Positions 1 through 64,000 are shown, counted from the stretch's first letter. The stretch: DNA of 64,000 nt from Fimbriiglobus ruber (GCF_002197845.1 NZ_NIDE01000002.1:124001-188000), one strand, 5' to 3'. Numbers and translations are program-made. Notes: generated from the sequence alone by a model not told the origin.

Positions 1-324
1 GAGATGACGAAGAAGATCTTCGACAGCTACGGGCAGGCGTTGGCGTATCTGCCCGTTCAATGGGTCGTCGCCGGGCTGGCGAGCGTGGTCGTCATCGTCG
101 GCGGCGTGAAGATGAAAAACCTGACCAGCCTCGCTTGGGCCCGCTGGGCTTCGGTCCTGGCGATGATTCCGTGCGTGAGCGGGTGCTGCTTGCTCGGCCT
201 TCCGATCGGCATCTGGGCATTGACGGTACTCGCGGCTCCCGAGGTCAAAGCGGCGTTCGCCGGCCGATCGGGTGCCGCGGGCGCCGCGGACGAACAAGAC
301 GACTGGGGCGACGGCGCCCGTTAA
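1..324 (+). CDS. C-terminal part of a membrane protein, cut by the window edge
   Basis: The frame is open from base 1 and the first ATG is at 4, with no room to see a ribosome-binding site, so this is probably the 3' end of a longer gene. About 107 residues are visible, with two hydrophobic stretches (roughly 17-35 and 48-78) and an acidic tail. The second stretch, with a CC pair and the motif LPIGIWAL, matches the C-terminal membrane region of the next gene (LPVGIWGL) and more weakly the third. The three are therefore tandem paralogues, and the missing part may hold a zinc ribbon like theirs. Function unknown. Confidence 0.6.
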   Translation, partial: EMTKKIFDSYGQALAYLPVQWVVAGLASVVVIVGGVKMKNLTSLAWARWASVLAMIPCVSGCCLLGLPIGIWALTVLAAPEVKAAFAGRSGAAGAADEQDDWGDGAR

Positions 325-356
325 CGCGGGCGAACTCACCCGAACGGGAGATGCCG

Positions 357-1109
357 ATGCCGGTTGTTCGCTGCCCGGTCTGCCGGGCCGAGTCCCAGGT
401 CGACGCCGCGGACCTGGGGTATCAGGTCGCGTGCCCCGGGTGCGGGGAGTCGTTCGTCGCGCGGACGGGCGACGCCGGCCCGCCGCCCGAGCGGTCGCGC
501 CGCCGGCACGACGACGAGGATCGCCGGCCCGATGACGAGGACAGGTCCCCCCGCCGGCGGTATAACGAAGATGATTACGACGATTACGACGACGGCCCGC
601 GGCGGCGGTTCCGCGACCCGGAAGACGACGTCGAACGCGCCCGAGCGGCCGTCCATCCGGTGGCCATTATTTCGATCGTCGTCTGTTCACTGGTCATCTT
701 CATCGGCATTGTGGAGTTCGCGTGGACCCTCGTGAACCCGCAAGCGGTCAACAACAACCCATTCAATTTTGGGAAAGCCCCGGGCCAGGCTCAGGGACAA
801 GCTCAGGGACAAGCTCACTTCGTCGGGTTCTTGACGGGGCGGGCGTGCGTCGTGTTCCTGCAACTCGTAGTCCTGGCCGGGTCGATCGCAATGCTACGGC
901 TCAAGAGCCGACCGCTCGCGATCACCGCAATGGTGATGCAGGTTCTCCCGTGTGCGGGCGTTTGCTGCATTGTCACCCTCCCGGTCGGCATTTGGGGGCT
1001 CGTGGTGCTCTTCCGGCCGGACGTGGTCGAAGCTTTTAACGCGGAGATCGATCGCCCGCGGCGACGACGGCGCACCCGCGACGGGGACGACGACGACCGC
1101 TACCGGTAA
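357..1109 (+). CDS. Zinc-ribbon, membrane-anchored protein (paralogue 2)
   Basis: About 250 residues. The N-terminus holds two CxxC pairs (CPVC and CPGC) typical of an MJ0042-like zinc ribbon. A long Arg/Asp-rich low-complexity linker follows, then two or three membrane segments, with a GQAQGQAQGQAH repeat between them. ATG 357 is preferred over ATG 351 because GGGAG lies 6 bases upstream of 357 but directly abuts 351. The order ribbon, charged linker, membrane segments is shared with the next gene. Paralogues like this are common in planctomycetes and have no assigned function. Confidence 0.72.
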   Translation: MPVVRCPVCRAESQVDAADLGYQVACPGCGESFVARTGDAGPPPERSRRRHDDEDRRPDDEDRSPRRRYNEDDYDDYDDGPRRRFRDPEDDVERARAAVHPVAIISIVVCSLVIFIGIVEFAWTLVNPQAVNNNPFNFGKAPGQAQGQAQGQAHFVGFLTGRACVVFLQLVVLAGSIAMLRLKSRPLAITAMVMQVLPCAGVCCIVTLPVGIWGLVVLFRPDVVEAFNAEIDRPRRRRRTRDGDDDDRYR

Positions 1110-1145
1110 ACCGACCCCCGTGGATCACGATTGCGAGACCCGACG

Positions 1146-1856
1146 ATGCCCGTTGTCCGTTGCCCGGCGTGCGACAGCATGGCCCAAGTGGACGAAGCCG
1201 ACCTCGGCCACCGCGTCGCGTGCCCGGCCTGTGGCGAACATTACACGGCCGAAGTGGACCGCCGGGGCGACTTACCCGAGCCGGAAACAACGGGTACGCG
1301 GTCCCGCCGCCGGTACGACGACGACCGCCCCCGGCGGAGCCGGTATGACGACGACGACGATGACGACGACCGCCCGTACCGCCGAAGGCGGCGGATCACA
1401 CGGGAGGAAGCCGTCCAGCGTCTCTCGGCCCCGGCCCTCGGACTGATCTGGACGGGGTGGATCGGCCTGGTGTTGTGCCTGGTGGTGGGCATCGGGTGCG
1501 CCGCGGTCGGGATTCAGAACCTCAACGACCGCGACAAGCAAGTGCGGGACGACGCGCCCGGGCTGATCTTTGTCGGCGCGTTCGCGGCGGTCATCGGGTG
1601 CCCCTGCCACGCGGTCATGGCGATCGGCGGGCATAAGATGAGAGGTCTTACCGGGACCGGGTGGATGTACGCGAGTGCGTGCGTCGGGATCGCCTCCCTG
1701 GTCGTCTGTGGGATTTGTTCGCCGACGACCTGGACCGGGTTCGGGTTCGGGCTCTGGGCACTGATCGCGATGAACCAGTCGGACGTACGCGCCGTCCTTG
1801 AGGCCGAGAAGCGGCGCGACCGCGACTGGCGACGGGATCGCGACTGGCAGGATTAA
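1146..1856 (+). CDS. Zinc-ribbon, membrane-anchored protein (paralogue 3)
   Basis: About 236 residues. It begins MPVVRCPACDS, nearly identical to the start of the preceding gene, with the second pair CPAC about 20 residues on. A D/R-rich linker containing a run of eight Asp follows, then several membrane segments from about residue 95. The tail is charged (RRDRDWRRDRDW). ATG 1146 is chosen because the zinc ribbon starts there and in both neighbours Met-Pro-Val-Val-Arg-Cys is the natural start. It lies 36 bases after the preceding stop, so probably one operon. Function unknown. Confidence 0.72.
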   Translation: MPVVRCPACDSMAQVDEADLGHRVACPACGEHYTAEVDRRGDLPEPETTGTRSRRRYDDDRPRRSRYDDDDDDDDRPYRRRRRITREEAVQRLSAPALGLIWTGWIGLVLCLVVGIGCAAVGIQNLNDRDKQVRDDAPGLIFVGAFAAVIGCPCHAVMAIGGHKMRGLTGTGWMYASACVGIASLVVCGICSPTTWTGFGFGLWALIAMNQSDVRAVLEAEKRRDRDWRRDRDWQD

Positions 1857-1910
1857 TCGGCCCGCCCGCCGCCCCGACCGAAGACCGACGATTCGCACCG
1901 AGGAGTGACC

Positions 1911-2294
1911 GTGAACGCGGACGTGTTGAATTTCGAGAAGGCCGGCGGGCTGGTCGCCGCGATCGCCCAGGACGCGGACACCGGCGACGTCCTGATGATC
2001 GCGTGGATGAACCGGGAGGCGTTCGAGGAGACGGTCCGGACCCGCAGGGCGGTCTACTACAGCCGCAGCCGGAACAGGCTCTGGCGCAAGGGCGAAGAAA
2101 GTGGAAACGTGCAGGAAGTGAAGAGTCTGTACGTCGACTGCGACGGCGACGCGGTCCTGCTCAAGGTGAAGCAGATCGGCGGCGCGGCGTGCCACGAGGG
2201 GTACCAGTCCTGCTTCTTCCGCGAACTCGACGGGGACGCCCTCCGCGTCGTCGGCGACCGCGTGTTCGACCCCGCCGCCGTGTACAAGAAGTAG
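1911..2294 (+). CDS. hisI: Phosphoribosyl-AMP cyclohydrolase
   Basis: Third step of histidine biosynthesis: opens the adenine ring of phosphoribosyl-AMP to give ProFAR. About 127 residues, the usual size of the single-domain enzyme without a HisE fusion. Family signatures seen: [21 protein letters not shown], the metal-binding DCDGD, and the zinc-binding Cys residues in DCDGD and [14 protein letters not shown] 1911 is preferred because AGGAG (1901-1905) is correctly spaced from it; GTG 1905 would overlap that site. hisG follows after a palindromic element. Confidence 0.95.
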
Positions 2295-2465
2295 TCATCA
2301 AGTCGTCAGGTCTTCAAGTCTTCAAGTCTTCAAGTCCCGGAAGCACCATTCCGGGCCGCGGTTCGTAACATAGCCCGATAACTGTGCGGGTCTCACCGGA
2401 CGGCCGATCGTAGCGCCGCCCCATGTTTTCGGACTTGAAGACTTGAAGACCTGACGACTTGATGA
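2295..2465. repeat. 171-bp element bounded by 35-bp inverted repeats
   Basis: The left arm (2295-2337) and right arm (2431-2465) are inverse complements. The right arm matches perfectly over 35 bp. The left arm carries one extra copy of the octamer TTCAAGTC. The arms are built from that direct octamer, starting TCATCAAGTCGTCAGG. About 93 bp lie between them. The element fills the whole hisI-hisG gap. A related single arm lies after cysK (4951-4978). It looks like a mobile or dispersed extragenic palindrome and could fold into a long hairpin in the his transcript. Confidence 0.75.
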
Positions 2466-2497
2466 CTCAGTGAGCGAGGCTCCGCGAGCGAGCGACC

Positions 2498-3376
2498 ATG
2501 ACCACTCCCGTTTTGAAGCTCGGCATCCCCGCCGGGTCGTTGCAAGAGGCGACCGGCGAACTGTTCCGCAAGGCCGGGTACAAGATCTCGTTCCCGTCGC
2601 GGAGCTACTACCCGACGATCGACGACCCGGAGATCCACTGCACACTGATCCGCGCGCAGGAAATCGCCCGGTACGTTCAGGACGGGTCGCTCGACTGCGG
2701 GCTGACCGGGCACGACTGGGTCGTCGAGAACGACGCGAAGGTGACCGAGCTGGCCGAACTCGTGTTCAGCAAGGTGAGCCGTAAGCCGGTCCGGTGGGTG
2801 CTCGCCGTACCGACCGAGTCGCCGATCCAGACGCCGAAGGACTTGCAGGGCAAGCGGATCGCCACCGAGGTGGTGAACATCACCCGCCGCTGGCTGGCGT
2901 CCCACGGCGTCACCGCCAACGTCGAGTTCAGCTGGGGGGCGACCGAGGTCAAGCCGCCGCGGTTGGCCGACGCGATCGTGGAAGTTACCGAGACCGGCAG
3001 TTCGCTCCGGGCGAACAACCTCCGCATCGTCTGCGACATCCTGACCAGCACGACTCGGTTCATCGCCAACGACAACGCGGCGGTCGACCCGTGGAAGCGG
3101 CGCAAGATGGACGACCTGATCCTCATGCTCCGCGGGGCGATGGCGGCCGAGAACAAGGTCGGGCTGATGATGAACGTGCGGAAGGCGGACCTGGAAAAAG
3201 TCCTCGCCGTCCTCCCGGCCATGCTCAAGCCGACGATCTCCGGCCTCTCGGATCCGAACTGGGCGGACGTCATGGCCATCCTGGACGAGGACGCCGTCCG
3301 CCGCCTCATCCCCGACCTCAAACGCTCCGGGGCGTCCGGGATCGTCGAGTTCCCGCTGACGAAGATCATCGATTAA
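2498..3376 (+). CDS. hisG: ATP phosphoribosyltransferase, long form
   Basis: First, feedback-regulated step of histidine biosynthesis: ATP plus PRPP gives phosphoribosyl-ATP. 292 residues, the length of the long form. The N-terminal catalytic domain shows GLTGHDWV and the PRPP-binding loop [18 protein letters not shown]. The last 75 residues ([12 protein letters not shown] onward) match the C-terminal histidine-binding regulatory domain, so no HisZ partner should be needed. It lies 203 bp after hisI, separated by the palindromic element; no other his genes are in the window. Confidence 0.95.
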
Positions 3377-3404
3377 GTTGGCAGGCGGGTGGTCGAACGG
3401 GAAC

Positions 3405-3762
3405 GGGTTGGCGTCAGCCCCCGGTGTCCCCGGGCTCCCGCCCGGGTCTACGTTAGGCCGCCCCGGAGGGGCGGAAAACAGGCCTCCGAATACGTGTGAT
3501 AGCCGTGGGGAAACATTGGTTTTCCGCCCCTCCGGGGCGGCCTAACGTAGACCCGGGCGGGAGCCCTCGTTGTACCCCACAAGTCTGCAACGTCTTTCGT
3601 AACAAGATGTTGCGGAAACGGCATTCGGAAGGCCCAAATCCGCTTCGCCGTTTGGAAAACGCTTGTTTTCCAGGCCATTCGGAAGGGGCATTTTCGCTGC
3701 TTCCGACTTATGGGGTACAACGAGGGCGGGAGCCCGGGGACACCGGGGCTTGACGCCAACCC
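3405..3762. repeat. Nested set of long inverted repeats
   Basis: This element fills the hisG-cysK gap. Outer arms 3405-3442 and 3725-3762 match at 37 of 38 positions. An inner pair, 3432-3479 and 3519-3566, is a perfect 48-bp inverted repeat. A third pair, 3566-3585 and 3705-3724, matches at 19 of 20. Inside the third loop the motif CATTCGGAAGG occurs twice in direct orientation. The outer arm and inner pair share the core GGGCTCCCGCC. No ORF here looks real. It looks like a composite of dispersed palindromes, one inserted in another. Confidence 0.8.
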
Positions 3763-3917
3763 GCTCCCGAACCACGGTCCCGGGGCGCCTCCCAGAAGTC
3801 TCCCTCACCCGCTTGCCTTGCTGGAGATGAACACGCTTCCTAAGATTGTCGATAACATAAATCGGAATACTAAAGTTTCCGCGATTCCTGGTCCCTTTCC
3901 CATCCGGAGTGCCCGTC

Positions 3918-4937
3918 ATGCGTGATACCGCGTCTATCCGTCCCAAGGTGTACGACAGCATTACCGAAACGATCGGCGGCACCCCGCTGATCAAGCTGCA
4001 CCGGGTCACGAAGGGGTGCCACGGCACCGTTATCGCCAAGCTCGAAAACTTCAACCCGCTCTGGTCGGTCAAGGACCGGATCGGGGTGGCGATGATTGAG
4101 GACGCGGAGAAGAGCGGGAAGATCAACAAAGACACGCTCATCATCGAGCCGACGTCCGGGAACACCGGGATCGGCCTCGCGTTCACCTGCGCGGCGAAGG
4201 GGTATCGGCTCGCCGTGACCATGCCGGAGAGCATGTCGCTGGAACGGCGGCGGCTGCTCAAGGCGCTCGGCGCGGACCTCTACCTCACCCCCCGGGAGCA
4301 GGGCATGCGGGGGGCCATCGCCAAGGCCGAGGAACTCCGCCGGGAGCACGGCGGCGAGCCGAAAGCGTTCATCCCCCAGCAGTTCGAGAACCCGGCCAAC
4401 CCGGAAGTCCACCGCCAGACGACCGCCGAGGAAATCTGGAAGGCGACCGGCGGGAAGTTCGACATCTTCGTGTCCGGCGTCGGGACGGGCGGGACGATCA
4501 CCGGCTGTGGCGAAGTGTTCAAGAGCCGCAACAAAGCGATCCGGTGCGTCGCGGTCGAGCCGACGGCCAGTTCGGTCCTCACCCAGCACCTCGTGGACGG
4601 CGTCCCGGTCGACCAGGTCAAGCCCGGCCCGCACAAGATTCAGGGGATCGGCGCGGGGTTCGTTCCCGGCATCGTTCAGCAGGGGCTCAAGCGAGCCAAG
4701 GACGGCGGGTACACGCTGATCGACGAAGTGGTCCAGGTCACGGAAGACGAGTCGTTCGAGATGGCCCGCCGGCTGGCGAAGGAAGAGGGCATGCTCTGCG
4801 GCATTAGCTGCGGCGCCGCGACGGCGGCCGCCATCAAGATCGCCATGCGGCCCGACTCAGCCGGCAAGACGATCATCGTCGTCCTCCCCGACCTCGGCGA
4901 GCGCTACCTGTCGACGGCCCTCTACCCGCAAGACTGA
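3918..4937 (+). CDS. cysK: Cysteine synthase (O-acetylserine sulfhydrylase)
   Basis: PLP enzyme that makes L-cysteine from O-acetylserine and sulfide. About 339 residues. The PLP lysine is K52 in NPLWSVKDR. The substrate loop PTSGNTG follows near residue 80, and the PLP-phosphate loop GTGGTITG is present. ATG 3918 is chosen over GTG 3909 because GGAG sits 8 bases upstream of 3918. The protein ends after the usual [11 protein letters not shown] motif, so it has no C-terminal CBS domains of the CBS type. It could act on other O-activated serines, but the sequence is typical CysK. Confidence 0.93.
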
Positions 4938-4950
4938 CATCAGTCTGCGA

Positions 4951-4978
4951 GTCATCAGGTCGTCAAGTCATTAAGTCC
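4951..4978. repeat. Single arm related to the 2295-2465 element
   Basis: The sequence GTCATCAGGTCGTCAAGTCA and the following bases resemble the left arm at 2295-2337, with GTCATCA, GTCGTCAAG and AAGTCC blocks. No partner arm is seen nearby. It may be a decayed or solo copy. Confidence 0.45.
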
Positions 4979-5041
4979 GGGTGGGCGGGAGACAAAAGCC
5001 GCCCACCCGAGGTCCGCAGCTCGATTCGTGCCGCGCCCGAA

Positions 5042-5896
5042 TCACTCCCCCGGCTCGTCGTTCGGCTCCGCCGGCAGGTCGGGCCGGGCGGCGCGGCGGG
5101 CCAGTTCGATCAGGGCGAGCAGGACGTGCGGGTTCGGGATCGACTCCAGATCCTGTGTGGTCCAGGTTAACCACTTCCCCTTGCGCTTGACCGACAACTT
5201 CTTCTGCACGATCGACACGTCCCCGAGTTCGACCCACGGGAGGACGTTCTTACCCACCCGCAGCCCGTCCCAACCGACCTCGAACGGGCCGAACACCTGG
5301 GGCTCTCCGGCTGCGTATTTGGCGATCGCGGGCGGGCCGAGGAACAAGAAGGTCGCCCGCTGGACCCGCTCGACCAGCTGCCCGTACTCGCTGACCACGG
5401 GCGTGAACTTGACCTCGGTTCCGTCCGCCCGGCGGACGATCAGGCCCCCGTTCCAGATCTGAAACACCGGCACCCCGACCTCCAACCAACACGCAGTCAC
5501 GCCGCCCGCGTCGTCGGGGCGGACGGCAACCGTGCCGCTGTCGGCCTTGACGCGGACCTCAACGATCTCCGCCCACGGGAACGATTCCACCTCCCTGCGC
5601 TGGACCCGCAGCAAGCCGGTCGGGTACGCGAGGACGTGCAGCCCGCGTGTGCGGTACAGGTGCCAGAGGAGCATCACCCCGGACGCGGGCGGGAGAATCA
5701 ACAGCAGAAGAGAGCCCTTGTTAACGAACGCCGGGCCTTCCACCCAGTACAAGTAATTCCCGACCAGTGAAAGAGTTACGAGGGCGACCCCGAGGGCGAA
5801 CTTGGCCCGGAACCGCCCCGGACTAAGCCCGAACACGGCGTCCGGCTCCCCCAACTCTTCGCGGCAGCGGTCGATGACGATGTCGGCTGTACTCAC
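5042..5896 (-). CDS. Membrane protein of unknown function (DUF6585-like)
   Basis: 284 residues. Two membrane segments near the N-terminus (about 32-52 and 62-80) are followed by a long soluble part rich in short beta-strand-like stretches. The pattern of two TM segments, a PH-like half (residues 85-180) and a second similar half (FGPFEVGWDGLRVGKNVLPWVEL) resembles DUF6585 proteins; that assignment is from memory and is tentative. The start is GTG at 5896. It is convergent with cysK. Confidence 0.6.
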   Translation of the reverse strand: MSTADIVIDRCREELGEPDAVFGLSPGRFRAKFALGVALVTLSLVGNYLYWVEGPAFVNKGSLLLLILPPASGVMLLWHLYRTRGLHVLAYPTGLLRVQRREVESFPWAEIVEVRVKADSGTVAVRPDDAGGVTACWLEVGVPVFQIWNGGLIVRRADGTEVKFTPVVSEYGQLVERVQRATFLFLGPPAIAKYAAGEPQVFGPFEVGWDGLRVGKNVLPWVELGDVSIVQKKLSVKRKGKWLTWTTQDLESIPNPHVLLALIELARRAARPDLPAEPNDEPGE

Positions 5897-6123
5897 CTGG
5901 CGGTTCCCGGAAGGAGCCGGATACGAATCGGCCGTGGCATCATACCACCCGCGCCCCGCCGGGGCACGGGCGCCCCGGGCGGCCGTCGCGACTCCCTAAG
6001 ATTCGGGCACGAATTTGCGCTCGCCCGCGATCAAACCACCCGTGCTTGTTCCCAACGGGTTTCGTCCATAAACTTTATCTCTATCGTCGCGCCCGCGCCG
6101 GGGGCGACAGCGGGAACGCGTTC

Positions 6124-6645
6124 ATGCCAGCCGACCCGATACCGGAAGCCGTGCCGTCCGGAACGTCTATTTTGTTCGTCTGTACCGGTAACACGTGCCG
6201 CAGTCCGCTCGCAGAGGCCCTCTGCCGGCGGTTGGCGGCCGACCGGCTCGGGTGTACCCCGGACGAACTGGCCGCCCGCGGGGTCGTGATCCGGTCGGCG
6301 GGCGTCGCCGCCATGCCGGGGGACGAGGCGGCGGGCCTGGCGGTCGAGGTCGCGCGGGAACTCGGCGCGGACCTGACCGACCACCGCAGCCGGCCGGTGA
6401 ACCCGGAGCTGTTGGCCGACGCGACGCGGGTCGTGGCCATGACGCGGATGCACGCGATCGCCCTCGCGATGCACTTTCCCGGGCTCGGCCCCGTCCCGGA
6501 GCTGCTCTGCGGCCCCGAAGGCGACCTGGACGACCCGCTCGGCGGCGACCTGGACGTTTACCGCGATTGCGCGGAGGTCATCCTCCGACACCTCGGGCGC
6601 GTCTTGCCCGAATGGCTGGGGACCCCGCGGAGTGGCGCGGCGTGA
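6124..6645 (+). CDS. Low-molecular-weight protein phosphatase, arginine-phosphatase subtype
   Basis: About 173 residues. The P-loop CTGNTCRSP (C20 to R26) is the CX5R catalytic loop of low-molecular-weight phosphatases, and a DDP late in the protein supplies the usual general acid. In this loop classical tyrosine phosphatases carry Ile or Val where this protein has Thr. That Thr is the determinant described for YwlE-type protein-arginine phosphatases. rpiB lies 58 bp downstream, the same neighbourhood as ywlE in Bacillus. ATG 6124 lies about 14 residues before the first beta strand. Substrate is inferred. Confidence 0.82.
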   Translation: MPADPIPEAVPSGTSILFVCTGNTCRSPLAEALCRRLAADRLGCTPDELAARGVVIRSAGVAAMPGDEAAGLAVEVARELGADLTDHRSRPVNPELLADATRVVAMTRMHAIALAMHFPGLGPVPELLCGPEGDLDDPLGGDLDVYRDCAEVILRHLGRVLPEWLGTPRSGAA

Positions 6646-6703
6646 CGGCCGGTTGGTTTATCTCGAACGACTTAGACTTTAGAACGACGGAGTGGCCGGG
6701 GAT

Positions 6704-7159
6704 ATGAAAATCGCGGTGGGTAACGATCACCGGGGGGTGGCTGCCAAGCAGCGGATCGCGACCGTCCTTAACGGGCTCGGGCACGAACTCATCGATCTCG
6801 GCGCGACCATCTCGGGCAGCGCCGACTACCCGGACTTCGCCATCCCGGTGGCCGAGGTGGTCGCCGGCGGCGGGGCGGACCGCGGCATCCTAATCTGCGC
6901 GACCGGCCACGGCATGTGCATCGTGGCGAACAAGGTCCACGGCATCCGGGCGGTCAACTGCCGGGACGTGGTCGACGCCGAGATGAGCCGCCTGCACAAC
7001 GACGCGAACGTCCTCTGCCTGTCCGCCGACCTGCTGGGCGAGGAGGCGATCGAGCGCATGGTCCGCACGTGGCTCGAAACCAAGTTCGAGGGCGGCCGCC
7101 ACGCCCGCCGGCTCGACAAGATCAGCCGGTACGAAAACGACCAGTCTGTGAAGAGCTAA
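6704..7159 (+). CDS. rpiB: Ribose-5-phosphate isomerase B / RpiB-LacAB sugar isomerase
   Basis: 151 residues. Interconverts ribose-5-phosphate and ribulose-5-phosphate in the pentose phosphate pathway. The N-terminal GNDHRG matches the family motif (S/N)DHAG. The catalytic Cys is in LICATGHGM and the HNDANVL motif holds the phosphate-binding His. The ATG at 6704 starts exactly at the first strand. It is probably cotranscribed with the phosphatase upstream. Some substitutions (CATGHGMC for CGTGIGMS) leave room for a related sugar phosphate as substrate. Confidence 0.9.
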   Translation: MKIAVGNDHRGVAAKQRIATVLNGLGHELIDLGATISGSADYPDFAIPVAEVVAGGGADRGILICATGHGMCIVANKVHGIRAVNCRDVVDAEMSRLHNDANVLCLSADLLGEEAIERMVRTWLETKFEGGRHARRLDKISRYENDQSVKS

Positions 7160-7219
7160 TCCGAACGACACTTCTCGCGGTGAACCCGAACTCGCATCGG
7201 GCGTCACACGGTCCAGGCA

Positions 7220-8002
7220 TCAGACGACCGGCGGGCACGGGTCGGACCCGCGCCCGGTCGCGATCAGAACGGTCAACCGCGCCTCACAGGCGACCGCACG
7301 GTCGAAATCCCCGGCGTTCCGGAATACGGTTGTCATTCGCGTGAGGCAGCCGGTACAGACGACCGCCACCGGGTCGACGCCGGCCAGGATCCTCGCCGCG
7401 TCGCGCGGGCTGCCGACCCCAACCCACACGTTGGCCAGCGTCAGGGCGTACGTCGGCACGTCGGGGGCCAATCGCACCGCTTCGTGGAGCGGTATGAACA
7501 GGTCTTCCGGCTCGGCGTTCAAGGCCCACAGGCAGAGGGCGTACCGGTAGTGCCCCTCGGCATACCCCGGGTTCTGCCGCAGCAGCCCCCGCCAGATTCG
7601 CGCCGCCTGCGTGTGCGCCCCGGCGCGGAACAGTCGGCCGGCGACGTGCGGGATCAGGTCGCCCCCGACGTCCGGCGCGCCGTCCAGTGTTCGCAGTACT
7701 CGCCGGGCTGACCGCACCTCCCCGCGGGCCAGGTAGGCGTCTGTCAGGGCCAGCCGGGCGAGCGGGCGGAGCGGCACCAGAAACTCGGCCGTTTCCAGCG
7801 CGTGGACCGCGGTCGGGAAGTCGCCGCACGCCCACGCGGCGACGCCCAGCCGCTCCCACAGGCGGCCGTCGTCCGGGTGGTCGCCGACCCCGCGGCGGGC
7901 GACCGCGACCGCCCGGTCGAACGCGCCCGCGTCCGCGTACGAGTCGGCCACCGTCAAGTAGTGTTCAGCCGCGTAGGCGGCCGGGTCGCTCGGGTCGGTC
8001 AT
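7220..8002 (-). CDS. TPR protein A
   Basis: 260 residues of helical tetratricopeptide-like repeats with a conserved Ala/Gly/Tyr spacing (for example HYLTVADSYADAGAFDRAVAVA). There is no signal peptide. A CxxC-like pair occurs near the C-terminus (VVCTGCLTRM). A second TPR gene of similar size and layout lies just past rpsR. The two share the order of segments and the C-terminal Cys-rich turn, so they look like paralogues split by rpsR. Partner unknown. Confidence 0.7.
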   Translation of the reverse strand: MTDPSDPAAYAAEHYLTVADSYADAGAFDRAVAVARRGVGDHPDDGRLWERLGVAAWACGDFPTAVHALETAEFLVPLRPLARLALTDAYLARGEVRSARRVLRTLDGAPDVGGDLIPHVAGRLFRAGAHTQAARIWRGLLRQNPGYAEGHYRYALCLWALNAEPEDLFIPLHEAVRLAPDVPTYALTLANVWVGVGSPRDAARILAGVDPVAVVCTGCLTRMTTVFRNAGDFDRAVACEARLTVLIATGRGSDPCPPVV

Positions 8003-8093
8003 GCTCGCCCCCGGTCATCGGGTCAGAAGTTCGATCACCTTGGTCACGCCCACGGGATTTGTGAACCGCATCGCGCGCTCGTGAGTAAGCTGA

Positions 8094-8363
8094 TTACTCG
8101 GCGGTGTAAGGCAGCAGGGCCATGAACCGCGCCCGCTTGACCGCCCGGGCGAGCGCCTTCTGGGCGGTGGCGCTCAGCCCCGTTCGTCTGCGGGACATGA
8201 GCTTCCCGTGCGATGTGATGAACTTCTTGAGCATCGACACGTCTTTGTAGTCGAAGAATGCCGGCCGCGGCTCGTACCCCTTGGGCACCCCGTTGAACCC
8301 CCGCCGCGACTTCGCCCGGACGAGCTTTTGCCCGCTGGCTGATTGTTTTTGTGCCCGAGCCAT
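8094..8363 (-). CDS. rpsR: 30S ribosomal protein S18
   Basis: 89 residues. Small-subunit protein that binds with S6 near the platform. The C-terminal half ([20 protein letters not shown], then [19 protein letters not shown]) is the conserved S18 signature. The start MARAQKQSA at 8363 is chosen because residues further upstream are not S18-like. The usual partners rpsF and rplI are not adjacent, so the gene stands alone between two TPR genes. Confidence 0.96.
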
Positions 8364-8445
8364 TGCGTCCCCCGTGCTGAAAAGATGAACGGCATTGAAC
8401 GTCGCCGTGCCCGGTGATTGGCTCGGCGGCGGCGGGCCAAATGTT

Positions 8446-9264
8446 CTATTCGTGTGCAGGCCGGTTTCCGTGACCGGCCGGACGCGGCAGCCGCCTGGGG
8501 TCGGCAAGCCGATTTCCGTGACCGGCCGCCCGTGACGGCGATTGCGGGGCCAGCCGGTCGGCACGCGCCTGGTAGGCGTCCAGTTGGGCGGCGTCGCCGG
8601 CGTGGGCAAAAACCGCGAGCAGCCGCCGGCACAGTCCGCCGCACGCTACGTCTTCGGCCGACAGGTTGCGGACCAGCGGGTAGGCGTCGGCCGCCCGGCC
8701 GACGTCGGTCAGCGCGGCGGCCAGGGTCAGCCGGTACGGCAGCGCGTGCGGGGCCAGCCGGTGGGCTCGTTCCAGTGCCGGGAGGACGTCCGCCAGGGGG
8801 CGGCCGAGCATCAGCCGGTAAACCGCCGCCCCGTACCAGGCCGGGTGATAATCGGGCCGCAGACGGGCGAGGCGGTCGCACACGTTCTGGGCCGCGGCGT
8901 ATCGGCCGACCCGGCCCAGACCTTTCGCCAGGGCCGGCAGGTGGGGCGTCGGGCACTGTCCGGGGTTGGCCAGGCGGTCGTAGACCGCGGCGGCCGCCCG
9001 CACGAGCCCGAACCGCAGGTAGCAGTCGGCCAGGGTCAGTTCCCCCGTGACCCCGAGCAGCCCGTGTCGCGCGGCTGTCTCCAGGTAATGGATCGCGCGG
9101 GCGTACTCCTCCAGATCGTGCTCGGCGAGGCCGACCACTTCGTTCAGGCCCGGGTGGTCCGGGTCGGTCCGCAGCCCGTCCTGGCCGGTCTCCCGGGCAG
9201 CGGTCGGGCGACCGGACGTCAGATGTCCGACCGAGGCCCAGTGGAGCAAGTCGGTGATTGTCAC
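8446..9264 (-). CDS. TPR protein B
   Basis: About 272 residues of TPR-like helices ([20 protein letters not shown], [17 protein letters not shown] and similar). A Cys-rich turn ([11 protein letters not shown]) sits at the place of VVCTGCLTRM in TPR protein A. GTG 9264 is chosen because GAGG lies about 6 bases upstream; the open frame extends further but without homology to protein A. The last 30 residues repeat RPAGHGNR twice and are low complexity. Probably a paralogue of protein A. Function unknown. Confidence 0.65.
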
Positions 9265-9271
9265 GGGCACC

Positions 9272-9484
9272 TCAAGGATGACGAAGGGCGGATCGTGCGG
9301 GCGTCCAGTAGTCGGCCCGGGTGATTGGCGTGGCTTTCCGGGTGGCTGTCGGAGAACCATCTCTTGCCGACGACCACCCGGAAAGCCACATCCCTATTCC
9401 AGCGAGGGCCAACGGCACCGTGGTAATTAGCAGGCAAAGCCAGTGCGGATTGTCCCCGTTCGGTTCGGGCCGCCAGAAACTCAT
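9272..9484 (-). CDS. Possible small membrane protein
   Basis: 70 residues with one strongly hydrophobic stretch (LCLLITTVPLALAGIGMWL, about 17-35). Its C-terminal half is encoded across the 9330-9389 hairpin. It ends just before TPR protein B and could be its leader gene. No family is recognised and no good ribosome-binding site is seen. Confidence 0.3.
   Translation of the reverse strand: MSFWRPEPNGDNPHWLCLLITTVPLALAGIGMWLSGWSSARDGSPTATRKATPITRADYWTPARSALRHP
9330..9389. repeat. Long imperfect hairpin, 23-bp arms
   Basis: Arms 9330-9352 and 9367-9389 are inverse complements except for 2-3 central bases (GGCTGTCGG against GGTCGTCGG). The arms start GTGGCTTTCCGGGTGG and the loop is 14 bases. 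No U-tract follows on either strand, so it is more likely a dispersed palindrome than a simple terminator. Confidence 0.6.
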
Positions 9485-10028
9485 GCCTTAATTCTCCCCG
9501 GAGGCATCACCGTTCACGGAGCGAAGATGCGAGTGCCGCCGAAACCGTTGCCCTCGCTATTCGGGCCGAAACCCAAGCATTCCGAGGCAGTCGCGAACAA
9601 GGAGGATGGACAAAAAAGATACTGAGACTTAGTCTCATTTATAGAAGCTCACTGTACCGGGAAATACTACCCTTGCAACGGCAATTCGGAGAGATTTAGT
9701 GCTGTTTGTGATAACTTCTGATAAGTACAGTCTTTAGCGATAGCCAGACGAAGTCGGTAACGGCACTGCACATAGCATGAGACTTTATCTCAGAAAATTT
9801 ATCTTCTTTGTCCGAAGCGACCGGCACAAAGCCACAAAAATTATCTGAATGCCGTATTTTTGGACTGAAGGGTTGAGATGCAGAGGTTGCGAAAAGTGTC
9901 GATCCGAAATATGGATGTCGCAACCCGTTGGGGTACAAAACCTTACTCAATCACCAGCCCGGGCGTTGCCGGCCTCGCCCGGGGCATAGAAAGCTTGTCA
10001 AAACACGACCGTCCCTTCGGTCCGCAGC
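9485..10028. other. Intergenic region without a recognised gene
   Basis: GC content falls here. An 84-codon frame (9696-9950, minus) shows no recognisable family. Two short palindromes share TGAGACT...: 9623-9637 and 9779-9793. I see no RNA gene or other clear feature. Confidence 0.5.
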
Positions 10029-12047
10029 TCAGTCGACATAAGGGTCGGCTCCGAGGTCTTCGAGCATTTCCTGTCGCTGCTTGTCGTAGTTCATCAGGTC
10101 GAGTCGTTGCTTGTAGTGCTTCTTCTCGACCCGCCGCTGGGCCTTCTTGAACAGCCCGCGGTACAGGTTCCACGCCCGCGACCCACCCTCCTTGCCGAGT
10201 TCTTCCAGGTCCCGCTGCCGCTGGACCCCGAGCCCTTCGAGAAGTTGGTCCTCCAGGGACACGAAGAACAGGGCCGACCCCGGGTCGCCCTGCCGGCCGG
10301 CCCGCCCGGCGAGCTGGCGGTCGATCCGCTCGGCCTCGTGCCGCTCCGTCCCGATCACGTGCAGGCCGCCGAGGTCGGCGACACCGACGCCGAGCTTGAT
10401 GTCCGTCCCCCGGCCGGCCATGTTCGTGGCCACCGTGACCCGGCTCCGCTGGCCGGCCATACTAACGATCTGGGCCTCGTTCGCGTCCTGGCGGGCGTTC
10501 AGCACCTGGTGTTCGACGCCCATCTCGGTGAGCAGCGCGCTCACCCGCTCGGACTTGTCGACCGACCGCGTCCCGACCAGGACCGGGCGGCCCTGGCCGT
10601 TCATCTCCCGGATCTGTTCGGCCACCGCCTGGAACTTGGCCTGCTCGTTCGGGTAGACCACGTCCGGTTCCTGGGACCGGACGACCGGCCGGTTAGTCGG
10701 CACCTTCGTCACCCACCGGCGGTAGACCCGGCGGAGTTCCCAGAAGTTCGGCATCAGCGTCCCGCTCATCCCGGCCAACTTCTTGTACAGCCGGTAGAAG
10801 TTCTGGTACGTGATCTGGGCCGCGTGGTCGGACTGGACGTTGATCGGCACCTTCTCCTTGGCCTCGACCGCCTGGTGCAGGCCGTCCCGCCAGTGTCGGT
10901 CCGGCATCGGCCGGCCGGTCCCTTCGTCGATGATGACGATCTTGTTCTCTTTACTGATCATGTAGTGGTGGTCGCGGGCGAACCGGTGGTATGCGTGCAG
11001 CGACCGCTCGATCGCCTCGATCATCTTGTCCATCGCGTGCGCGTGCGGGCCGGCCGGCGGGTTCGAGTACCGGACCATGTACCGGCCGGCGTCGGTCAGC
11101 TCGATCTTGTCCTTCTTGAGGTCGAGGCGGTAGTGTTCGTCCCGCTGCATCTCCCGGACGACTTTGTCCGCCCAGTGGTAGACCACCTGCTCGTCCGGGG
11201 TGGCCGCCCGGGTCGGGTTGGCGATGATGAGCGGCGTCCGGGCCTCGTCCACGAAAATGCTGTCGGCCTCGTCCACGATCGCGTAGTTCAGTTCCCGCTG
11301 GACCCGCGGGTCGGCCGGCCCCTCGTGCCCCGTCCACGGGGCCCAGAACGGGGCGGTCGACGCCTGCCCGCCGCGGACCTTGAGGCGGTCCCGCAGGAAG
11401 TCGAACCCGAACTCGCTGGCCGTCCCGTAGGTGATGTCGGATCGGTACTGCTCGCCCCGGGCCGCGTCTTCCATCTTCTGGAAAATGCACCCGACGGACA
11501 TGCCGAGCAACCGGTAGACCGGCCCCATGTCCTCGGCGTCCCGCTTGGCCAGGTAGTCGTTCACGGTCGTGACGTGGACGCCCTTGCCGGGCAGGGCGTT
11601 GAGGAACGTGGGGGCGACGGCGCTGAGCGTCTTCCCTTCCCCGGTCGCGAGTTCGACGAGGCCGCCGTAGTGCATGACCACGCCGGCCGCGAGTTGCACG
11701 TCGAACGGCTGGAACCCGTGGACCCGGCGGACGGCCGCGCAGGCCAGGCCGAACGCCTCGGGGATCATCTTGTCGAGGTTCGCGCCGCCGCGGGCGCGGC
11801 CGCGGAGGTGCATGCTGGTCTTCCGCATGTCCTCGTCGTTCAGCGGCAGGTACCGGGCCTCGAACTCGCGAATCCGGGGGATCAGGAGAGCGGCCGCCGC
11901 GAGCCGCCGTTTCCACGGCAGCCCGACCAGCGTTTGCATCCGGTTCCACCCCGGCGTTCCGAGTCGCCCGGGCACGTTCGCGATCTTCGGAACGGCGGGC
12001 TGGTGGGCCTCGGGCGGTTGGTGTTCGACGAGGGCGGCCGTACTCAC
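10029..12047 (-). CDS. SecA-like translocase ATPase, short accessory form
   Basis: 672 residues. DEAD-motor SecA family: Walker A ATGEGKT (134-140), the Walker B region IVDEADSIFVDEARTPLI, and motifs YGTASEFGFDFLRD, LVGTRSVDKSE and NMAGRGTDIKLG. It stops soon after the second motor domain (EDQLLEGLG...), with only a short helical tail. It therefore lacks most of the helical wing and scaffold and the C-terminal zinc motif of a full SecA. The full-length secA is at 48681-52508. The GTG at 12047 has GGAGG 8 bases upstream. Probably a SecA2-type accessory translocase; its substrates are not evident. Confidence 0.85.
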   Translation of the reverse strand: MSTAALVEHQPPEAHQPAVPKIANVPGRLGTPGWNRMQTLVGLPWKRRLAAAALLIPRIREFEARYLPLNDEDMRKTSMHLRGRARGGANLDKMIPEAFGLACAAVRRVHGFQPFDVQLAAGVVMHYGGLVELATGEGKTLSAVAPTFLNALPGKGVHVTTVNDYLAKRDAEDMGPVYRLLGMSVGCIFQKMEDAARGEQYRSDITYGTASEFGFDFLRDRLKVRGGQASTAPFWAPWTGHEGPADPRVQRELNYAIVDEADSIFVDEARTPLIIANPTRAATPDEQVVYHWADKVVREMQRDEHYRLDLKKDKIELTDAGRYMVRYSNPPAGPHAHAMDKMIEAIERSLHAYHRFARDHHYMISKENKIVIIDEGTGRPMPDRHWRDGLHQAVEAKEKVPINVQSDHAAQITYQNFYRLYKKLAGMSGTLMPNFWELRRVYRRWVTKVPTNRPVVRSQEPDVVYPNEQAKFQAVAEQIREMNGQGRPVLVGTRSVDKSERVSALLTEMGVEHQVLNARQDANEAQIVSMAGQRSRVTVATNMAGRGTDIKLGVGVADLGGLHVIGTERHEAERIDRQLAGRAGRQGDPGSALFFVSLEDQLLEGLGVQRQRDLEELGKEGGSRAWNLYRGLFKKAQRRVEKKHYKQRLDLMNYDKQRQEMLEDLGADPYVD

Positions 12048-12726
12048 GGGAACTTCCTCCGGTGTTCGCGCGGGAAGGGCGCGGCGGTACACCACCATAC
12101 TATCCAAACACGAGCCGCGGTAGGTAGGTCGCGGAACGCAAAAACGGCATTCAGACTGACGCCCCGGCAACCTCGGTCGCGTGCGGCGGGGTGGGCGCTC
12201 TGGGAGAAATAACACGGGTGCGGCACAGGTATTTCGATCGGATAAGCGAAGGGAGGACGAAAGTCTATCCTTTTCGGGGCCAGGGCGGGAAGGGGAGGGT
12301 TAACGAAGATGAGCGTGAGTGGCGGCTACGTCCCCCAGGTTCGCACCCAGAGTTACCTTTTGCCATCTCCGACGGGGCTCAGAACTGGGTGTGCGAATGG
12401 GTAAGGAGTCCCGGAGGGACGACGCGCGGGAGAGTCCCGGGACGTGGCCAAAGGACATGAGTACCGGCTTGACCACTACTTAGCCCACCACCAAATGGTC
12501 CTGCCGTTTATACTTTTGCGAAGAAGCGGGAAACGAGGACAGTCCGTTACAAACCAATCAAGACTTAAAGTGCGCATTTTAGGAAATATCGGCTAAAGCC
12601 ATTCAGTCGTGCCATCCGATCGAACGTATGGTCGTAAGATCTATGTATCTTCTTGGCCATCAGCTTTACCAAAATACCCATCCGTTAGCGACTACCGCTA
12701 ACAGTCTGGGTGAATGGAATCACTTT
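12048..12726. other. Intergenic region, partly repeat-like
   Basis: No convincing gene. The stretch 12240-12460 contains short hairpins built from GTCCCGGAGGGAC and GTCCCGGGAC and resembles dispersed intergenic repeats of planctomycetes, from memory. The rest, towards 12700, is AT-richer and probably carries the promoter of the next gene. Confidence 0.4.
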
Positions 12727-13935
12727 ATGCGATGTGGATACGCCACTTGCCTTTTCCCGCTCTGCCTGCTGGCAACAGGTTTAGCGTCTGGTTGTCAAAC
12801 GGCCCAACTACGCCAAGGCAGCATAAATCAGGCGGCATCTTACGGCGACCTTCAAGAACAGCAGGTTCTCGATAACCTGGCCAAGTTCGCTTATGACATT
12901 AATTCATTCCCATCTTTTGCTTACTCTGCTCAGGGGACGAATCAGGTACAAGACACATTGTCTATCATGAGCACAAGCAGTTGGCAACGAATCGCTGGCG
13001 GTGTCTACGGGTGGATGTCGTCTACTGCTGTGCCTTCCGCGGCGCGACAGGGAACTCAAAGCTGGATCCTTCAACCGCTCAACGATCCACGCAAACTCGA
13101 CTTGATGCGCTGCGCGTATCAACAGGTCGTCCGGGCCAACTTGGCAGCCTGCGGATCGCCAATTGCGGGAACACCGGCGACCTGCGGCGGGGGTAATTGC
13201 CCGGATTGTTCCAAGCGGCTGAATTCGTTCTACACCGGCAAGGCGGACACACCGCCGCCCTTACCAGGTGACCCGAAGGACGCCGGCCGAGTTACGAATC
13301 TGTGTCTGGGGAACAATCCTGCCTGGTTCGCTTCGGGATGCAAAAAGGACTTACCGAAAGCCTGTCGTTGTTTGAAGTACGGGCACTACTGCGGGGTGTA
13401 CGTCTGGGTCTTGCCAGGTGGCGAGGACGAGTTAGCGAAGCTGACGCTGGCAATCCTCGACTACGCCGTCAACGCACCAGCCGATGCTTCCAAGCCCGCG
13501 TCGAAGCAAGTTGCCTACTTTGTGGACGCGACCGGCAAGCAAACGACGCAGGCAAACGCCGTCGGTGTCGTATCTGGAACTGTACCGGCTAACAAGCCGT
13601 CTATCAGCATATTAAAAGCCGACTTGCCTAAGACAATTAAGATACTCGAAGACAAACTGGCGGCAACGACGTCCGCTCATGCGGAATACATGAAAGGCAA
13701 GAATCCTGAAGCGTTCGCCGCCGATCCAACGGCCAAACGTCTCAAAGCAGACATAGAAACTTATACACAAGACATCAAAACATTAAAGCTACACGGCGTT
13801 GGATTAGAAGAGCTTCCGGATCAACCAGCACCGTACCGGCCCTCGATTGACGAGACTTCCGGTCCGAACCTGCTTCAAATCCAATCTCGACTTCAAAGCA
13901 CTCAACCCGTCCCAACAGTCTTCCCGACCCCATAA
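12727..13935 (+). CDS. Secreted lipoprotein of unknown function
   Basis: About 402 residues. The N-terminus is a type II signal peptide: hydrophobic core LFPLCLLATGLA followed by the lipobox LASGC. The mature part has two Cys clusters (CGGGNCPDC near 160; CKKDLPKACRCLKYGHYC near 220), a Pro-rich stretch and a lysine-rich C-terminal helix. ATG 12727 is chosen because it gives a proper signal peptide; the frame opens earlier at 12628. Base composition is less GC-rich than the neighbours, a possible sign of transfer. No family recognised. Confidence 0.7.
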   Translation: MRCGYATCLFPLCLLATGLASGCQTAQLRQGSINQAASYGDLQEQQVLDNLAKFAYDINSFPSFAYSAQGTNQVQDTLSIMSTSSWQRIAGGVYGWMSSTAVPSAARQGTQSWILQPLNDPRKLDLMRCAYQQVVRANLAACGSPIAGTPATCGGGNCPDCSKRLNSFYTGKADTPPPLPGDPKDAGRVTNLCLGNNPAWFASGCKKDLPKACRCLKYGHYCGVYVWVLPGGEDELAKLTLAILDYAVNAPADASKPASKQVAYFVDATGKQTTQANAVGVVSGTVPANKPSISILKADLPKTIKILEDKLAATTSAHAEYMKGKNPEAFAADPTAKRLKADIETYTQDIKTLKLHGVGLEELPDQPAPYRPSIDETSGPNLLQIQSRLQSTQPVPTVFPTP

Positions 13936-14043
13936 TGGTGGCCCGGAAACTGATAACACCCGAGCCCGCTACCATTAGACATGGGCTCGGCTACGCCCGC
14001 ATCTGTTAAAAGGGGCGGGGTTTATTACACCTGCTGGCCCAAT

Positions 14044-14146
14044 ATTACCTCGGCATGAAATAAGCTCAAAAATTGAAGCACAAAAGCACGGGGAACCGCG
14101 TTCGTTTCGGATTTAAATTGTTGAGTTTATTTCATGCCGAGGTAAT
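14044..14146. repeat. 103-bp element with 31-bp inverted ends
   Basis: Arms 14044-14074 and 14116-14146 match at about 28 of 31 positions, beginning ATTACCTCGGCATGAAATAA. About 41 bp lie between. The flanking DNA is AT-rich for this genome. The layout is that of a MITE-like or REP-like element. The remainder of the 13936-14519 gap shows nothing else I can name. Confidence 0.65.
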
Positions 14147-14519
14147 ACCACATCCACATTTTGGATATAGCCCCAGACTCGCCCGAAATTTTCTAAAGCA
14201 TCATTGATGTAGATTTCTGAGTTAGTCACTTATTCCATCCTTTGCAAGTTCGGGACCCCACGGCCGCGGTCAATAGTAGGGCGTTTGCATGGAATCACTT
14301 CCAGGAGACGAAGCGGGAAAAGACCGCGGAAAATCTTACCCGTATGCGGTGGCGCCGCCAGTTGAACAGTCGACGAAATGTGTACTGATCGATACTGTCT
14401 TAATTCGGACAGATATATTTTCCGGCCGCCGACGACGGCCCCACGGCGACCGCTGTTGTGGTGCCGGGTCGGGTCGGGTAAGAAGGAGGGATACCCAGAT
14501 TGCGGAGGCAGGTTCGACT

Positions 14520-15521
14520 ATGGCCCGAAAGGACCTGAACGAGCGCGCGGCCGGATACCGCCGCGTCAACGCGGTGTACGAACGGCTGCGGGTGAAGCGC
14601 GGCGCGCCGCCCGCCCACCTCCACCTCGCGGCGGCCCCGTCGCCCGACGAACCCGCGGCCGCCGCGCTCGCTCTCCTGTTCCCCGCCGCCCCGCCCGACG
14701 GGCCGGAGTGGCTGACGGACGCGGCCGAAGCGGTGTTGGGGGGCGAGCCGGCCGTGACACCCGCGGACGAACCCGGCGGGGGCGGAACGGTCCGGGCGGG
14801 CGAATGGGCGTTTGAAGTGCGGGCGGCGACCGGCTCTTACCACGACGAACCCCGCGAGGTCGCGGACCGCATTCCCGAACTGCGGCTGCGGGCGGCCGTC
14901 GCGGACCACGCCGGCTGGGTCGAAGTCGAGGTCGTCGCCGCGCCGGACGACGCGAACGCGAATGACCGCCTGGCTCAAGCCGGGCGGCTCCTGGCGAAAC
15001 TCGGGGCCGGCGGGGCGAGCGTCCTTTATTCTCCGAAAACCGATGCGCACGTTCTGTTCACCGCCGCAGCCGGGGCCGCACTGGCGGGCGGACAGGTGGC
15101 CACCGCCCTCCGCCCGGCGGACGCGCCGGTGCCGATCGCCGGGGTGTCGGCCGACGACCCCCGCGTGCGGGCGGCCGCGGCGACGGCCCGCGCCCGGGTC
15201 GGCGAGTTCCTGGCCGCCTTCGCCGCCCGCGCGCCCGGCGAATCGTTCGCGGTCAAGGCCCCGTTCGCGGACGAGAACGGCGTCGAGTTCATGTGGGTGT
15301 CGGTGACGGAGGCGGACGACGGCCACGTCCGAGGACGGGTCGACAACGAGCCGGCGTTCGTGAAGACGGTCCGCCTGGGCGAGACCGTCCGCGTCTCCCA
15401 CGGCGACCTCAACGACTGGCTGTACGTCCGCGGCGGCCGGCTGCACGGCGGCTTCACCCTGCCCCTGATCGACGACCACCTCCGCACCGGGCCGCCGGCG
15501 AGCGAGGAAGACGCGGCGTGA
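14520..15521 (+). CDS. DUF2314-domain protein
   Basis: 333 residues, no signal peptide. The C-terminal 85 residues match DUF2314: ENGVEFMWVSVTEADDGHV, RGRVDNEPAFVKTVRLGE, VSHGDLNDWLYV, GGRLHGGFTL. The N-terminal 240 residues are Ala-rich and not recognised. ATG 14520 is chosen because GGAGG lies upstream and the earlier frame lacks features. The role of DUF2314 is not established. It precedes rsgA by 43 bases and may share its transcript. Confidence 0.8.
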   Translation: MARKDLNERAAGYRRVNAVYERLRVKRGAPPAHLHLAAAPSPDEPAAAALALLFPAAPPDGPEWLTDAAEAVLGGEPAVTPADEPGGGGTVRAGEWAFEVRAATGSYHDEPREVADRIPELRLRAAVADHAGWVEVEVVAAPDDANANDRLAQAGRLLAKLGAGGASVLYSPKTDAHVLFTAAAGAALAGGQVATALRPADAPVPIAGVSADDPRVRAAAATARARVGEFLAAFAARAPGESFAVKAPFADENGVEFMWVSVTEADDGHVRGRVDNEPAFVKTVRLGETVRVSHGDLNDWLYVRGGRLHGGFTLPLIDDHLRTGPPASEEDAA

Positions 15522-15564
15522 CCCGGCGGGTCGCGCGTCTTGATTCACTCCCCGAGCCTTCAGC

Positions 15565-16767
15565 ATGGCCAAGAAGAAAAAAGTCCGGGTCGAGTTCCGG
15601 CGGAACCGGACCAAGCCACCCCGCGAGAACGACATCACGCGGGACTTCCGCGAGGATGCCGAGCAGGCCGAAGACGCGCAGAGCGGCGAGCGGGTCCGCG
15701 CGAAGGGGGACGTGTCCCGCCACCGCACGATCATTCAGGACGACTCCACGTCGGCGGCCGGTGGCGAGATGGCAGCCGGCATGCCCGCGGCCAGCGGCGA
15801 CGGCTGCCTGCCCGGGCGGGTGCTGAAGGTCCACGGGCTCTATAGCTACGTGGAAATGGAAGACGGCCGCATCTTCCGGTGCGCCGTCCGCCGCCTGCTC
15901 AAATCACTTCTCACCGATGAGCGGAGCATCGTCACCACCGGCGACCGCGTCTGGTTCCGGCCGTCCGGCACCGGCGCGGCGGCGGCCGAGGGGGAAGCCA
16001 CCCCGTCGCCCACGCCCGCGTTGACCACGGTGCCGAACGAGGGCATGATCGAGCGCGTCGAGCCGCGGCACGGCGTCCTCACCCGGGCGTCGCGGCGGCG
16101 GGAGCACGTCCTCGTCGCCAACGTCGACCAGCTCGTCATTGTCATGTCCCTGGTCCAGCCTGACCTGAAGCCGCACCTGATCGACCGCTACACCGCGTCG
16201 GCAGAAAAGGGCGGTCTTGCGCCGATCATCTGTTTAAACAAGGCCGACCTCGCGGACGCGACCGAGTTGCAGCCGCTCATCGGTGCGTACTCCCAACTCG
16301 GCATCCCGACGGTCCTGACCAGCGCGCGAACGGGGTTCGGCGTGCCCCGGTTGCGGGAACTCCTCCGCGGCCGGGCGACGGTCTTCTCGGGCCAGAGCGG
16401 GGTCGGCAAGTCGTCGCTGCTGAACGCCGTCCAGCCCGACCTGGCGCTGCGGGTGAAAACTGTCAGTGACTCGAACCAGAAGGGCCGGCACACGACGACG
16501 ACGGCCGAGCTGATCCGGCTCGAATTCGGCGGCTGGGTCGTTGACACGCCGGGCGTCCGCCAGCTGCAACTGTGGGACACGCGGCCGGAGGAGGTGGAGG
16601 GGTACCTCCGTGATTTCCGCCCGTTCGTCCCGCTGTGCGCGTTCCCGGACTGTACGCACACACACGAGGCGCGGTGCGCGGTGAAGGCGGCCGTCGCCCG
16701 GCATCTCATCAACGACCGCCGGTATCACAGCTACCTCGGGATGTTCCACGGCGTGGCCGAGGACTGA
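15565..16767 (+). CDS. rsgA: Ribosome small-subunit-dependent GTPase A
   Basis: 400 residues. Circularly permuted GTPase that helps late maturation of the 30S subunit. The order of motifs is that of the family: OB-fold domain (about 80-140), then G4 NKAD (225-228), G1 GQSGVGKSS (276-284) and G3 DTPG (327-330). The C-terminal zinc site is CAFPDCTHTHEARC (C358, C363, H365, C371). The Lys/Arg-rich N-terminal 60 residues and a Pro/Ala insert near 135-155 lengthen it relative to E. coli RsgA. Confidence 0.95.
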   Translation: MAKKKKVRVEFRRNRTKPPRENDITRDFREDAEQAEDAQSGERVRAKGDVSRHRTIIQDDSTSAAGGEMAAGMPAASGDGCLPGRVLKVHGLYSYVEMEDGRIFRCAVRRLLKSLLTDERSIVTTGDRVWFRPSGTGAAAAEGEATPSPTPALTTVPNEGMIERVEPRHGVLTRASRRREHVLVANVDQLVIVMSLVQPDLKPHLIDRYTASAEKGGLAPIICLNKADLADATELQPLIGAYSQLGIPTVLTSARTGFGVPRLRELLRGRATVFSGQSGVGKSSLLNAVQPDLALRVKTVSDSNQKGRHTTTTAELIRLEFGGWVVDTPGVRQLQLWDTRPEEVEGYLRDFRPFVPLCAFPDCTHTHEARCAVKAAVARHLINDRRYHSYLGMFHGVAED

Positions 16768-16783
16768 CGCGCGGGGTCCCGGG

Positions 16784-17512
16784 ATGAAGGAAGACGAGTG
16801 GCTGACCTGGAACCACACGCCGCGGCTCATGCTCGGCCAGCGCGGTGTACGGAACCGCCGGAAGCGGCAGCTCGTCGCCGCGGCCGGGTGCCGTTTAGTG
16901 TGGGACCGTTTCCGGAACCCGGCCGCGATTGCGCTGATCGACGCCCTGGAACGGTACACGGACGACCGCGTGGCCGACCACATCTGGAATGAAACTCGAG
17001 CCCGAGTAGAGGCGGAAATCACGGCCGATCAAGATGCGGTTCAACGGGCCGAGCGGCCCGGGCTCGACGGCACGCTCCAGGCCGTGGCTGCCGCCGCGCA
17101 CGACGATGCGGTTGCTGGCGTAGATCGGGCGGTGGACTGGTTGGAGTCTACGGTTCGTCAATCATCTCGGGGATGGCGGGAACAGCAAGCCGCTCTCGCG
17201 GTCTTTCGCAGGCAAGTGTCGGACATCATCCGCGAGATCTTCGGCAACCCGTTCCGTCCGTGGAAAGTCGTGCCGGACTTCCTGGGTGGCGGGCTCGTCC
17301 AACCGGACGGGGCGACAGTACGGCTCACGACCACCGCCCGCGAACTCGCCCGCGGCATCGCCCACGACCAGGCCTTCGACCGGCTCCCGATCCTCGCCGA
17401 CGCGCTCGAAGAGGCCGGCGTGACCGACATCGCCCTGCTCGCCCACTGCCGGTCTGGTGGGCCGCACGCGCGCGGCTGTTGGGCAGTCGACCTCGTACTC
17501 GGGAAAGTGTGA
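16784..17512 (+). CDS. Gemmata-type protein of unknown function
   Basis: 242 residues, no signal peptide or TM. The N-terminal part is helical. The C-terminal part (IFGNPFRPW, AFDRLPILADALEEAG, AHCRSGGPHARGCWAVDLVL) matches a family I know as highly repeated in Gemmata genomes, usually left as hypothetical. It starts 17 bases after rsgA, so it may be cotranscribed with it. The two conserved Cys (HCR and RGCW) and the buried Asp/Arg suggest a compact all-alpha domain, but no activity is known. Confidence 0.75.
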   Translation: MKEDEWLTWNHTPRLMLGQRGVRNRRKRQLVAAAGCRLVWDRFRNPAAIALIDALERYTDDRVADHIWNETRARVEAEITADQDAVQRAERPGLDGTLQAVAAAAHDDAVAGVDRAVDWLESTVRQSSRGWREQQAALAVFRRQVSDIIREIFGNPFRPWKVVPDFLGGGLVQPDGATVRLTTTARELARGIAHDQAFDRLPILADALEEAGVTDIALLAHCRSGGPHARGCWAVDLVLGKV

Positions 17513-17627
17513 CGGGAAAGTTTACGGCAAAACCCGCAAGAGTATCGTTTTCCGTCAGACGGCGGCGTGGTAACTTAAATGTGTTGGCGGTGCCGCACAT
17601 GACGACGGGCCGCCCGGGAGGCCGGCG

Positions 17628-18461
17628 ATGAAACTGACGACCGCGCTCATATTCTTGGCCGCCGTGGCGGCTGCACTGGGCTTTGCCTTAATCCGGTCGA
17701 ACGAGTACGCCCGGGCGAACCCGATCCCGGTCGCTACTGCTGCCGCCGCGCCGGCGCCCGCGCCGCCCGAACCGGGGGTCGCGGGCAAGGACGCCGAGCC
17801 GCTGCCCAACCTGCCGAAGATCGACGCCAAGTCTCAGATTAAATCCCTGCTCCCGGACGACACCCTTTACCTGGAAACGACCCCGAACGGGACCAAGCGG
17901 CTGCTCGTGGTTTCCGAAGTCTGTCTGCGGGAGGGGCCGCTCGAAGTTTTCCTGTGCAAGAAGAACACGAAAGAACACGAGGCCATCGTCCGGACCGCGG
18001 TCGACCCGCGGTTCATCCACGCGGCGCTGGTGGCGATCGGGGCGAAACCGGGGTCGCCGGTCCAGTTCGTGAACCAGAAGACTGACGAACCCGAGTACAA
18101 GCCGGCGACCGGCGCGAAGATCAACGTCACGGTCCACTACCGGCGGGACGGCCAGCTCCGGACGCACCCGGCCCAGGAATGGATTCGCGACCAGAAGACG
18201 AAGAAGCCGATGGCGCACCAGTGGGTGTTCGCGGGCAGCCGGTTCGTCAAGAACCCGGACCGCCCGAACGACCCGCCGTTCTACACGGCCAACAACGGTG
18301 AGGTGATCGCGATCTCGAACTTCGTCGACTCGATGCTCGACCTGCCGGTCGAGGTGAGCCGGGACAACGCGGACCTCACGTTCGACGCGATGACGGACAA
18401 GATCCCGCCGCTCTTGTCCAAGGTGTGGGTGATCCTGGAGCCGGCGGCGGAGAAGAAGTGA
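17628..18461 (+). CDS. YdjY-domain protein, exported
   Basis: 277 residues. The N-terminal 25 residues form a signal peptide or anchor (ALIFLAAVAAALGFALI). An Ala/Pro linker follows. The core from about 85 shows the planctomycete YdjY pattern: VSEVCLREGPLEVFLC, KNTKEHEAIV, DPRFIHAALVAIGAKPG, WVFAGSRFV, ISNFVDSMLDLPV. GGGAGG lies upstream of the ATG. Function unknown; probably periplasmic. Confidence 0.8.
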   Translation: MKLTTALIFLAAVAAALGFALIRSNEYARANPIPVATAAAAPAPAPPEPGVAGKDAEPLPNLPKIDAKSQIKSLLPDDTLYLETTPNGTKRLLVVSEVCLREGPLEVFLCKKNTKEHEAIVRTAVDPRFIHAALVAIGAKPGSPVQFVNQKTDEPEYKPATGAKINVTVHYRRDGQLRTHPAQEWIRDQKTKKPMAHQWVFAGSRFVKNPDRPNDPPFYTANNGEVIAISNFVDSMLDLPVEVSRDNADLTFDAMTDKIPPLLSKVWVILEPAAEKK

Positions 18462-18537
18462 TAGGGTGAGCGGATCGCCAAGGCGACAAAAGCTCTATTC
18501 GCAAATACGCAGAGCTATTGTCGCCTTACCTGCAGAC

Positions 18538-21500
18538 TCACCCGATTTGGGTCCGCCATTTTGCGAGGGTTTCACGGTCCGCCTTTGCACAGGGATGACC
18601 AATCTCCTCAAAGTAGGCCAGAGACCGCTCGGCGAATGGAATCGCCTTAGTGTGACGGTCTCGTTTGACTAAAGCCACCGCTAAGTTCCAACTCCCATTC
18701 GCTTCCCCCCGCCGGTCTCCGATCTCGAGGGCGATGACCAGCCGCTGCCGGTAGTGTTCGATCGCGTCGTCCAACCGGCCGAGGGCGGCGTAGGCCGATC
18801 CCAGGTTGCCGAGTGCGTTCCCCTCCCCCCGCCGGTCGCCGATCTCGCGGGCGATGGCCAACCGCTGCCGGTAGTGTTCGATCGCGTCGTCCAACCGGCC
18901 GAGGGCGGCGTAGGCATTTCCCAGGTTGCCGAGTGCGCTCCCCTCCCCCCGCCGGTCGCCGATCTCGCGGGCGATGGCGAGGTTCTGCCGGTAGTGTTCG
19001 ATCGCGTCGTCCACCCGGCCGAGGTCGGCGTAGGCCAATCCCAGGTTGCCGAGTGCGTTCCCTTCCCCCCGCCGGTCGCCGATCTCGCGGGCGATGACCA
19101 ACCACTGCCGGTAGTGTTCGATCGCGTCGTCCACTCGGCCGAGGTCGGCGTAGGCCAGTCCCAGGTTGCCGAGTGCGTTCCCCTCCCCCCGCCGGTCGCC
19201 GATCTCGCGGGCGATGACCAACTGCTGCCGGTAGTGTTCGATCGCGTCGTCCACCCGGCCGAGGGCGGCGTAGGCCAATCCCAGGTTGCCGAGTGCGTTC
19301 CCTTCCCCCCGCCGGTCGCCGATCTCGCGGGCGATGGCGAGGTTCTGCCGGTAGTGTTCGATCGCGTCGTCCACCCGGCCGAGGGCGGCGTAGGCATTTC
19401 CCAGGTTGCCGAGTGCGTTCCCTTCCCCCGCCGGTCGCCGATCTCGCGGGCGATGGCCAACCGCTGCCGGTAGTGTTCGATCGCGTCGTCCAACCGGCCG
19501 AGGGCGGCGTAGGCATTTCCCAGGTTGCCGAGTGCGCTCCCTCCCCCCGCCGGTCGCCGATCTCGCGGGCGATGACCAACCACTGCCGGTAGTGTTCGAT
19601 CGCGTCGTCCACTCGGCCGAGGTCGGCGTAGGCCAGTCCCAGGTTGCCGAGTGCGTTCCCCTCCCCCGCCGGTCGCCGATCTCGCGGGCGATGACCAACT
19701 GCTGCCGGTAGTGTTCGATCGCGTCGTCCACCCGGCCGAGGGCGGCGTAGGCCAATCCCAGGTTGCCGAGTGCGTTCCCTTCCCCCCGCCGGTCGCCGAT
19801 CTCGCGGGCGATGGCGAGGTTCTGCCGGTAGTGTTCGATCGCGTCGTCCACCCGGCCGAGGGCGGCGTAGGCCAATCCCAGGTTGCCGAGTGCGTTCCCT
19901 TCCCCCGCCGGTCGCCGATCTCGCGGGCGATGGCCAACCGCTGCCGGTAGTGTTCGATCGCGTCGTCCAACCGGCCGAGGGCGGCGTAGGCATTTCCCAG
20001 GTTGCCGAGTGCGCTCCCTCCCCCGCCGGTCGCCGATCTCGCGGGCGATGGCCAACCGCTGCCGGTAGTGTTCGATCGCGTCGTCCACTCGGCCGAGGTC
20101 GGCGTAGGCCGATCCCAGGTTGCCGAGTGCGTTCCCCTCCCCCCGCCGGTCGCCGATCTCGCGGGTGATGACCAACTGCTGCCGGTAGTGTTCGATCGCG
20201 TCGTCCACCCGGCCGAGGTCGGCGTAGGCCAATCCCAAGTTGCCGAGTGCACTCCCCTCCCCCCGCCGGTTGCCCGCTTTCCGACAGGCATTAGTCTGTT
20301 CTTTCAACCACACGATTCTTTCGCGAGCCGTCAAACGAAGGCTCAGAATGTTTGCTCCCGCGCTCGGGTAGCTTGCCACCAACTTCGCCGCTGCGAGTTT
20401 CGTCTGACATCGTACCGCCCACTGCCATCCGGCCAGGATGTTTGCCTTCTCGTGATCGAACAGACTCAGCCCGTCGGTTACTCCCTTGCCGCCTTGAAGG
20501 TAAAGATTCTCGGCTTTCGACAATACGCCGCAATAATGCTCGCTAAACCGCAATTCGGCCGCTTCCATTCGCGACCCAGTCTCGGCCGCTGATGGGTGCC
20601 CGGGCACAGCCTCGAATGCCCGGTTAGCTACCTCTCGCAGCAAGTCGTGAAGCCGAAAGCGGAGGGCTTTGTCGTCGAACTGCACCAACCCCCGGGCAAG
20701 CAGGTCTTTGAGATCGACCCGGGCCGCGTCCGCCGCCACTCCCATTACGTCCGCCGTCGCAGGCTCGTCGAAATCGGCCGGGAAGACCGACAGCATTTGC
20801 CATCGCTCGGCGCGTCCCACGTTCTCCCGAATCAATTGACCGGCACTGTACCCCAGAACCGTCATCACGTCTGTCTCGTCGTCGTGGAGCCACTTCGCGC
20901 GCTCAACCCGGAGCTTCGCGAGGTAATCGGGGACCGTCTCGATCGGATCGTTGAGCAGATAATTCCCCGCCACGCGCAGGGCCAGCGGGAGGCCCGCGGC
21001 CAGGCCGGCAAGTTCGTCCAGTTCGGCGTCGGTTCCGCGGTCCGGGCCGATGATCCCGCGGAGCAAGGCCCGCGCGTCGTCCGGGCTCAGTCGGTCGATC
21101 TCCACCGGCTTCACCCCGTCCAGGCGGATGGCCGCGCGGCTGGTCACCACGAAGCCGACCGGCGGCGCCACGCTCACCAGATCCTTGACCTGGGCCCGGT
21201 CCTTCGCGTTATCGAGGACGACCAGCACTGGACCGGCGTTCGCCAGGGTCGTGCGGTAAAGCGGGAGAAGTTTGTCGGCGTCGTCAGGCAGTTTGGCGTC
21301 CGGGTGAAACGTGAGGATCACTTGCCGCATGACATCGGCGGGGGTGGTCGGGTTGTCGGAAACGCCGCGGAGGTCAACGAACAGCTGGCCGGCCGGGAAC
21401 GAGTCGCGGACGCGGGCGGCCACGGCTTTCGCGAGTTCCGTCTTCCCCGCCCCGCCGATGCCCCGGGCCGCGGCGATCATCACCGTCCCGCCGCGGGCCA

Positions 21501-22047
21501 GCGCGCCCGCCATCGCCTCGAATTCCTTCTCCCGGCCGGTGAAGTCGGGTACCGGCGGCGGCACCTGCCACGGGCCGACCGCCCCGGTCCGCGGCTTGAG
21601 GTCGCCGTGGAGTTCGCGCTCCAGGGTGCGGCAGAGTTTGGCGAAGTCGGCGGCGTAATCGCCCATAGCCCGCAGCTGGAGGTTCTGCAAGTCGTGAAGG
21701 CGGGCGAGTTCGCAGTCGGCCGGGAGTTCGTCTTTCGGCGGGAGGGGAACGCCTTCGAGCCGGACGACCAGGACCGTCTTACCGGTCCGGATGCCGGTGC
21801 AGACTTCCTTGCGGACCCAGTCGTCCGGGTCGCGGAGACGGGGCGTGTTCCAGTCCTTGCCGACCAGCACGAGGACGACCCGGCGGTCGGCGAGTTGCTT
21901 TTCGAGGTGGTGCGGCCAGGGGTGGCCGGCGGGGAGGTCGTCGTAGTCGATGAAGACCGCCTCGTTGCCGTAAAGATCCTTGAGCCGGCTGGCCAGGAAG
22001 GTGGCGGGGAACCGGGCGTCGGCGCGGCGGTACGAGAGAAAGATCAT
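18538..22047 (-). CDS. TIR-NB-ARC-TPR protein (bacterial NLR-like)
   Basis: 1169 residues. TIR domain 1-145 (FLSYRRADARFPATFL; W77...E81 in DDWVRKE fits the Glu of catalytic TIRs). NB-ARC NTPase from about 165: P-loop GIGGAGKT (196-203), Walker B VLVVLD (275-280), GLPLALRVAG. A winged-helix-like part precedes the C-terminal TPR array of 13 near-identical 40-residue units. In units 3, 6 and 7 the reading frame is shifted, so the peptide there is Arg/Pro-rich, not TPR; the shifts cancel and the final helices (LVKRDRHTKAIPFAERSLAY) are in frame. ATG 22047 starts the TIR; ATG 22125 is possible. Such proteins are sensors or defence effectors that use NAD; that role is inferred. Confidence 0.85.
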   Translation of the reverse strand: MIFLSYRRADARFPATFLASRLKDLYGNEAVFIDYDDLPAGHPWPHHLEKQLADRRVVLVLVGKDWNTPRLRDPDDWVRKEVCTGIRTGKTVLVVRLEGVPLPPKDELPADCELARLHDLQNLQLRAMGDYAADFAKLCRTLERELHGDLKPRTGAVGPWQVPPPVPDFTGREKEFEAMAGALARGGTVMIAAARGIGGAGKTELAKAVAARVRDSFPAGQLFVDLRGVSDNPTTPADVMRQVILTFHPDAKLPDDADKLLPLYRTTLANAGPVLVVLDNAKDRAQVKDLVSVAPPVGFVVTSRAAIRLDGVKPVEIDRLSPDDARALLRGIIGPDRGTDAELDELAGLAAGLPLALRVAGNYLLNDPIETVPDYLAKLRVERAKWLHDDETDVMTVLGYSAGQLIRENVGRAERWQMLSVFPADFDEPATADVMGVAADAARVDLKDLLARGLVQFDDKALRFRLHDLLREVANRAFEAVPGHPSAAETGSRMEAAELRFSEHYCGVLSKAENLYLQGGKGVTDGLSLFDHEKANILAGWQWAVRCQTKLAAAKLVASYPSAGANILSLRLTARERIVWLKEQTNACRKAGNRRGEGSALGNLGLAYADLGRVDDAIEHYRQQLVITREIGDRRGEGNALGNLGSAYADLGRVDDAIEHYRQRLAIAREIGDRRGRERTRQPGKCLRRPRPVGRRDRTLPAAVGHRPRDRRPAGEGNALGNLGLAYAALGRVDDAIEHYRQNLAIAREIGDRRGEGNALGNLGLAYAALGRVDDAIEHYRQQLVIAREIGDRRGRGTHSATWDWPTPTSAEWTTRSNTTGSGWSSPARSATGGGRERTRQPGKCLRRPRPVGRRDRTLPAAVGHRPRDRRPAGEGNALGNLGNAYAALGRVDDAIEHYRQNLAIAREIGDRRGEGNALGNLGLAYAALGRVDDAIEHYRQQLVIAREIGDRRGEGNALGNLGLAYADLGRVDDAIEHYRQWLVIAREIGDRRGEGNALGNLGLAYADLGRVDDAIEHYRQNLAIAREIGDRRGEGSALGNLGNAYAALGRLDDAIEHYRQRLAIAREIGDRRGEGNALGNLGSAYAALGRLDDAIEHYRQRLVIALEIGDRRGEANGSWNLAVALVKRDRHTKAIPFAERSLAYFEEIGHPCAKADRETLAKWRTQIG
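18721..20274 (-). repeat. 13-unit, 120-bp tandem repeat array inside the TIR-NB-ARC-TPR gene
   Basis: Unit starts on the plus strand are 18721, 18841, 18961, 19081, 19201, 19321, 19440, 19559, 19678, 19798, 19917, 20035 and 20155. Most units are 120 bp. Five are 118-119 bp, and each loss lies in the tract that reads CCCCTCCCCCC or CCCTTCCCCCC in full-length units. Outside that tract the units differ at only a few codons. All three minus-strand frames stay open across much of the array (18647-19993 and 18681-20291 in the other two). Confidence 0.92.
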
Positions 22048-22129
22048 GGGCGGCGACCGGAGAGCCGACGGGGCGTCACACCACTCGCATTTTACCCCGA
22101 ACGCGGGCTCTTGAGATAGTTTCATAACG

Positions 22130-22273
22130 CTAAGGTTTTTGTTCGGGCTTGGCCGGTCCGATCACGCCACTGTCCCACTCGATCTTGCACTCCGGCAACG
22201 CGGCGGCGAGCTTCTTGACGCCCGCCTCGGTGACTTTCGTGTTTTGGAGATACAAGCTTTGGCTCATGAGGCG
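22130..22273 (-). pseudogene. C-terminal remnant of a leucine-rich-repeat protein
   Basis: About 48 codons ending KPEQKP. The part SLYLQNTKVTEAGVKKLAAA, followed by LPECKIEWDSGVI, is the typical last LRR and cap of Gemmataceae LRR proteins. Nothing LRR-like continues upstream. Instead the frame runs into the inverted-repeat element at 22307-22467. The rest of the gene is absent from this locus. Confidence 0.6.
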
Positions 22274-22306
22274 GCAGAGGTACTTCGGCCCGGCGTTCGC
22301 CACCGT

Positions 22307-22467
22307 CGCTCGGCGCGGGTCTCCGACCCCGCCGTTCGGCCCGACCGCAGGTCTCCCCACCCAACGCACGCCGCATGGAGTACGGGACACCAACCGGGGG
22401 ACACGTCCCGTGGGACGGGAGACCTGCGGTCGGGCCGAACGGCGGGGTCGGAGACCCGCGCCGAGCG
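22307..22467. repeat. 161-bp element with perfect 51-bp inverted repeats
   Basis: Arms 22307-22357 and 22417-22467 are exact inverse complements over 51 bases, starting CGCTCGGCGCGGGTCTCCGA. The 59-bp middle is not coding. It abuts the LRR remnant. The remaining DNA up to the kinase start at 22957 (about 490 bp) holds only shadow frames and presumably the kinase promoter. Confidence 0.85.
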
Positions 22468-22956
22468 AGTCAGGGAGTGGAAGAACTGTCGGGAACCGTT
22501 CTCCAGTCTCGATTCTCGGGAACGTACCCGTACGGTCGATCCGAGCGCATAATCGCGCAAAAACCGGTCCGGACCCGTGCGTACATGTCGATGCCCGTCG
22601 ACGAAACGCGATTCACTGAGCCGACGATTTTTCGTGCAAGGATATCCTGGTTCGCCCATTGTCAGAAAACACGCTGCAAGGTGCGAAAAGCGAAAAAACT
22701 CCCTCGGGTCCGGTTTCATGGCCCGGAAGGACACTTTTTCCCCGTCCGGCAAGATTCTCGGCCGGCAACGATTTTTCCGCCATTCTTCATATCCGCACTA
22801 ACAATTCGCCACAGAATTCGCGCTCTAGCGAAAGTGATGCCGCACAGTTATTAGCCCGCGAACTCCGCGAATTCGGAGAGTATGATGGTCACATAAGACT
22901 GCGTGGGGCTTCGACTGGTGTCGAAGCCCCACGCCCCTCCCGAGGATCCGTGTGGC

Positions 22957-24453
22957 ATGGAGTCGACGTCCGACTTGTGGCAGACACTCGTCGAATGCCA
23001 CGTCATCACCGACGCACAACTGGCCCAGGCGGTCGAGGCCGCCGGCGACGAGGACGGGGACGCGGTCCTGACCGAGTTGGCCGCCGGGCCGGCTTGGTGG
23101 GGGAGTGGCCTCACGCCCCGCCCCCAGGGCCTCACGCCGTACCAGTTGGACATGATCCACACGTACGTCCCGGAGGGCGACTTCCGCCGGTTGCGCCGGC
23201 ACCTGGCGATCAACCGCTTTCTATTCCTCGACGTACTCGGGCGAGGCGGCCAGGGGGAAGTCCTCCGGGCGTGGCACGTCCCGTCCCGCCGGTTCGTGGC
23301 CGTCAAGCTCCAGCACCAGCGGTCCGAGCTCGCGCGGCAGCGGTTCGAGCAGGAAGCCAAGGCGATGATGAAGGTCAACCACCCGGCGGTCGCCCGGTTC
23401 TTGCAGTACGAGCGGATCCGCGACGACGCCGGCGAACTGACCGACGAATACCTGATCGCGATGGAGTACGTCCCGGGGGTAGACCTCGGCCGGGTCACGG
23501 GAACCGGCGTCCCGTGGCGGACCGCGGCCGGGTGGGTCATTCAGCTGGCCGGCGGGCTCGAACACCTGCACGCCCGGGGGTTCGTCCACCGGGACGTGAA
23601 GCCGAAGAACATCATGGCCGTCGGGGCCGACCCGGACGCGGCCGGGCCGCCCCCGGAAGGCACGCACGTCAAGCTCCTGGACCTCGGCGCGGTCCACGTG
23701 GTCGACCCGGACGCGCGGGGGCCGCAGTCGGGCCGGGCCGTGGGCACGGCGGCGTTCGCCCCACCGGAGCAGTGGGGCCGGGGCGGGACGACCGGGGCGT
23801 CCGACCTGTACGCGCTGGGCGGCACGTTCTACTACCTGCTGACCGGTCGGTACCCGTACCAGTCCGACGACGGGGCCGACACGATCCCCCGGCTCATCGC
23901 CGCCCACGCCGACAACCCGCCCCCGGACGTGTGGGAGACGGCCCACGGGAAGCGGACGATCCCGGTCGCCGTCCGCGGCCTGATCCGGCGCATGATGGCC
24001 AAGAGCCCGGCCGACCGCGGGGTGCCGCGGGACGTGATCAAGGTTCTCGAAGCGGCCCTCGAAGCCGATCCCAAGTCGAAGGCGACCCAGCGGCCGGTCA
24101 CTCCCACCCCCTCGCCCCCGGCTACCCCGACACCCCCACCGTCCTCCCGCAAGACGCCGGTGGCGTCAAAAGACACCCCACTCGCTCCCCCCTTACCGCC
24201 ACCGCCGCCGGTGCGCAAGAGCGGCACCGACCTGACCTCGAAGGAGTCGACCCAACCGGCTTTGGAGTTGGTCCTGTCGGCCCTCGAACGAATATTCCTG
24301 CCCGGGGGCCAGCGAGCGGCTGCCGGGTACGACGATTATTCCGCCCGCGAGCGCGTCTTCGCTTTGCTCCGCCGTCCGATGGTGCTATTGTTGTTCCTGA
24401 TCGGTACCGGCCTGCTCGGGTTGTGCCTCTGGCGGACCCTCGGGCGGGGTTGA
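22957..24453 (+). CDS. Serine/threonine protein kinase, membrane-anchored
   Basis: 498 residues. Kinase domain from about 88: GRGGQGEV (95-102), catalytic-site lysine K117 in VAVK, catalytic loop HRDVKPKN (211-218, D213). The metal-binding triad is DLG (242-244) in place of DFG, a common variant. APPEQW is the APE motif. A Pro-rich linker (about 380-430) leads to a single TM helix near the end (LLLFLIGTGLLGLCLW). The kinase is therefore cytoplasmic with a C-terminal anchor. ATG 22957 is chosen for its GAGG. The FHA protein downstream is a likely partner. Confidence 0.93.
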   Translation: MESTSDLWQTLVECHVITDAQLAQAVEAAGDEDGDAVLTELAAGPAWWGSGLTPRPQGLTPYQLDMIHTYVPEGDFRRLRRHLAINRFLFLDVLGRGGQGEVLRAWHVPSRRFVAVKLQHQRSELARQRFEQEAKAMMKVNHPAVARFLQYERIRDDAGELTDEYLIAMEYVPGVDLGRVTGTGVPWRTAAGWVIQLAGGLEHLHARGFVHRDVKPKNIMAVGADPDAAGPPPEGTHVKLLDLGAVHVVDPDARGPQSGRAVGTAAFAPPEQWGRGGTTGASDLYALGGTFYYLLTGRYPYQSDDGADTIPRLIAAHADNPPPDVWETAHGKRTIPVAVRGLIRRMMAKSPADRGVPRDVIKVLEAALEADPKSKATQRPVTPTPSPPATPTPPPSSRKTPVASKDTPLAPPLPPPPPVRKSGTDLTSKESTQPALELVLSALERIFLPGGQRAAAGYDDYSARERVFALLRRPMVLLLFLIGTGLLGLCLWRTLGRG

Positions 24454-24620
24454 GCGACGGCCGAAGTCCTTGCGATTCGGTCCGCGGTCCTTTAATATTT
24501 GCAGTACTCCGACGAAACCCCCGCGGCGCCCCCGGCGAGCTATACGCCCGACCGGCACGGGAGGACCTGAATTCGTTCTGACACCTGTTCTTCCTATTGA
24601 CGGCCGTAGGCGGGACGAAT

Positions 24621-25949
24621 ATGAGTGCTGTCCTCCGGAACCTGCGGACCGATCAGGTCTTCTCACTCCACCCCGCCCGAACGCTCGTCGGGTCGGCGAC
24701 CCAGGCGGATATTGCCCTGGCCCCCGAAGCCCCCCACCTGGCGGGCCTGATTACCCGCTACCCGTCGGGGTGGGTGTGGCACGTGTTGGCCGACGCGGCA
24801 CCGGTCGAGCGTGCCGGCCACCCGTACACCTTCGGGGAGCGGATCATTCTGAACGGGGACGACACGATCGCCGTCGCCGGCGAGACGTTCCACTTTCACA
24901 TCCCCGCGTCCGCCCGTAAGCCCGCGTCGACCCCGGTGTCGAACCCGACGTGCCACCTGAGCGTTACCGGGCCGGACGGGCACGAGGAGTCGTGGCGCGT
25001 CGACCACGACCTGGTGATCGGCCGGCTCCCGGAATGTCACGTGTTGAGCCCGGACCGCCGCCTGTCCCGCATGCACGCCCTTCTGGCGTGCGAATCGGGG
25101 GCGGTGTACTTCTACAACCTGACGAACAAGCCGGTCGCCCGGAACCGGAAGATGGTCGAACACCGGACGATCCTCAGCCACGGCGACGAACTTCAGGTCG
25201 GCCCGCTGGTCGCCCACGTAGATATCGAACACGCCCCGCAGCCGGTCGTCGACGTGATTCACCGACCGATGTCGGCCGCGACCTCGGCCGCAGCCGAGGC
25301 GGTCCTCGGCGCCCCGACGCCCTCCCGCGGGGCGCCCGCGCGCGGGGACAGCGGCACCCGGTTGGGGAAGGGCGCCGAAGACCGGCCGACCGACGAGGGC
25401 GAGGCCGGGCCGACCGACACCACGACCGACTCCGACCCGATCCTCGGCATAATCCGCACCAACGCGAAAGAACTGGACCGGTGGCTGGCTTCGGCGGCAT
25501 CTCCGACCGCGGCCGGCGGCAGTTGGGTCGGGCGGGCGTTCTCGGACGCCGGGACCGTCGCCAAGGGCCGCGATCTGGTCAACCGCGGGCAGCTGCTGGA
25601 AGCCTTCGGCTACTTGCGCGACGCCGTCCGCAAGAATCCTGAGAGCAAGGAGATGCTCCGCGAGTTGTACCGCTTTTACCGGCACGTCGGGCTCGTGCAG
25701 TTCTGTTACCGCCCGCTGCGGCGGATGGAGAAGTTGGGCGAGGGCCAGGGCAAGCCCGACCCCTACGTGTTGGAACAGCTCGCCCGGGTGTGTGGCGAAC
25801 TCGGACCCACCCAGCGGGACATGTTCGCCCGCGCTCTGTCGTACTGGAAGAAGCTCGAAGGCGTGACCGGGACCAATTACGCGAAAGAGCGGAACACGCT
25901 CATGGCCGAGCAGGCGTTATCCGAGGGCGGGTACGGCGGGCGGACCTGA
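24621..25949 (+). CDS. FHA-domain protein
   Basis: 442 residues, no signal peptide. The N-terminal 100 residues look like a divergent FHA domain (VFSLHPARTLVGSATQADIAL). A clear second FHA follows at about 115-205: DHDLVIGRLPECHVLSP, RRLSRMHALL, LSHGDELQVG. This domain binds phosphothreonine peptides. The C-terminal 120 residues are helical and TPR-like (RGQLLEAFGYLRDAVRKNP). It lies 167 bp after the kinase, consistent with a kinase-reader pair. ATG 24621 is used; TTG 24597 is possible. Confidence 0.85.
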   Translation: MSAVLRNLRTDQVFSLHPARTLVGSATQADIALAPEAPHLAGLITRYPSGWVWHVLADAAPVERAGHPYTFGERIILNGDDTIAVAGETFHFHIPASARKPASTPVSNPTCHLSVTGPDGHEESWRVDHDLVIGRLPECHVLSPDRRLSRMHALLACESGAVYFYNLTNKPVARNRKMVEHRTILSHGDELQVGPLVAHVDIEHAPQPVVDVIHRPMSAATSAAAEAVLGAPTPSRGAPARGDSGTRLGKGAEDRPTDEGEAGPTDTTTDSDPILGIIRTNAKELDRWLASAASPTAAGGSWVGRAFSDAGTVAKGRDLVNRGQLLEAFGYLRDAVRKNPESKEMLRELYRFYRHVGLVQFCYRPLRRMEKLGEGQGKPDPYVLEQLARVCGELGPTQRDMFARALSYWKKLEGVTGTNYAKERNTLMAEQALSEGGYGGRT

Positions 25950-25966
25950 CCGCCGGCCCGTTCGCC

Positions 25967-25995
25967 TCGACACTTCTTTGGTCGGTCGGTACATA
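25967..25995 (+). promoter_or_regulatory. Promoter-like site of repeat-leader copy 1
   Basis: TCGACA (25967-25972), 17-bp spacer, TACATA (25990-25995). The same two boxes and spacing recur upstream of the next two genes, and in all three the -10-like box is about 35-40 bp before an identical ribosome-binding site and ATGCCGATCG start. No transcript data. Confidence 0.55.
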
Positions 25996-26031
25996 CCCAC
26001 CCTGTTCGCCCGAGGACAGGGAGGATTCGGC

Positions 26032-27378
26032 ATGCCGATCGTCAGCGTGATGTTATCGAGCGGGTTGCTAATCGCTACGATCGCGGGCGCGATGGGAACT
26101 GGGTCCGAACTGCTTTCGCGAGGCACGTCGCAGGCCCCGGGCAAAATCGTAGTGGTGATACCGGACGGGCCTGTTCCGTCGGGTGAGCCGCTATATGAGA
26201 TTGGTTGCTGCGAATTCCACCTCGATTTCGGCGTGCCCCCACCAGTTGATTTTGAACTGGTGGCGACCGACAAACTGACCGGGAAGGCCCGGCTCCTGTC
26301 TTGTAAGTGCAAACAGATCACGTTTCAGAATCTCTGGGACGAACGGCGTGAGCAGGTGCTGGCATCCGCAACGCTTTTTGTGTTGCTCGGGCGACATCCA
26401 TTTCTGTCATCGGTATCAGCAACGCAGGACGAACCTTCAGTCAAATCGCTTATCGCGGTGCGACCTCCGGCCGCGGGGATTAAAGACCGAATGGTGGTGG
26501 GAATCGTTGATGTCAAACGGAACGAGCGGTGGGGGGCGATCGACGGGGTTCTTGTGCGAACCCTGGAACGCTACGCCCCGAAGCCGTGGAAGCCTGACGG
26601 ACCCGGCTTCCATCCAGCTTTTCGGCTCGACTTTGGGGGAGGAGGGCACGCACCGCCTGTCTGCACGATTTCGGACTGGGTGAGCGACACTCTGCTTACG
26701 CTGTCGTCGCCTCACCAAGAATTGTTATTCGAATCCAGCGTGGACCAGAGTATTGCATGGCGTTCGGTCCGGGCGGAACTTGATGGATGGAAGTCTAACC
26801 TGGAAGAAACCACCGACTGCCACCTAGAATTGGACGCGAGTGCCCGACCGGAAAAACGATCCGCTTCGCTGTTCGACAACCTGCTTTATCAACGGTCGTC
26901 GTCAAATTCGGTTCCGCCCGTGATTGTCCTGCAGAACACCAGTGTTCGCCTGGGATACTCCATCGCGAAGACGGAACGGTCCGGGCTGAAAGCAGTCGAA
27001 CTGTGGGTGACCAGCGACGGCCAGACATGGCGCCAGGCCGCCACCGCGAAGCCCGGCCAACCCCTCGAAGTCGACTTTTGTGCAGACGGCGTGTACGGCG
27101 TTCGGTTCGGTTTCGTCCGCCCCAACGACAGGTACGCGGGTTGGCCCCGCCCGGGCGACCCACGGCCGGGCGATGTCCCTCAACTGACGGTCGTGGTCGA
27201 AACTGCTGGTTCGGAATCGCGCTCGACCGACCGGGCCGCTGCCCTCTTGTCAGACTCCACGCACGTCTTCGCAACCGGCCAGTGGTGGCTGGTTGATGTC
27301 CCAGAAAATCGGCAGCCAAACAAGACGGACAACACGCAGCTCTTTTCCGTCGACGTTGGGTGGTTCGGTGGCCAGTAG
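26032..27378 (+). CDS. Secreted protein, LTGK family member 1
   Basis: 448 residues. N-terminal signal-like segment (VMLSSGLLIATIAGAMG). A motif ATDKLTGKARLL occurs near residue 83. The C-terminal 120 residues (VELWVTSDGQTWRQAAT, DGVYGVRFGFVRP, GDVPQLTVVVE) form a beta-rich module found again in the next gene. AGGGAGG at 26018-26024 and ATG 26032 fix the start. Part of a three-gene series with one leader. Its middle is less GC-rich. Function unknown; probably periplasmic or surface. Confidence 0.72.
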   Translation: MPIVSVMLSSGLLIATIAGAMGTGSELLSRGTSQAPGKIVVVIPDGPVPSGEPLYEIGCCEFHLDFGVPPPVDFELVATDKLTGKARLLSCKCKQITFQNLWDERREQVLASATLFVLLGRHPFLSSVSATQDEPSVKSLIAVRPPAAGIKDRMVVGIVDVKRNERWGAIDGVLVRTLERYAPKPWKPDGPGFHPAFRLDFGGGGHAPPVCTISDWVSDTLLTLSSPHQELLFESSVDQSIAWRSVRAELDGWKSNLEETTDCHLELDASARPEKRSASLFDNLLYQRSSSNSVPPVIVLQNTSVRLGYSIAKTERSGLKAVELWVTSDGQTWRQAATAKPGQPLEVDFCADGVYGVRFGFVRPNDRYAGWPRPGDPRPGDVPQLTVVVETAGSESRSTDRAAALLSDSTHVFATGQWWLVDVPENRQPNKTDNTQLFSVDVGWFGGQ

Positions 27379-27406
27379 CACGCCCCGCGCGGGTAGCCCG
27401 TTCGTC

Positions 27407-27435
27407 TCGACACATTTTCAACGGAACGGTAGAAG
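27407..27435 (+). promoter_or_regulatory. Promoter-like site of repeat-leader copy 2
   Basis: TCGACA (27407-27412), 17-bp spacer, TAGAAG (27430-27435). Same arrangement as copy 1; the flanking GTTCG(C/T)C and the CAGGGAGG further down are also shared. Confidence 0.5.
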
Positions 27436-27469
27436 CTTTTGGTTCGCCCGGAACCAGGGAGGGTTTCGC

Positions 27470-28891
27470 ATGCCGATCGTCAACGGGATGTTATCAGGCG
27501 GCGTGTTGATCGCCACGCTCGCGGGCGCTGTAGTGAACAAGCCCGAAATACCTCCGCGGGGTATGCAATCCCCCGGTCCCGGCAAAATTGTGGTGGTCGG
27601 GCCGGAGAAGTCCGTTACTCAGGTCGTTCCCTCGCCCACGTTCTATGCGGACCTTTTACCAGACCTACAGGCGGTCGAAATTGAGTCGGTGACGACTGAC
27701 AAGTTAACTGGGAAGAATCGGCCCATAACATGGATACCCACGCAATTCCCGGCCGGGCTGGATCTGAGTGTTTCGCCTTCCCGCCAGCCGTTTTGTTCCC
27801 CGTGTGTCACGACTTGTTTATCGGCAGGGCAGTGCCCGATTCTGTCGCACGTGCTGGCCAGCAACGCCCATGCCAATGCACCCCGTCACCCGATAGCCGT
27901 TGTGATCCCTCCTTCGCCGACCGCGAAAGAACAGACTGTGGTCGGCATTTTGGACACACACCAAAGGAAACGGTGGGGTCAAACCGATGAGGCTGTTTTC
28001 TACGATCGAACGCACATGAAAAGGTTGTTGCTTTGCATATACGGAGGCACCATCGACACCATGCCGGTTGATGACTATGCGATTTCTATGATAGAGAACG
28101 ACTTTATGGCTTCAAATATGATGTCTAGCTTACTGTTGTCGTTGTCGGCAATTCAAGCGCTTTGGCGGTTGTCCGACGACGAACGGAATCGCGAATGGCA
28201 TCCGCGTGAAATGAAACGCTTCGACCCGCAGGTGGCTGCGGGCTTCAATGCCTTCTCGGCACTCACCACGAAAGCCATGCTTGAAACGAGACGTGACGAC
28301 CGACGGACAGTTGTGGATTCACCGACCAACTTTCAGGTAGAACTGGACGCGAGCGTGCGGCCGGCGGCACAAGCTTCCTCGCTGTTCGACAACCTCTCGG
28401 CCCACCGACCGCTGCCGAGGTCGGTCCCCCCTGCTGTCGTGGTCCAAGACTCGCACGACCGGTTGGGTTACGTCGTGCCAAAGCAGGACCTCTCCGGGCT
28501 AGAAGCGGTCGAACTTTGGATCACTACCGACGGTCAGACGTGGCGTGTGGCCGCGACCGCGCAACCCGGCGAACCCCTCGCGGCCGACTTCGGTGCGGAC
28601 GGCGTGTACGGGGTGCGGTTCGGGTTCGTGCGCCCCGGTAACAAGGGGGCGGGATGGCCCAGCCCGAACGCCCCGCAACCAGGCGACGCACCACAGATGA
28701 CTGTGGAAGTCGATTCGCTGCGCTCGGAAAAACACTCGGCCGGGCGGGTCATTGCCCCGCGGCCCGACCCAGCGCATATCTTCTCTGCTGGCCCTTGGTG
28801 GTCGACGGGCACGTCGGAAGACGGGCAGTCAGACGAGGCCGACCGGAAGCAGATCTTTTCCTTCTTCGTCGGCTGGTTCGGCGGACAGTAG
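27470..28891 (+). CDS. Secreted protein, LTGK family member 2
   Basis: 473 residues. Paralogue of the preceding gene: starts MPIVNGMLSGGVLIATLAGA (signal-like), then TTDKLTGKNRPI, a divergent middle with many Met and Ser, and the same C-terminal module (VELWITTDGQTWRVAAT, DGVYGVRFGFVRP, GDAPQMTVEVD). Both end GWFGGQ. The conserved ends and divergent middles suggest different partners or substrates on one scaffold. Start fixed by the shared ribosome-binding site. Confidence 0.72.
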   Translation: MPIVNGMLSGGVLIATLAGAVVNKPEIPPRGMQSPGPGKIVVVGPEKSVTQVVPSPTFYADLLPDLQAVEIESVTTDKLTGKNRPITWIPTQFPAGLDLSVSPSRQPFCSPCVTTCLSAGQCPILSHVLASNAHANAPRHPIAVVIPPSPTAKEQTVVGILDTHQRKRWGQTDEAVFYDRTHMKRLLLCIYGGTIDTMPVDDYAISMIENDFMASNMMSSLLLSLSAIQALWRLSDDERNREWHPREMKRFDPQVAAGFNAFSALTTKAMLETRRDDRRTVVDSPTNFQVELDASVRPAAQASSLFDNLSAHRPLPRSVPPAVVVQDSHDRLGYVVPKQDLSGLEAVELWITTDGQTWRVAATAQPGEPLAADFGADGVYGVRFGFVRPGNKGAGWPSPNAPQPGDAPQMTVEVDSLRSEKHSAGRVIAPRPDPAHIFSAGPWWSTGTSEDGQSDEADRKQIFSFFVGWFGGQ

Positions 28892-28920
28892 TTCGCCCCA
28901 ACTCAGGTGGCACGTTCGTC

Positions 28921-28950
28921 TCGACACACTCTCCACCCGGCCGGTAGACT
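28921..28950 (+). promoter_or_regulatory. Promoter-like site of repeat-leader copy 3
   Basis: TCGACA (28921-28926), 18-bp spacer, TAGACT (28945-28950). Third copy of the same leader, followed by CAGGGAGGGTTCGGC and ATGCCGATCG. Confidence 0.5.
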
Positions 28951-28986
28951 CCCTCCTGTTCGACCGAGAATCAGGGAGGGTTCGGC

Positions 28987-29667
28987 ATGCCGATCGGGCG
29001 TAAGTTGTTGACGGGCGTTACACTGTTCACTGCGGTCTTGTGCGCGTGCTGGGCCGCGACGGCGGCGGCTCATTCCGCCCGGGGCTTGAAACCGGCCGCG
29101 AGCCTGGCCCCCCCCCTCACCCCCGCGCCGGCACTGCTGCAACTCTCTTCGGCCCCGCCAGCCGAGATCGAATCGGCCGCGACCGACATGTTGACTGGGA
29201 AGATCGCCCTCTCGCCGACGGCGTTCGCGGCCGTCGCACAATCCACACCCGGCGAGCGCGCCGCGCAGCCGCAACAGTCCGCGCCTCCATCCGCCTCAAA
29301 CGCGCCGGCCGCGGTCCGGTTGGACGCCGCGGACTTTTTGACCGGGAAAGCCCCACTGCCGCCACAACTGCTCGCGGCGATGGCGAACGCCAATCCCCCG
29401 CCGCGGGCGATTACCGTCGTGGTCCCGCCGTTTTCGGAGCCAGCTCCCGCGCGGGCCGGGCTCGGCGTTCCGGATGTCATCCGACTGGCGAAGCAAGGGC
29501 AGAGCGACGAACTCATTCTCAAAACCTTACGGGACGCGCACGCGACGTTTCGGCTCGCGCCGCGAGACGTCGTCACGCTCAAGGAAAGCCAGGTTTCGGA
29601 CCGGGTGATCGTCGCGATGATGGCCCTGCCGCTGTCCCTGCCGGTCCCGTCGGTTCCGGCCGAGTGA
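28987..29667 (+). CDS. Secreted protein, LTGK family member 3 (short)
   Basis: 226 residues. Signal peptide (LFTAVLCACWAATAAA). Two LTGK motifs: ATDMLTGKIALSPTAFAAV and AADFLTGKAPLPPQLLAAM. It lacks the C-terminal module of members 1 and 2. In its place is a helical repeat (DVIRLAKQGQSDELILKTL, DVVTLKESQVSDRVIVAMM), a type seen in many secreted bacterial proteins. The start codon context is the same as in members 1 and 2, so the leader is shared although the body differs. Function unknown. Confidence 0.7.
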   Translation: MPIGRKLLTGVTLFTAVLCACWAATAAAHSARGLKPAASLAPPLTPAPALLQLSSAPPAEIESAATDMLTGKIALSPTAFAAVAQSTPGERAAQPQQSAPPSASNAPAAVRLDAADFLTGKAPLPPQLLAAMANANPPPRAITVVVPPFSEPAPARAGLGVPDVIRLAKQGQSDELILKTLRDAHATFRLAPRDVVTLKESQVSDRVIVAMMALPLSLPVPSVPAE

Positions 29668-29721
29668 AGGCTCTTCCACGAGGGTCGTGAAACCCGGGCG
29701 CCGATTGCGGAGGGGCGGGCG

Positions 29722-30612
29722 GTGCAGAAGCCGTACGACGCGACGAGCAAAGAACTCCTCGAATCCGACCCGGCCGGGTGGGTCGCGTACCTGACCGGGT
29801 CCGCCCCGCCCGGGCCGGTGCGGGTCGTCGACGCGGACGTGTCGACGGTCACCGCCGAGGCGGACAAGGTGATCCGGGTCGACGGGCCCGACCCGTGGGT
29901 GTTGCACCTGGAGTTCCAGACGCACGCCGAGGACTGGTTCCCGCCCCGCCTGCTGCGGTACAATGCCCTCTTGCACTACCGCCACAAGCTGTCCGTCTCG
30001 ACGGTCGTGTTCCTGTTGCGGCCGGCCGCGAACATGACGTCCGCGACGGGGTCGTGGGTGGTGCGGCCACCGGTCGGTCCCGAGTGGGAGTACAAGTACC
30101 GGGTGATCCGGGTGTGGGAGCGGCCACCGGCCGATTTCCTGACCGGGGCTCTCGCCCTGCTCCCGCTGGCCCCGATCGCGGCGACCGACGAGGCCAGTCT
30201 GCCCGAGATCGTCGACCGGATTGGCCACCGACTCCGGGCGGAAGCCGACCACCCATTGGGCGCGAAGCTGTGGACGAGTACCGGCGTGTTGATGGGGTTG
30301 CGATACGAGAACGACCTGATTGAGAGCCTACTCGGAGGAACCCTGCAGATGGAAGAATCGACGTTTTACCGGGCGATTCTGGCCCGGGGAGAAGCGACGG
30401 GGGAAGCGAAGGGAGAAGCGAGGGGGGAAGCGAAGGGCCGACTCGCCGAGGCCCGGGCGATCATTTTGCGCCTCGGTCAACAGCGGCTCGGTTCGGCTCC
30501 CACTATCGTCGTCGCTACATTGACCGCGATCACCGACCTGACGCGCCTGGAAGAACTCTCCGACCGCCTATTACTCGTGAGTAGTTGGGACGAACTCCTC
30601 GGTCACGCGTGA
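29722..30612 (+). CDS. Rpn-family (PD-(D/E)XK) nuclease-like protein
   Basis: 296 residues. The order of blocks matches Rpn/RpnC-type recombination-promoting nucleases: a conserved Asp early in the fold (VVDADVSTVTAEAD), the E-x-Q active-site strand (WVLHLEFQTHAE), RLLRYNALLHYRHKL, then a helical half. A GEATGEAKGEARGEAKG repeat forms a charged linker before a helical tail (LTRLEELSDRLLLVSSWDELL). GTG 29722 follows GGAGGGG. These proteins are linked to DNA cleavage and to dispersed selfish or defence genes; the role here is inferred. Confidence 0.75.
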   Translation: MQKPYDATSKELLESDPAGWVAYLTGSAPPGPVRVVDADVSTVTAEADKVIRVDGPDPWVLHLEFQTHAEDWFPPRLLRYNALLHYRHKLSVSTVVFLLRPAANMTSATGSWVVRPPVGPEWEYKYRVIRVWERPPADFLTGALALLPLAPIAATDEASLPEIVDRIGHRLRAEADHPLGAKLWTSTGVLMGLRYENDLIESLLGGTLQMEESTFYRAILARGEATGEAKGEARGEAKGRLAEARAIILRLGQQRLGSAPTIVVATLTAITDLTRLEELSDRLLLVSSWDELLGHA

Positions 30613-30668
30613 ACTCGGCCGCTTGCCCGCCCCGCGAGTTGAGGCGGTTGGTCGTGAATCGCGCGTTG

Positions 30669-31020
30669 GCCACCCGTTGGGCGCGAGGCTGTGAATCAGC
30701 ACGGGCGTGCTGATGGGTTGCGGTACGAAAACGACCTGATTGAGAGCCTACTCGGAGGAACCCTGCAGATGGAAGAATCGACGTTTTACCGGGCCATCCT
30801 GGCCCGGGGAGAAGCGAAGGGAGAAGCGAGGGGGGAAGTGAAGGGCCGACTCGCCGAGGTGCGGGCCATCATCTTGCGTCAGGGCAACACGCGGTTCGGT
30901 CCGGCCCCGGCTACCATCGTCACCACGTTGACCGCGATTACCGATCTGACGCGCCTGGAAGAACTCACCGACCGCGTACTCATCGTGGGCAGTTGGGACG
31001 AACTCCTCGGCCACGCGTGA
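30669..31020 (+). pseudogene. Truncated tandem copy of the Rpn-like gene 3' half
   Basis: This stretch repeats 30249-30612 at a fixed offset of about 420 bp. It begins in the middle of the gene. An in-frame stop (TGTGAATC for TGTGGACG) and a one-base loss (GATGGGTTGCGG) break the reading near its start. After those the frame is open to GHA-stop. The GEA linker is 12 bp shorter (GEAKGEARGEVKG). Codon differences are mostly silent or conservative, so it was a functional sequence before truncation. Confidence 0.8.
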
Positions 31021-31089
31021 ACTCGGCCGCCTTTCCCATACAGCGAGTTGCGAACATGCAAAACGGCGGCCGGTTTCCACTTTGACTGA

Positions 31090-31557
31090 TCAGTCCCGCG
31101 GCATCATCGCGGCGGCCTGGCGGGCCTTGTTCCGGCGGGCGAGGCCAGGAGTCCAGTTGTTCCGCTCGGCTGGTTGGTCGGACTTGAACAAGTTCATCCA
31201 CCGCTGTTCGAGCTTGTCCCAGAACGTGGGCGGCGCCGACGGCGCCCCCGGCATGTTCGGGTACGGGCCGATCACGTTCGACAGGTTGAGCATTTGACCG
31301 TTGGGGACCGGCAGCTTCGGGTTAAGCATGTCCGGGACGCCGCCCGGTCCCGTGCCCACCTTCGCCCCGGCCTGCGGCACCGCCTTCGAGATCTGCGCCC
31401 CGACCGGCATGACGAGCGGTTGCCCGACCGGCGTCCCGGGCATGGAAATCGACAAGTTCGGCGAGATGGTCACCGATTGGGTGGTCTGGGCCGCCGCCGG
31501 CCCCCCCGCCCCGATTGCCCCGCCCACGATCAAGCCCCATACGGCGCGTGTGCGCAT
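31090..31557 (-). CDS. Small secreted protein
   Basis: 155 residues. Signal peptide MRTRAVWGLIVGGAIGAGGPAAA, then a Pro/Gly-rich region with SVTISPNLSISMPG and a basic C-terminus (WTPGLARRNKARQAAAM). GGGGAG lies upstream of ATG 31557. No family recognised. It diverges from the ThuA gene. Confidence 0.62.
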   Translation of the reverse strand: MRTRAVWGLIVGGAIGAGGPAAAQTTQSVTISPNLSISMPGTPVGQPLVMPVGAQISKAVPQAGAKVGTGPGGVPDMLNPKLPVPNGQMLNLSNVIGPYPNMPGAPSAPPTFWDKLEQRWMNLFKSDQPAERNNWTPGLARRNKARQAAAMMPRD

Positions 31558-31781
31558 CGCGGCTCCCCCCGTTGCCCGCGGTTCAGACTCTCCCCAGAAA
31601 ACAGACCCTCTATGCCGTCGGTGCCGCGGCCTGTCAAGCAGCCGCCGGCAAAATTCCGGGGAATCACAATCGGGAATGCGAGCCGGACGGCCGCGGCCGC
31701 GGGCCGTTTCTCCTTGCCCGACCCCCGTGTATACTGTCCCCGACGTTATCCCACCGCCTTCCACTCTCTCCGAGACGCACT

Positions 31782-32798
31782 ATGCTCCGCGCCTTCTGGG
31801 TCGCCGCAACGGCGATCGTACTCCTCGCGACCACCCCCGCCCTCCACGCCGGCGACCCGTGGCTCACCCTCGATGGTGACGACGGGCCGGGCAAGGGGAA
31901 GCACGTCGTTCTCGTCAGCGGCGACGAAGAGTACCGGTCGGAAGAAGCACTTCCCGCGCTGGCGAAGATCCTCGCCACGCGGCACGGGTTCAAGTGTACG
32001 ATCCTGTTCGCCATCGACCCGAAGGACGGGACGATCAACCCGACCGTTACGAACAACATCCCCGGGCTCGTGGCCCTCAAGACCGCCGATTTGATGATCA
32101 TCGCCACGCGGTTCCGCAACCTGCCGGACGACCAGATGAAGCACGTCGTCGACTACGTCGAGTCCGGCAAGCCGGTGATCGGCATGCGGACGGCCACGCA
32201 CGCCTTCAACCTCGGTGGCGGCTCGTACAAGAAGTACACCTGGGGCAGCAAAGAGAAAGGATTCGAGGGCGGCTTCGGCAAACAAGTGCTGGGCGAGACG
32301 TGGGTCAACCACCACGGGAGCCACGGGAAAGAGGGCACGCGGGGGATCATCGCCGAGGGTCAAAAAGATAACCCGATCCTGAAGGGGATCGAAGAGGGGG
32401 CGATCTTCGGCACGACCGACGTTTACACCGTGAGCCTTCCGCTCGCCGGCGACAGCAAGGTCCTCGTCCTCGGCCAGGTCACCGAAACGCTTCAACCGGA
32501 CTCGAAGCCGGTGACGGGCAAGAAAAACGACCCGATGATGCCGGTGGCCTGGACCAAGACGTACACCGGCACGGCCGGGAAAGCCGCCCGCGTGTTCACC
32601 ACGACGATGGGCGCGTCGCAGGATCTCCAATTCGAGGGCACGCGGCGGATGCTCGTGAACGCGAGCTACTGGGCGGTCGGGCTCGAAGACAAGATCCCGG
32701 CCAAGTCGAACGTCGAACTCGTCGGCGAGTTCAAGCCGCTGCCGTTCAAGTTCGGCGGGCACAAGAAGGGCGTCAAGCCCGAGGATTTGGTGAAGTAG
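31782..32798 (+). CDS. ThuA-domain protein, exported
   Basis: 338 residues. Signal peptide (FWVAATAIVLLATTPALHA). The ThuA-like flavodoxin-type fold follows: VVLVSGDEEYRSEE, ALKTADLMIIATRFRNLPD, VDYVESGKPVIGMRTATHAF, HHGSHGKEGTRGI. Planctomycetes carry many ThuA proteins, often near sugar-degrading enzymes; none are near here. Likely acts outside the cytoplasm on carbohydrates, but substrate unknown. Confidence 0.85.
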   Translation: MLRAFWVAATAIVLLATTPALHAGDPWLTLDGDDGPGKGKHVVLVSGDEEYRSEEALPALAKILATRHGFKCTILFAIDPKDGTINPTVTNNIPGLVALKTADLMIIATRFRNLPDDQMKHVVDYVESGKPVIGMRTATHAFNLGGGSYKKYTWGSKEKGFEGGFGKQVLGETWVNHHGSHGKEGTRGIIAEGQKDNPILKGIEEGAIFGTTDVYTVSLPLAGDSKVLVLGQVTETLQPDSKPVTGKKNDPMMPVAWTKTYTGTAGKAARVFTTTMGASQDLQFEGTRRMLVNASYWAVGLEDKIPAKSNVELVGEFKPLPFKFGGHKKGVKPEDLVK

Positions 32799-32885
32799 CA
32801 GCGAAATGGTGTGCAGCGTGAACCAAGCGGCACGCTGCATCGCCACCTGCACAGTTCTTCAGTCCGAAGGACTGGTGGTTCTCAG

Positions 32886-32904
32886 CCCAGGGCAACGCCC
32901 TGGG
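32886..32904. terminator. Palindrome between convergent genes
   Basis: CCCAGGGC (32886-32893), AAC, GCCCTGGG (32897-32904): perfect 8-bp stem. It sits between the ends of the ThuA gene and the NlpC/P60 gene, so it could terminate both. The sequence also resembles a dispersed planctomycete repeat. No U-tract. Confidence 0.4.
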
Positions 32905-32947
32905 GCACTAACGAACGGCATCAGTTCGTCCCGTTCGATGCGCGCTG

Positions 32948-33793
32948 TCACTCGTCGCGGATGATTCGGATCGCGTGACTGGCGCAGCGGCCGTACCACG
33001 AGTTCTCCCGGAACGGCCGCAGCTGGATGCCGTCCGGGATGTTCACCCCGGCGGCGTCCTTCACCCCCTGCCCGTGGCTGTCCAGGATCAGCGGGGTGTC
33101 GTCCGGCGAGCGGCCGATCGACCCGACCCAGATTACGACGTGGGTGATGTCGCCGTCCACCTTGCCCTTGATGAACAGCAGGTCGCCCGTCTTGAGCGAC
33201 TTGGGCCGGTCGGCGTAAGCGCCCGGGAGTTCGATCCGCTCGGCCCGTACCTTCTTCCCGTCCGGCCCCTTCATCTCCAGCTGTTCGGACTGTTCGCGGA
33301 TGGCCCCGGTCGGCTTGATGCCGAAGGCCTGGTTGTACACGAACGCGGTGTAGTTGCTGCAGTCCACGCCCTTCCCGTTGTGCCCGGCCTGCACCTTCAG
33401 CCACGGCCAGTCGGCCGGTGGGTTCCAATCGGGGACGTGGTGGTGTTGATAGCCGTACCCCTGGAACCGCAGGGCGGCGGCGACCACCCGCTCCCGCTTC
33501 CAGTCGGCCGATTTGCCGTCCACGTATTCGGGGTGCGGGTAATGGCGGGCGGCCGGGCCCCAGACACCCCAACGCGTGCGGATCGCGGGCGAATACCATT
33601 CCGGGAACGGCACCACGGCCGAGTCCTGGGCTTTGCCGCGGTCGGTTTCCTCCAGGTCGCGAATCAACTCCTTGACCGGGTGCGTAAAGCGAACCGAGTA
33701 CGGCGACCGGTACTCGGCGGCCTTGGGTTCGTCGGCCAGCGCCAGGATTGGCGCCACGACCATGCCGACGAGCGGGAACAGTCGCCGCGTCAT
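32948..33793 (-). CDS. NlpC/P60-family cell-wall peptidase-like protein, exported
   Basis: 281 residues. Signal peptide (LFPLVGMVVAPILALA). The catalytic Cys is C145 in GVDCSNYTAFVYN and the His is H218 in GDITHVVIWVG; LILDSHG supplies the third polar residue. The KTGDLLFIKG motif before the His is typical of NlpC/P60. Probably cuts peptide cross-links in the periplasm. Planctomycete peptidoglycan is thin, so the exact substrate is open. Confidence 0.85.
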   Translation of the reverse strand: MTRRLFPLVGMVVAPILALADEPKAAEYRSPYSVRFTHPVKELIRDLEETDRGKAQDSAVVPFPEWYSPAIRTRWGVWGPAARHYPHPEYVDGKSADWKRERVVAAALRFQGYGYQHHHVPDWNPPADWPWLKVQAGHNGKGVDCSNYTAFVYNQAFGIKPTGAIREQSEQLEMKGPDGKKVRAERIELPGAYADRPKSLKTGDLLFIKGKVDGDITHVVIWVGSIGRSPDDTPLILDSHGQGVKDAAGVNIPDGIQLRPFRENSWYGRCASHAIRIIRDE

Positions 33794-33871
33794 CTCTTGG
33801 GGCTCCGATACTCGACCGCGACAGTAGATTCGGCGGAGTAAGTGGCGTGTTAAAAATCCCGGTTCGGTTTG

Positions 33872-34258
33872 CCGGCCGGCCTGTAAGCCGGGTTTTGTCC
33901 CGCCCGTTGCCGGGCGGTGACGGTCATTTATCTAGCCCCGCGGTTACCCGCGGGATCGAGCAGCCTACCCGGGGGTTCGTGACGGGCCGGGCCGACCCTG
34001 TCCCCCTGCTTGGCCTTGCTCCCGGTGGGGTTTGCCGAGCCGACGGGTCACCCCGCCGCTGGTGCGCTCTTACATTAAGGGCTTTCGCCCCGCACCTTTT
34101 CACCCTTACCCGGGCCGGAGCCCGGGCGGTTTACTTTCTGTTGCACTGTCCCGCCCCTTGGCGATCCGGGCCGGGGCCCTGACCGTTACGGGGGGTGGGC
34201 GTTACCCACCACCGCGCCCTATGGAGCCCGGACTTTCCTCCCCCAAACGAGGTTGCCC
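33872..34258 (-). ncRNA. rnpB: RNase P RNA
   Basis: Class A RNase P RNA on the minus strand. Read 5'->3' on that strand it shows the universal 5' block GAGGAAAGTCCGGGCTCC (34240 down to 34223), then GGTAAGGGTGAAAAGGTGCG and TAAGAGCGCACCAGC, then ATAAATGACCGTC, and the 3' block ACAAAACCCGGCTTAC near 33882-33897. The length of about 390 nt is normal. It lies between the NlpC/P60 gene and ribF. The exact ends are estimated. Confidence 0.93.
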
Positions 34259-34410
34259 CCGCCCGGCGGCGACCGTCCGGCCGACCGACAAACCGAATGC
34301 TCAGGATACTGCCGCGCCCGGTCGCCCGGAAGCGGAACCCGCGGAATAGACACGCGGCGGCCCCAAAGGTTCTGGTCAATCGGCGCGGGCCGCCCCAAGA
34401 TAGACTCTGC

Positions 34411-35343
34411 ATGGCCAGTTTTACTTTGCCCTGGACCGCCCTCCCGCCGCCCGAAGTCGTCGGCGGGGCGGTCACGGTCGGGAACTTCGACGGCGTCCAC
34501 CGCGGGCACCGGGCGCTGGTGGCGGCCGCGAACCACTGGGCCGCGCGGGTCGGTGGGCCGGCCGTCGCCGTCACCTTCGATCCTTCGCCGCTCCACGTCC
34601 TCAACCCGGCCGCGGCCAAGCCGCCGCTGTCCACGCACGCCGCCCGCGTCCACGACCTACTCGCGGGCGGCGCCGCCCACGTCGTCACCCTGCAAACCGA
34701 CGCGGCCCTCTTGAGCCTGAGCCCCGAGGCGTTTTTTGAAGACGTCGTCGTCGGGCTGTTCGGCGCGCGGGCGGTCGTCGAGGGGTACAACTTCCGGTTC
34801 GGCCGGGGCCGGTCGGGCGACGTGGCGTTGTTGCGCGGGCTGTGTACCCGGGCCGGAATCGCGTTCGAGGAAGTCCCGCCGCTGGTGGTGGACGGCACGG
34901 CCGTGTCGAGCAGCCGGGTTCGGGCGGCCCTTTCGGACGGGGACGTGGTCGAGGCGGCCGACCTGCTTGGTCGCGCGTACCGCATCTCCGGGACGGTTGT
35001 GACCGGGGCCCGCCGCGGCCGCACGATCGGCTTCCCGACGGCCAACCTGGGACATGTGCAAACCCTGCTGCCGAAAGAGGGCGTGTACGCGGTCCGGGCG
35101 GTCGTCGGCGGCGTGACCCACCCGGCCGCCGCGAACGTCGGCCCCAACCTGACCTTCGGCGACGACGCCCGCAAGATCGAGATTCACCTGATCGATTTCA
35201 CCGGCGACCTGTACGGGCAGGAAATGACGGTCGAGTTCGCCGCCCGGCTCCGCGACACGAAGCCGTTCGCGGGGGTGGCGGAACTGGTTGCCCAGCTGGA
35301 AAAGGACGTGGCGGCGGCGCGGCAGATACTTTCGATAAAATAA
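34411..35343 (+). CDS. ribF: Bifunctional riboflavin kinase / FAD synthetase
   Basis: 310 residues. Converts riboflavin to FMN and then FAD. N-terminal FAD synthetase: VTVGNFDGVHRGHRAL with the nucleotidyltransferase HxGH-like site, and SSSRVRAAL. C-terminal riboflavin kinase: GRAYRISGTVVTGARRGRTI, GFPTANL, YAVRAVV and NVGPNLTFG. No FMN riboswitch is seen upstream; the upstream DNA is the rnpB 5' region, read on the opposite strand. Confidence 0.95.
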   Translation: MASFTLPWTALPPPEVVGGAVTVGNFDGVHRGHRALVAAANHWAARVGGPAVAVTFDPSPLHVLNPAAAKPPLSTHAARVHDLLAGGAAHVVTLQTDAALLSLSPEAFFEDVVVGLFGARAVVEGYNFRFGRGRSGDVALLRGLCTRAGIAFEEVPPLVVDGTAVSSSRVRAALSDGDVVEAADLLGRAYRISGTVVTGARRGRTIGFPTANLGHVQTLLPKEGVYAVRAVVGGVTHPAAANVGPNLTFGDDARKIEIHLIDFTGDLYGQEMTVEFAARLRDTKPFAGVAELVAQLEKDVAAARQILSIK

Positions 35344-35360
35344 CTGTTCCACTTGTGAAG

Positions 35361-35381
35361 CGGCCAATCGGCCCGATTTTT
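35361..35381 (+). terminator. Possible ribF terminator
   Basis: A short GC-rich hairpin (CGGCCAATCGGCCCG) followed by ATTTTT, 17 bases after the ribF stop. Stem only 5-6 bp, so weak. Confidence 0.35.
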
Positions 35382-35476
35382 GATTCGTGACAATCACGCG
35401 GGCGGCTTTCCACGGTCGCGCGGCAATCGCGAATAACCAAGGCATCGGGCGACGAAGGCTCCCCGACGAGATACCT

Positions 35477-37231
35477 ATGAGTCGGTACTTCTTGCCTGCC
35501 GTCCTCGTTGGCGCACTGCTGTGTGTCGTCTGTGGCGGTTGTAGCCCCGGACCCGCCGTCCCACCTCCGGCGGTGCTTGCAGAGACCGCGCCCGCGGCCA
35601 AGAATGCGCCGGCGTTTCAAGACATGACGGCCGCCGCTGGCGTCGATTTCACTTACCATAACGGCGAAGACGCCGGCCACTTCGCGATCATCGAATCGCT
35701 GGGCGGCGGGGTCGCCCTGTTCGACTTCGACAACGACGGGCTCCTCGACATCTTCTTCCCCGGCGGCGGCCGGTACGAGGGGAAGACGGTCCTCGGGCTC
35801 CCCGGCCGGCTCTACCGCAACCGCGGCAACTGGAAGTTCGAAGACGTGACCGCGAAGGTCGGGCTGGCCGGCCCGTTCCAGTATTCCCACGGGGCGGCCG
35901 CGTTCGACTACGACAACGACGGGTGGATCGACCTGCTCGTCACCGGGTACAACCGGCTCGTGCTGTTCCACAACGAGCCGGACGGGGCCGGCGGGCGGCG
36001 GTTCGTCGACGTGACGGCGGCCGCGGGGCTGGCCGACCACACCTGGTCCACGAGCGCCGGCTGGGGCGATCTGGACGGCGACGGGTTCCCGGAGATTTAC
36101 GTCTCGCACTACGGCGACTGGGGGTTCGAGACGAACCACCCGACCGACTGCACCTACGACGGCAAGACCCGCGACGTCTGCCAGCCCCGCAAGTTCAAAG
36201 CGCTCCAGCACCTGGTCTACAAGAACAACCGGAACGGCACGTTCACCGACGTGACGGCGAAGCTCAACCTGCGGAAGGACGGCAAGGGGGTCGGGGTGCT
36301 GGTGGTGGACGTCGACGGGGACGCCCGACCCGACGTCTACACAGCCAACGACACCGACGACAAGTTCCTTTACCTGAACCGCGGCAAGGCGGGCGAACTG
36401 GCCCTCGAAGAGGTCGGGTTGCTCGTCGGCGTCGCCCGCGACGACCGCGGGCAGCCGAACGGGAGCATGGGCGTCGATGCCGCCGATTACGACCGGAAGG
36501 GGCGGCCGTCGTTCATCGTTACCAACTACGAGAGCGAACTCCCGGCCCTGTACCAGAACCGGTCCGCCGGGGACCGGCTCCACTTCCTGTTCGCCTCCCA
36601 GACGTCCGGGGTGGCGGCGGTCGGCGGGTCGTACGTCGGCTGGGGGGTCGGGTTTCTGGACTACGACCTCGACGGGTGGGAGGATCTGCTCATGGTGAAC
36701 GGGCACGCCATCCGGTTCCCGACCAAGGTCGACCGCCGGCAAAAGCCCATCCTGCTCCGCAACGACCACGGGCGGTTTGCGGACGTCACCCGAGACGCGG
36801 GGCCGTACTTCCAGACCCCCCACAACGCCCGCGGGGCGGCGTTCGGCGACCTCGACAACGACGGGAAGACCGACGTGGTCGTGAGCCATGTGAACGAGCC
36901 GGTCGTGGTCCTGCGGAACGCGACCCCGACGGCCGACCGCCACTGGCTCGGCCTGGACCTGATCGGGGCAAAGAACCGGTGCGTGGTCGGCGCGCGGGTG
37001 GTGGTCGAGACCCCGTCCGGGCCGCAGACCCGGTTCGCCAAGGGCGGCGGCAGTTACGGCTCGACGAACGACCGGCGAATGATCGTCGGCCTGGGGGCCG
37101 ATGCGACGATCGCCAAGGCGACCGTCTACTGGCCCTACGGGAAAGTTCAGGAGTACACGGGGCTCACGGCCGACGGCTATTGGAAGCTGGAAGAAGACGT
37201 GGTCGCCCCGCGGAAGACCGAAAGCAAATGA
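35477..37231 (+). CDS. CRTAC1-type FG-GAP repeat lipoprotein
   Basis: 584 residues. Type II signal peptide with lipobox (CVVCGGC). Repeated FG-GAP/VCBS calcium-binding motifs: DFDNDGLLDIFFPG, DYDNDGWIDLLVTG, DLDGDGFPEIYVSH, DVDGDARPDVYTAN, DYDLDGWEDLLMVN, DLDNDGKTDVVVSH. These fold into a beta-propeller. The C-terminus (WLGLDLIGAKNRCVVGARV) matches the UnbV/ASPIC domain. Typical of planctomycete and verrucomicrobial CRTAC1 proteins; surface binding role inferred. Confidence 0.9.
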   Translation: MSRYFLPAVLVGALLCVVCGGCSPGPAVPPPAVLAETAPAAKNAPAFQDMTAAAGVDFTYHNGEDAGHFAIIESLGGGVALFDFDNDGLLDIFFPGGGRYEGKTVLGLPGRLYRNRGNWKFEDVTAKVGLAGPFQYSHGAAAFDYDNDGWIDLLVTGYNRLVLFHNEPDGAGGRRFVDVTAAAGLADHTWSTSAGWGDLDGDGFPEIYVSHYGDWGFETNHPTDCTYDGKTRDVCQPRKFKALQHLVYKNNRNGTFTDVTAKLNLRKDGKGVGVLVVDVDGDARPDVYTANDTDDKFLYLNRGKAGELALEEVGLLVGVARDDRGQPNGSMGVDAADYDRKGRPSFIVTNYESELPALYQNRSAGDRLHFLFASQTSGVAAVGGSYVGWGVGFLDYDLDGWEDLLMVNGHAIRFPTKVDRRQKPILLRNDHGRFADVTRDAGPYFQTPHNARGAAFGDLDNDGKTDVVVSHVNEPVVVLRNATPTADRHWLGLDLIGAKNRCVVGARVVVETPSGPQTRFAKGGGSYGSTNDRRMIVGLGADATIAKATVYWPYGKVQEYTGLTADGYWKLEEDVVAPRKTESK

Positions 37232-37354
37232 GGCGGACGGCGTGGGCTTTGAGTGCGGTGGACCTCACTGTATCGCGAGTCCGGGAATAAGAGCGATGCG
37301 CCAGCGATTCCGGAGTACAATCTCCCTCGCCCATCTCTCTGGGAGGTCTTCCCG

Positions 37355-37543
37355 ATGACGACCATCACCGTTCGTTGCGAGAATGAGAGCTGCCTGAAGT
37401 GGTTCGAGCCGACCAAACTGGAAGCGAAGCCCCAGCCCGTCGATGAAGATGGCTGGCACACGCATGTCCACAGTCCTACAGGTAACGAGGCGATCTGCCC
37501 GTACTGTGGAACGAAGCAAGTCGTACCGCTCATGGACGACTGA
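37355..37543 (+). CDS. Small zinc-ribbon protein
   Basis: 62 residues. Two Cys near the N-terminus (RCENESCLKWF) and a CPYC near the C-terminus (AICPYCGTKQVV) form a zinc-ribbon-like set. His residues lie between (WHTHVHSP). GGGAGG is 8 bases upstream of ATG 37355. Function unknown; several bacteria have stand-alone ribbons like this. Confidence 0.7.
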   Translation: MTTITVRCENESCLKWFEPTKLEAKPQPVDEDGWHTHVHSPTGNEAICPYCGTKQVVPLMDD

Positions 37544-37747
37544 GTCCGTCAAAACAGCGTCATCTGCCCGCCGCCCTTCGCACTTGCATACGGTACGAAA
37601 CCGGCGGGGCGTCCGTCCTCGGGTTCATTCTCCACCGCGTCCTTCATCCAAGGGACGTTTTAAAAACCTCGGCCGCCGCAGCTCTGCGCCGCTTCGGCGA
37701 GTGGATGGTCGCTTTCCGCGTCTTCGCGGTCTTCCGCCCGATTCGGG

Positions 37748-39103
37748 CTACCCCTCGTCTTGAGGGGCGCGGGTCGCCCCGAGGAGGCTCTGGGTCAGCG
37801 GGCCGCCCGCCACGAGCAGTTCAGCCAGCGCTTCCTCGACGTGCCGGTCGCGCACAACGAGTTCGGCCCCGTCGCCTTCCTCGGCGGCGAACACGGCCGC
37901 TTTCCGGAGCAGCTCGCGGATGAACGCCCCGCTCACCCCGGCGGTCCGGGCGATGAGGGCGTCCCAATTCTCGACTGCCACATCCAGACCGCGACCGAAC
38001 AGGGTAAAGAGCCGGCGGCGGCAATCCGCGTCCGGCGGCGGGACCTCGATGGCTTGGTCGATCCGGCCCGGTCGGGCCGCGAGCGCCGGTTCCAGGATGT
38101 CCGGGCGGTTCGTCGTCAGGACGAACAGGATGTCGGTGTCGTCCGCCAGCCCGTCCATCTGGTTGAGCAACTCGAACAGCAGGGCGTTGGCGTCCACGGT
38201 CTGGCGGTTCCGCTGGGTGCCGATCAGGTCCACGTCTTCGAGGATCACGGTCGCCGGGGCGAGCATCCGCGCGAGTTTGCAGACCGTCTCGACGGACCCC
38301 ATGCCCGCCCCGGTGAGGATCAGGACCGTCCGGCCCGGCATCTGTGTCACGAGGTACATGGCGGTGAGCGTCTTGCCCGTGCCCGGCGGCCCGTGCAGCA
38401 GGAGCCCGCGCTTCAGGTGCCGCCGGGCCGCGCGGAGCACTTCCGTGTGTCGGTTGAAACTCAGGGTGTGCCGCTCGATCCGGCGGAGGAGCGCGTCCGG
38501 CAGGATCAGTTCGTCCCGGCTGATTGCGGGCAGGTGGTGGAAGTGGACTTCGAGCCCACCGTGGCAGTCCTGCTTCAAGGAAAGGGTGTGCCCGCGGAAG
38601 GCCTTGCCGAAACGAGTCCGTCGCGCCAGTTGTCGGCTGAACGTCTCGGCCCGTTCCCGGTCGACGGCCATCACCTCGACCCCGAACTGTGCCTGCCACG
38701 AGTGTGCGGGTTCGGTGAGCAAGACGGCCAGCGGGTGATCGTCTTCCCTGATCAGGTACAACCCGTTCTTCGCGCAACCGAGATGCCGGTCCCCGGGCAA
38801 GGGCAGGTCGGCGTATTCGACCGGTCCGGCGTCGAAATTTTTCGCCGAGCCGGCGCGCGACATCCGGGCCAGACTCGCCGAGCGGTATTCCTCCAAAACG
38901 ATCACGCCCAGGAGTTCCGACGCGCGCTGCGGCTCCGCGAGCATTTCCGTCAGCGCGAGCTGGAGGTTGACTCGCTCATAGGTCGCGAATTCCTGCTCGA
39001 CGACCGGTAGCGTGGCGGGGTCGCGGGCGAAGTGGGAGAGGAGGCGGCCCAGGAGCGCCGGCTCACCGGCGGGCGGCTCATCGGCGGCGGGTTGTGCCAT
39101 CAT
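37748..39103 (-). CDS. AAA+ ATPase
   Basis: 451 residues. The N-terminal 200 residues are not recognised. The AAA domain follows: Walker A HGPPGTGKT (237-245), Walker B VILEDVD (286-292), sensor TTNRPD and the arginine-finger region ARPGRID. It is of the classical Cdc48/FtsH-like clade. The C-terminal helical lid ends with an Ala-rich helix. No membrane segment or protease site, so it is probably a remodelling ATPase. Its 5' end is copied 1.1 kb away in another ORF. Confidence 0.85.
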   Translation of the reverse strand: MMAQPAADEPPAGEPALLGRLLSHFARDPATLPVVEQEFATYERVNLQLALTEMLAEPQRASELLGVIVLEEYRSASLARMSRAGSAKNFDAGPVEYADLPLPGDRHLGCAKNGLYLIREDDHPLAVLLTEPAHSWQAQFGVEVMAVDRERAETFSRQLARRTRFGKAFRGHTLSLKQDCHGGLEVHFHHLPAISRDELILPDALLRRIERHTLSFNRHTEVLRAARRHLKRGLLLHGPPGTGKTLTAMYLVTQMPGRTVLILTGAGMGSVETVCKLARMLAPATVILEDVDLIGTQRNRQTVDANALLFELLNQMDGLADDTDILFVLTTNRPDILEPALAARPGRIDQAIEVPPPDADCRRRLFTLFGRGLDVAVENWDALIARTAGVSGAFIRELLRKAAVFAAEEGDGAELVVRDRHVEEALAELLVAGGPLTQSLLGATRAPQDEG

Positions 39104-39240
39104 TTGCCCTCTTCAAGGAAGTCCTGGCGACGAAATTCACTTGCCCAAAGCCGTACTAACAGTGAGGGTCGGAGTGGCGATTGGTTCGGTCGTCTTGCAC
39201 GCATGTCAAACACAACAAGTCTCTCGACGTCGCCGGTCAC

Positions 39241-39651
39241 TCAAGGTAACTCTTCTACGTTCCAGAACCCATTGACCCGTATGCCCTTCCAACGGGGGGC
39301 AGAGCCTGGTTCCTTGTCGCCGACTTCGAATGCCGTTTCAGATAGCCACTTCACTGCGTAAGAATCCTGGACAATGTCACCCCACATATCCCGCCGGTCG
39401 ATGGTGAACTCGCTTGACCCGATGTTGCCTGTAGTCGGCGAAACACGAAGACGTACCTCGACCGTACCGAGCGGCTCCATCCGCTTGGTCACCTCGAGCG
39501 CCCAACGGTCATCTGGCGAGATCGCGCTGCAATGCATCCGTTCGCCGAAGAGCCACTGATAGCTTGCACAAAGTCCAGCAAACCCAAGAGAAGCAACAAG
39601 TGCGCCCACGAATGCACTACTGATCGTCGAACGATTTATCCGTCGGATCAA
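39241..39651 (-). CDS. Single-pass membrane protein of unknown function
   Basis: 136 residues. One N-terminal TM segment (SAFVGALVASLGFAGLCASY) and a beta-rich extracytoplasmic part (RWALEVTKRME, VEVRLRVSPTTG, FEVGDKEPGSAPRW). The frame begins with TTG. No family recognised. Confidence 0.5.
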   Translation of the reverse strand: MIRRINRSTISSAFVGALVASLGFAGLCASYQWLFGERMHCSAISPDDRWALEVTKRMEPLGTVEVRLRVSPTTGNIGSSEFTIDRRDMWGDIVQDSYAVKWLSETAFEVGDKEPGSAPRWKGIRVNGFWNVEELP

Positions 39652-39746
39652 AGGGCACCGCCTTTCCGCCGAAAGTTCGATCCGGGCCGGCCGGCCGGTC
39701 TATTTCGCCACCGGCGTCTGATCGCTTCTCTGGGACAAATTAGCTG

Positions 39747-40214
39747 TCACGGATCGCTTGGAGCGGTTTCGGGAACCCACTGTCTGACTCGAGCCCGCCG
39801 CACGAGGACGGCATACACCACGCCGGCCACAACTCCGACGCCCATGCCCATGACGATCCCCTGGAGGGTGCCACCATAGAGCGTCATCATTTGCTCGTGC
39901 GGCGTGCCTCGACCCGCCGGCAGAGGCGGGAAAAGCCAGGGGTTGAGCGCGGTGCCGGCGATCGAACCGACACCGCTGCCCGCGGCGCAAAAGCCGAACG
40001 CACACCCGGGAATACTCGGCAAGTGTCGGCCGTCCGCCATCGGTGTACCCTGCTGGACTACCCCGTGCATGGAGACTTCCACACGCTTCCAACACTCGCG
40101 AGTATCGCTCGCGAATTCCTGCTCGACGACCGGTAGCGTGGCGGGGTCGCGGGCGAAGTGCGAGCGGAGGCGCCCCAGAAGTGCCGGCTCACCGGCGGCA
40201 GGTTGTGCCATCAT
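39747..40214 (-). CDS. Chimeric ORF: AAA N-terminus fused to a small membrane protein
   Basis: 155 residues. The first 35 (MMAQPAAGEPALLGRLRSHF and on) repeat the start of the AAA+ gene, including its ribosome-binding site GAGGG. After a short bridge the protein has two membrane segments (FGFCAAGSGVGSIAGTAL and GIVMGMGVGVVAGVVYAVLV). Translation could instead begin at ATG 40040, giving a 97-residue membrane protein. It may be a recombination product that still encodes a usable fusion; I cannot tell which start is used. Confidence 0.5.
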   Translation of the reverse strand: MMAQPAAGEPALLGRLRSHFARDPATLPVVEQEFASDTRECWKRVEVSMHGVVQQGTPMADGRHLPSIPGCAFGFCAAGSGVGSIAGTALNPWLFPPLPAGRGTPHEQMMTLYGGTLQGIVMGMGVGVVAGVVYAVLVRRARVRQWVPETAPSDP

Positions 40215-40223
40215 TTGCCCTCT
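40109..40223 (-). repeat. Second copy of the AAA+ gene 5' end
   Basis: 40109-40223 matches 38983-39113 closely, with a deletion of about 15 bp (MMAQPAA-DEPPA-GEP against MMAQPAA-GEP) and a few substitutions. The match starts at TCGCGAATTCCTGCTCGACG on the plus strand and ends just beyond the start codon. This is a segmental duplication of the first about 40 codons and the translation signal. Confidence 0.75.
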
Positions 40224-40236
40224 CCAATTGCAAGAG

Positions 40237-40908
40237 CTATCCAAACTCGACCATACTCTTGAATTCTAGACTCTGACGGAATCGTTCGGACAGATACAGC
40301 CAGCAGTACCGCTCGATCCAGTATGGGTGGCTTCCCTCTTCCTCTTCATGAATAGCGCGGGCCACCGCGTCGCTCACCTGCCCTTGTTCCAAGGGTATTT
40401 CCAGCAAAGGGGCTACCTGAATCAACTCCTGAAAGCACCTTTGGCTGGAGCCCAACATTCCGCCGGGTAGTTTATCTTCGGCATCAAGGAGAGGTTCGGG
40501 AAAATCGACAGGGACAAAATACCCTTCGGTCGGAGAATGACAAATAAGGTGTGACTCGTTCGAGCAAAGTTCTTCGACAACGCGCTCGTCGTCGACGGGA
40601 TTCACTCCGTCCGAGACCGGCGAGAACTCTTCTGGAGCTTGTTTCGCGTAGGCCACGGCACGCCAGAGGTGCGCGAGCCATGCATACGGCATCGAACTCA
40701 GCCACAGTCCCTGCTTGATCCCCCTATCCCACGTCAGCCCCTCTCGGTCGCGAATGGGCGGTACGATCTCGGGTTCGAGATGCACGGGCAAACCATTGGC
40801 GTTCAAGACGCGATTGATCTCCTTGATATCTCCTCGCAGAGTGTCAACCGCATCTGGATCATACCGTAAGGCATGCGCCAATGATCCGACACGCACGGCG
40901 AGACCCAT
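40237..40908 (-). CDS. Hypothetical cytoplasmic protein
   Basis: 223 residues starting MGLAVRVGSLAHALRYDPD, with GGGAGG upstream of ATG 40908. No signal peptide or TM. The middle has a Trp/Tyr-rich part (WLSSMPYAWLAHLWRAVAYA) and an acidic region. No family recognised. The open frame extends upstream to 41037 but that part has no supporting site. Confidence 0.62.
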   Translation of the reverse strand: MGLAVRVGSLAHALRYDPDAVDTLRGDIKEINRVLNANGLPVHLEPEIVPPIRDREGLTWDRGIKQGLWLSSMPYAWLAHLWRAVAYAKQAPEEFSPVSDGVNPVDDERVVEELCSNESHLICHSPTEGYFVPVDFPEPLLDAEDKLPGGMLGSSQRCFQELIQVAPLLEIPLEQGQVSDAVARAIHEEEEGSHPYWIERYCWLYLSERFRQSLEFKSMVEFG

Positions 40909-41104
40909 GTGAAACCTCCCTCCTCGTACCGAGCCAGCTCTGCGACCGCAGCTGTTGGGGTGCTGGATCTGAAATCTAACCCGGGCCGCGGTAAGCTTAT
41001 GCGACTTGGTCCGGCGGCGCCACACCAACCCGCTCACCGCAATTCCGCTCGCGTGCTAGTATTCGAGGCGCCCATTACCGCGCCACACTTTGCAGAGCCT
41101 GCGA

Positions 41105-41869
41105 ATGCTAGCCGCCTTTGACTGGAATGCCGTGCTGACGGGAGCCCAGGAAGGAGCCGTGCGCGGCGTCCTCGTCGGCGCGGGTTATGGCTTCCTCTCG
41201 TACCTGATGCGCGAATCGAACGCCCGGAAGCACGCCGAACTTGAAGCGCGGGAACGCTCACGCATCCACGCGCAAATGTACGGCAAAGCCAACAGCGCCA
41301 AAACGATGTCGCGCTGGTTCCTTCTTCTTGCGCTCGCGGCGCTGATCGGCGCCGGTGCCGGCGCCCTCGTCGTGAACCTGTCTCTCGTCGCGCCCCTACT
41401 CAGCAGCGGGGGCGATACGAGCAGCAATAGTAAGCCCAGCGCCACGATCTCCGATTACGGCCGGTACCGTAATACGGGGCCCATTCGTGTCGTGCCCGAT
41501 CGTAAAACCACGAGCGGTGTTAGTGCCATCAGTGACAGAGATTTTATACTTCTGGAGCAGACCGATCAAATACCTTGCCAGGTCGGAGAAACGTGGGGTT
41601 TCCGGATTCGTTGTTCGGATATCCCTGCCAACCTGCCGTACACGGTTCGGAAAGAAACGTACCATCCCCCTATCAAACAATCCGACGGTTCGGTCCGCAC
41701 GAAGGACGTCAACGAGTTCCGCCGGCCGCCCGGTGCGTCTTTTGATCCATTCTGTGGTTGGTATTTCTTGAAGGGCTATGAGTACGAGCTGGTCGCCGGC
41801 GAATGGACTCTCGTGGTGTTCATCGATGATGTCGAGGTGGCACGCAAGGTGTTCAAAATTCAGAACTAA
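41105..41869 (+). CDS. DUF3859-domain membrane protein
   Basis: 254 residues. An N-terminal part with a glycine-rich hydrophobic stretch, then a TM helix (WFLLLALAALIGAGAGALVV, about 71-90). The C-terminal 110 residues resemble DUF3859: VGETWGFRIRCSDIPANLPY, TVRKETYHPP, YELVAGEWTLVVFIDDVEVA, RKVFKIQN. The domain's role is unknown. It is the first gene of a plus-strand island between minus-strand genes. Confidence 0.7.
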   Translation: MLAAFDWNAVLTGAQEGAVRGVLVGAGYGFLSYLMRESNARKHAELEARERSRIHAQMYGKANSAKTMSRWFLLLALAALIGAGAGALVVNLSLVAPLLSSGGDTSSNSKPSATISDYGRYRNTGPIRVVPDRKTTSGVSAISDRDFILLEQTDQIPCQVGETWGFRIRCSDIPANLPYTVRKETYHPPIKQSDGSVRTKDVNEFRRPPGASFDPFCGWYFLKGYEYELVAGEWTLVVFIDDVEVARKVFKIQN

Positions 41870-41974
41870 CGAAATTGCAGCGAGGCCCGGCACCGATAGC
41901 GGGTCTGCGAATCACTGCCAGCCGGGCGCTGCACTGGGTCCGGTCTTGTCGTTCGTTTCCAGCGCGGAGATTGG

Positions 41975-42211
41975 TCAAGTGCGACTACGCCGCTTGGCGA
42001 GGAGTTCCTTCGCCGCGGCGGCATCCCCCGCGGCGACGGCGACCTTGACGGCACCGGCCCCGCCCCCGGCGGCCACGTGAGGCGCCATTGTTCCGGTGTA
42101 CTCGTCTTCGAGTCGGGCCGGGATTCCGTTGGATTCAAGAAACGAAAGCACCATCGAGGCCTCGATCCCCGAGCCCGAGAAGATGGTGACGATTGACGCG
42201 CTCGAACTCAT
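41975..42211 (-). CDS. DUF2007-type putative signal-transducing protein
   Basis: 78 residues. The pattern VTIFSGSGIEASMVLSFLES, NGIPARLEDEYTG, VKVAVAAGDAAAAKELL fits DUF2007. The start at ATG 42211 has GGAGG upstream. A small cytoplasmic regulator by annotation of the family; no direct evidence for its partner. Next to a ferredoxin gene. Confidence 0.75.
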   Translation of the reverse strand: MSSSASIVTIFSGSGIEASMVLSFLESNGIPARLEDEYTGTMAPHVAAGGGAGAVKVAVAAGDAAAAKELLAKRRSRT

Positions 42212-42266
42212 CGAAAATACCTCCGCCATTAGCAGTCAAACTCGTATGCCGCGCCGCTTTGAGCCG

Positions 42267-42575
42267 CTAGGCGACCGGGGCCTTGCCCAAGGTGATCGCT
42301 TTCTCCGGGCACGCGGTGACGCACAGCCCGCAGGCATGGCATTCGTCCGGTCGGACGACGAACGCCTGCTTGCCGCCGTGAGCCCACACCTTGAGCCGCG
42401 TCAGCAGCGGCAGCGCCCCCCGCTCCGCGGGCGTCAGCGAGCGGATTTCAAACACGTCGTAGGGGCACGCTTCGACGCACGGGCCTTTGTTCTCGCAGCG
42501 CTTCGGGTTGACTAGGGGCACGACGCGGCCGGGAGCCTCATCGCAACTCGAACGCTCGGGTGCAGTCTGCTTCAC
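42267..42575 (-). CDS. Ferredoxin-like protein with two 4Fe-4S sites
   Basis: About 102 residues. Two Cys sets: CENKGPCVEACP and CHACGLCVTACP, each followed by hydrophobic strand residues, typical of 2[4Fe-4S] proteins. About 35 residues separate them, longer than in clostridial ferredoxin. GTG 42575 has GAGGG 7 bases upstream; the frame extends to 42626. Electron carrier; partner unknown. Confidence 0.85.
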   Translation of the reverse strand: MKQTAPERSSCDEAPGRVVPLVNPKRCENKGPCVEACPYDVFEIRSLTPAERGALPLLTRLKVWAHGGKQAFVVRPDECHACGLCVTACPEKAITLGKAPVA

Positions 42576-42615
42576 CGGATCGCCCTCTTCGGTTCGACGG
42601 AATTCTTGCGGTCCA

Positions 42616-43008
42616 CTACGCGGCATTCAATCCGAACGCGGCGCAGCTGGCGGAGACAAGTTCGTGAACACCGTGACTGAGCGGTGCAAGGACGTGAAGA
42701 ATTACGTGCCCCGATTGCACCCAAATTAACGGACCGACGCCCGACAACAGCAAGTGATCAGCCGGCTGGTCCTCTGCCGTAAGCCATTCACTCAGCGCGT
42801 CCCATAACTCGCCGCAACCGTCACTGATATCGGCCATGTAACATGGGACTGGCTGGTCGGGGAAACTCGCCGCCAAGGATGCCATGACTTCGGTCACGAT
42901 GGACCGCGACTGCCGGGCGTGGATGGCCCAGTTCACGTAAAGGAACAGGAATGCCCGGGGCTGCGCCAGCGTGACGGTCAGTTCGTTTCTGTCACGGATC
43001 GGTGTCAC
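42616..43008 (-). CDS. Thioredoxin-fold-like protein lacking the CxxC
   Basis: 130 residues. The pattern FLFLYVNWAIHARQS resembles the thioredoxin strand and active-site turn, but the CxxC position reads AIHA, so no redox-active pair is present. A second strand pair (VPCYMADIS; PLIWVQSGHVILHVLA) supports the fold. The assignment is weak. It lies just upstream of the ferredoxin, possibly in one operon. Confidence 0.45.
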   Translation of the reverse strand: MTPIRDRNELTVTLAQPRAFLFLYVNWAIHARQSRSIVTEVMASLAASFPDQPVPCYMADISDGCGELWDALSEWLTAEDQPADHLLLSGVGPLIWVQSGHVILHVLAPLSHGVHELVSASCAAFGLNAA

Positions 43009-43427
43009 TTGCGGAAATCCTTATCGCTTTCACTTCTGCCCAGCGGACGTACAGACTGGTCACCCTTTCTCCCTCTGTCAAGGGAGTGTGAAGGTGATGG
43101 CCTATTGTAAAGCATGCCGTTCTTGCCGTGGAATGCGGGGCCTTGTCTTTCGTCTTTCGGCCCGCGGCCCGTCATGTGACGTATCGAACGCACCCGATCA
43201 GGGAGCCGACATCGCTGAGACGATTGCAAAATCTTCAATCGCTGCGACGGAATCTTGCTATCGTTCAGGAATAATGTCAGGTCGGGCTCGAGCGTATATC
43301 CTCTACCTCGTGATCGGGGCGTTGGCACGGACCGCGCGGCCGCCGGCAGGTTAGAGTTGTCTCGTCCAGTTTTGCCGCGGCGCAGTGTCCCGAACGTGTT
43401 CGCTACCAGACGGAAAGGATTTCCTCC
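43009..43427. other. Intergenic region upstream of shc
   Basis: 419 bp between the divergent thioredoxin-like gene and shc. No gene convincing; the short frames lack any feature. It should hold both promoters. I see no clear hairpin. Confidence 0.45.
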
Positions 43428-45455
43428 GTGACGCGCTCGGCTCCCAGTTCGCACTTCGATAAACGAACCGCCGTGCGGCCGGAAAACGTGGCCGCGGCCC
43501 TGGAACGCGGGAAATGGGGCTTGCTCGGCCGTCAGCGGCCCGACGGTCACTGGGTGGGCGAACTCGAAGGCGACACCATTCTCGAATCGGAGTTCATCCT
43601 CCTTCTCGCGTTCCTCGGCCGGGCCGACGACCCCCGGGTTCGACCCGCGGCGAATTACCTCCGCGGGCACCAACTCCCGTCCGGCGGGTGGGCGAACTAC
43701 CCGGGCGGGCCGGCCGACATCAGCGTGTCCGTCAAAGCGTACTTCGCGCTAAAAATCGCCGGCTTCTCCGCCGATGAGCCGTTTATGCGGCGGGCCGCCG
43801 ACGCGATCCGCGGGCTCGGCGGGGCGGAGAACTCCAACTCGTTCACCCGGTTCTACCTCGCCCTTCTCGGGCAAGTCCCGTACTCCGTCTGCCCGTCCGT
43901 CCCGGCGGAACTCGTCCTCCTGCCCCGGTGGTTCCCGTTCAACATCTACGCCATGTCGGCCTGGAGCCGGACGATCTTCGTGCCGCTCAGCGTCGTCGAC
44001 GCCCACAAGCCGGTAACCGAACTCCCCGCGTCGATGCACGTCCGGGAGCTATTCGTTGCCCCGTCCGACACGCCGCGGTGGCCGGCGAAACCGACGCGGC
44101 AGTGGGTGTCGTGGACCAATTTCTTTCTGGGCGTTGATTGGGTGATCAAGAAGGGCGAGCGATTCCGGCTCACTCCGCTCCGTAGATACGCGGTTCGCAA
44201 GGCCGTCGCGTGGATGCGCGAGCGGTACGAAGAGAGCGACGGCATCGGGGCAATTTTCCCGCCGATCATTTACAACGCGATCGTTCTCCGCTGCCTCGGG
44301 GTCGCCGCGAACGACCCGGAAATGCAGTGGGTGATGAAGCAGTTGGAAGATTTGTGCATCTCCGAAGGCGACACCTTACGCCTGCAGCCGTGCCTCTCGC
44401 CCGTCTGGGACACCGCCTTGTCGCTGATCGGAGTGGTCGACGCGGGCCAGCCGGGAACGTCGGTGGAGGTGGCCCGCGCGGTCGGCTGGCTTCTCGATAA
44501 GGAAGTGCGGAAAGCGGGCGACTGGGCCAAGAACGTTCGTGGGGTCGAGCCCGGGGGGTGGTTCTTCGAGTACCGGAACGCTTTTTACCCCGACACCGAC
44601 GACACCTCCATGGTGCTGATCGCCCTCGCCCGGATCGGGCGGAGCCAGGCGCCGGAGTGCCAGCCGGCCGTCGAACGTGCGCTGAACTGGCTGCTGGCGA
44701 TGCAGAATTCCGACGGCGGGTGGGGCGCGTTCGACCGCGACATCAACAACGAAATCCTCACCCGCGTTCCGTTCGCCGACCACAACGCGATGCTCGACCC
44801 GAGTTGCCCGGACATCACCGCCCGGATTCTGGAAGCGCTGAGCCACTACGGGTACCAGGCGGGGCAGAAGCCCGTCGACCGGGCGGTCGCCTTCATCCTG
44901 GCCCGCCAAGAACAGACGGGCGCCTGGTTCGGGCGGTGGGGCGTCAATTACCTTTACGGTACGTGGCAGGTTCTGGTCGGGCTCGCGGCGGTGGGGTTCG
45001 GGATGACTGATCCGGCCGTCCGGCGCGCCGCCCGGTGGCTCAAGGACGTGCAGAATTCCGACGGCGGGTGGGGCGAAAGCTGCCTGAGCTACGACGACCC
45101 CACGGCTGCCGGAGTCGGCCCGTCGACCGCCTCCCAGACCGCGTGGGCCGTCCTCGGCCTGCTGGCCGCGGGAGAGGAAGATTGTCCCGAGGTCCGCGCG
45201 GGAGTCGAATACCTAGTCGCGACTCAGGCGGCCGACGGCGGCTGGCCCGAGGGGCCGTTCACGGGCACCGGTTTCCCCCGGGTGTTCTACCTCAAATACC
45301 ACATGTACCCGGTCTATTTCCCACTGATGGCGCTCGGGCGGTACGCTGCCGTCAGCCGTCCGTCGACCGATGACGGCACCGCGGGTCGCCCCGGTCCCGG
45401 CCATTCGTCCCCCTCGCACACGGGAACGCCTCTCCAGGTTCCGACCGACGAGTGA
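43428..45455 (+). CDS. shc: Squalene-hopene cyclase
   Basis: 675 residues. Cyclises squalene to hopene/diplopterol at the membrane. The catalytic acid motif DTDD is at 389-392 (YPDTDDTSM). Repeated QW motifs are seen: QRPDGHWVG, QLPSGGWANY, QNSDGGWGAFDR, QEQTGAWFGRWG, QNSDGGWGES, QAADGGWPEG. GTG 43428 follows GGAAAGGA. First gene of a hopanoid operon with hpnH and hpnG. The C-terminal tail (TGRPGPGHSSPSHTG) is variable. Confidence 0.96.
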   Translation: MTRSAPSSHFDKRTAVRPENVAAALERGKWGLLGRQRPDGHWVGELEGDTILESEFILLLAFLGRADDPRVRPAANYLRGHQLPSGGWANYPGGPADISVSVKAYFALKIAGFSADEPFMRRAADAIRGLGGAENSNSFTRFYLALLGQVPYSVCPSVPAELVLLPRWFPFNIYAMSAWSRTIFVPLSVVDAHKPVTELPASMHVRELFVAPSDTPRWPAKPTRQWVSWTNFFLGVDWVIKKGERFRLTPLRRYAVRKAVAWMRERYEESDGIGAIFPPIIYNAIVLRCLGVAANDPEMQWVMKQLEDLCISEGDTLRLQPCLSPVWDTALSLIGVVDAGQPGTSVEVARAVGWLLDKEVRKAGDWAKNVRGVEPGGWFFEYRNAFYPDTDDTSMVLIALARIGRSQAPECQPAVERALNWLLAMQNSDGGWGAFDRDINNEILTRVPFADHNAMLDPSCPDITARILEALSHYGYQAGQKPVDRAVAFILARQEQTGAWFGRWGVNYLYGTWQVLVGLAAVGFGMTDPAVRRAARWLKDVQNSDGGWGESCLSYDDPTAAGVGPSTASQTAWAVLGLLAAGEEDCPEVRAGVEYLVATQAADGGWPEGPFTGTGFPRVFYLKYHMYPVYFPLMALGRYAAVSRPSTDDGTAGRPGPGHSSPSHTGTPLQVPTDE

Positions 45456-45488
45456 CACCTTCAAACTGAATACCTCCCGGAGATCTCC

Positions 45489-46508
45489 ATGCGCTTCCCC
45501 CTGAGCCTGACCACCGACATGGCGGGCTACATGATCAAAAAGAAGCTCAGCCGCGAACCGCGGTTCCCGCTCGTGTTGATGTTGGAGCCGCTGCACGCCT
45601 GCAACCTCACCTGCACCGGTTGCGGGCGGATTCGCGAGTACGAGAGTACGATCAAAGAGAAGCTGACGGTCGAGGAATGCCTCGACTCGGTGGACGAGGC
45701 CGGGGCCCCGATCGTGAGCATTTGCGGCGGGGAACCGCTCATCTACCCGCAAATCGGCGACCTCGTTCGCGGCATCCTGAAGCGCCGGAAGCACATCTAC
45801 CTGTGTACGAACGGGATGTTCATCACCAAGAAACTGAACCAGTTCCGGCCGACATCGCGATTCTTCTTCAACGTCCACCTCGACGGCCTGGAGGCGACGC
45901 ACGACAAGGCCGTCGAACGAGCCGGCGTATTCCAGGCGGCGGTCGAAGGGATCAAGGCGGCGAAAAAAGCCGGCTTCCTGGTCTGCACCAACACGACGGT
46001 GTACAAGGAAACCGACATGGCCGAGATCGACGCCCTGTACGGCTACCTGACCGAACTGGGCGTGGACGGCTTCATGCTGGCGCCGGCCTACGGGTACGCG
46101 GCCGTTTGCAGTACGAACCCGAACGGGGCCGCCGAAATCTTCCTGACCCGCGATCAGATCAAGGAAAAGTTCAACCAGGCGCCCGCGTTGTTCAAGAAGT
46201 ACAAGATGAACACTTCCCCGATCTACCTGGAGTTCCTCCAGGGGAAGCGGGAGTTGACGTGCGCGGCGTGGGCCAGCCCGACGCGGAACGTGAAGGGCTG
46301 GAAGGGGCCGTGTTATCTCATTACCGACGAGCACCACACGACCTTCACGGACCTCATGCACGACACGGAGTGGGAGAACTACGGGTACGGCAAGGACTCG
46401 CGCTGCGAACACTGCATGATGCACTCCGGGTACGAAGTCGCGGCCGCCCTCGGCGTGAACGCGAAACTCGGCGACAGCCTGAAAATGCTGAAGTGGCAGT
46501 TGACGTGA
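45489..46508 (+). CDS. hpnH: Adenosyl-hopene transferase, radical SAM
   Basis: 339 residues. Adds the 5'-deoxyadenosyl group to diploptene in the first step of extended hopanoid synthesis. The radical-SAM cluster motif is CNLTCTGC (C38, C42, C45). SICGGEPL gives the SAM-binding GGEP. The C-terminal Cys-rich part (CEHCMMHSGYE) is typical of HpnH. It lies 33 bases after shc and overlaps hpnG. Confidence 0.96.
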   Translation: MRFPLSLTTDMAGYMIKKKLSREPRFPLVLMLEPLHACNLTCTGCGRIREYESTIKEKLTVEECLDSVDEAGAPIVSICGGEPLIYPQIGDLVRGILKRRKHIYLCTNGMFITKKLNQFRPTSRFFFNVHLDGLEATHDKAVERAGVFQAAVEGIKAAKKAGFLVCTNTTVYKETDMAEIDALYGYLTELGVDGFMLAPAYGYAAVCSTNPNGAAEIFLTRDQIKEKFNQAPALFKKYKMNTSPIYLEFLQGKRELTCAAWASPTRNVKGWKGPCYLITDEHHTTFTDLMHDTEWENYGYGKDSRCEHCMMHSGYEVAAALGVNAKLGDSLKMLKWQLT

Positions 46509-47167
46509 GCGGGGCCGACACGGTCGCCAGCGTCGTCGTCCTGTTCGCCCTGGAGCGGGAGGCGGCGCCGTTCCGCCGCGCGGTGCGCGACAATGACCGG
46601 GTGCGGGTCGTGATCACGGGAATCGGCCGGGCCGCCGCGGCCGAAACCATCGAGAAGGTCTTATCGGGGCCGCTCCCGCAACTCGTCGTGATGGCCGGGT
46701 TCTGCGGAGGCTTGCGACCGGGTCTGGCCGTCGGGGATGTGGTCGCGCCGGCCGAGGTCGTGGACGAAGCCAGCGGCCGGTGGGCGTGCGCGGGGAACGG
46801 AAGCGGGCGACTGCTGACGACGACCCGGATCGTGGCCACACCGTCTGATAAACGATCACTGGGTGAACGGCATCGGGCAGACATTGTGGACATGGAATCG
46901 GCGGCGGTGGCGGATGTCTGCGCTCGGGTCGGTGTGCCCTTCCGGGCGGTCCGGGCGGTATCGGACACGGTCGAGACGGCACTGTCGCCCGCACTCGTCC
47001 GCCTGTTGGCGAGCGGAAACGTCTCCCCATTCCGGGCCTGCCTTGCTCTCTTCCGAACCCCGTCGCTACTCGGCGAGTTCCTCCGGTTAGCTCGCGACAC
47101 CGCGCTGGCTGCCAGGCAGCTCGCTCCCGCCCTGGTCGAAGTGATTCGGCCGCCATGCTCTGGGTAA
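46505..47167 (+). CDS. hpnG: Adenosylhopane nucleosidase
   Basis: 220 residues. Purine-nucleoside phosphorylase fold; removes adenine from adenosylhopane to give ribosylhopane. It has ALEREAAPFRRAV, ITGIGRAAAAETI, MAGFCGGLRPGLAVGDVV and the catalytic block ADIVDMESAAVADV. The GTG start at 46505 overlaps the hpnH stop by 4 bases (GTGA), so translation is probably coupled. Confidence 0.92.
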   Translation: MSGADTVASVVVLFALEREAAPFRRAVRDNDRVRVVITGIGRAAAAETIEKVLSGPLPQLVVMAGFCGGLRPGLAVGDVVAPAEVVDEASGRWACAGNGSGRLLTTTRIVATPSDKRSLGERHRADIVDMESAAVADVCARVGVPFRAVRAVSDTVETALSPALVRLLASGNVSPFRACLALFRTPSLLGEFLRLARDTALAARQLAPALVEVIRPPCSG

Positions 47168-47194
47168 GTGGGGCTGCGAAAGGGCTTACGCGAC

Positions 47195-47404
47195 TTAGTC
47201 CGGTGGGGCGGGTAGTAAGCCGCTCACCGCTTCGAAGCACCGGCCGCCCGGCCAGCGCACGTCGACGTCGGGTGCGTCCAGCGCGAACGGCGGCTCCACG
47301 ACCACCCCGACTCCTTCCCCGCGACCCCACGAGTCGAAGTCGTTCGGCACCCACGTCGCCGGGTTCCTGACGACCCGGTCGCCCACGCGGAACGCTGGCT
47401 CCAT
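47195..47404 (-). CDS. Small hypothetical protein
   Basis: 69 residues: MEPAFRVGDRVVRNPATWV, WGRGEGVGVVVEPP, VDVRWPGGRCFE. GAGG lies 8 bases upstream of the ATG. It looks like a compact beta-barrel and I recall close relatives in other Gemmataceae. Function unknown. Confidence 0.65.
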   Translation of the reverse strand: MEPAFRVGDRVVRNPATWVPNDFDSWGRGEGVGVVVEPPFALDAPDVDVRWPGGRCFEAVSGLLPAPPD

Positions 47405-47448
47405 GCCGTTGCCTCAGTTTCGGATGTCTTGGGATATCTCCGACCGAC

Positions 47449-47817
47449 CTATGGGACACGGATCAGAGCCGTGCGGTCGGTGTAGACGACATACGGCCCG
47501 TCCGGTCCGTTAACTTCGCACCGATATGTCAATCGCCAAACCTGGGCGCGGCCCACACCGCGGAAGAAACGCGGGGCGCCCACTTCCTCCCGGTCCAGTT
47601 GGTGGCCAGCGATCACATCCCCCGGCCGACGCCCCGCGGCCGCCAACGACGCCTGGATGTATTTCGCGGAAGGCGGACCCGGCGGCGGCACCCAACCACC
47701 CGCGGACCAGGGCACGCACCCGATCGGCAGAATCGGCACCCGGTTATCGGGCTCCGCTCGGTAGAGCTGGCCGAAGGATGTGGCCGTGGCAACCAGCAGC
47801 AACAGCGCCTCAAACAT
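47449..47817 (-). CDS. Small exported protein
   Basis: 122 residues. Signal peptide MFEALLLLVATATSFGQ, then a part with VPILPIGCVPWSAGGWVPPP and a beta-rich C-terminus (AQVWRLTYRCEVNGPDGPYV). AAGGGAG precedes ATG 47817. Function unknown. Confidence 0.62.
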   Translation of the reverse strand: MFEALLLLVATATSFGQLYRAEPDNRVPILPIGCVPWSAGGWVPPPGPPSAKYIQASLAAAGRRPGDVIAGHQLDREEVGAPRFFRGVGRAQVWRLTYRCEVNGPDGPYVVYTDRTALIRVP

Positions 47818-47984
47818 TGTGACTCCCTTCCTGGGCAAAAAGAACATTCCGACGTTGCGCGTTGGAACACCGACACGCGGGTCTTCCCGACGGGGAGTGG
47901 CGTCCGCCGAAGCCACATCGACGGTTCTGGCCCAAACGCTCCTTGGGTCGACCGGAAACAACCGGTGATGGATGCAGGCCCGCT

Positions 47985-48407
47985 TTCCGCACTATGACAT
48001 CGCGATACTTGATTAGACACCACTAGACGCAGGGTCAAACCGGCGGTCTGCCATCGCTCAATAACTGTTCCATCGAATGCGTATGTTTGATCGGCCGCAA
48101 ACTTCTCTTCAAGCAGACCTAAGTGAGCGTTGTAGAATGCCCCAAGGAAGTGTCCTCCTTCAGTATCGACTTTCGACAGCCGACTGTTGTGACTCTCGCA
48201 AAGAACCTTTGCTGACATAGAATCGACTGAAAGTACTAACGCACCATTGTCATTGCCGTGCGGATAACCCACCACCTGCAATTTTCCTGCTTCTTCAAAT
48301 TCTTTGAGAAGATTTTTGGAGATAAAGTGTTCGCGGTTCAACGAACCCGAGCAATCACCAAGTTGCGCCGCATAGCAGTCACGAGAATTACTAGCTTTTG
48401 GCATCAT
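47985..48407 (-). pseudogene. 5' fragment of an HNH-like gene
   Basis: Starts MMPKASNSRDCYAAQ. It carries an HNH-like pattern: CSGSLNREHFISKNLL, then LCESHNSRLSKVDTEGGHFL about 45 residues on. After about 135 codons (LTLRLVVSNQ) homology stops and the frame runs into the DNA upstream of the small exported gene. The fragment is AT-richer than its surroundings, consistent with transfer. The 3' end and thus a complete active site are missing. Confidence 0.55.
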
Positions 48408-48615
48408 GACACCCTTCGTATGCTCTAAACAAAGGCACTGGATACTACATCGCTCTCCCTTTTCGATGGTCGTTGTAACCAAATCCTTCAGTGGCTTGGC
48501 ACACTAAGCCAGTCATTTTCCGGCGCCTTCAGCCGATGCGACAATTGTAAACCCATCCGTTCGCAATCACCATAGACTGATTGCACGGTGGCCCGAGTCT
48601 GCTGTAGAAACGACC

Positions 48616-48648
48616 CCGCCCGTCGCCACCCCGAGGGTGGCGACGGGC
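48616..48648 (-). terminator. Strong hairpin after secA
   Basis: Arms 48616-48630 and 48634-48648 form a perfect 15-bp stem (CGCCCGTCGCCACCC) with a 3-base loop, starting 33 bases past the secA stop. Only a weak T-rich run follows (GTCGTTTC). Likely the secA transcription end. Confidence 0.6.
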
Positions 48649-48680
48649 GGAAGATGCTCTCAGCGTCTGGCCGCATTCCG

Positions 48681-52508
<3,828 letters not shown>

Positions 52509-52756
52509 CGATCGGAACCTCGGAAAACGAACAAGCGTACAGGGGGACGGTCCAAAAAAGCCGCGTGTCGGGCACTCGTCCGCCAGACTGTCACTCTAAG
52601 AATCGTGGAAAAAAGGGTCAATACGGACCGCCCGCGCAGAATGCGCAACCAGCACGGTCGGCGCGTTTCGCGGAGAGTCGTTATCGCCCCATCTGAAATA
52701 GGACGGCGACGGGCACGAAAATCGCTGAGGTAACGAGATTAGAGGAGAGTTACTGG

Positions 52757-55393
52757 CTATACGTCCTCGGAAATCACTTGACCAAACCGATCGCCCAGCG
52801 CTGCCCGCCCGACGTCGGTAAGACCCGCCCAATGGGTGAGCCGCAAGACGCTCAGTCCCGAGAGGGCGTTGGACCCCGCCAGCGCGCGAGCTGCGGTGTC
52901 GGTCGCCGGGACACAGGTGTTCTCTCCATCGCCGGTGATCTCCAACTCTCTAAGGCCGGTCAGGTATGGGGTTGCGGCCAGAGCGGCTACGGCGTCATCG
53001 CCGAGGGCGTCAAGTCCGCCTAACCGGAGCGTGCGGAGTTTCTTGACCCACGGCGATCCAGCCAACGTCCGGACGGCCTTGTCTGACAGCCCAGTTGAGC
53101 GCAGGTCCAGAGTCTCGAGCCCGTTGAGATGCGGCGCGGCCAACAACGCCCTCAGGCCTGCATCGCCGATAGTGCGATTGCCACGGAGCCCGAGCGATTT
53201 TAGCCCGGCCGCGCAGGGCGAGGAACCGAGGGCGGCGAGCCCGCTCGGTCCGACTTGGTTGGCTGTCATTTCGCTACGGGAACCGGGGTTCCAGCCGAAG
53301 TTGAGTTCTCTGAGCCGGACCAGAGCCGGGGCCGATGCCAGTAACCGGGCAGCTTCGTCTCTGAGTCCACAGGGACCGATCGCGAGTTCTTCCAGTGCCG
53401 TCAAGTGGGGCGAGCCGAGGACGTGGACCAACTCAACCCCGGTCACAGCGCGAAACTCCAGCCGAGTCATCCGGGCGAGATTTTTATGCCGGGCCAGGAT
53501 TTGGAACGCTCCCTCCCCGGTCATGTTCCCACGCTGCACCTCCAGCGGCAGCAGCGCCAAAGGCGGGAACCGCGACAGGTCCTCGGCCACCTCATCCGGC
53601 ACCGGGCCTGTGAAACGGACGGTACGAAGGAACCCGCGGTCGAATGACTCATCTTCTATCGGTTCGGCCCACCGGGCGAGTGGCGCAAGCCATTCGTCGC
53701 GGCCCGTCTCGAACCACTGTTGCCACCGCTGCATGACCTCGTCGGGCCGCCAGTCCTCTGGGTCCTGTAGCAGGATCACCACCCACCACGGCGAGTTCGC
53801 ATCCTGGAGAAATGTGGAGTACATCCGCCGGACCGTCAAGTCGTTCGGGGCGTCAAGGATCGATTGAACGAGCCAGTCCTCGACCGCCGCCCGTGCCTCC
53901 GCCTCCGACCCGCCGGCGACTAATTCTGCCCGAAGGGCCGCCAGGTGTTCGCCGGTCAGGAACGCGCCGTCGGCCTGGAACACGGTCAAGTCGGGGAACG
54001 ACACTATAAGCCGCCGGCCCACGTCCCGGCTGATCCCGTTCTCGGCCACCGTCAGCCAGCGGAGTCCGCGGAAGTGCGGCGAGGCCACGAACGCTTCGGC
54101 TCCTTCGTCCCCGACCGCGTTCTCCCTGACGTCAAGGTGCCGGAGACGGCCCATGTGCGCCGACGTGGCCAGAGCCCGCGCGCCGGTGATTGTGACGGCG
54201 TTCTCCGAAAGGTTAAGGGTGTGCAACCCCGACAGGGTGCGGCTTGCGGCGAGGGCCTCAACGGCCGCGTCGCCGATCCCGTTGGCACGTAGCTCGAGCC
54301 GGTCGAGCGGGCCCAAGTGCGGGGAGCGCGCGATGGCCTCGCACCCGCGGGTTCCGATGCCGCAGCGGTCGATATTGAGCGTCCGGACCGCCCGCAGCCC
54401 CGGCCAGGCCGCCAGCGCGACCCCACCGTCCTCGCCGAGCGGGTCGGATCCCAGGTAGAGTTTGCTGACCGCGGATAGGTGAGCGGCCCCGGCGAGGGCT
54501 TCCATCGCCGCCGCGTCGAACGAGCAACCCCGCAGCCATAGTTCGGTCAGGCCGGTGAACACTTTCGCATCAGCGAGGGCGCGTACCCCGGCGGCGGCGA
54601 GCGGGGTATACCAGAAGTTCACGGTCTGAAGGCGGTCGGGGTTAAGGGCGGCGAGTGTGTCCGCAAATAACTCGCCCCGGAACTCGTTGACATCCGAGAG
54701 GCTGAAATGTTTCAGGTCCGGGAACCGTGACAGAAGTCGTGGCAACGTCGCCCCAGTAAACTCCGCGCCGGCGATCGACAGTCCGCGGACCGGCGGCAGG
54801 GCCGGGCCGGCGGCGAGGGTTGCAAGGTCCTCGTCTCGCAGTGGAAAGCTGTCGAGCGACAACCCCGCCAGGCCCGCCAGGTGCGGAGAAGCGAGGATGG
54901 TTCCCAGCGCCTCTGTACCGAGCGGCTGACCGCCGAGTTCGAGGCGACCGACTCGTGCCAGGTATGGGCAGTCAGCCAGTTTTCGAGCCTGCTCGCCGAT
55001 GTGGGTCAGCCGCAACTCGATCACTGGGGAATGCCGCCACAGCTCGTCGCCGCGAGCGAGGAACGTGGCTGTGTCGACGATCAGGTCATTGACGAATCCG
55101 CGAGAGAACTCGCCGTACAGCGAAGTGTGGGCGTTTAGGTTTCGTAGCGGTTGCAACCAGAGATCCCTGTTCCGGCTCAGCAGCAACCGCTCACGGGCCT
55201 CCAACCGGACGAGTTCGGCCGCGGGGAGGTTGCCCCGGCCGTCGGCGTTCCGGGCGAGGGTGCACTGAACACGGATGAACTCGGCGCGGTCCGGGTCGTC
55301 GTGTTCGTCCAACCAGTCGGCGAACACAAGCCGTGGCAAGTCGTCCTCCGGCTCGGCTGCGATCGCGGCCAGGAACGGCGAGTCGTCTCTCAT
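52757..55393 (-). CDS. TIGR02996 / leucine-rich-repeat protein
   Basis: 878 residues, no signal peptide. The N-terminal 50 residues are the TIGR02996 repeat-companion domain (FLAAIAAEPEDDLPRLVFAD, WLDEHDDPDRAEFIRVQ). Over 20 LRRs follow in two blocks, separated at about 510-560 by a second companion-like stretch (AVEDWLVQSILDAPNDLTVR). LRRs are of the LxLxxNxIxDxGxxxLA type. Two companion-like segments suggest an internal duplication. Protein-binding role inferred; Gemmataceae carry dozens of these. Confidence 0.85.
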   Translation of the reverse strand: MRDDSPFLAAIAAEPEDDLPRLVFADWLDEHDDPDRAEFIRVQCTLARNADGRGNLPAAELVRLEARERLLLSRNRDLWLQPLRNLNAHTSLYGEFSRGFVNDLIVDTATFLARGDELWRHSPVIELRLTHIGEQARKLADCPYLARVGRLELGGQPLGTEALGTILASPHLAGLAGLSLDSFPLRDEDLATLAAGPALPPVRGLSIAGAEFTGATLPRLLSRFPDLKHFSLSDVNEFRGELFADTLAALNPDRLQTVNFWYTPLAAAGVRALADAKVFTGLTELWLRGCSFDAAAMEALAGAAHLSAVSKLYLGSDPLGEDGGVALAAWPGLRAVRTLNIDRCGIGTRGCEAIARSPHLGPLDRLELRANGIGDAAVEALAASRTLSGLHTLNLSENAVTITGARALATSAHMGRLRHLDVRENAVGDEGAEAFVASPHFRGLRWLTVAENGISRDVGRRLIVSFPDLTVFQADGAFLTGEHLAALRAELVAGGSEAEARAAVEDWLVQSILDAPNDLTVRRMYSTFLQDANSPWWVVILLQDPEDWRPDEVMQRWQQWFETGRDEWLAPLARWAEPIEDESFDRGFLRTVRFTGPVPDEVAEDLSRFPPLALLPLEVQRGNMTGEGAFQILARHKNLARMTRLEFRAVTGVELVHVLGSPHLTALEELAIGPCGLRDEAARLLASAPALVRLRELNFGWNPGSRSEMTANQVGPSGLAALGSSPCAAGLKSLGLRGNRTIGDAGLRALLAAPHLNGLETLDLRSTGLSDKAVRTLAGSPWVKKLRTLRLGGLDALGDDAVAALAATPYLTGLRELEITGDGENTCVPATDTAARALAGSNALSGLSVLRLTHWAGLTDVGRAALGDRFGQVISEDV

Positions 55394-55575
55394 GCGTGTT
55401 CAGTTCCGAATCGGGTTGCCTGTGCGTCACAGCCCCTCGACAATGCTCCCCAGTGCTTCAGCCAGGCGCCTGGGCAAGTTTCGGATGTCGACCGTTGTTG
55501 GCACAGCAGTTTTCCTCCCCTGCATCATACTCGAACCGGCATCCTAAACCGCTCTCAGGTGGAACCTGATGTCAG

Positions 55576-55803
55576 TCACCGGCTGCCTCCCGCGCGCCGT
55601 TTGACCTCCGCCCACGGCACAGTAGCGACGCCCCCGCTAGCGAGTTCGGCGGATCGCTGCCGTATCACCTCGCGCCAGGATTCGTCGAAGGGCGGACGGT
55701 CGGGGGTTTGGACGGAGTCGATCAACGCCTCGATCAGTTCAAGGCGATCGGCGTCGGGCAGATCGAGCGCCGCGGCCAAGATCTGGTCAGCAGTTAGCGC
55801 CAT
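55576..55803 (-). CDS. TIGR02574-type antitoxin-like protein, orphan
   Basis: 75 residues: [41 protein letters not shown]. This is the addiction-module component pattern that normally precedes a ParE/RelE toxin. The DNA after its stop (55394-55575) has no toxin gene. GGGGGAT lies upstream of ATG 55803. Confidence 0.75.
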
Positions 55804-55964
55804 CTGGCATCCCCCGTGACAAAACACCCGTAAAACAAAGTTGCGAATCGAATGCGCGCCAGTTTTACGTCTCCCGCGGACCGCGGTTAGCAGACCGGTC
55901 GCCGGGACAAGCCCATAATAACAGAACCGCTACCGCATGCGGCCTGCCCCCGCCGTGGTGCCCC

Positions 55965-57603
55965 ATGACTCCTTCCTACGCTCACGGGACGTCCGCCACC
56001 CCGCTGCTCGGCGAGACCATCGGGGAGAACCTTCGGCGGACCGTCGCGCGGGTGCCGGACGCCGACGCGCTGGTGGTCCGGGCGCAGGGGTTCCGGGCGA
56101 GCTACCGCGCACTCTGGGAGCTGACCGGCCGGGCCGCCCGCGGACTGATGGCCCGCGGCGTCGCGGCCGGGGACCGGGTCGGCATCTGGTCCCCGAACCG
56201 GGCCGAGTGGGTGGTCGCCCAGTTCGCCGCCGCCCGGATCGGGGCGATCCTGGTTAACATCAACCCGGCGTACCGGGCCGCCGAACTGGAGTTCGCCCTG
56301 ACCCGGTCCGGGGTGAGCGTCCTCCTCCTCGCCCGCGGGTTTCGGGCCGCCGACTACCGGCGGACGCTCGCCGAGGTCCGCCCGCGCTGCCCCGACCTCC
56401 GCGACACAATCGTCCTCGACGACGACTGGCCGGATCTGCTGGCCGCCGGCGACTGCGTGCCCGATGCCGAGCTGGCCTGCCGCGAGGCCGGGGTGCAGTT
56501 CGACGATCCGGTCAACATCCAGTACACGTCCGGGACGACCGGGTTTCCCAAGGCCGCCACCCTGTCGCACCACAACATCCTCAACAACGGGTTTTTCGTC
56601 GGCGAGCAGCTCCGCCTCACCGAGCGGGACCGGGTGTGTATCCCGGTGCCGTTCTACCACTGCTTCGGTATGGTCCTCGGCACCCTGGCGTGTACTACCC
56701 ACGGGGCGTGCGTGGTCGTCCCCGGAGAAGCGTTCGACCCAGGTGCGACGCTGGAGGCAGTCGCCGCCGAGCGGTGTACCGCCCTGTACGGGGTGCCGAC
56801 CATGTTTATCGCCGTGCTGGAGCACCCGCGTCTGGCCGAGTTCGACCTGTCGAGCCTGCGGACCGGGATCATGGCCGGCTCCCCCTGCCCGGTCGCGACG
56901 ATGCGCCAGGTCCGGGAGCGGCTGTGCATGCGGGAGGTGACCATCTGCTACGGGATGACTGAGACGTCCCCGGTCTCGACGCAGACGTCCCCGGACGACC
57001 CGGTGGAGAAGCGGGTCGGGACGGTCGGCCGGGTCCACCCGCACGTCGAGGTGAAGGTGATCGATCCCGCCACCGGCCGGGTCGTTCCCCGCGGCCAACC
57101 GGGCGAACTCTGTACCCGGGGGGTACGGGGTCATGACCGGCTACTGGGGCGACCCGGAGGCGACGCGGGCGGTGATCGACCCGGCCGGGTGGATGCACAC
57201 CGGAGACCTGGCGGCGATGGGGGCCGATGGGTACGTGAACATCGTCGGCCGGCTGAAGGACCTCATCATCCGCGGCGGGGAGAACATCGCCCCGCGGGAG
57301 GTCGAGGAATGCCTGCAAGGACACCCGGCGGTCGGGGAGGCACAGGTGATTGGGGTGCCGAGTGGTCGGTACGGCGAGGAGGTGATGGCCTGGGTCCGGC
57401 TGAAGCCCGCGGCGACCGCCACCGCGGACGAACTGACAGCATTTTGTCGGGCGGGGCTGGCGACGTTCAAAGTGCCGCGGTACTGGAAGTTCGTGGACGG
57501 GTTCCCGCTGACGGTGACCGGGAAGGTGCGGAAGCACGAGATGCGGGAGGCCGCGGTCGCCGAGCTGGGCCTGGCGTCCGCGGCCGGGGTCGAGACGGCC
57601 TGA
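55965..57603 (+). pseudogene. Acyl-CoA ligase (AMP-binding), frameshifted in a G6 tract
   Basis: About 545 codons in total. Frame 1 (55965 to about 57117) has the AMP-binding signature [12 protein letters not shown] and YGMTETSP. It breaks after PGELCTRG in GGGGGG (57118-57123). Removing one G restores [20 protein letters not shown] and the C-terminal lid ([25 protein letters not shown], the Lys in [10 protein letters not shown]) to 57603. If the extra G is real, the enzyme lacks its C-terminal domain. If it is a sequencing error, the gene is intact. Activates a fatty or aromatic acid as acyl-CoA. Confidence 0.85.
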
Positions 57604-57843
57604 GCGCCTTTGTCGGAAGTCGGCGGCGGGTCCAGCCCGCGATCCAGGCGGCTTCCCGGGCGTTCTGGACCGCCGGCAGGGTAGCCCGCTCAAAATGGCA
57701 ACGACAACCAACGGCTCGATCAATGTGAAGGCGCACTGCTCTGTTGAAATCGCCCGATTGATGGACTGCCGTGGGAGACGATTCGACGAATCGCCCGAGA
57801 TTCCGGAGCCACCAACAGGCCGGTTTCAACAGAGCCTCATTCG

Positions 57844-58272
57844 CTATTTCATGTCCAAATCAAACGAATTATTGGGTCCGGAAACCACGACGGCTTCCAG
57901 GCCGCTCGTCTTCTCGTCCCGATACTTCGTCGGGATGTTCTTGTAGTCCTTCTTGCCGGACGGCCCGGCGAGATTCTTCATCGGGTCCATGGACGGCATG
58001 GCCCGCGGCGGCTGGATCATCACCACGTATTTTCCGGACGGCACGCCGAACCCCCGCGCGACCTGCAACTCGAATTTGCCGTTGGCGTCCAGCGGGGCAA
58101 CGTACGCCGCCCCGCGGACGTTGTCGGTGAAGATCACGCACCCCTCGGTGACCGCCTCGCCTTGATAAGTCACGCGGCCGGTTGCGATTCCCAGCGGTTC
58201 CTCACTGTGGCACCCGCCCGCCGCCAGGAAGCAACTCGCCAGCGCGATCCATCTCAATCTCACAGCAAGCAT
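57844..58272 (-). CDS. Lipoprotein with carboxypeptidase-regulatory-like fold
   Basis: 142 residues. Type II signal peptide with lipobox (LAAGGC). The body (GRVTYQGEAVTEGCVIFTD, APLDANGKFELQVARG, SGKYVVMIQP) matches the beta-sandwich seen in small planctomycete lipoproteins next to DUF1559 genes. It lies 36 bases past the end of the prepilin-like gene and is probably cotranscribed. Confidence 0.8.
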   Translation of the reverse strand: MLAVRLRWIALASCFLAAGGCHSEEPLGIATGRVTYQGEAVTEGCVIFTDNVRGAAYVAPLDANGKFELQVARGFGVPSGKYVVMIQPPRAMPSMDPMKNLAGPSGKKDYKNIPTKYRDEKTSGLEAVVVSGPNNSFDLDMK

Positions 58273-58308
58273 CGCCTCGCCCTCCTGATGTTGATGTCGG
58301 TGATGAGA

Positions 58309-59313
58309 TCAGTACGGGGGAATCACCTGGCCGTCGTCGCGGTCGGCCAACAACATCAGAATGGCGACGCTAATGCTGGCGCTCAGCGACTGCACGGAGC
58401 CGTCGGCGAACAGGGTATTGACCGAGCCGCCGGTGTGCGCCGATTGCAGCGGGGCATTTCCCGCGATACCCGTGTTCGCAAGGGTCGAGTCCTTGCTGAT
58501 CGCGTAGCGCATCGAAGTCAGGCCAAAGGCCCGGGAATCGCCGCCGGCGGGATACGCTACGGTGGCGGACCCGTTGCGGATGCCGAGCGAGAACCCTACG
58601 CCCCCCGCGCTGCGGCAGTCCGCGGTCGCGCCGCTGGCGTTTCGACAGTAATCCGATTGCTCGCCGATGGCGATGGTGTTGGACGTACCGTCCGTGATTT
58701 GCAAGACCGACACCCCCGTTTTGGGCGGCAACACGCCGCCGAACGAGACTTTGTAAACGCCGTGGTCGCTCGCGGTGTAGGTCGTCGGAGAATTGATGCT
58801 GCCGGCGATCCCGGCGTAATCCACGTTGAAGACCATGTTGCCGCTGCCCGCGACCAATTCGGTGAACGGCAGGAACGGGCTGGACGGGCACTTGCCCATC
58901 GGCAGGAGGAAGTTGTTCAGAAGCGGAATGTTATAACTGTTGCGGCTGGCGTCGTTTGAAATCACCATGCCGGTGGAAACATACTGGGTCCCGCTGGCCT
59001 TCCCGGTCAGGTCCAGTTTTCCGTACAGCGCCGCCTGTTCGAGATAGGGCAACAACAAAATCCAGTAGGTGTGGCCGTAACCCGTGCTGGTGGGGCAAAC
59101 CACACTCCCGGCGGGGAACGTGCCGTTCGTCGAGTGGTAGTTGTGCATCGCCACGCCGAGTTGCTTCAGATTGTTCTGACATTTCAAGCGGGCCGCGGCT
59201 TCTCGCACCTTTTGTACCGCCGGCAACAGCAGGCCGATCAGGATCGCGATAATGGCGATAACCACCAGCAGTTCAATCAATGTGAACGCCGTCCGCCGGG
59301 GCCGAAAGACCAT
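58309..59313 (-). CDS. DUF1559 prepilin-like protein
   Basis: 334 residues. N-terminal type IV pilin-like methylation motif AFTLIELLVVIAIIAILIG with the following LLPAVQKVREAAARLKCQNN, then a DUF1559 body with NTLFADGSVQSL near the end. Members occur in many copies in planctomycetes and are processed like prepilins. ATG 59313 has GGAGG directly next to it, so GTG 59325 may be used instead. Divergent from the sigma gene. Confidence 0.92.
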   Translation of the reverse strand: MVFRPRRTAFTLIELLVVIAIIAILIGLLLPAVQKVREAAARLKCQNNLKQLGVAMHNYHSTNGTFPAGSVVCPTSTGYGHTYWILLLPYLEQAALYGKLDLTGKASGTQYVSTGMVISNDASRNSYNIPLLNNFLLPMGKCPSSPFLPFTELVAGSGNMVFNVDYAGIAGSINSPTTYTASDHGVYKVSFGGVLPPKTGVSVLQITDGTSNTIAIGEQSDYCRNASGATADCRSAGGVGFSLGIRNGSATVAYPAGGDSRAFGLTSMRYAISKDSTLANTGIAGNAPLQSAHTGGSVNTLFADGSVQSLSASISVAILMLLADRDDGQVIPPY

Positions 59314-59446
59314 CCTCCGAACCACTTGCGATTCTGGAGACCTTGATGGAATCGTCTCTAGAGAGCAAGCGCGCGCACGAAATCCACCGCCGTGTAGCAT
59401 AGGAGAGAACTCCGAATAAGGGAGAAGGGCGGCCCCTGTCGGCGGC

Positions 59447-59493
59447 CACCAATCCGACGCCCGGACACAGCGCGTCCGGGCGTCGGATTGGTG
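59447..59493. promoter_or_regulatory. Perfect 20-bp hairpin in the divergent promoter region
   Basis: Arms 59447-59466 and 59474-59493 are exact inverse complements over 20 bases (CACCAATCCGACGCCCGGAC), loop of 7. Both flanking genes point away from it, so a terminator is not needed here. It could be an operator, an RNA switch for one 5' end, or a dispersed palindrome. Confidence 0.65.
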
Positions 59494-59604
59494 AATATTG
59501 CCCCCGATGGCGGAAAATCTCACAAAATTTATTCGGCGGAGTGTGAGATCGCGCGAGTTGGCGGGGAATAGTTACCGGAAGCTAAAGTCGGAGCCGATCG
59601 CACA

Positions 59605-60162
59605 ATGGACGGGCCGGACGAAATCGCCGCCGCTATCGCCGCCGTGGCCCGCGGCAACCGGGACGCGTACCGCCGGATCGTGCGCGCCTACAGCTTGCCG
59701 TTGCGCGCCTATCTGGCCAACCTCGTTTACCACCGCAGCGACGTGGACGACCTGGCGCAGGAAGTGTTCCTGGCGGCCTACCGCGGCCTGGCGACGTACC
59801 AGCGCGGCAGCGATTTCGGCGCCTGGCTGCGCGGCATCGCCCGGCACAAGGCGCACAAGTACCTGCGCCGCCGGGCCGTCCGCGGTCGCGCGATGGACGG
59901 TTTCCGCGAGGAACTGGCCCGCACCCTGGAGGCGGACATCGAACGCGCCGCATCGGGGTGCGCGACCAGCGCCATCGAGTCGCTCCTGCACTGCATCGAG
60001 CGCCTCCCGGAGAAGTTCAAGCGCGTCGTCCGGGCCGGCCTCGACGGCGACAATGCGGCGGACGTGGCCGAGTCGCTCGCGACGACCGTCGGCGCCGTCT
60101 ACAACCTGCACTACCGGGCCAACAAACTCCTCCGCGACTGCATGACGAAGGAGTTGGCGTGA
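59605..60162 (+). CDS. ECF-type RNA polymerase sigma factor
   Basis: 185 residues. Region 2 with YRRIVRAYSLPLRAYLANLV, DVDDLAQEVFLAAYRGLATY and WLRGIARHKAHKYLRRR; region 4 with LPEKFKRVVRAGLDGDNAAD and VGAVYNLHYRANKLL. It directs RNA polymerase to extracytoplasmic-function promoters. Its stop overlaps the start of the next gene by one base (TGATG), so translation is coupled to a likely regulator. Confidence 0.93.
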   Translation: MDGPDEIAAAIAAVARGNRDAYRRIVRAYSLPLRAYLANLVYHRSDVDDLAQEVFLAAYRGLATYQRGSDFGAWLRGIARHKAHKYLRRRAVRGRAMDGFREELARTLEADIERAASGCATSAIESLLHCIERLPEKFKRVVRAGLDGDNAADVAESLATTVGAVYNLHYRANKLLRDCMTKELA

Positions 60163-61811
60163 TGGAGCCCGACCTGCGTGACCTGATCTCGGCTTGGCTC
60201 GGCGGCGACCTGGACGCCGACCGTGCGGCGGAACTCCTGCGTCGGGTGCGCGACGACGCCGAGTTCCGCCGCGAGTTCGTCGAGCAGTCCCAGATGCTCA
60301 GTGCGATCAAGGCCGTCCAGTCCGCGGAGCCGCGCTGGCTCTCGCTGGAAGACGAGATCGGCTGGGGCGCACCGGACGAACCCCTCGAAGACCGCGTCCT
60401 CCAGGCCATTGAACGTGAACGTCCGCCGCGACATCGGCTCGCGGCGTGGGCGGCGGCGGTCGCGGCCGTTGCGGTCGCAGCCGTTGCGGTCGTCGCCGTC
60501 GTCGGCTGGCCGTCCGCCCCGCCTCCTTCCCTGGTTGGCGACCCACCCGCGGCGGGGACGGCCGGGACCGTCGCCGTGTTGGTTAAGGCGGACGACGCCC
60601 ACTGGGGGACGTCCGACCGTCCGCCGCCGGCCGAGGGAACGCCGCTGGGAGTGGGCCCGCTTCGCCTACGTTCGGGACAAATTACGCTCAACTTCGTGAA
60701 CGGCGTCACCCTCTCCGTGGTCGGCCCGGCGGAACTGGACGTGCGGTCGGTTGACCGGGTCTTTTGTCGTCGCGGCAAGTTGCGGACGCGCGTGCCGCCG
60801 GGGGCGGAGGGGTTCACGATTCTTGGGCCCGGATCCGCCGTCGTGGACCTGGGAACCGAGTTCGCACTCAACGTCGCCGACGACGGCACCGCCGAGGTCA
60901 TGGTCTTCGAGGGGCAGGCGGAGGTTTCCGTCCTCAACGCGGCGGGCCACACGCTCAGCAGCGAGCTTTGCCAGGGCCGTAACGCGCTGTCCATCGACCC
61001 CGCGGCCGGGCGAATCCGGGATGTCATCGCCGAGCCGGCGCGGTTCGCGCCACGGACCACGTGGAGCGCTCCGCCACTCGTACTGAAGCCGGGGTTCGCG
61101 GCCTCGGTGCGGTCGCTACGTCCCTGGGGGTACTGGCGGTTCCGCGAGCGGGCGGACGGGGTCGTGCCGAACGAAGTGGCCGACCGGCCGGCCTTCCGTG
61201 CGAAGAACGGCGTCCGACTCGTCGGCACCGGGGAGGCGGGCGTTGCCGAGTTCGCACCGGGTCGACCGGACCAAGTGCTCGTCCTCGACGGCACCTGGAC
61301 CCCGCCGCGGGCCGACGGTTACGCCATTGAATTGTGGGTCCTCTCGGTGCAGTTCCAGCACAGCTCGCTGGTCTCCGTCAGCCCGGACGGAATCCCCGGC
61401 GACCGCCACACGGCCCTGCTCGAATTCACGGGTCACAGTCGTGCCCTGCTGCACGAAGAATGTGCGATCCGGCTCCTGGACCGCTGGCCGCCATCCCGAA
61501 AGGGCGGGGCCAACGTCTTCTCGTCCACAATGTACACGCCGAACCGCTGGCACCACCTGGTCGCCCAGCTCCGCCCGACCGGGTCGGAGTTGTACGTCGA
61601 TGGCGTGCTGGCCGGCTCCGCCCCGACCGGGCCGGATACCGGGACGGCGCCGTGCCGCATGATCCTGGGACGGATGAAGATCGGGCCGGACCGCGACCCG
61701 CAGCAGATCCGCCCACTCGTCGGCCGCATGGCGGAGGTGGCCGTGTACGACCACCCACTCTCACCGGCGGAAATCCGCAGCCACGCTGCGGCGACGCACG
61801 CGGAACCGTGA
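60162..61811 (+). CDS. FecR / LamG membrane protein, putative sigma regulator
   Basis: 549 residues. The N-terminal 90 residues are cytoplasmic, with a short anti-sigma-like helical part (DLISAWLGGDLDADRAAELL). One TM helix at 93-116 (AAAVAAVAVAAVAVVAVVGW). The FecR domain follows: GKLRTRVPPGAEGFTILGPG, VDLGTEFALNVADDG, VMVFEGQAEVSV. The C-terminus is a LamG/concanavalin-like fold (YAIELWV, WHHLVAQLRP, ELYVDGVLAG). Such fusions join a sigma regulator to a sugar- or surface-binding sensor. Coupled to the sigma gene. Confidence 0.88.
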   Translation: MEPDLRDLISAWLGGDLDADRAAELLRRVRDDAEFRREFVEQSQMLSAIKAVQSAEPRWLSLEDEIGWGAPDEPLEDRVLQAIERERPPRHRLAAWAAAVAAVAVAAVAVVAVVGWPSAPPPSLVGDPPAAGTAGTVAVLVKADDAHWGTSDRPPPAEGTPLGVGPLRLRSGQITLNFVNGVTLSVVGPAELDVRSVDRVFCRRGKLRTRVPPGAEGFTILGPGSAVVDLGTEFALNVADDGTAEVMVFEGQAEVSVLNAAGHTLSSELCQGRNALSIDPAAGRIRDVIAEPARFAPRTTWSAPPLVLKPGFAASVRSLRPWGYWRFRERADGVVPNEVADRPAFRAKNGVRLVGTGEAGVAEFAPGRPDQVLVLDGTWTPPRADGYAIELWVLSVQFQHSSLVSVSPDGIPGDRHTALLEFTGHSRALLHEECAIRLLDRWPPSRKGGANVFSSTMYTPNRWHHLVAQLRPTGSELYVDGVLAGSAPTGPDTGTAPCRMILGRMKIGPDRDPQQIRPLVGRMAEVAVYDHPLSPAEIRSHAAATHAEP

Positions 61812-62065
61812 CACACAGCTGCTGCCCGAGGAGCGGACCAGTAATCTCCCCCGTGCCAACCTACTCCGGTCCGACACACCGAACTTCGCAAAAAATCAAC
61901 GCGGTAGCCGAACTTTCTGCGCGGTGAAACTGGCAACGGTCTGTGATTCTCATCCAACACCCCGCTCTCGCGGCGAGGCGATCCGGGGCTCGGTCGTTCG
62001 CATCACTGGTGGCATCCCCATGTCCCGCATGGAACATCCTGGGCATCTCCGTTATAACAGGCAGC

Positions 62066-63016
62066 ATGACTGAACTACCTCTCGTCCTGGTGACCGAAGG
62101 CGCTGACCCGACACCGCTCGCGTGGCTGCAGGAGCGGGCTCGCGTCGTCGAGGCGGCCCCGGGCTCCCCCGAGTACGACGCCGCGTTGCCGGACGCGGTC
62201 GCGATGGTGGTCCGCACCTACACCAAGGTGAACGCCGCCCTGCTGGCCCGCTGCCCGAACCTCAAGGTCGTCGGCCGCGGCGGCGTGGGCCTCGAGAACA
62301 TCGACGTGCCGGCCTGCCGCGCCCGCGGCGTTGAAGTCGTCTACACGCCGGACGCGAACACCCTCGCGGTCGGCGACTTCGTCATCGGGTACGCGCTCCA
62401 ACTGCTGCGGCCGTGGGCTTTCTTCCGGGACCGCGTGTACGACCCGGCGGAGTTCAAGCACGTGCGGAACGCGCTCCGCGGCGTGCAACTGAACGAGCTG
62501 ACGATCGGCATCCTGGGCATGGGTCGGGTCGGCCGCCGGGTCGGGCAGATCGCGGCGAACGGCTTCGGCGCGCGGGTGATCTACAACGACCTGCTCGACG
62601 TGCGGCCGAACCTGACGTTCCCCGCGACGGCGGTCGACAAGCCGACGCTCTTCCGCGAGGCCGATGTCGTCACGCTGCACGTGGACATGCGACCCGGCAA
62701 CGAACACCTGGTCGGCGCGCCATTGCTGTCGCTGATGAAGCCGACGGCGATCCTGATCAACGCCAGCCGCGGCGAGGTTCTGGACGATGTCGCGCTGGCG
62801 GCTGCGATTCGCGGGGGTAGGCTCGCCGGGGCCGCCATCGACGTGTTCGACCCGGAGCCGCCCGGGCCCGACTACCCCCTGCTCGGGTTCGATAACGTCC
62901 TGCTCACCCCTCACATGGCCGCCCGCACGCACACGGCGATGGAGAACATGAGCTGGGTGGTCCGCGACGTGGTGGACGTCCTGAGCGGGCGATCGCCGCA
63001 GTATCCCGCACCGTGA
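62066..63016 (+). CDS. D-isomer 2-hydroxyacid dehydrogenase (SerA-like)
   Basis: 316 residues. NAD-dependent. Rossmann GMGRVG at 151-156; the catalytic triad is R235 (NASRGEV), E264 (FDPEPP) and H283 (LTPHMA). N-terminal substrate-domain motif VVGRGGVGLENID. There is no C-terminal ACT regulatory domain, so it is the short form. 3-Phosphoglycerate, glyoxylate or another 2-hydroxyacid could be the substrate. ATG 62066 is used; the frame opens at 61943. Confidence 0.88.
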   Translation: MTELPLVLVTEGADPTPLAWLQERARVVEAAPGSPEYDAALPDAVAMVVRTYTKVNAALLARCPNLKVVGRGGVGLENIDVPACRARGVEVVYTPDANTLAVGDFVIGYALQLLRPWAFFRDRVYDPAEFKHVRNALRGVQLNELTIGILGMGRVGRRVGQIAANGFGARVIYNDLLDVRPNLTFPATAVDKPTLFREADVVTLHVDMRPGNEHLVGAPLLSLMKPTAILINASRGEVLDDVALAAAIRGGRLAGAAIDVFDPEPPGPDYPLLGFDNVLLTPHMAARTHTAMENMSWVVRDVVDVLSGRSPQYPAP

Positions 63017-63130
63017 AGGGTACGGCCGGTCGGCCGGGCCGCGGCAAGGGCTGATGAGTTTAGTTAGTTAGGCGTTCAACAGTTGATAGCTGACCCATTT
63101 CAACCAACCTGGGAAACTCCTCGCGGTACG

Positions 63131-63169
63131 GCCTTCCAGGCCGTGAATTCCCATCACGGTCTGGAAGGT
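63131..63169. repeat. Imperfect hairpin
   Basis: Arms 63131-63146 and 63154-63169 match at 14 of 16 (GCCTTCCAGGCCGTGA). It lies in the gap between the dehydrogenase and the HEAT-like gene. Confidence 0.5.
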
Positions 63170-63193
63170 CGCACCACGGGACCGTCGAGCCTG

Positions 63194-63314
63194 GGAGCAT
63201 TTTTTGCATTTATTGCGCGGAAACCTCTGTTTTGGGGGCGGGCGCATCTCCGCGACTGCCGAGCCGTGGGGTCTGGAGCATTTTTTGCATTTATTGCGCG
63301 GAAACCCCTGTTTT
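63194..63314. repeat. Two direct 40-bp repeats
   Basis: 63194-63233 and 63275-63314 are the same except for one base (AAACCTCTG against AAACCCCTG), each starting GGAGCATTTTTTGCATTTAT, spaced 81 bp. AT-rich against this genome. They may be a small insertion remnant or a dispersed repeat. Confidence 0.65.
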
Positions 63315-63432
63315 AGGGCTGACGGGTCGGGCGTTCGCCCGGGCATCCCCCGACCGGGGGACGAATTAAGCGTTTTTGCCCTTTGACAACGCGCGACCTG
63401 GTTCGGTCAACCCGCTGATGCGGCAACAACCA

Positions 63433-63963
63433 CTACCTGATCCGCCTCAGCACATACGCCGCCGTGCGCCCCAGCGCGGAATTCCCTCTGAGCCGCTCAC
63501 AGGTCTCGATCACATTGGCCGGCGCTTCACCAGGCTGGTAACGCGAGAAACAATCCAGTGCAAGTGACCGCAAGCCCTCGTCCTCTGTTTCGTCGTCGAC
63601 CAGTCGGAGGAGTCGGGCGCGAACGCGCGGCTTGTCAATCCACAACCGACAGGTCGTGATCGCGTACACCCGCTCGTTCGACCGCCGCCCCGCTTTGTCG
63701 ATCCGCCCCAGTACCCATTTGATGACCCGCTGCCGGTAGCGGTCGTTGGGAAACGTCAGCCACCGGAACATTTCGAGGGCCGCGATCCGTAGACTCTCGT
63801 CCGCCTCATCCGTCGAGGCCTCGGCGGCGGCGACGAGGAACCGCTTCAGGGCCGCGTTCGTCGTGTCGTCCGCGATCAGCGCCAGTTCCCCCAGCACGTT
63901 CGCCCGTTCGACGGAGGTGGTCGCTGAGCGGAACGTCTCGGTCAACGGCTTGATGTCGGCCAT
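63433..63963 (-). CDS. HEAT-like helical protein
   Basis: 176 residues of paired helices (LAADDTTNAALKRFL-type turns, ESLRIAALEMFRWLTFP, EDEGLRSLALDCFSRYQ), consistent with HEAT or ARM-like repeats. No signal peptide. It starts at ATG 63963 close to the window end, so it may follow another gene on the minus strand. Function unknown. Confidence 0.6.
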   Translation of the reverse strand: MADIKPLTETFRSATTSVERANVLGELALIADDTTNAALKRFLVAAAEASTDEADESLRIAALEMFRWLTFPNDRYRQRVIKWVLGRIDKAGRRSNERVYAITTCRLWIDKPRVRARLLRLVDDETEDEGLRSLALDCFSRYQPGEAPANVIETCERLRGNSALGRTAAYVLRRIR

Positions 63964-64000
63964 CGGGACTCACCCCGCTCCAACTGGCTCACCAGGTCCT

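What the first reader, a model, noticed from the sequence alone, without database searches (positions are those of the whole stretch)
25967..29000. One promoter/leader used three times in front of three secreted proteins
Seen: three copies of TCGACA, 17-18 bp, TA(C/G)A(T/A/C)(A/G/T), then CAGGGAGG and ATGCCGATCG, before genes of 448, 473 and 226 codons. Members 1 and 2 are full paralogues. Member 3 shares only the leader, the signal peptide start and LTGK motifs. A unit of leader plus start codon seems to have been duplicated and joined to a new body, giving coregulated variants.
Basis: partly seen in the sequence, partly recalled or inferred. Interest (0 to 1): 0.6.

Follow-up and report, generated by a model that had tools for sequence, protein, structure and literature searches.

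The report
Duplicated gene family keeping its leader
Four related genes for exported proteins in one planctomycete-like bacterium have kept the same start signal, and probably a small RNA hairpin next to the ribosome-binding site, because each gene was copied together with its control region; this is ordinary gene duplication, not a promoter moved onto an unrelated gene.

Summary
The three leaders are real. Each has TCGACA, a 17-18 bp spacer, TA(C/G)A.., GGGAGG and ATG, at 25967, 27407 and 28921. Member 3 is homologous to members 1 and 2 well beyond the signal peptide (E 4e-10 and 5e-5, over residues about 57-193) and mainly lacks their roughly 200-residue C-terminal domain. A model of the four leaders finds only these four in the 12.4-Mb genome (72-82 bits; next 17) and nothing convincing in 94 related genomes. 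The leader therefore travels with its gene family. It looks like a promoter of the common sigma-70 type: TTGAC-N18-TANNNT is enriched upstream of genes in this genome. The boxes are invariant among the paralogues while the spacers have diverged to chance level. It probably sits at the very 5' end of the mRNA and may stabilise it or tune translation. Modest interest; transcription start, sigma factor and protein function are untested.

The parts
25967..25972 (+). M1 -35-like box TCGACA, inside the conserved block GTTCGCCTCGACAC (25960-25973)
25990..25995 (+). M1 -10-like box TACATA, preceded by CGG, 17 bp spacer
26000..26021 (+). M1 5'UTR stem-loop CCCTGTTC-GCCCGA-GGACAGGG; 3' arm ends in the first GGG of the SD
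26019..26024 (+). M1 Shine-Dalgarno GGGAGG, 7 nt before ATG
26032..27378 (+). M1: exported (signal-peptide-like N-terminus) 448-aa protein with LTGK motif and the C-terminal domain that ends WFGGQ
   Evidence: no Pfam or NCBIfam family above cut-off
27407..27412 (+). M2 -35-like box TCGACA
27430..27435 (+). M2 -10-like box TAGAAG, preceded by CGG, 17 bp spacer
27438..27458 (+). M2 5'UTR stem-loop TTTGGTTC-GCCCG-GAACCAGG
27457..27462 (+). M2 Shine-Dalgarno GGGAGG
27470..28891 (+). M2: 473-aa exported paralogue of M1
28921..28926 (+). M3 -35-like box TCGACA
28945..28950 (+). M3 -10-like box TAGACT, preceded by CGG, 18 bp spacer; also picked by the generic promoter scan (9 of 12)
28954..28976 (+). 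M3 5'UTR stem-loop TCCTGTTC-GACCGA-GAA(T)CAGGG with one bulged T
28974..28979 (+). M3 Shine-Dalgarno GGGAGG
28987..29667 (+). M3: 226-aa exported homologue of the N-terminal half of M1/M2; lacks their C-terminal domain and has a short domain (residues ~153-221) common in the family

Best explanation
The leader is the promoter and short 5' untranslated region of an ancestral gene for an exported protein. The gene was copied several times together with its own leader: a tandem triplet here plus one copy 148 kb away. The coding parts then diverged and gained or lost C-terminal domains. Working model: RNA polymerase with the housekeeping (sigma-70-type) factor reads TCGACA-N17/18-TANAnn. Transcription starts about 7 nt downstream, inside the 5' arm of a stem-loop. 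The mRNA thus begins with a hairpin whose 3' arm runs into the Shine-Dalgarno site, which would protect the 5' end from decay and/or moderate translation. Supported by sequence analysis: the four leaders, their restriction to this gene family, box conservation, and a hairpin with paired changes. Inferred: transcription start, sigma factor, hairpin function, coregulation.
For: Only four leaders genome-wide, all before homologous genes. Other exact two-box matches in the genome lie inside long ORFs, with one unclear case. M3 is homologous to M2 and M1 beyond the leader, and M4 shares the C-terminal domain. CTCGACAC and CGGTA are identical in all four while the spacers are 21-50% identical, against 50% at four-fold sites in the M1/M2 bodies. 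In upstream regions TTGAC.-N-TA...T peaks at an 18-bp spacer on the sense strand only (6 against 0; 17-19 bp: 13 against 3). Hairpin: 32 of 32 cells paired in the structural register with six both-side changes over four pairs; joint folding energy z -6.4, 0 of 4000 shuffles; stems as strong next to the SD in only 1-3% of 177 other genes for M1, M2 and M4.
Against: No transcript data. The hairpin register was chosen by hand and M3 needs a bulge. M2 alone folds no better than dinucleotide shuffles (z -0.2 to -0.4). RNAalifold on the plain sequence alignment misses the stem. TCGACA itself is not enriched on the sense strand of upstream regions (52 against 61), so the promoter reading leans on its closeness to TTGACA and on the spacing.
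Confidence: 0.7

Rival explanations
1. A leader-plus-start-codon cassette was copied and joined to new bodies, as a mobile promoter and signal-peptide unit.
For: M3 differs completely from M1/M2 in the C-terminal part; leader and codons 1-5 are closely alike in M1-M3.
Against: M3 is homologous to M2 over residues 60-178. No leader in front of non-homologous genes in the genome. M4 has leader, signal peptide and C-terminal domain together.
Confidence: 0.08
2. The inverted repeat is a DNA operator for a transcription factor that overlaps the transcription start, not an RNA hairpin.
For: An inverted repeat just downstream of -10, where the start is expected, is a usual place for an operator (established knowledge).
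Against: The arm sequences differ between copies (M4 shares only 4-5 of 8 pairable positions with the others' arms), so one protein would not be expected to recognise all; pairing, not sequence, is kept.
Confidence: 0.12
3. The leader is read by an alternative or ECF sigma factor and defines a small regulon of four genes.
For: The block GTTCG(C/T)CTCGACAC is longer than a sigma-70 -35 box, and the exact element is confined to four genes.
Against: The 17-18 bp spacing, TCGACA (5 of 6 to TTGACA) and TAGACT fit the sigma-70 type enriched in this genome. Confinement to paralogues is explained by descent. The ECF-like GGAAC-N-GTC pattern is not enriched on the sense strand (12 against 20).
Confidence: 0.15
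4. The leader is part of a longer coding sequence, conserved as protein.
For: ORFs of M1, M2 and M4 are open upstream of the ATG, and ..NQGGFGM-like residues can be read before it.
Against: M3 has an in-frame TAG in the -10 box with no start codon between it and the ATG (seen; open frame 239 codons). Leader lengths differ by 2 and 1 nt, breaking frame.
Confidence: 0.03

Closest known systems
Sigma-70-type (group 1) promoter
   Same: TCGACA/TAGACT boxes (9 of 12 to consensus in M3), 17-18 bp spacing, A at position 2 of the -10 box in all copies
   Different: -35 carries C instead of T at position 2 within a longer invariant block; -10 boxes of M1 and M2 lack the final T; start site and sigma factor unknown
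5'-terminal mRNA-stabilising stem-loops (E. coli ompA and papA, B. subtilis aprE leaders; cited in PMC3997798)
   Same: A hairpin at or very near the predicted 5' end, followed by a Shine-Dalgarno site
   Different: Here the 3' arm enters the Shine-Dalgarno site and the whole 5'UTR is about 30-35 nt; no half-life data; sequence relation to those leaders not claimed
Tandem paralogous gene families with co-duplicated promoters
   Same: Each copy carries its own leader, whose conserved block starts about 10-25 nt after the previous stop; one dispersed copy
   Different: The C-terminal domain differs in one member (M3)

Membership tests
Sigma-70-type promoter | -35 near TTGACA and -10 near TATAAT, 16-18 bp apart | tested here: met
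   TCGACA-N17/18-TACATA/TAGAAG/TAGACT; M3 found by the consensus scan with 9 of 12; M1 and M2 fail that scan because the -10 box lacks the final T
Sigma-70-type promoter | Same architecture used generally in this genome | tested here: met
   TTGAC.-N18-TA...T peak on the sense strand only in 623 upstream regions; small counts
Sigma-70-type promoter | Transcription starts about 7 nt after -10; housekeeping sigma required | not testable with these tools
   needs 5'-end mapping and in vitro transcription
5'-terminal mRNA-stabilising stem-loop | Stable stem-loop in the 5'UTR kept through paired changes | tested here: met
   but the register was hand-chosen and RNAalifold misses it on the MAFFT alignment
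5'-terminal mRNA-stabilising stem-loop | At most a few unpaired nucleotides at the 5' end | tested here: inconclusive
   predicted start falls in the 5' arm in all four, but this rests on assumed -10 to +1 spacing
5'-terminal mRNA-stabilising stem-loop | Lengthens mRNA half-life | not testable with these tools
   needs decay assay
Known RNA family (riboswitch, thermometer) | Match to an Rfam model | tested here: not met
   no match at E<=1
Mobile or shared leader cassette | Same leader in front of non-homologous genes | tested here: not met
Any Pfam or NCBIfam protein family | Score above curated cut-off | tested here: not met

The most novel reading that the evidence does not exclude
A compact promoter plus 5'-terminal hairpin that partly masks the Shine-Dalgarno site is maintained by selection on structure, and acts as a dedicated post-transcriptional switch (temperature, ligand or protein) for a small exported-protein family found so far in one planctomycete-like genome.
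Probability: 0.15. Interest if true: 0.45.

Novelty: new member of a known kind. Interest (0 to 1): 0.27.

Why it matters
It gives a clean natural experiment. Four diverged paralogues keep the -35 block, the CGGTA of the -10 region, the SD and a stem-loop while everything between has been randomised. That footprints a promoter and 5'UTR in a phylum where promoters are poorly mapped (in PMC11958385 candidate promoters of Planctopirus limnophila were predicted by bprom and compared with the sigma-70 consensus). It also warns that a shared leader with a seemingly different body can be plain paralogy.

Tried and rejected
De novo two-block EM on 623 upstream regions drifted to base composition and was uninformative; the spacing profile replaced it. 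RNAalifold on the MAFFT alignment did not recover the stem because the alignment is out of register. AlphaFold2 models of M2 and M3 were unusable (mean pLDDT 28 and 44), so no fold search was run. Protein scan of genome contigs gave no relatives; DNA-pattern scan gave 5 chance-like hits in unrelated phyla. R1 hits below 23 bits in relatives were read and set aside: some are coding, some are other promoter-like leaders. One, G110:C262 (L093, TTCCCCTCGACAC...CGGTATCC before an unrelated lipoprotein-like gene), could be a similar promoter but is within chance for 95 genomes. Rfam: nothing. PDB: nothing meaningful.

Full report
Setting. The window is C2:124001-188000 of a 12.36-Mb genome in 20 contigs. 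I take it to be a Gemmataceae-like planctomycete from genome size, base composition and gene content; the tools name no organism, so this is inference.

Observation. The three leaders are as described. M1: TCGACA 25967-25972, 17 bp, TACATA 25990-25995, GGGAGG 26019-26024, ATG 26032. M2: TCGACA 27407-27412, 17 bp, TAGAAG 27430-27435, GGGAGG 27457-27462, ATG 27470. M3: TCGACA 28921-28926, 18 bp, TAGACT 28945-28950, GGGAGG 28974-28979, ATG 28987. CAGGGAGG alone is not unusual in the window (5 matches against 2.35 expected), but the whole leader is: a sequence model scores the three at 76-82 bits.

A fourth copy. The genome search found TCGACAC-N14-CGGTAGACT exactly twice, at M3 and at C2:300802-300831 on the minus strand. 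The latter is followed by a hairpin, GGGAGG and ATG of a 313-aa protein, M4. A protein search independently hit the same gene (C2:299817-300200, E 2e-17 to the M2 C-terminal part). M4 ends ..WFGGQ like M1 and M2.

Who carries the leader. Model R1, built from the four leaders, finds exactly four places above 17 bits in the genome (72-82 bits). In 94 other family genomes the best hit is 22 bits and does not sit before a homologue. The bare two-box pattern CTCGACAC-N12-15-CGGTA occurs nine times in the genome: the four leaders and five others. Four of those five lie inside long open frames; the fifth, C9:114625, is less clear but has no such leader downstream. A scan of 84,980 species genomes for the pattern with the SD gave five hits in unrelated phyla, as chance predicts.

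Bodies. M1 and M2 share 53% identity over the C-terminal 198 residues and 37% over the N-terminal 179. M3 aligns to M2 over residues 60-178 (E 4e-10), including LTGK and the stretch IAVVIPPSPTAKEQTVVGILDTHQRKRWGQTDE, which corresponds to ITVVVPPFSEPAPARAGLGVPDVIRLAKQGQSDE in M3. The M1-M3 match (E 5e-5) runs to M3 residue 193. M3 therefore lacks the C-terminal domain rather than having a wholly foreign body. Its own last ~70 residues match a short domain found in 54 of 95 family genomes. No Pfam or NCBIfam family passes its cut-off for any member. The C-terminal domain has distant relatives in about half of the sampled relatives; one of these shows weak BNR/Asp-box hits below the Pfam cut-off. 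Its function is unknown; export is inferred from hydrophobic N-termini.

Is the leader a promoter? In 623 upstream regions from about 1.28 Mb of the genome, TTGAC.-N-TA...T shows a spacing peak at 18 bp on the sense strand (6 against 0; 17-19 bp: 13 against 3), and TTGACA is 31 sense against 14 antisense. This is the sigma-70 pattern, and the leaders fit it with C for T in the -35 box. Among the four paralogues CTCGACAC and CGGTA are 100% identical and the SD-ATG block 81-94%, while the 13-14 nt spacers are only 21-50% identical. Four-fold sites of identical residues in M1/M2 are 50% identical (32 of 64; 31% by chance). Selection on the boxes is therefore likely; no transcript data exist.

Hairpin. 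Between -10 and SD each leader can form a stem-loop: M1 26000-26021, M2 27438-27458, M3 28954-28976 with one bulged T, and M4. In the structural register all 32 cells of 8 pairs x 4 genes are standard pairs. Pairs 3-6 have both-side changes, six cells in all, and pair 6 shows C-G, U-A and G-C. Dealing the 3' letters anew gives 25 of 32 on average, P about 0.0009. Shuffling the stretch between -10 and SD never reached the joint folding energy in 4000 trials (z -6.4). Stems of the strength of M1, M2 and M4 touching the SD occur in 1-3% of 177 other genes. Cautions: I chose the register by hand, four paralogues are few, M2 alone is not significant against dinucleotide shuffles, and RNAalifold on the sequence alignment fails to see it. 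The arm sequences differ so much between M4 and the rest that a common protein operator is unlikely. With a usual -10 to +1 distance, transcription would start inside the 5' arm, so the mRNA would begin with the hairpin; its 3' arm takes up the first two or three G of GGGAGG. This resembles, by position, the stabilising 5' stem-loops of ompA, papA and aprE (references listed in PMC3997798); that resemblance is an analogy, not a test.

Conclusion. This is ordinary duplication of a gene with its promoter and 5'UTR, three times in tandem and once dispersed, followed by body divergence and loss or gain of a C-terminal domain. Coregulation is plausible but untested. The interesting residue is the conserved stem-loop next to the Shine-Dalgarno site.

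Noticed in passing
window 18538-22125 (-), repeats 18704-20274: An ORF with a TIR-like start and NB-ARC-like middle ends in about 13 near-identical 120-bp TPR-coding repeats (92% matches); three of the repeat units are read in other frames within the same open ORF, and the frame is later restored.
   Followed up: partly
window 22903-25949 (+): A Ser/Thr protein kinase gene and an FHA/TPR-domain gene lie directly upstream; the conserved part of the M1 leader begins about 10 nt after the FHA gene's stop, so read-through transcription into M1 is possible.
   Followed up: partly
window 29722-30612 and 30691-31020 (+): A DUF4351-like gene (weak Pfam hit, below the cut-off) followed by a truncated second copy of its C-terminal part.
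   Followed up: no
window 37748-39103 and 39747-40244 (-): Two neighbouring minus-strand ORFs begin with nearly the same MMAQPAA..GEPALLGRL.SHFARDPATLPVVEQEFA sequence, a partial gene duplication.
   Followed up: no
L093 (G110:C262:5670-5731, -): A related genome has TTCCCCTCGACAC-N13-CGGTATCC before an unrelated lipoprotein-like gene; it could be the same promoter type or chance.
   Followed up: partly
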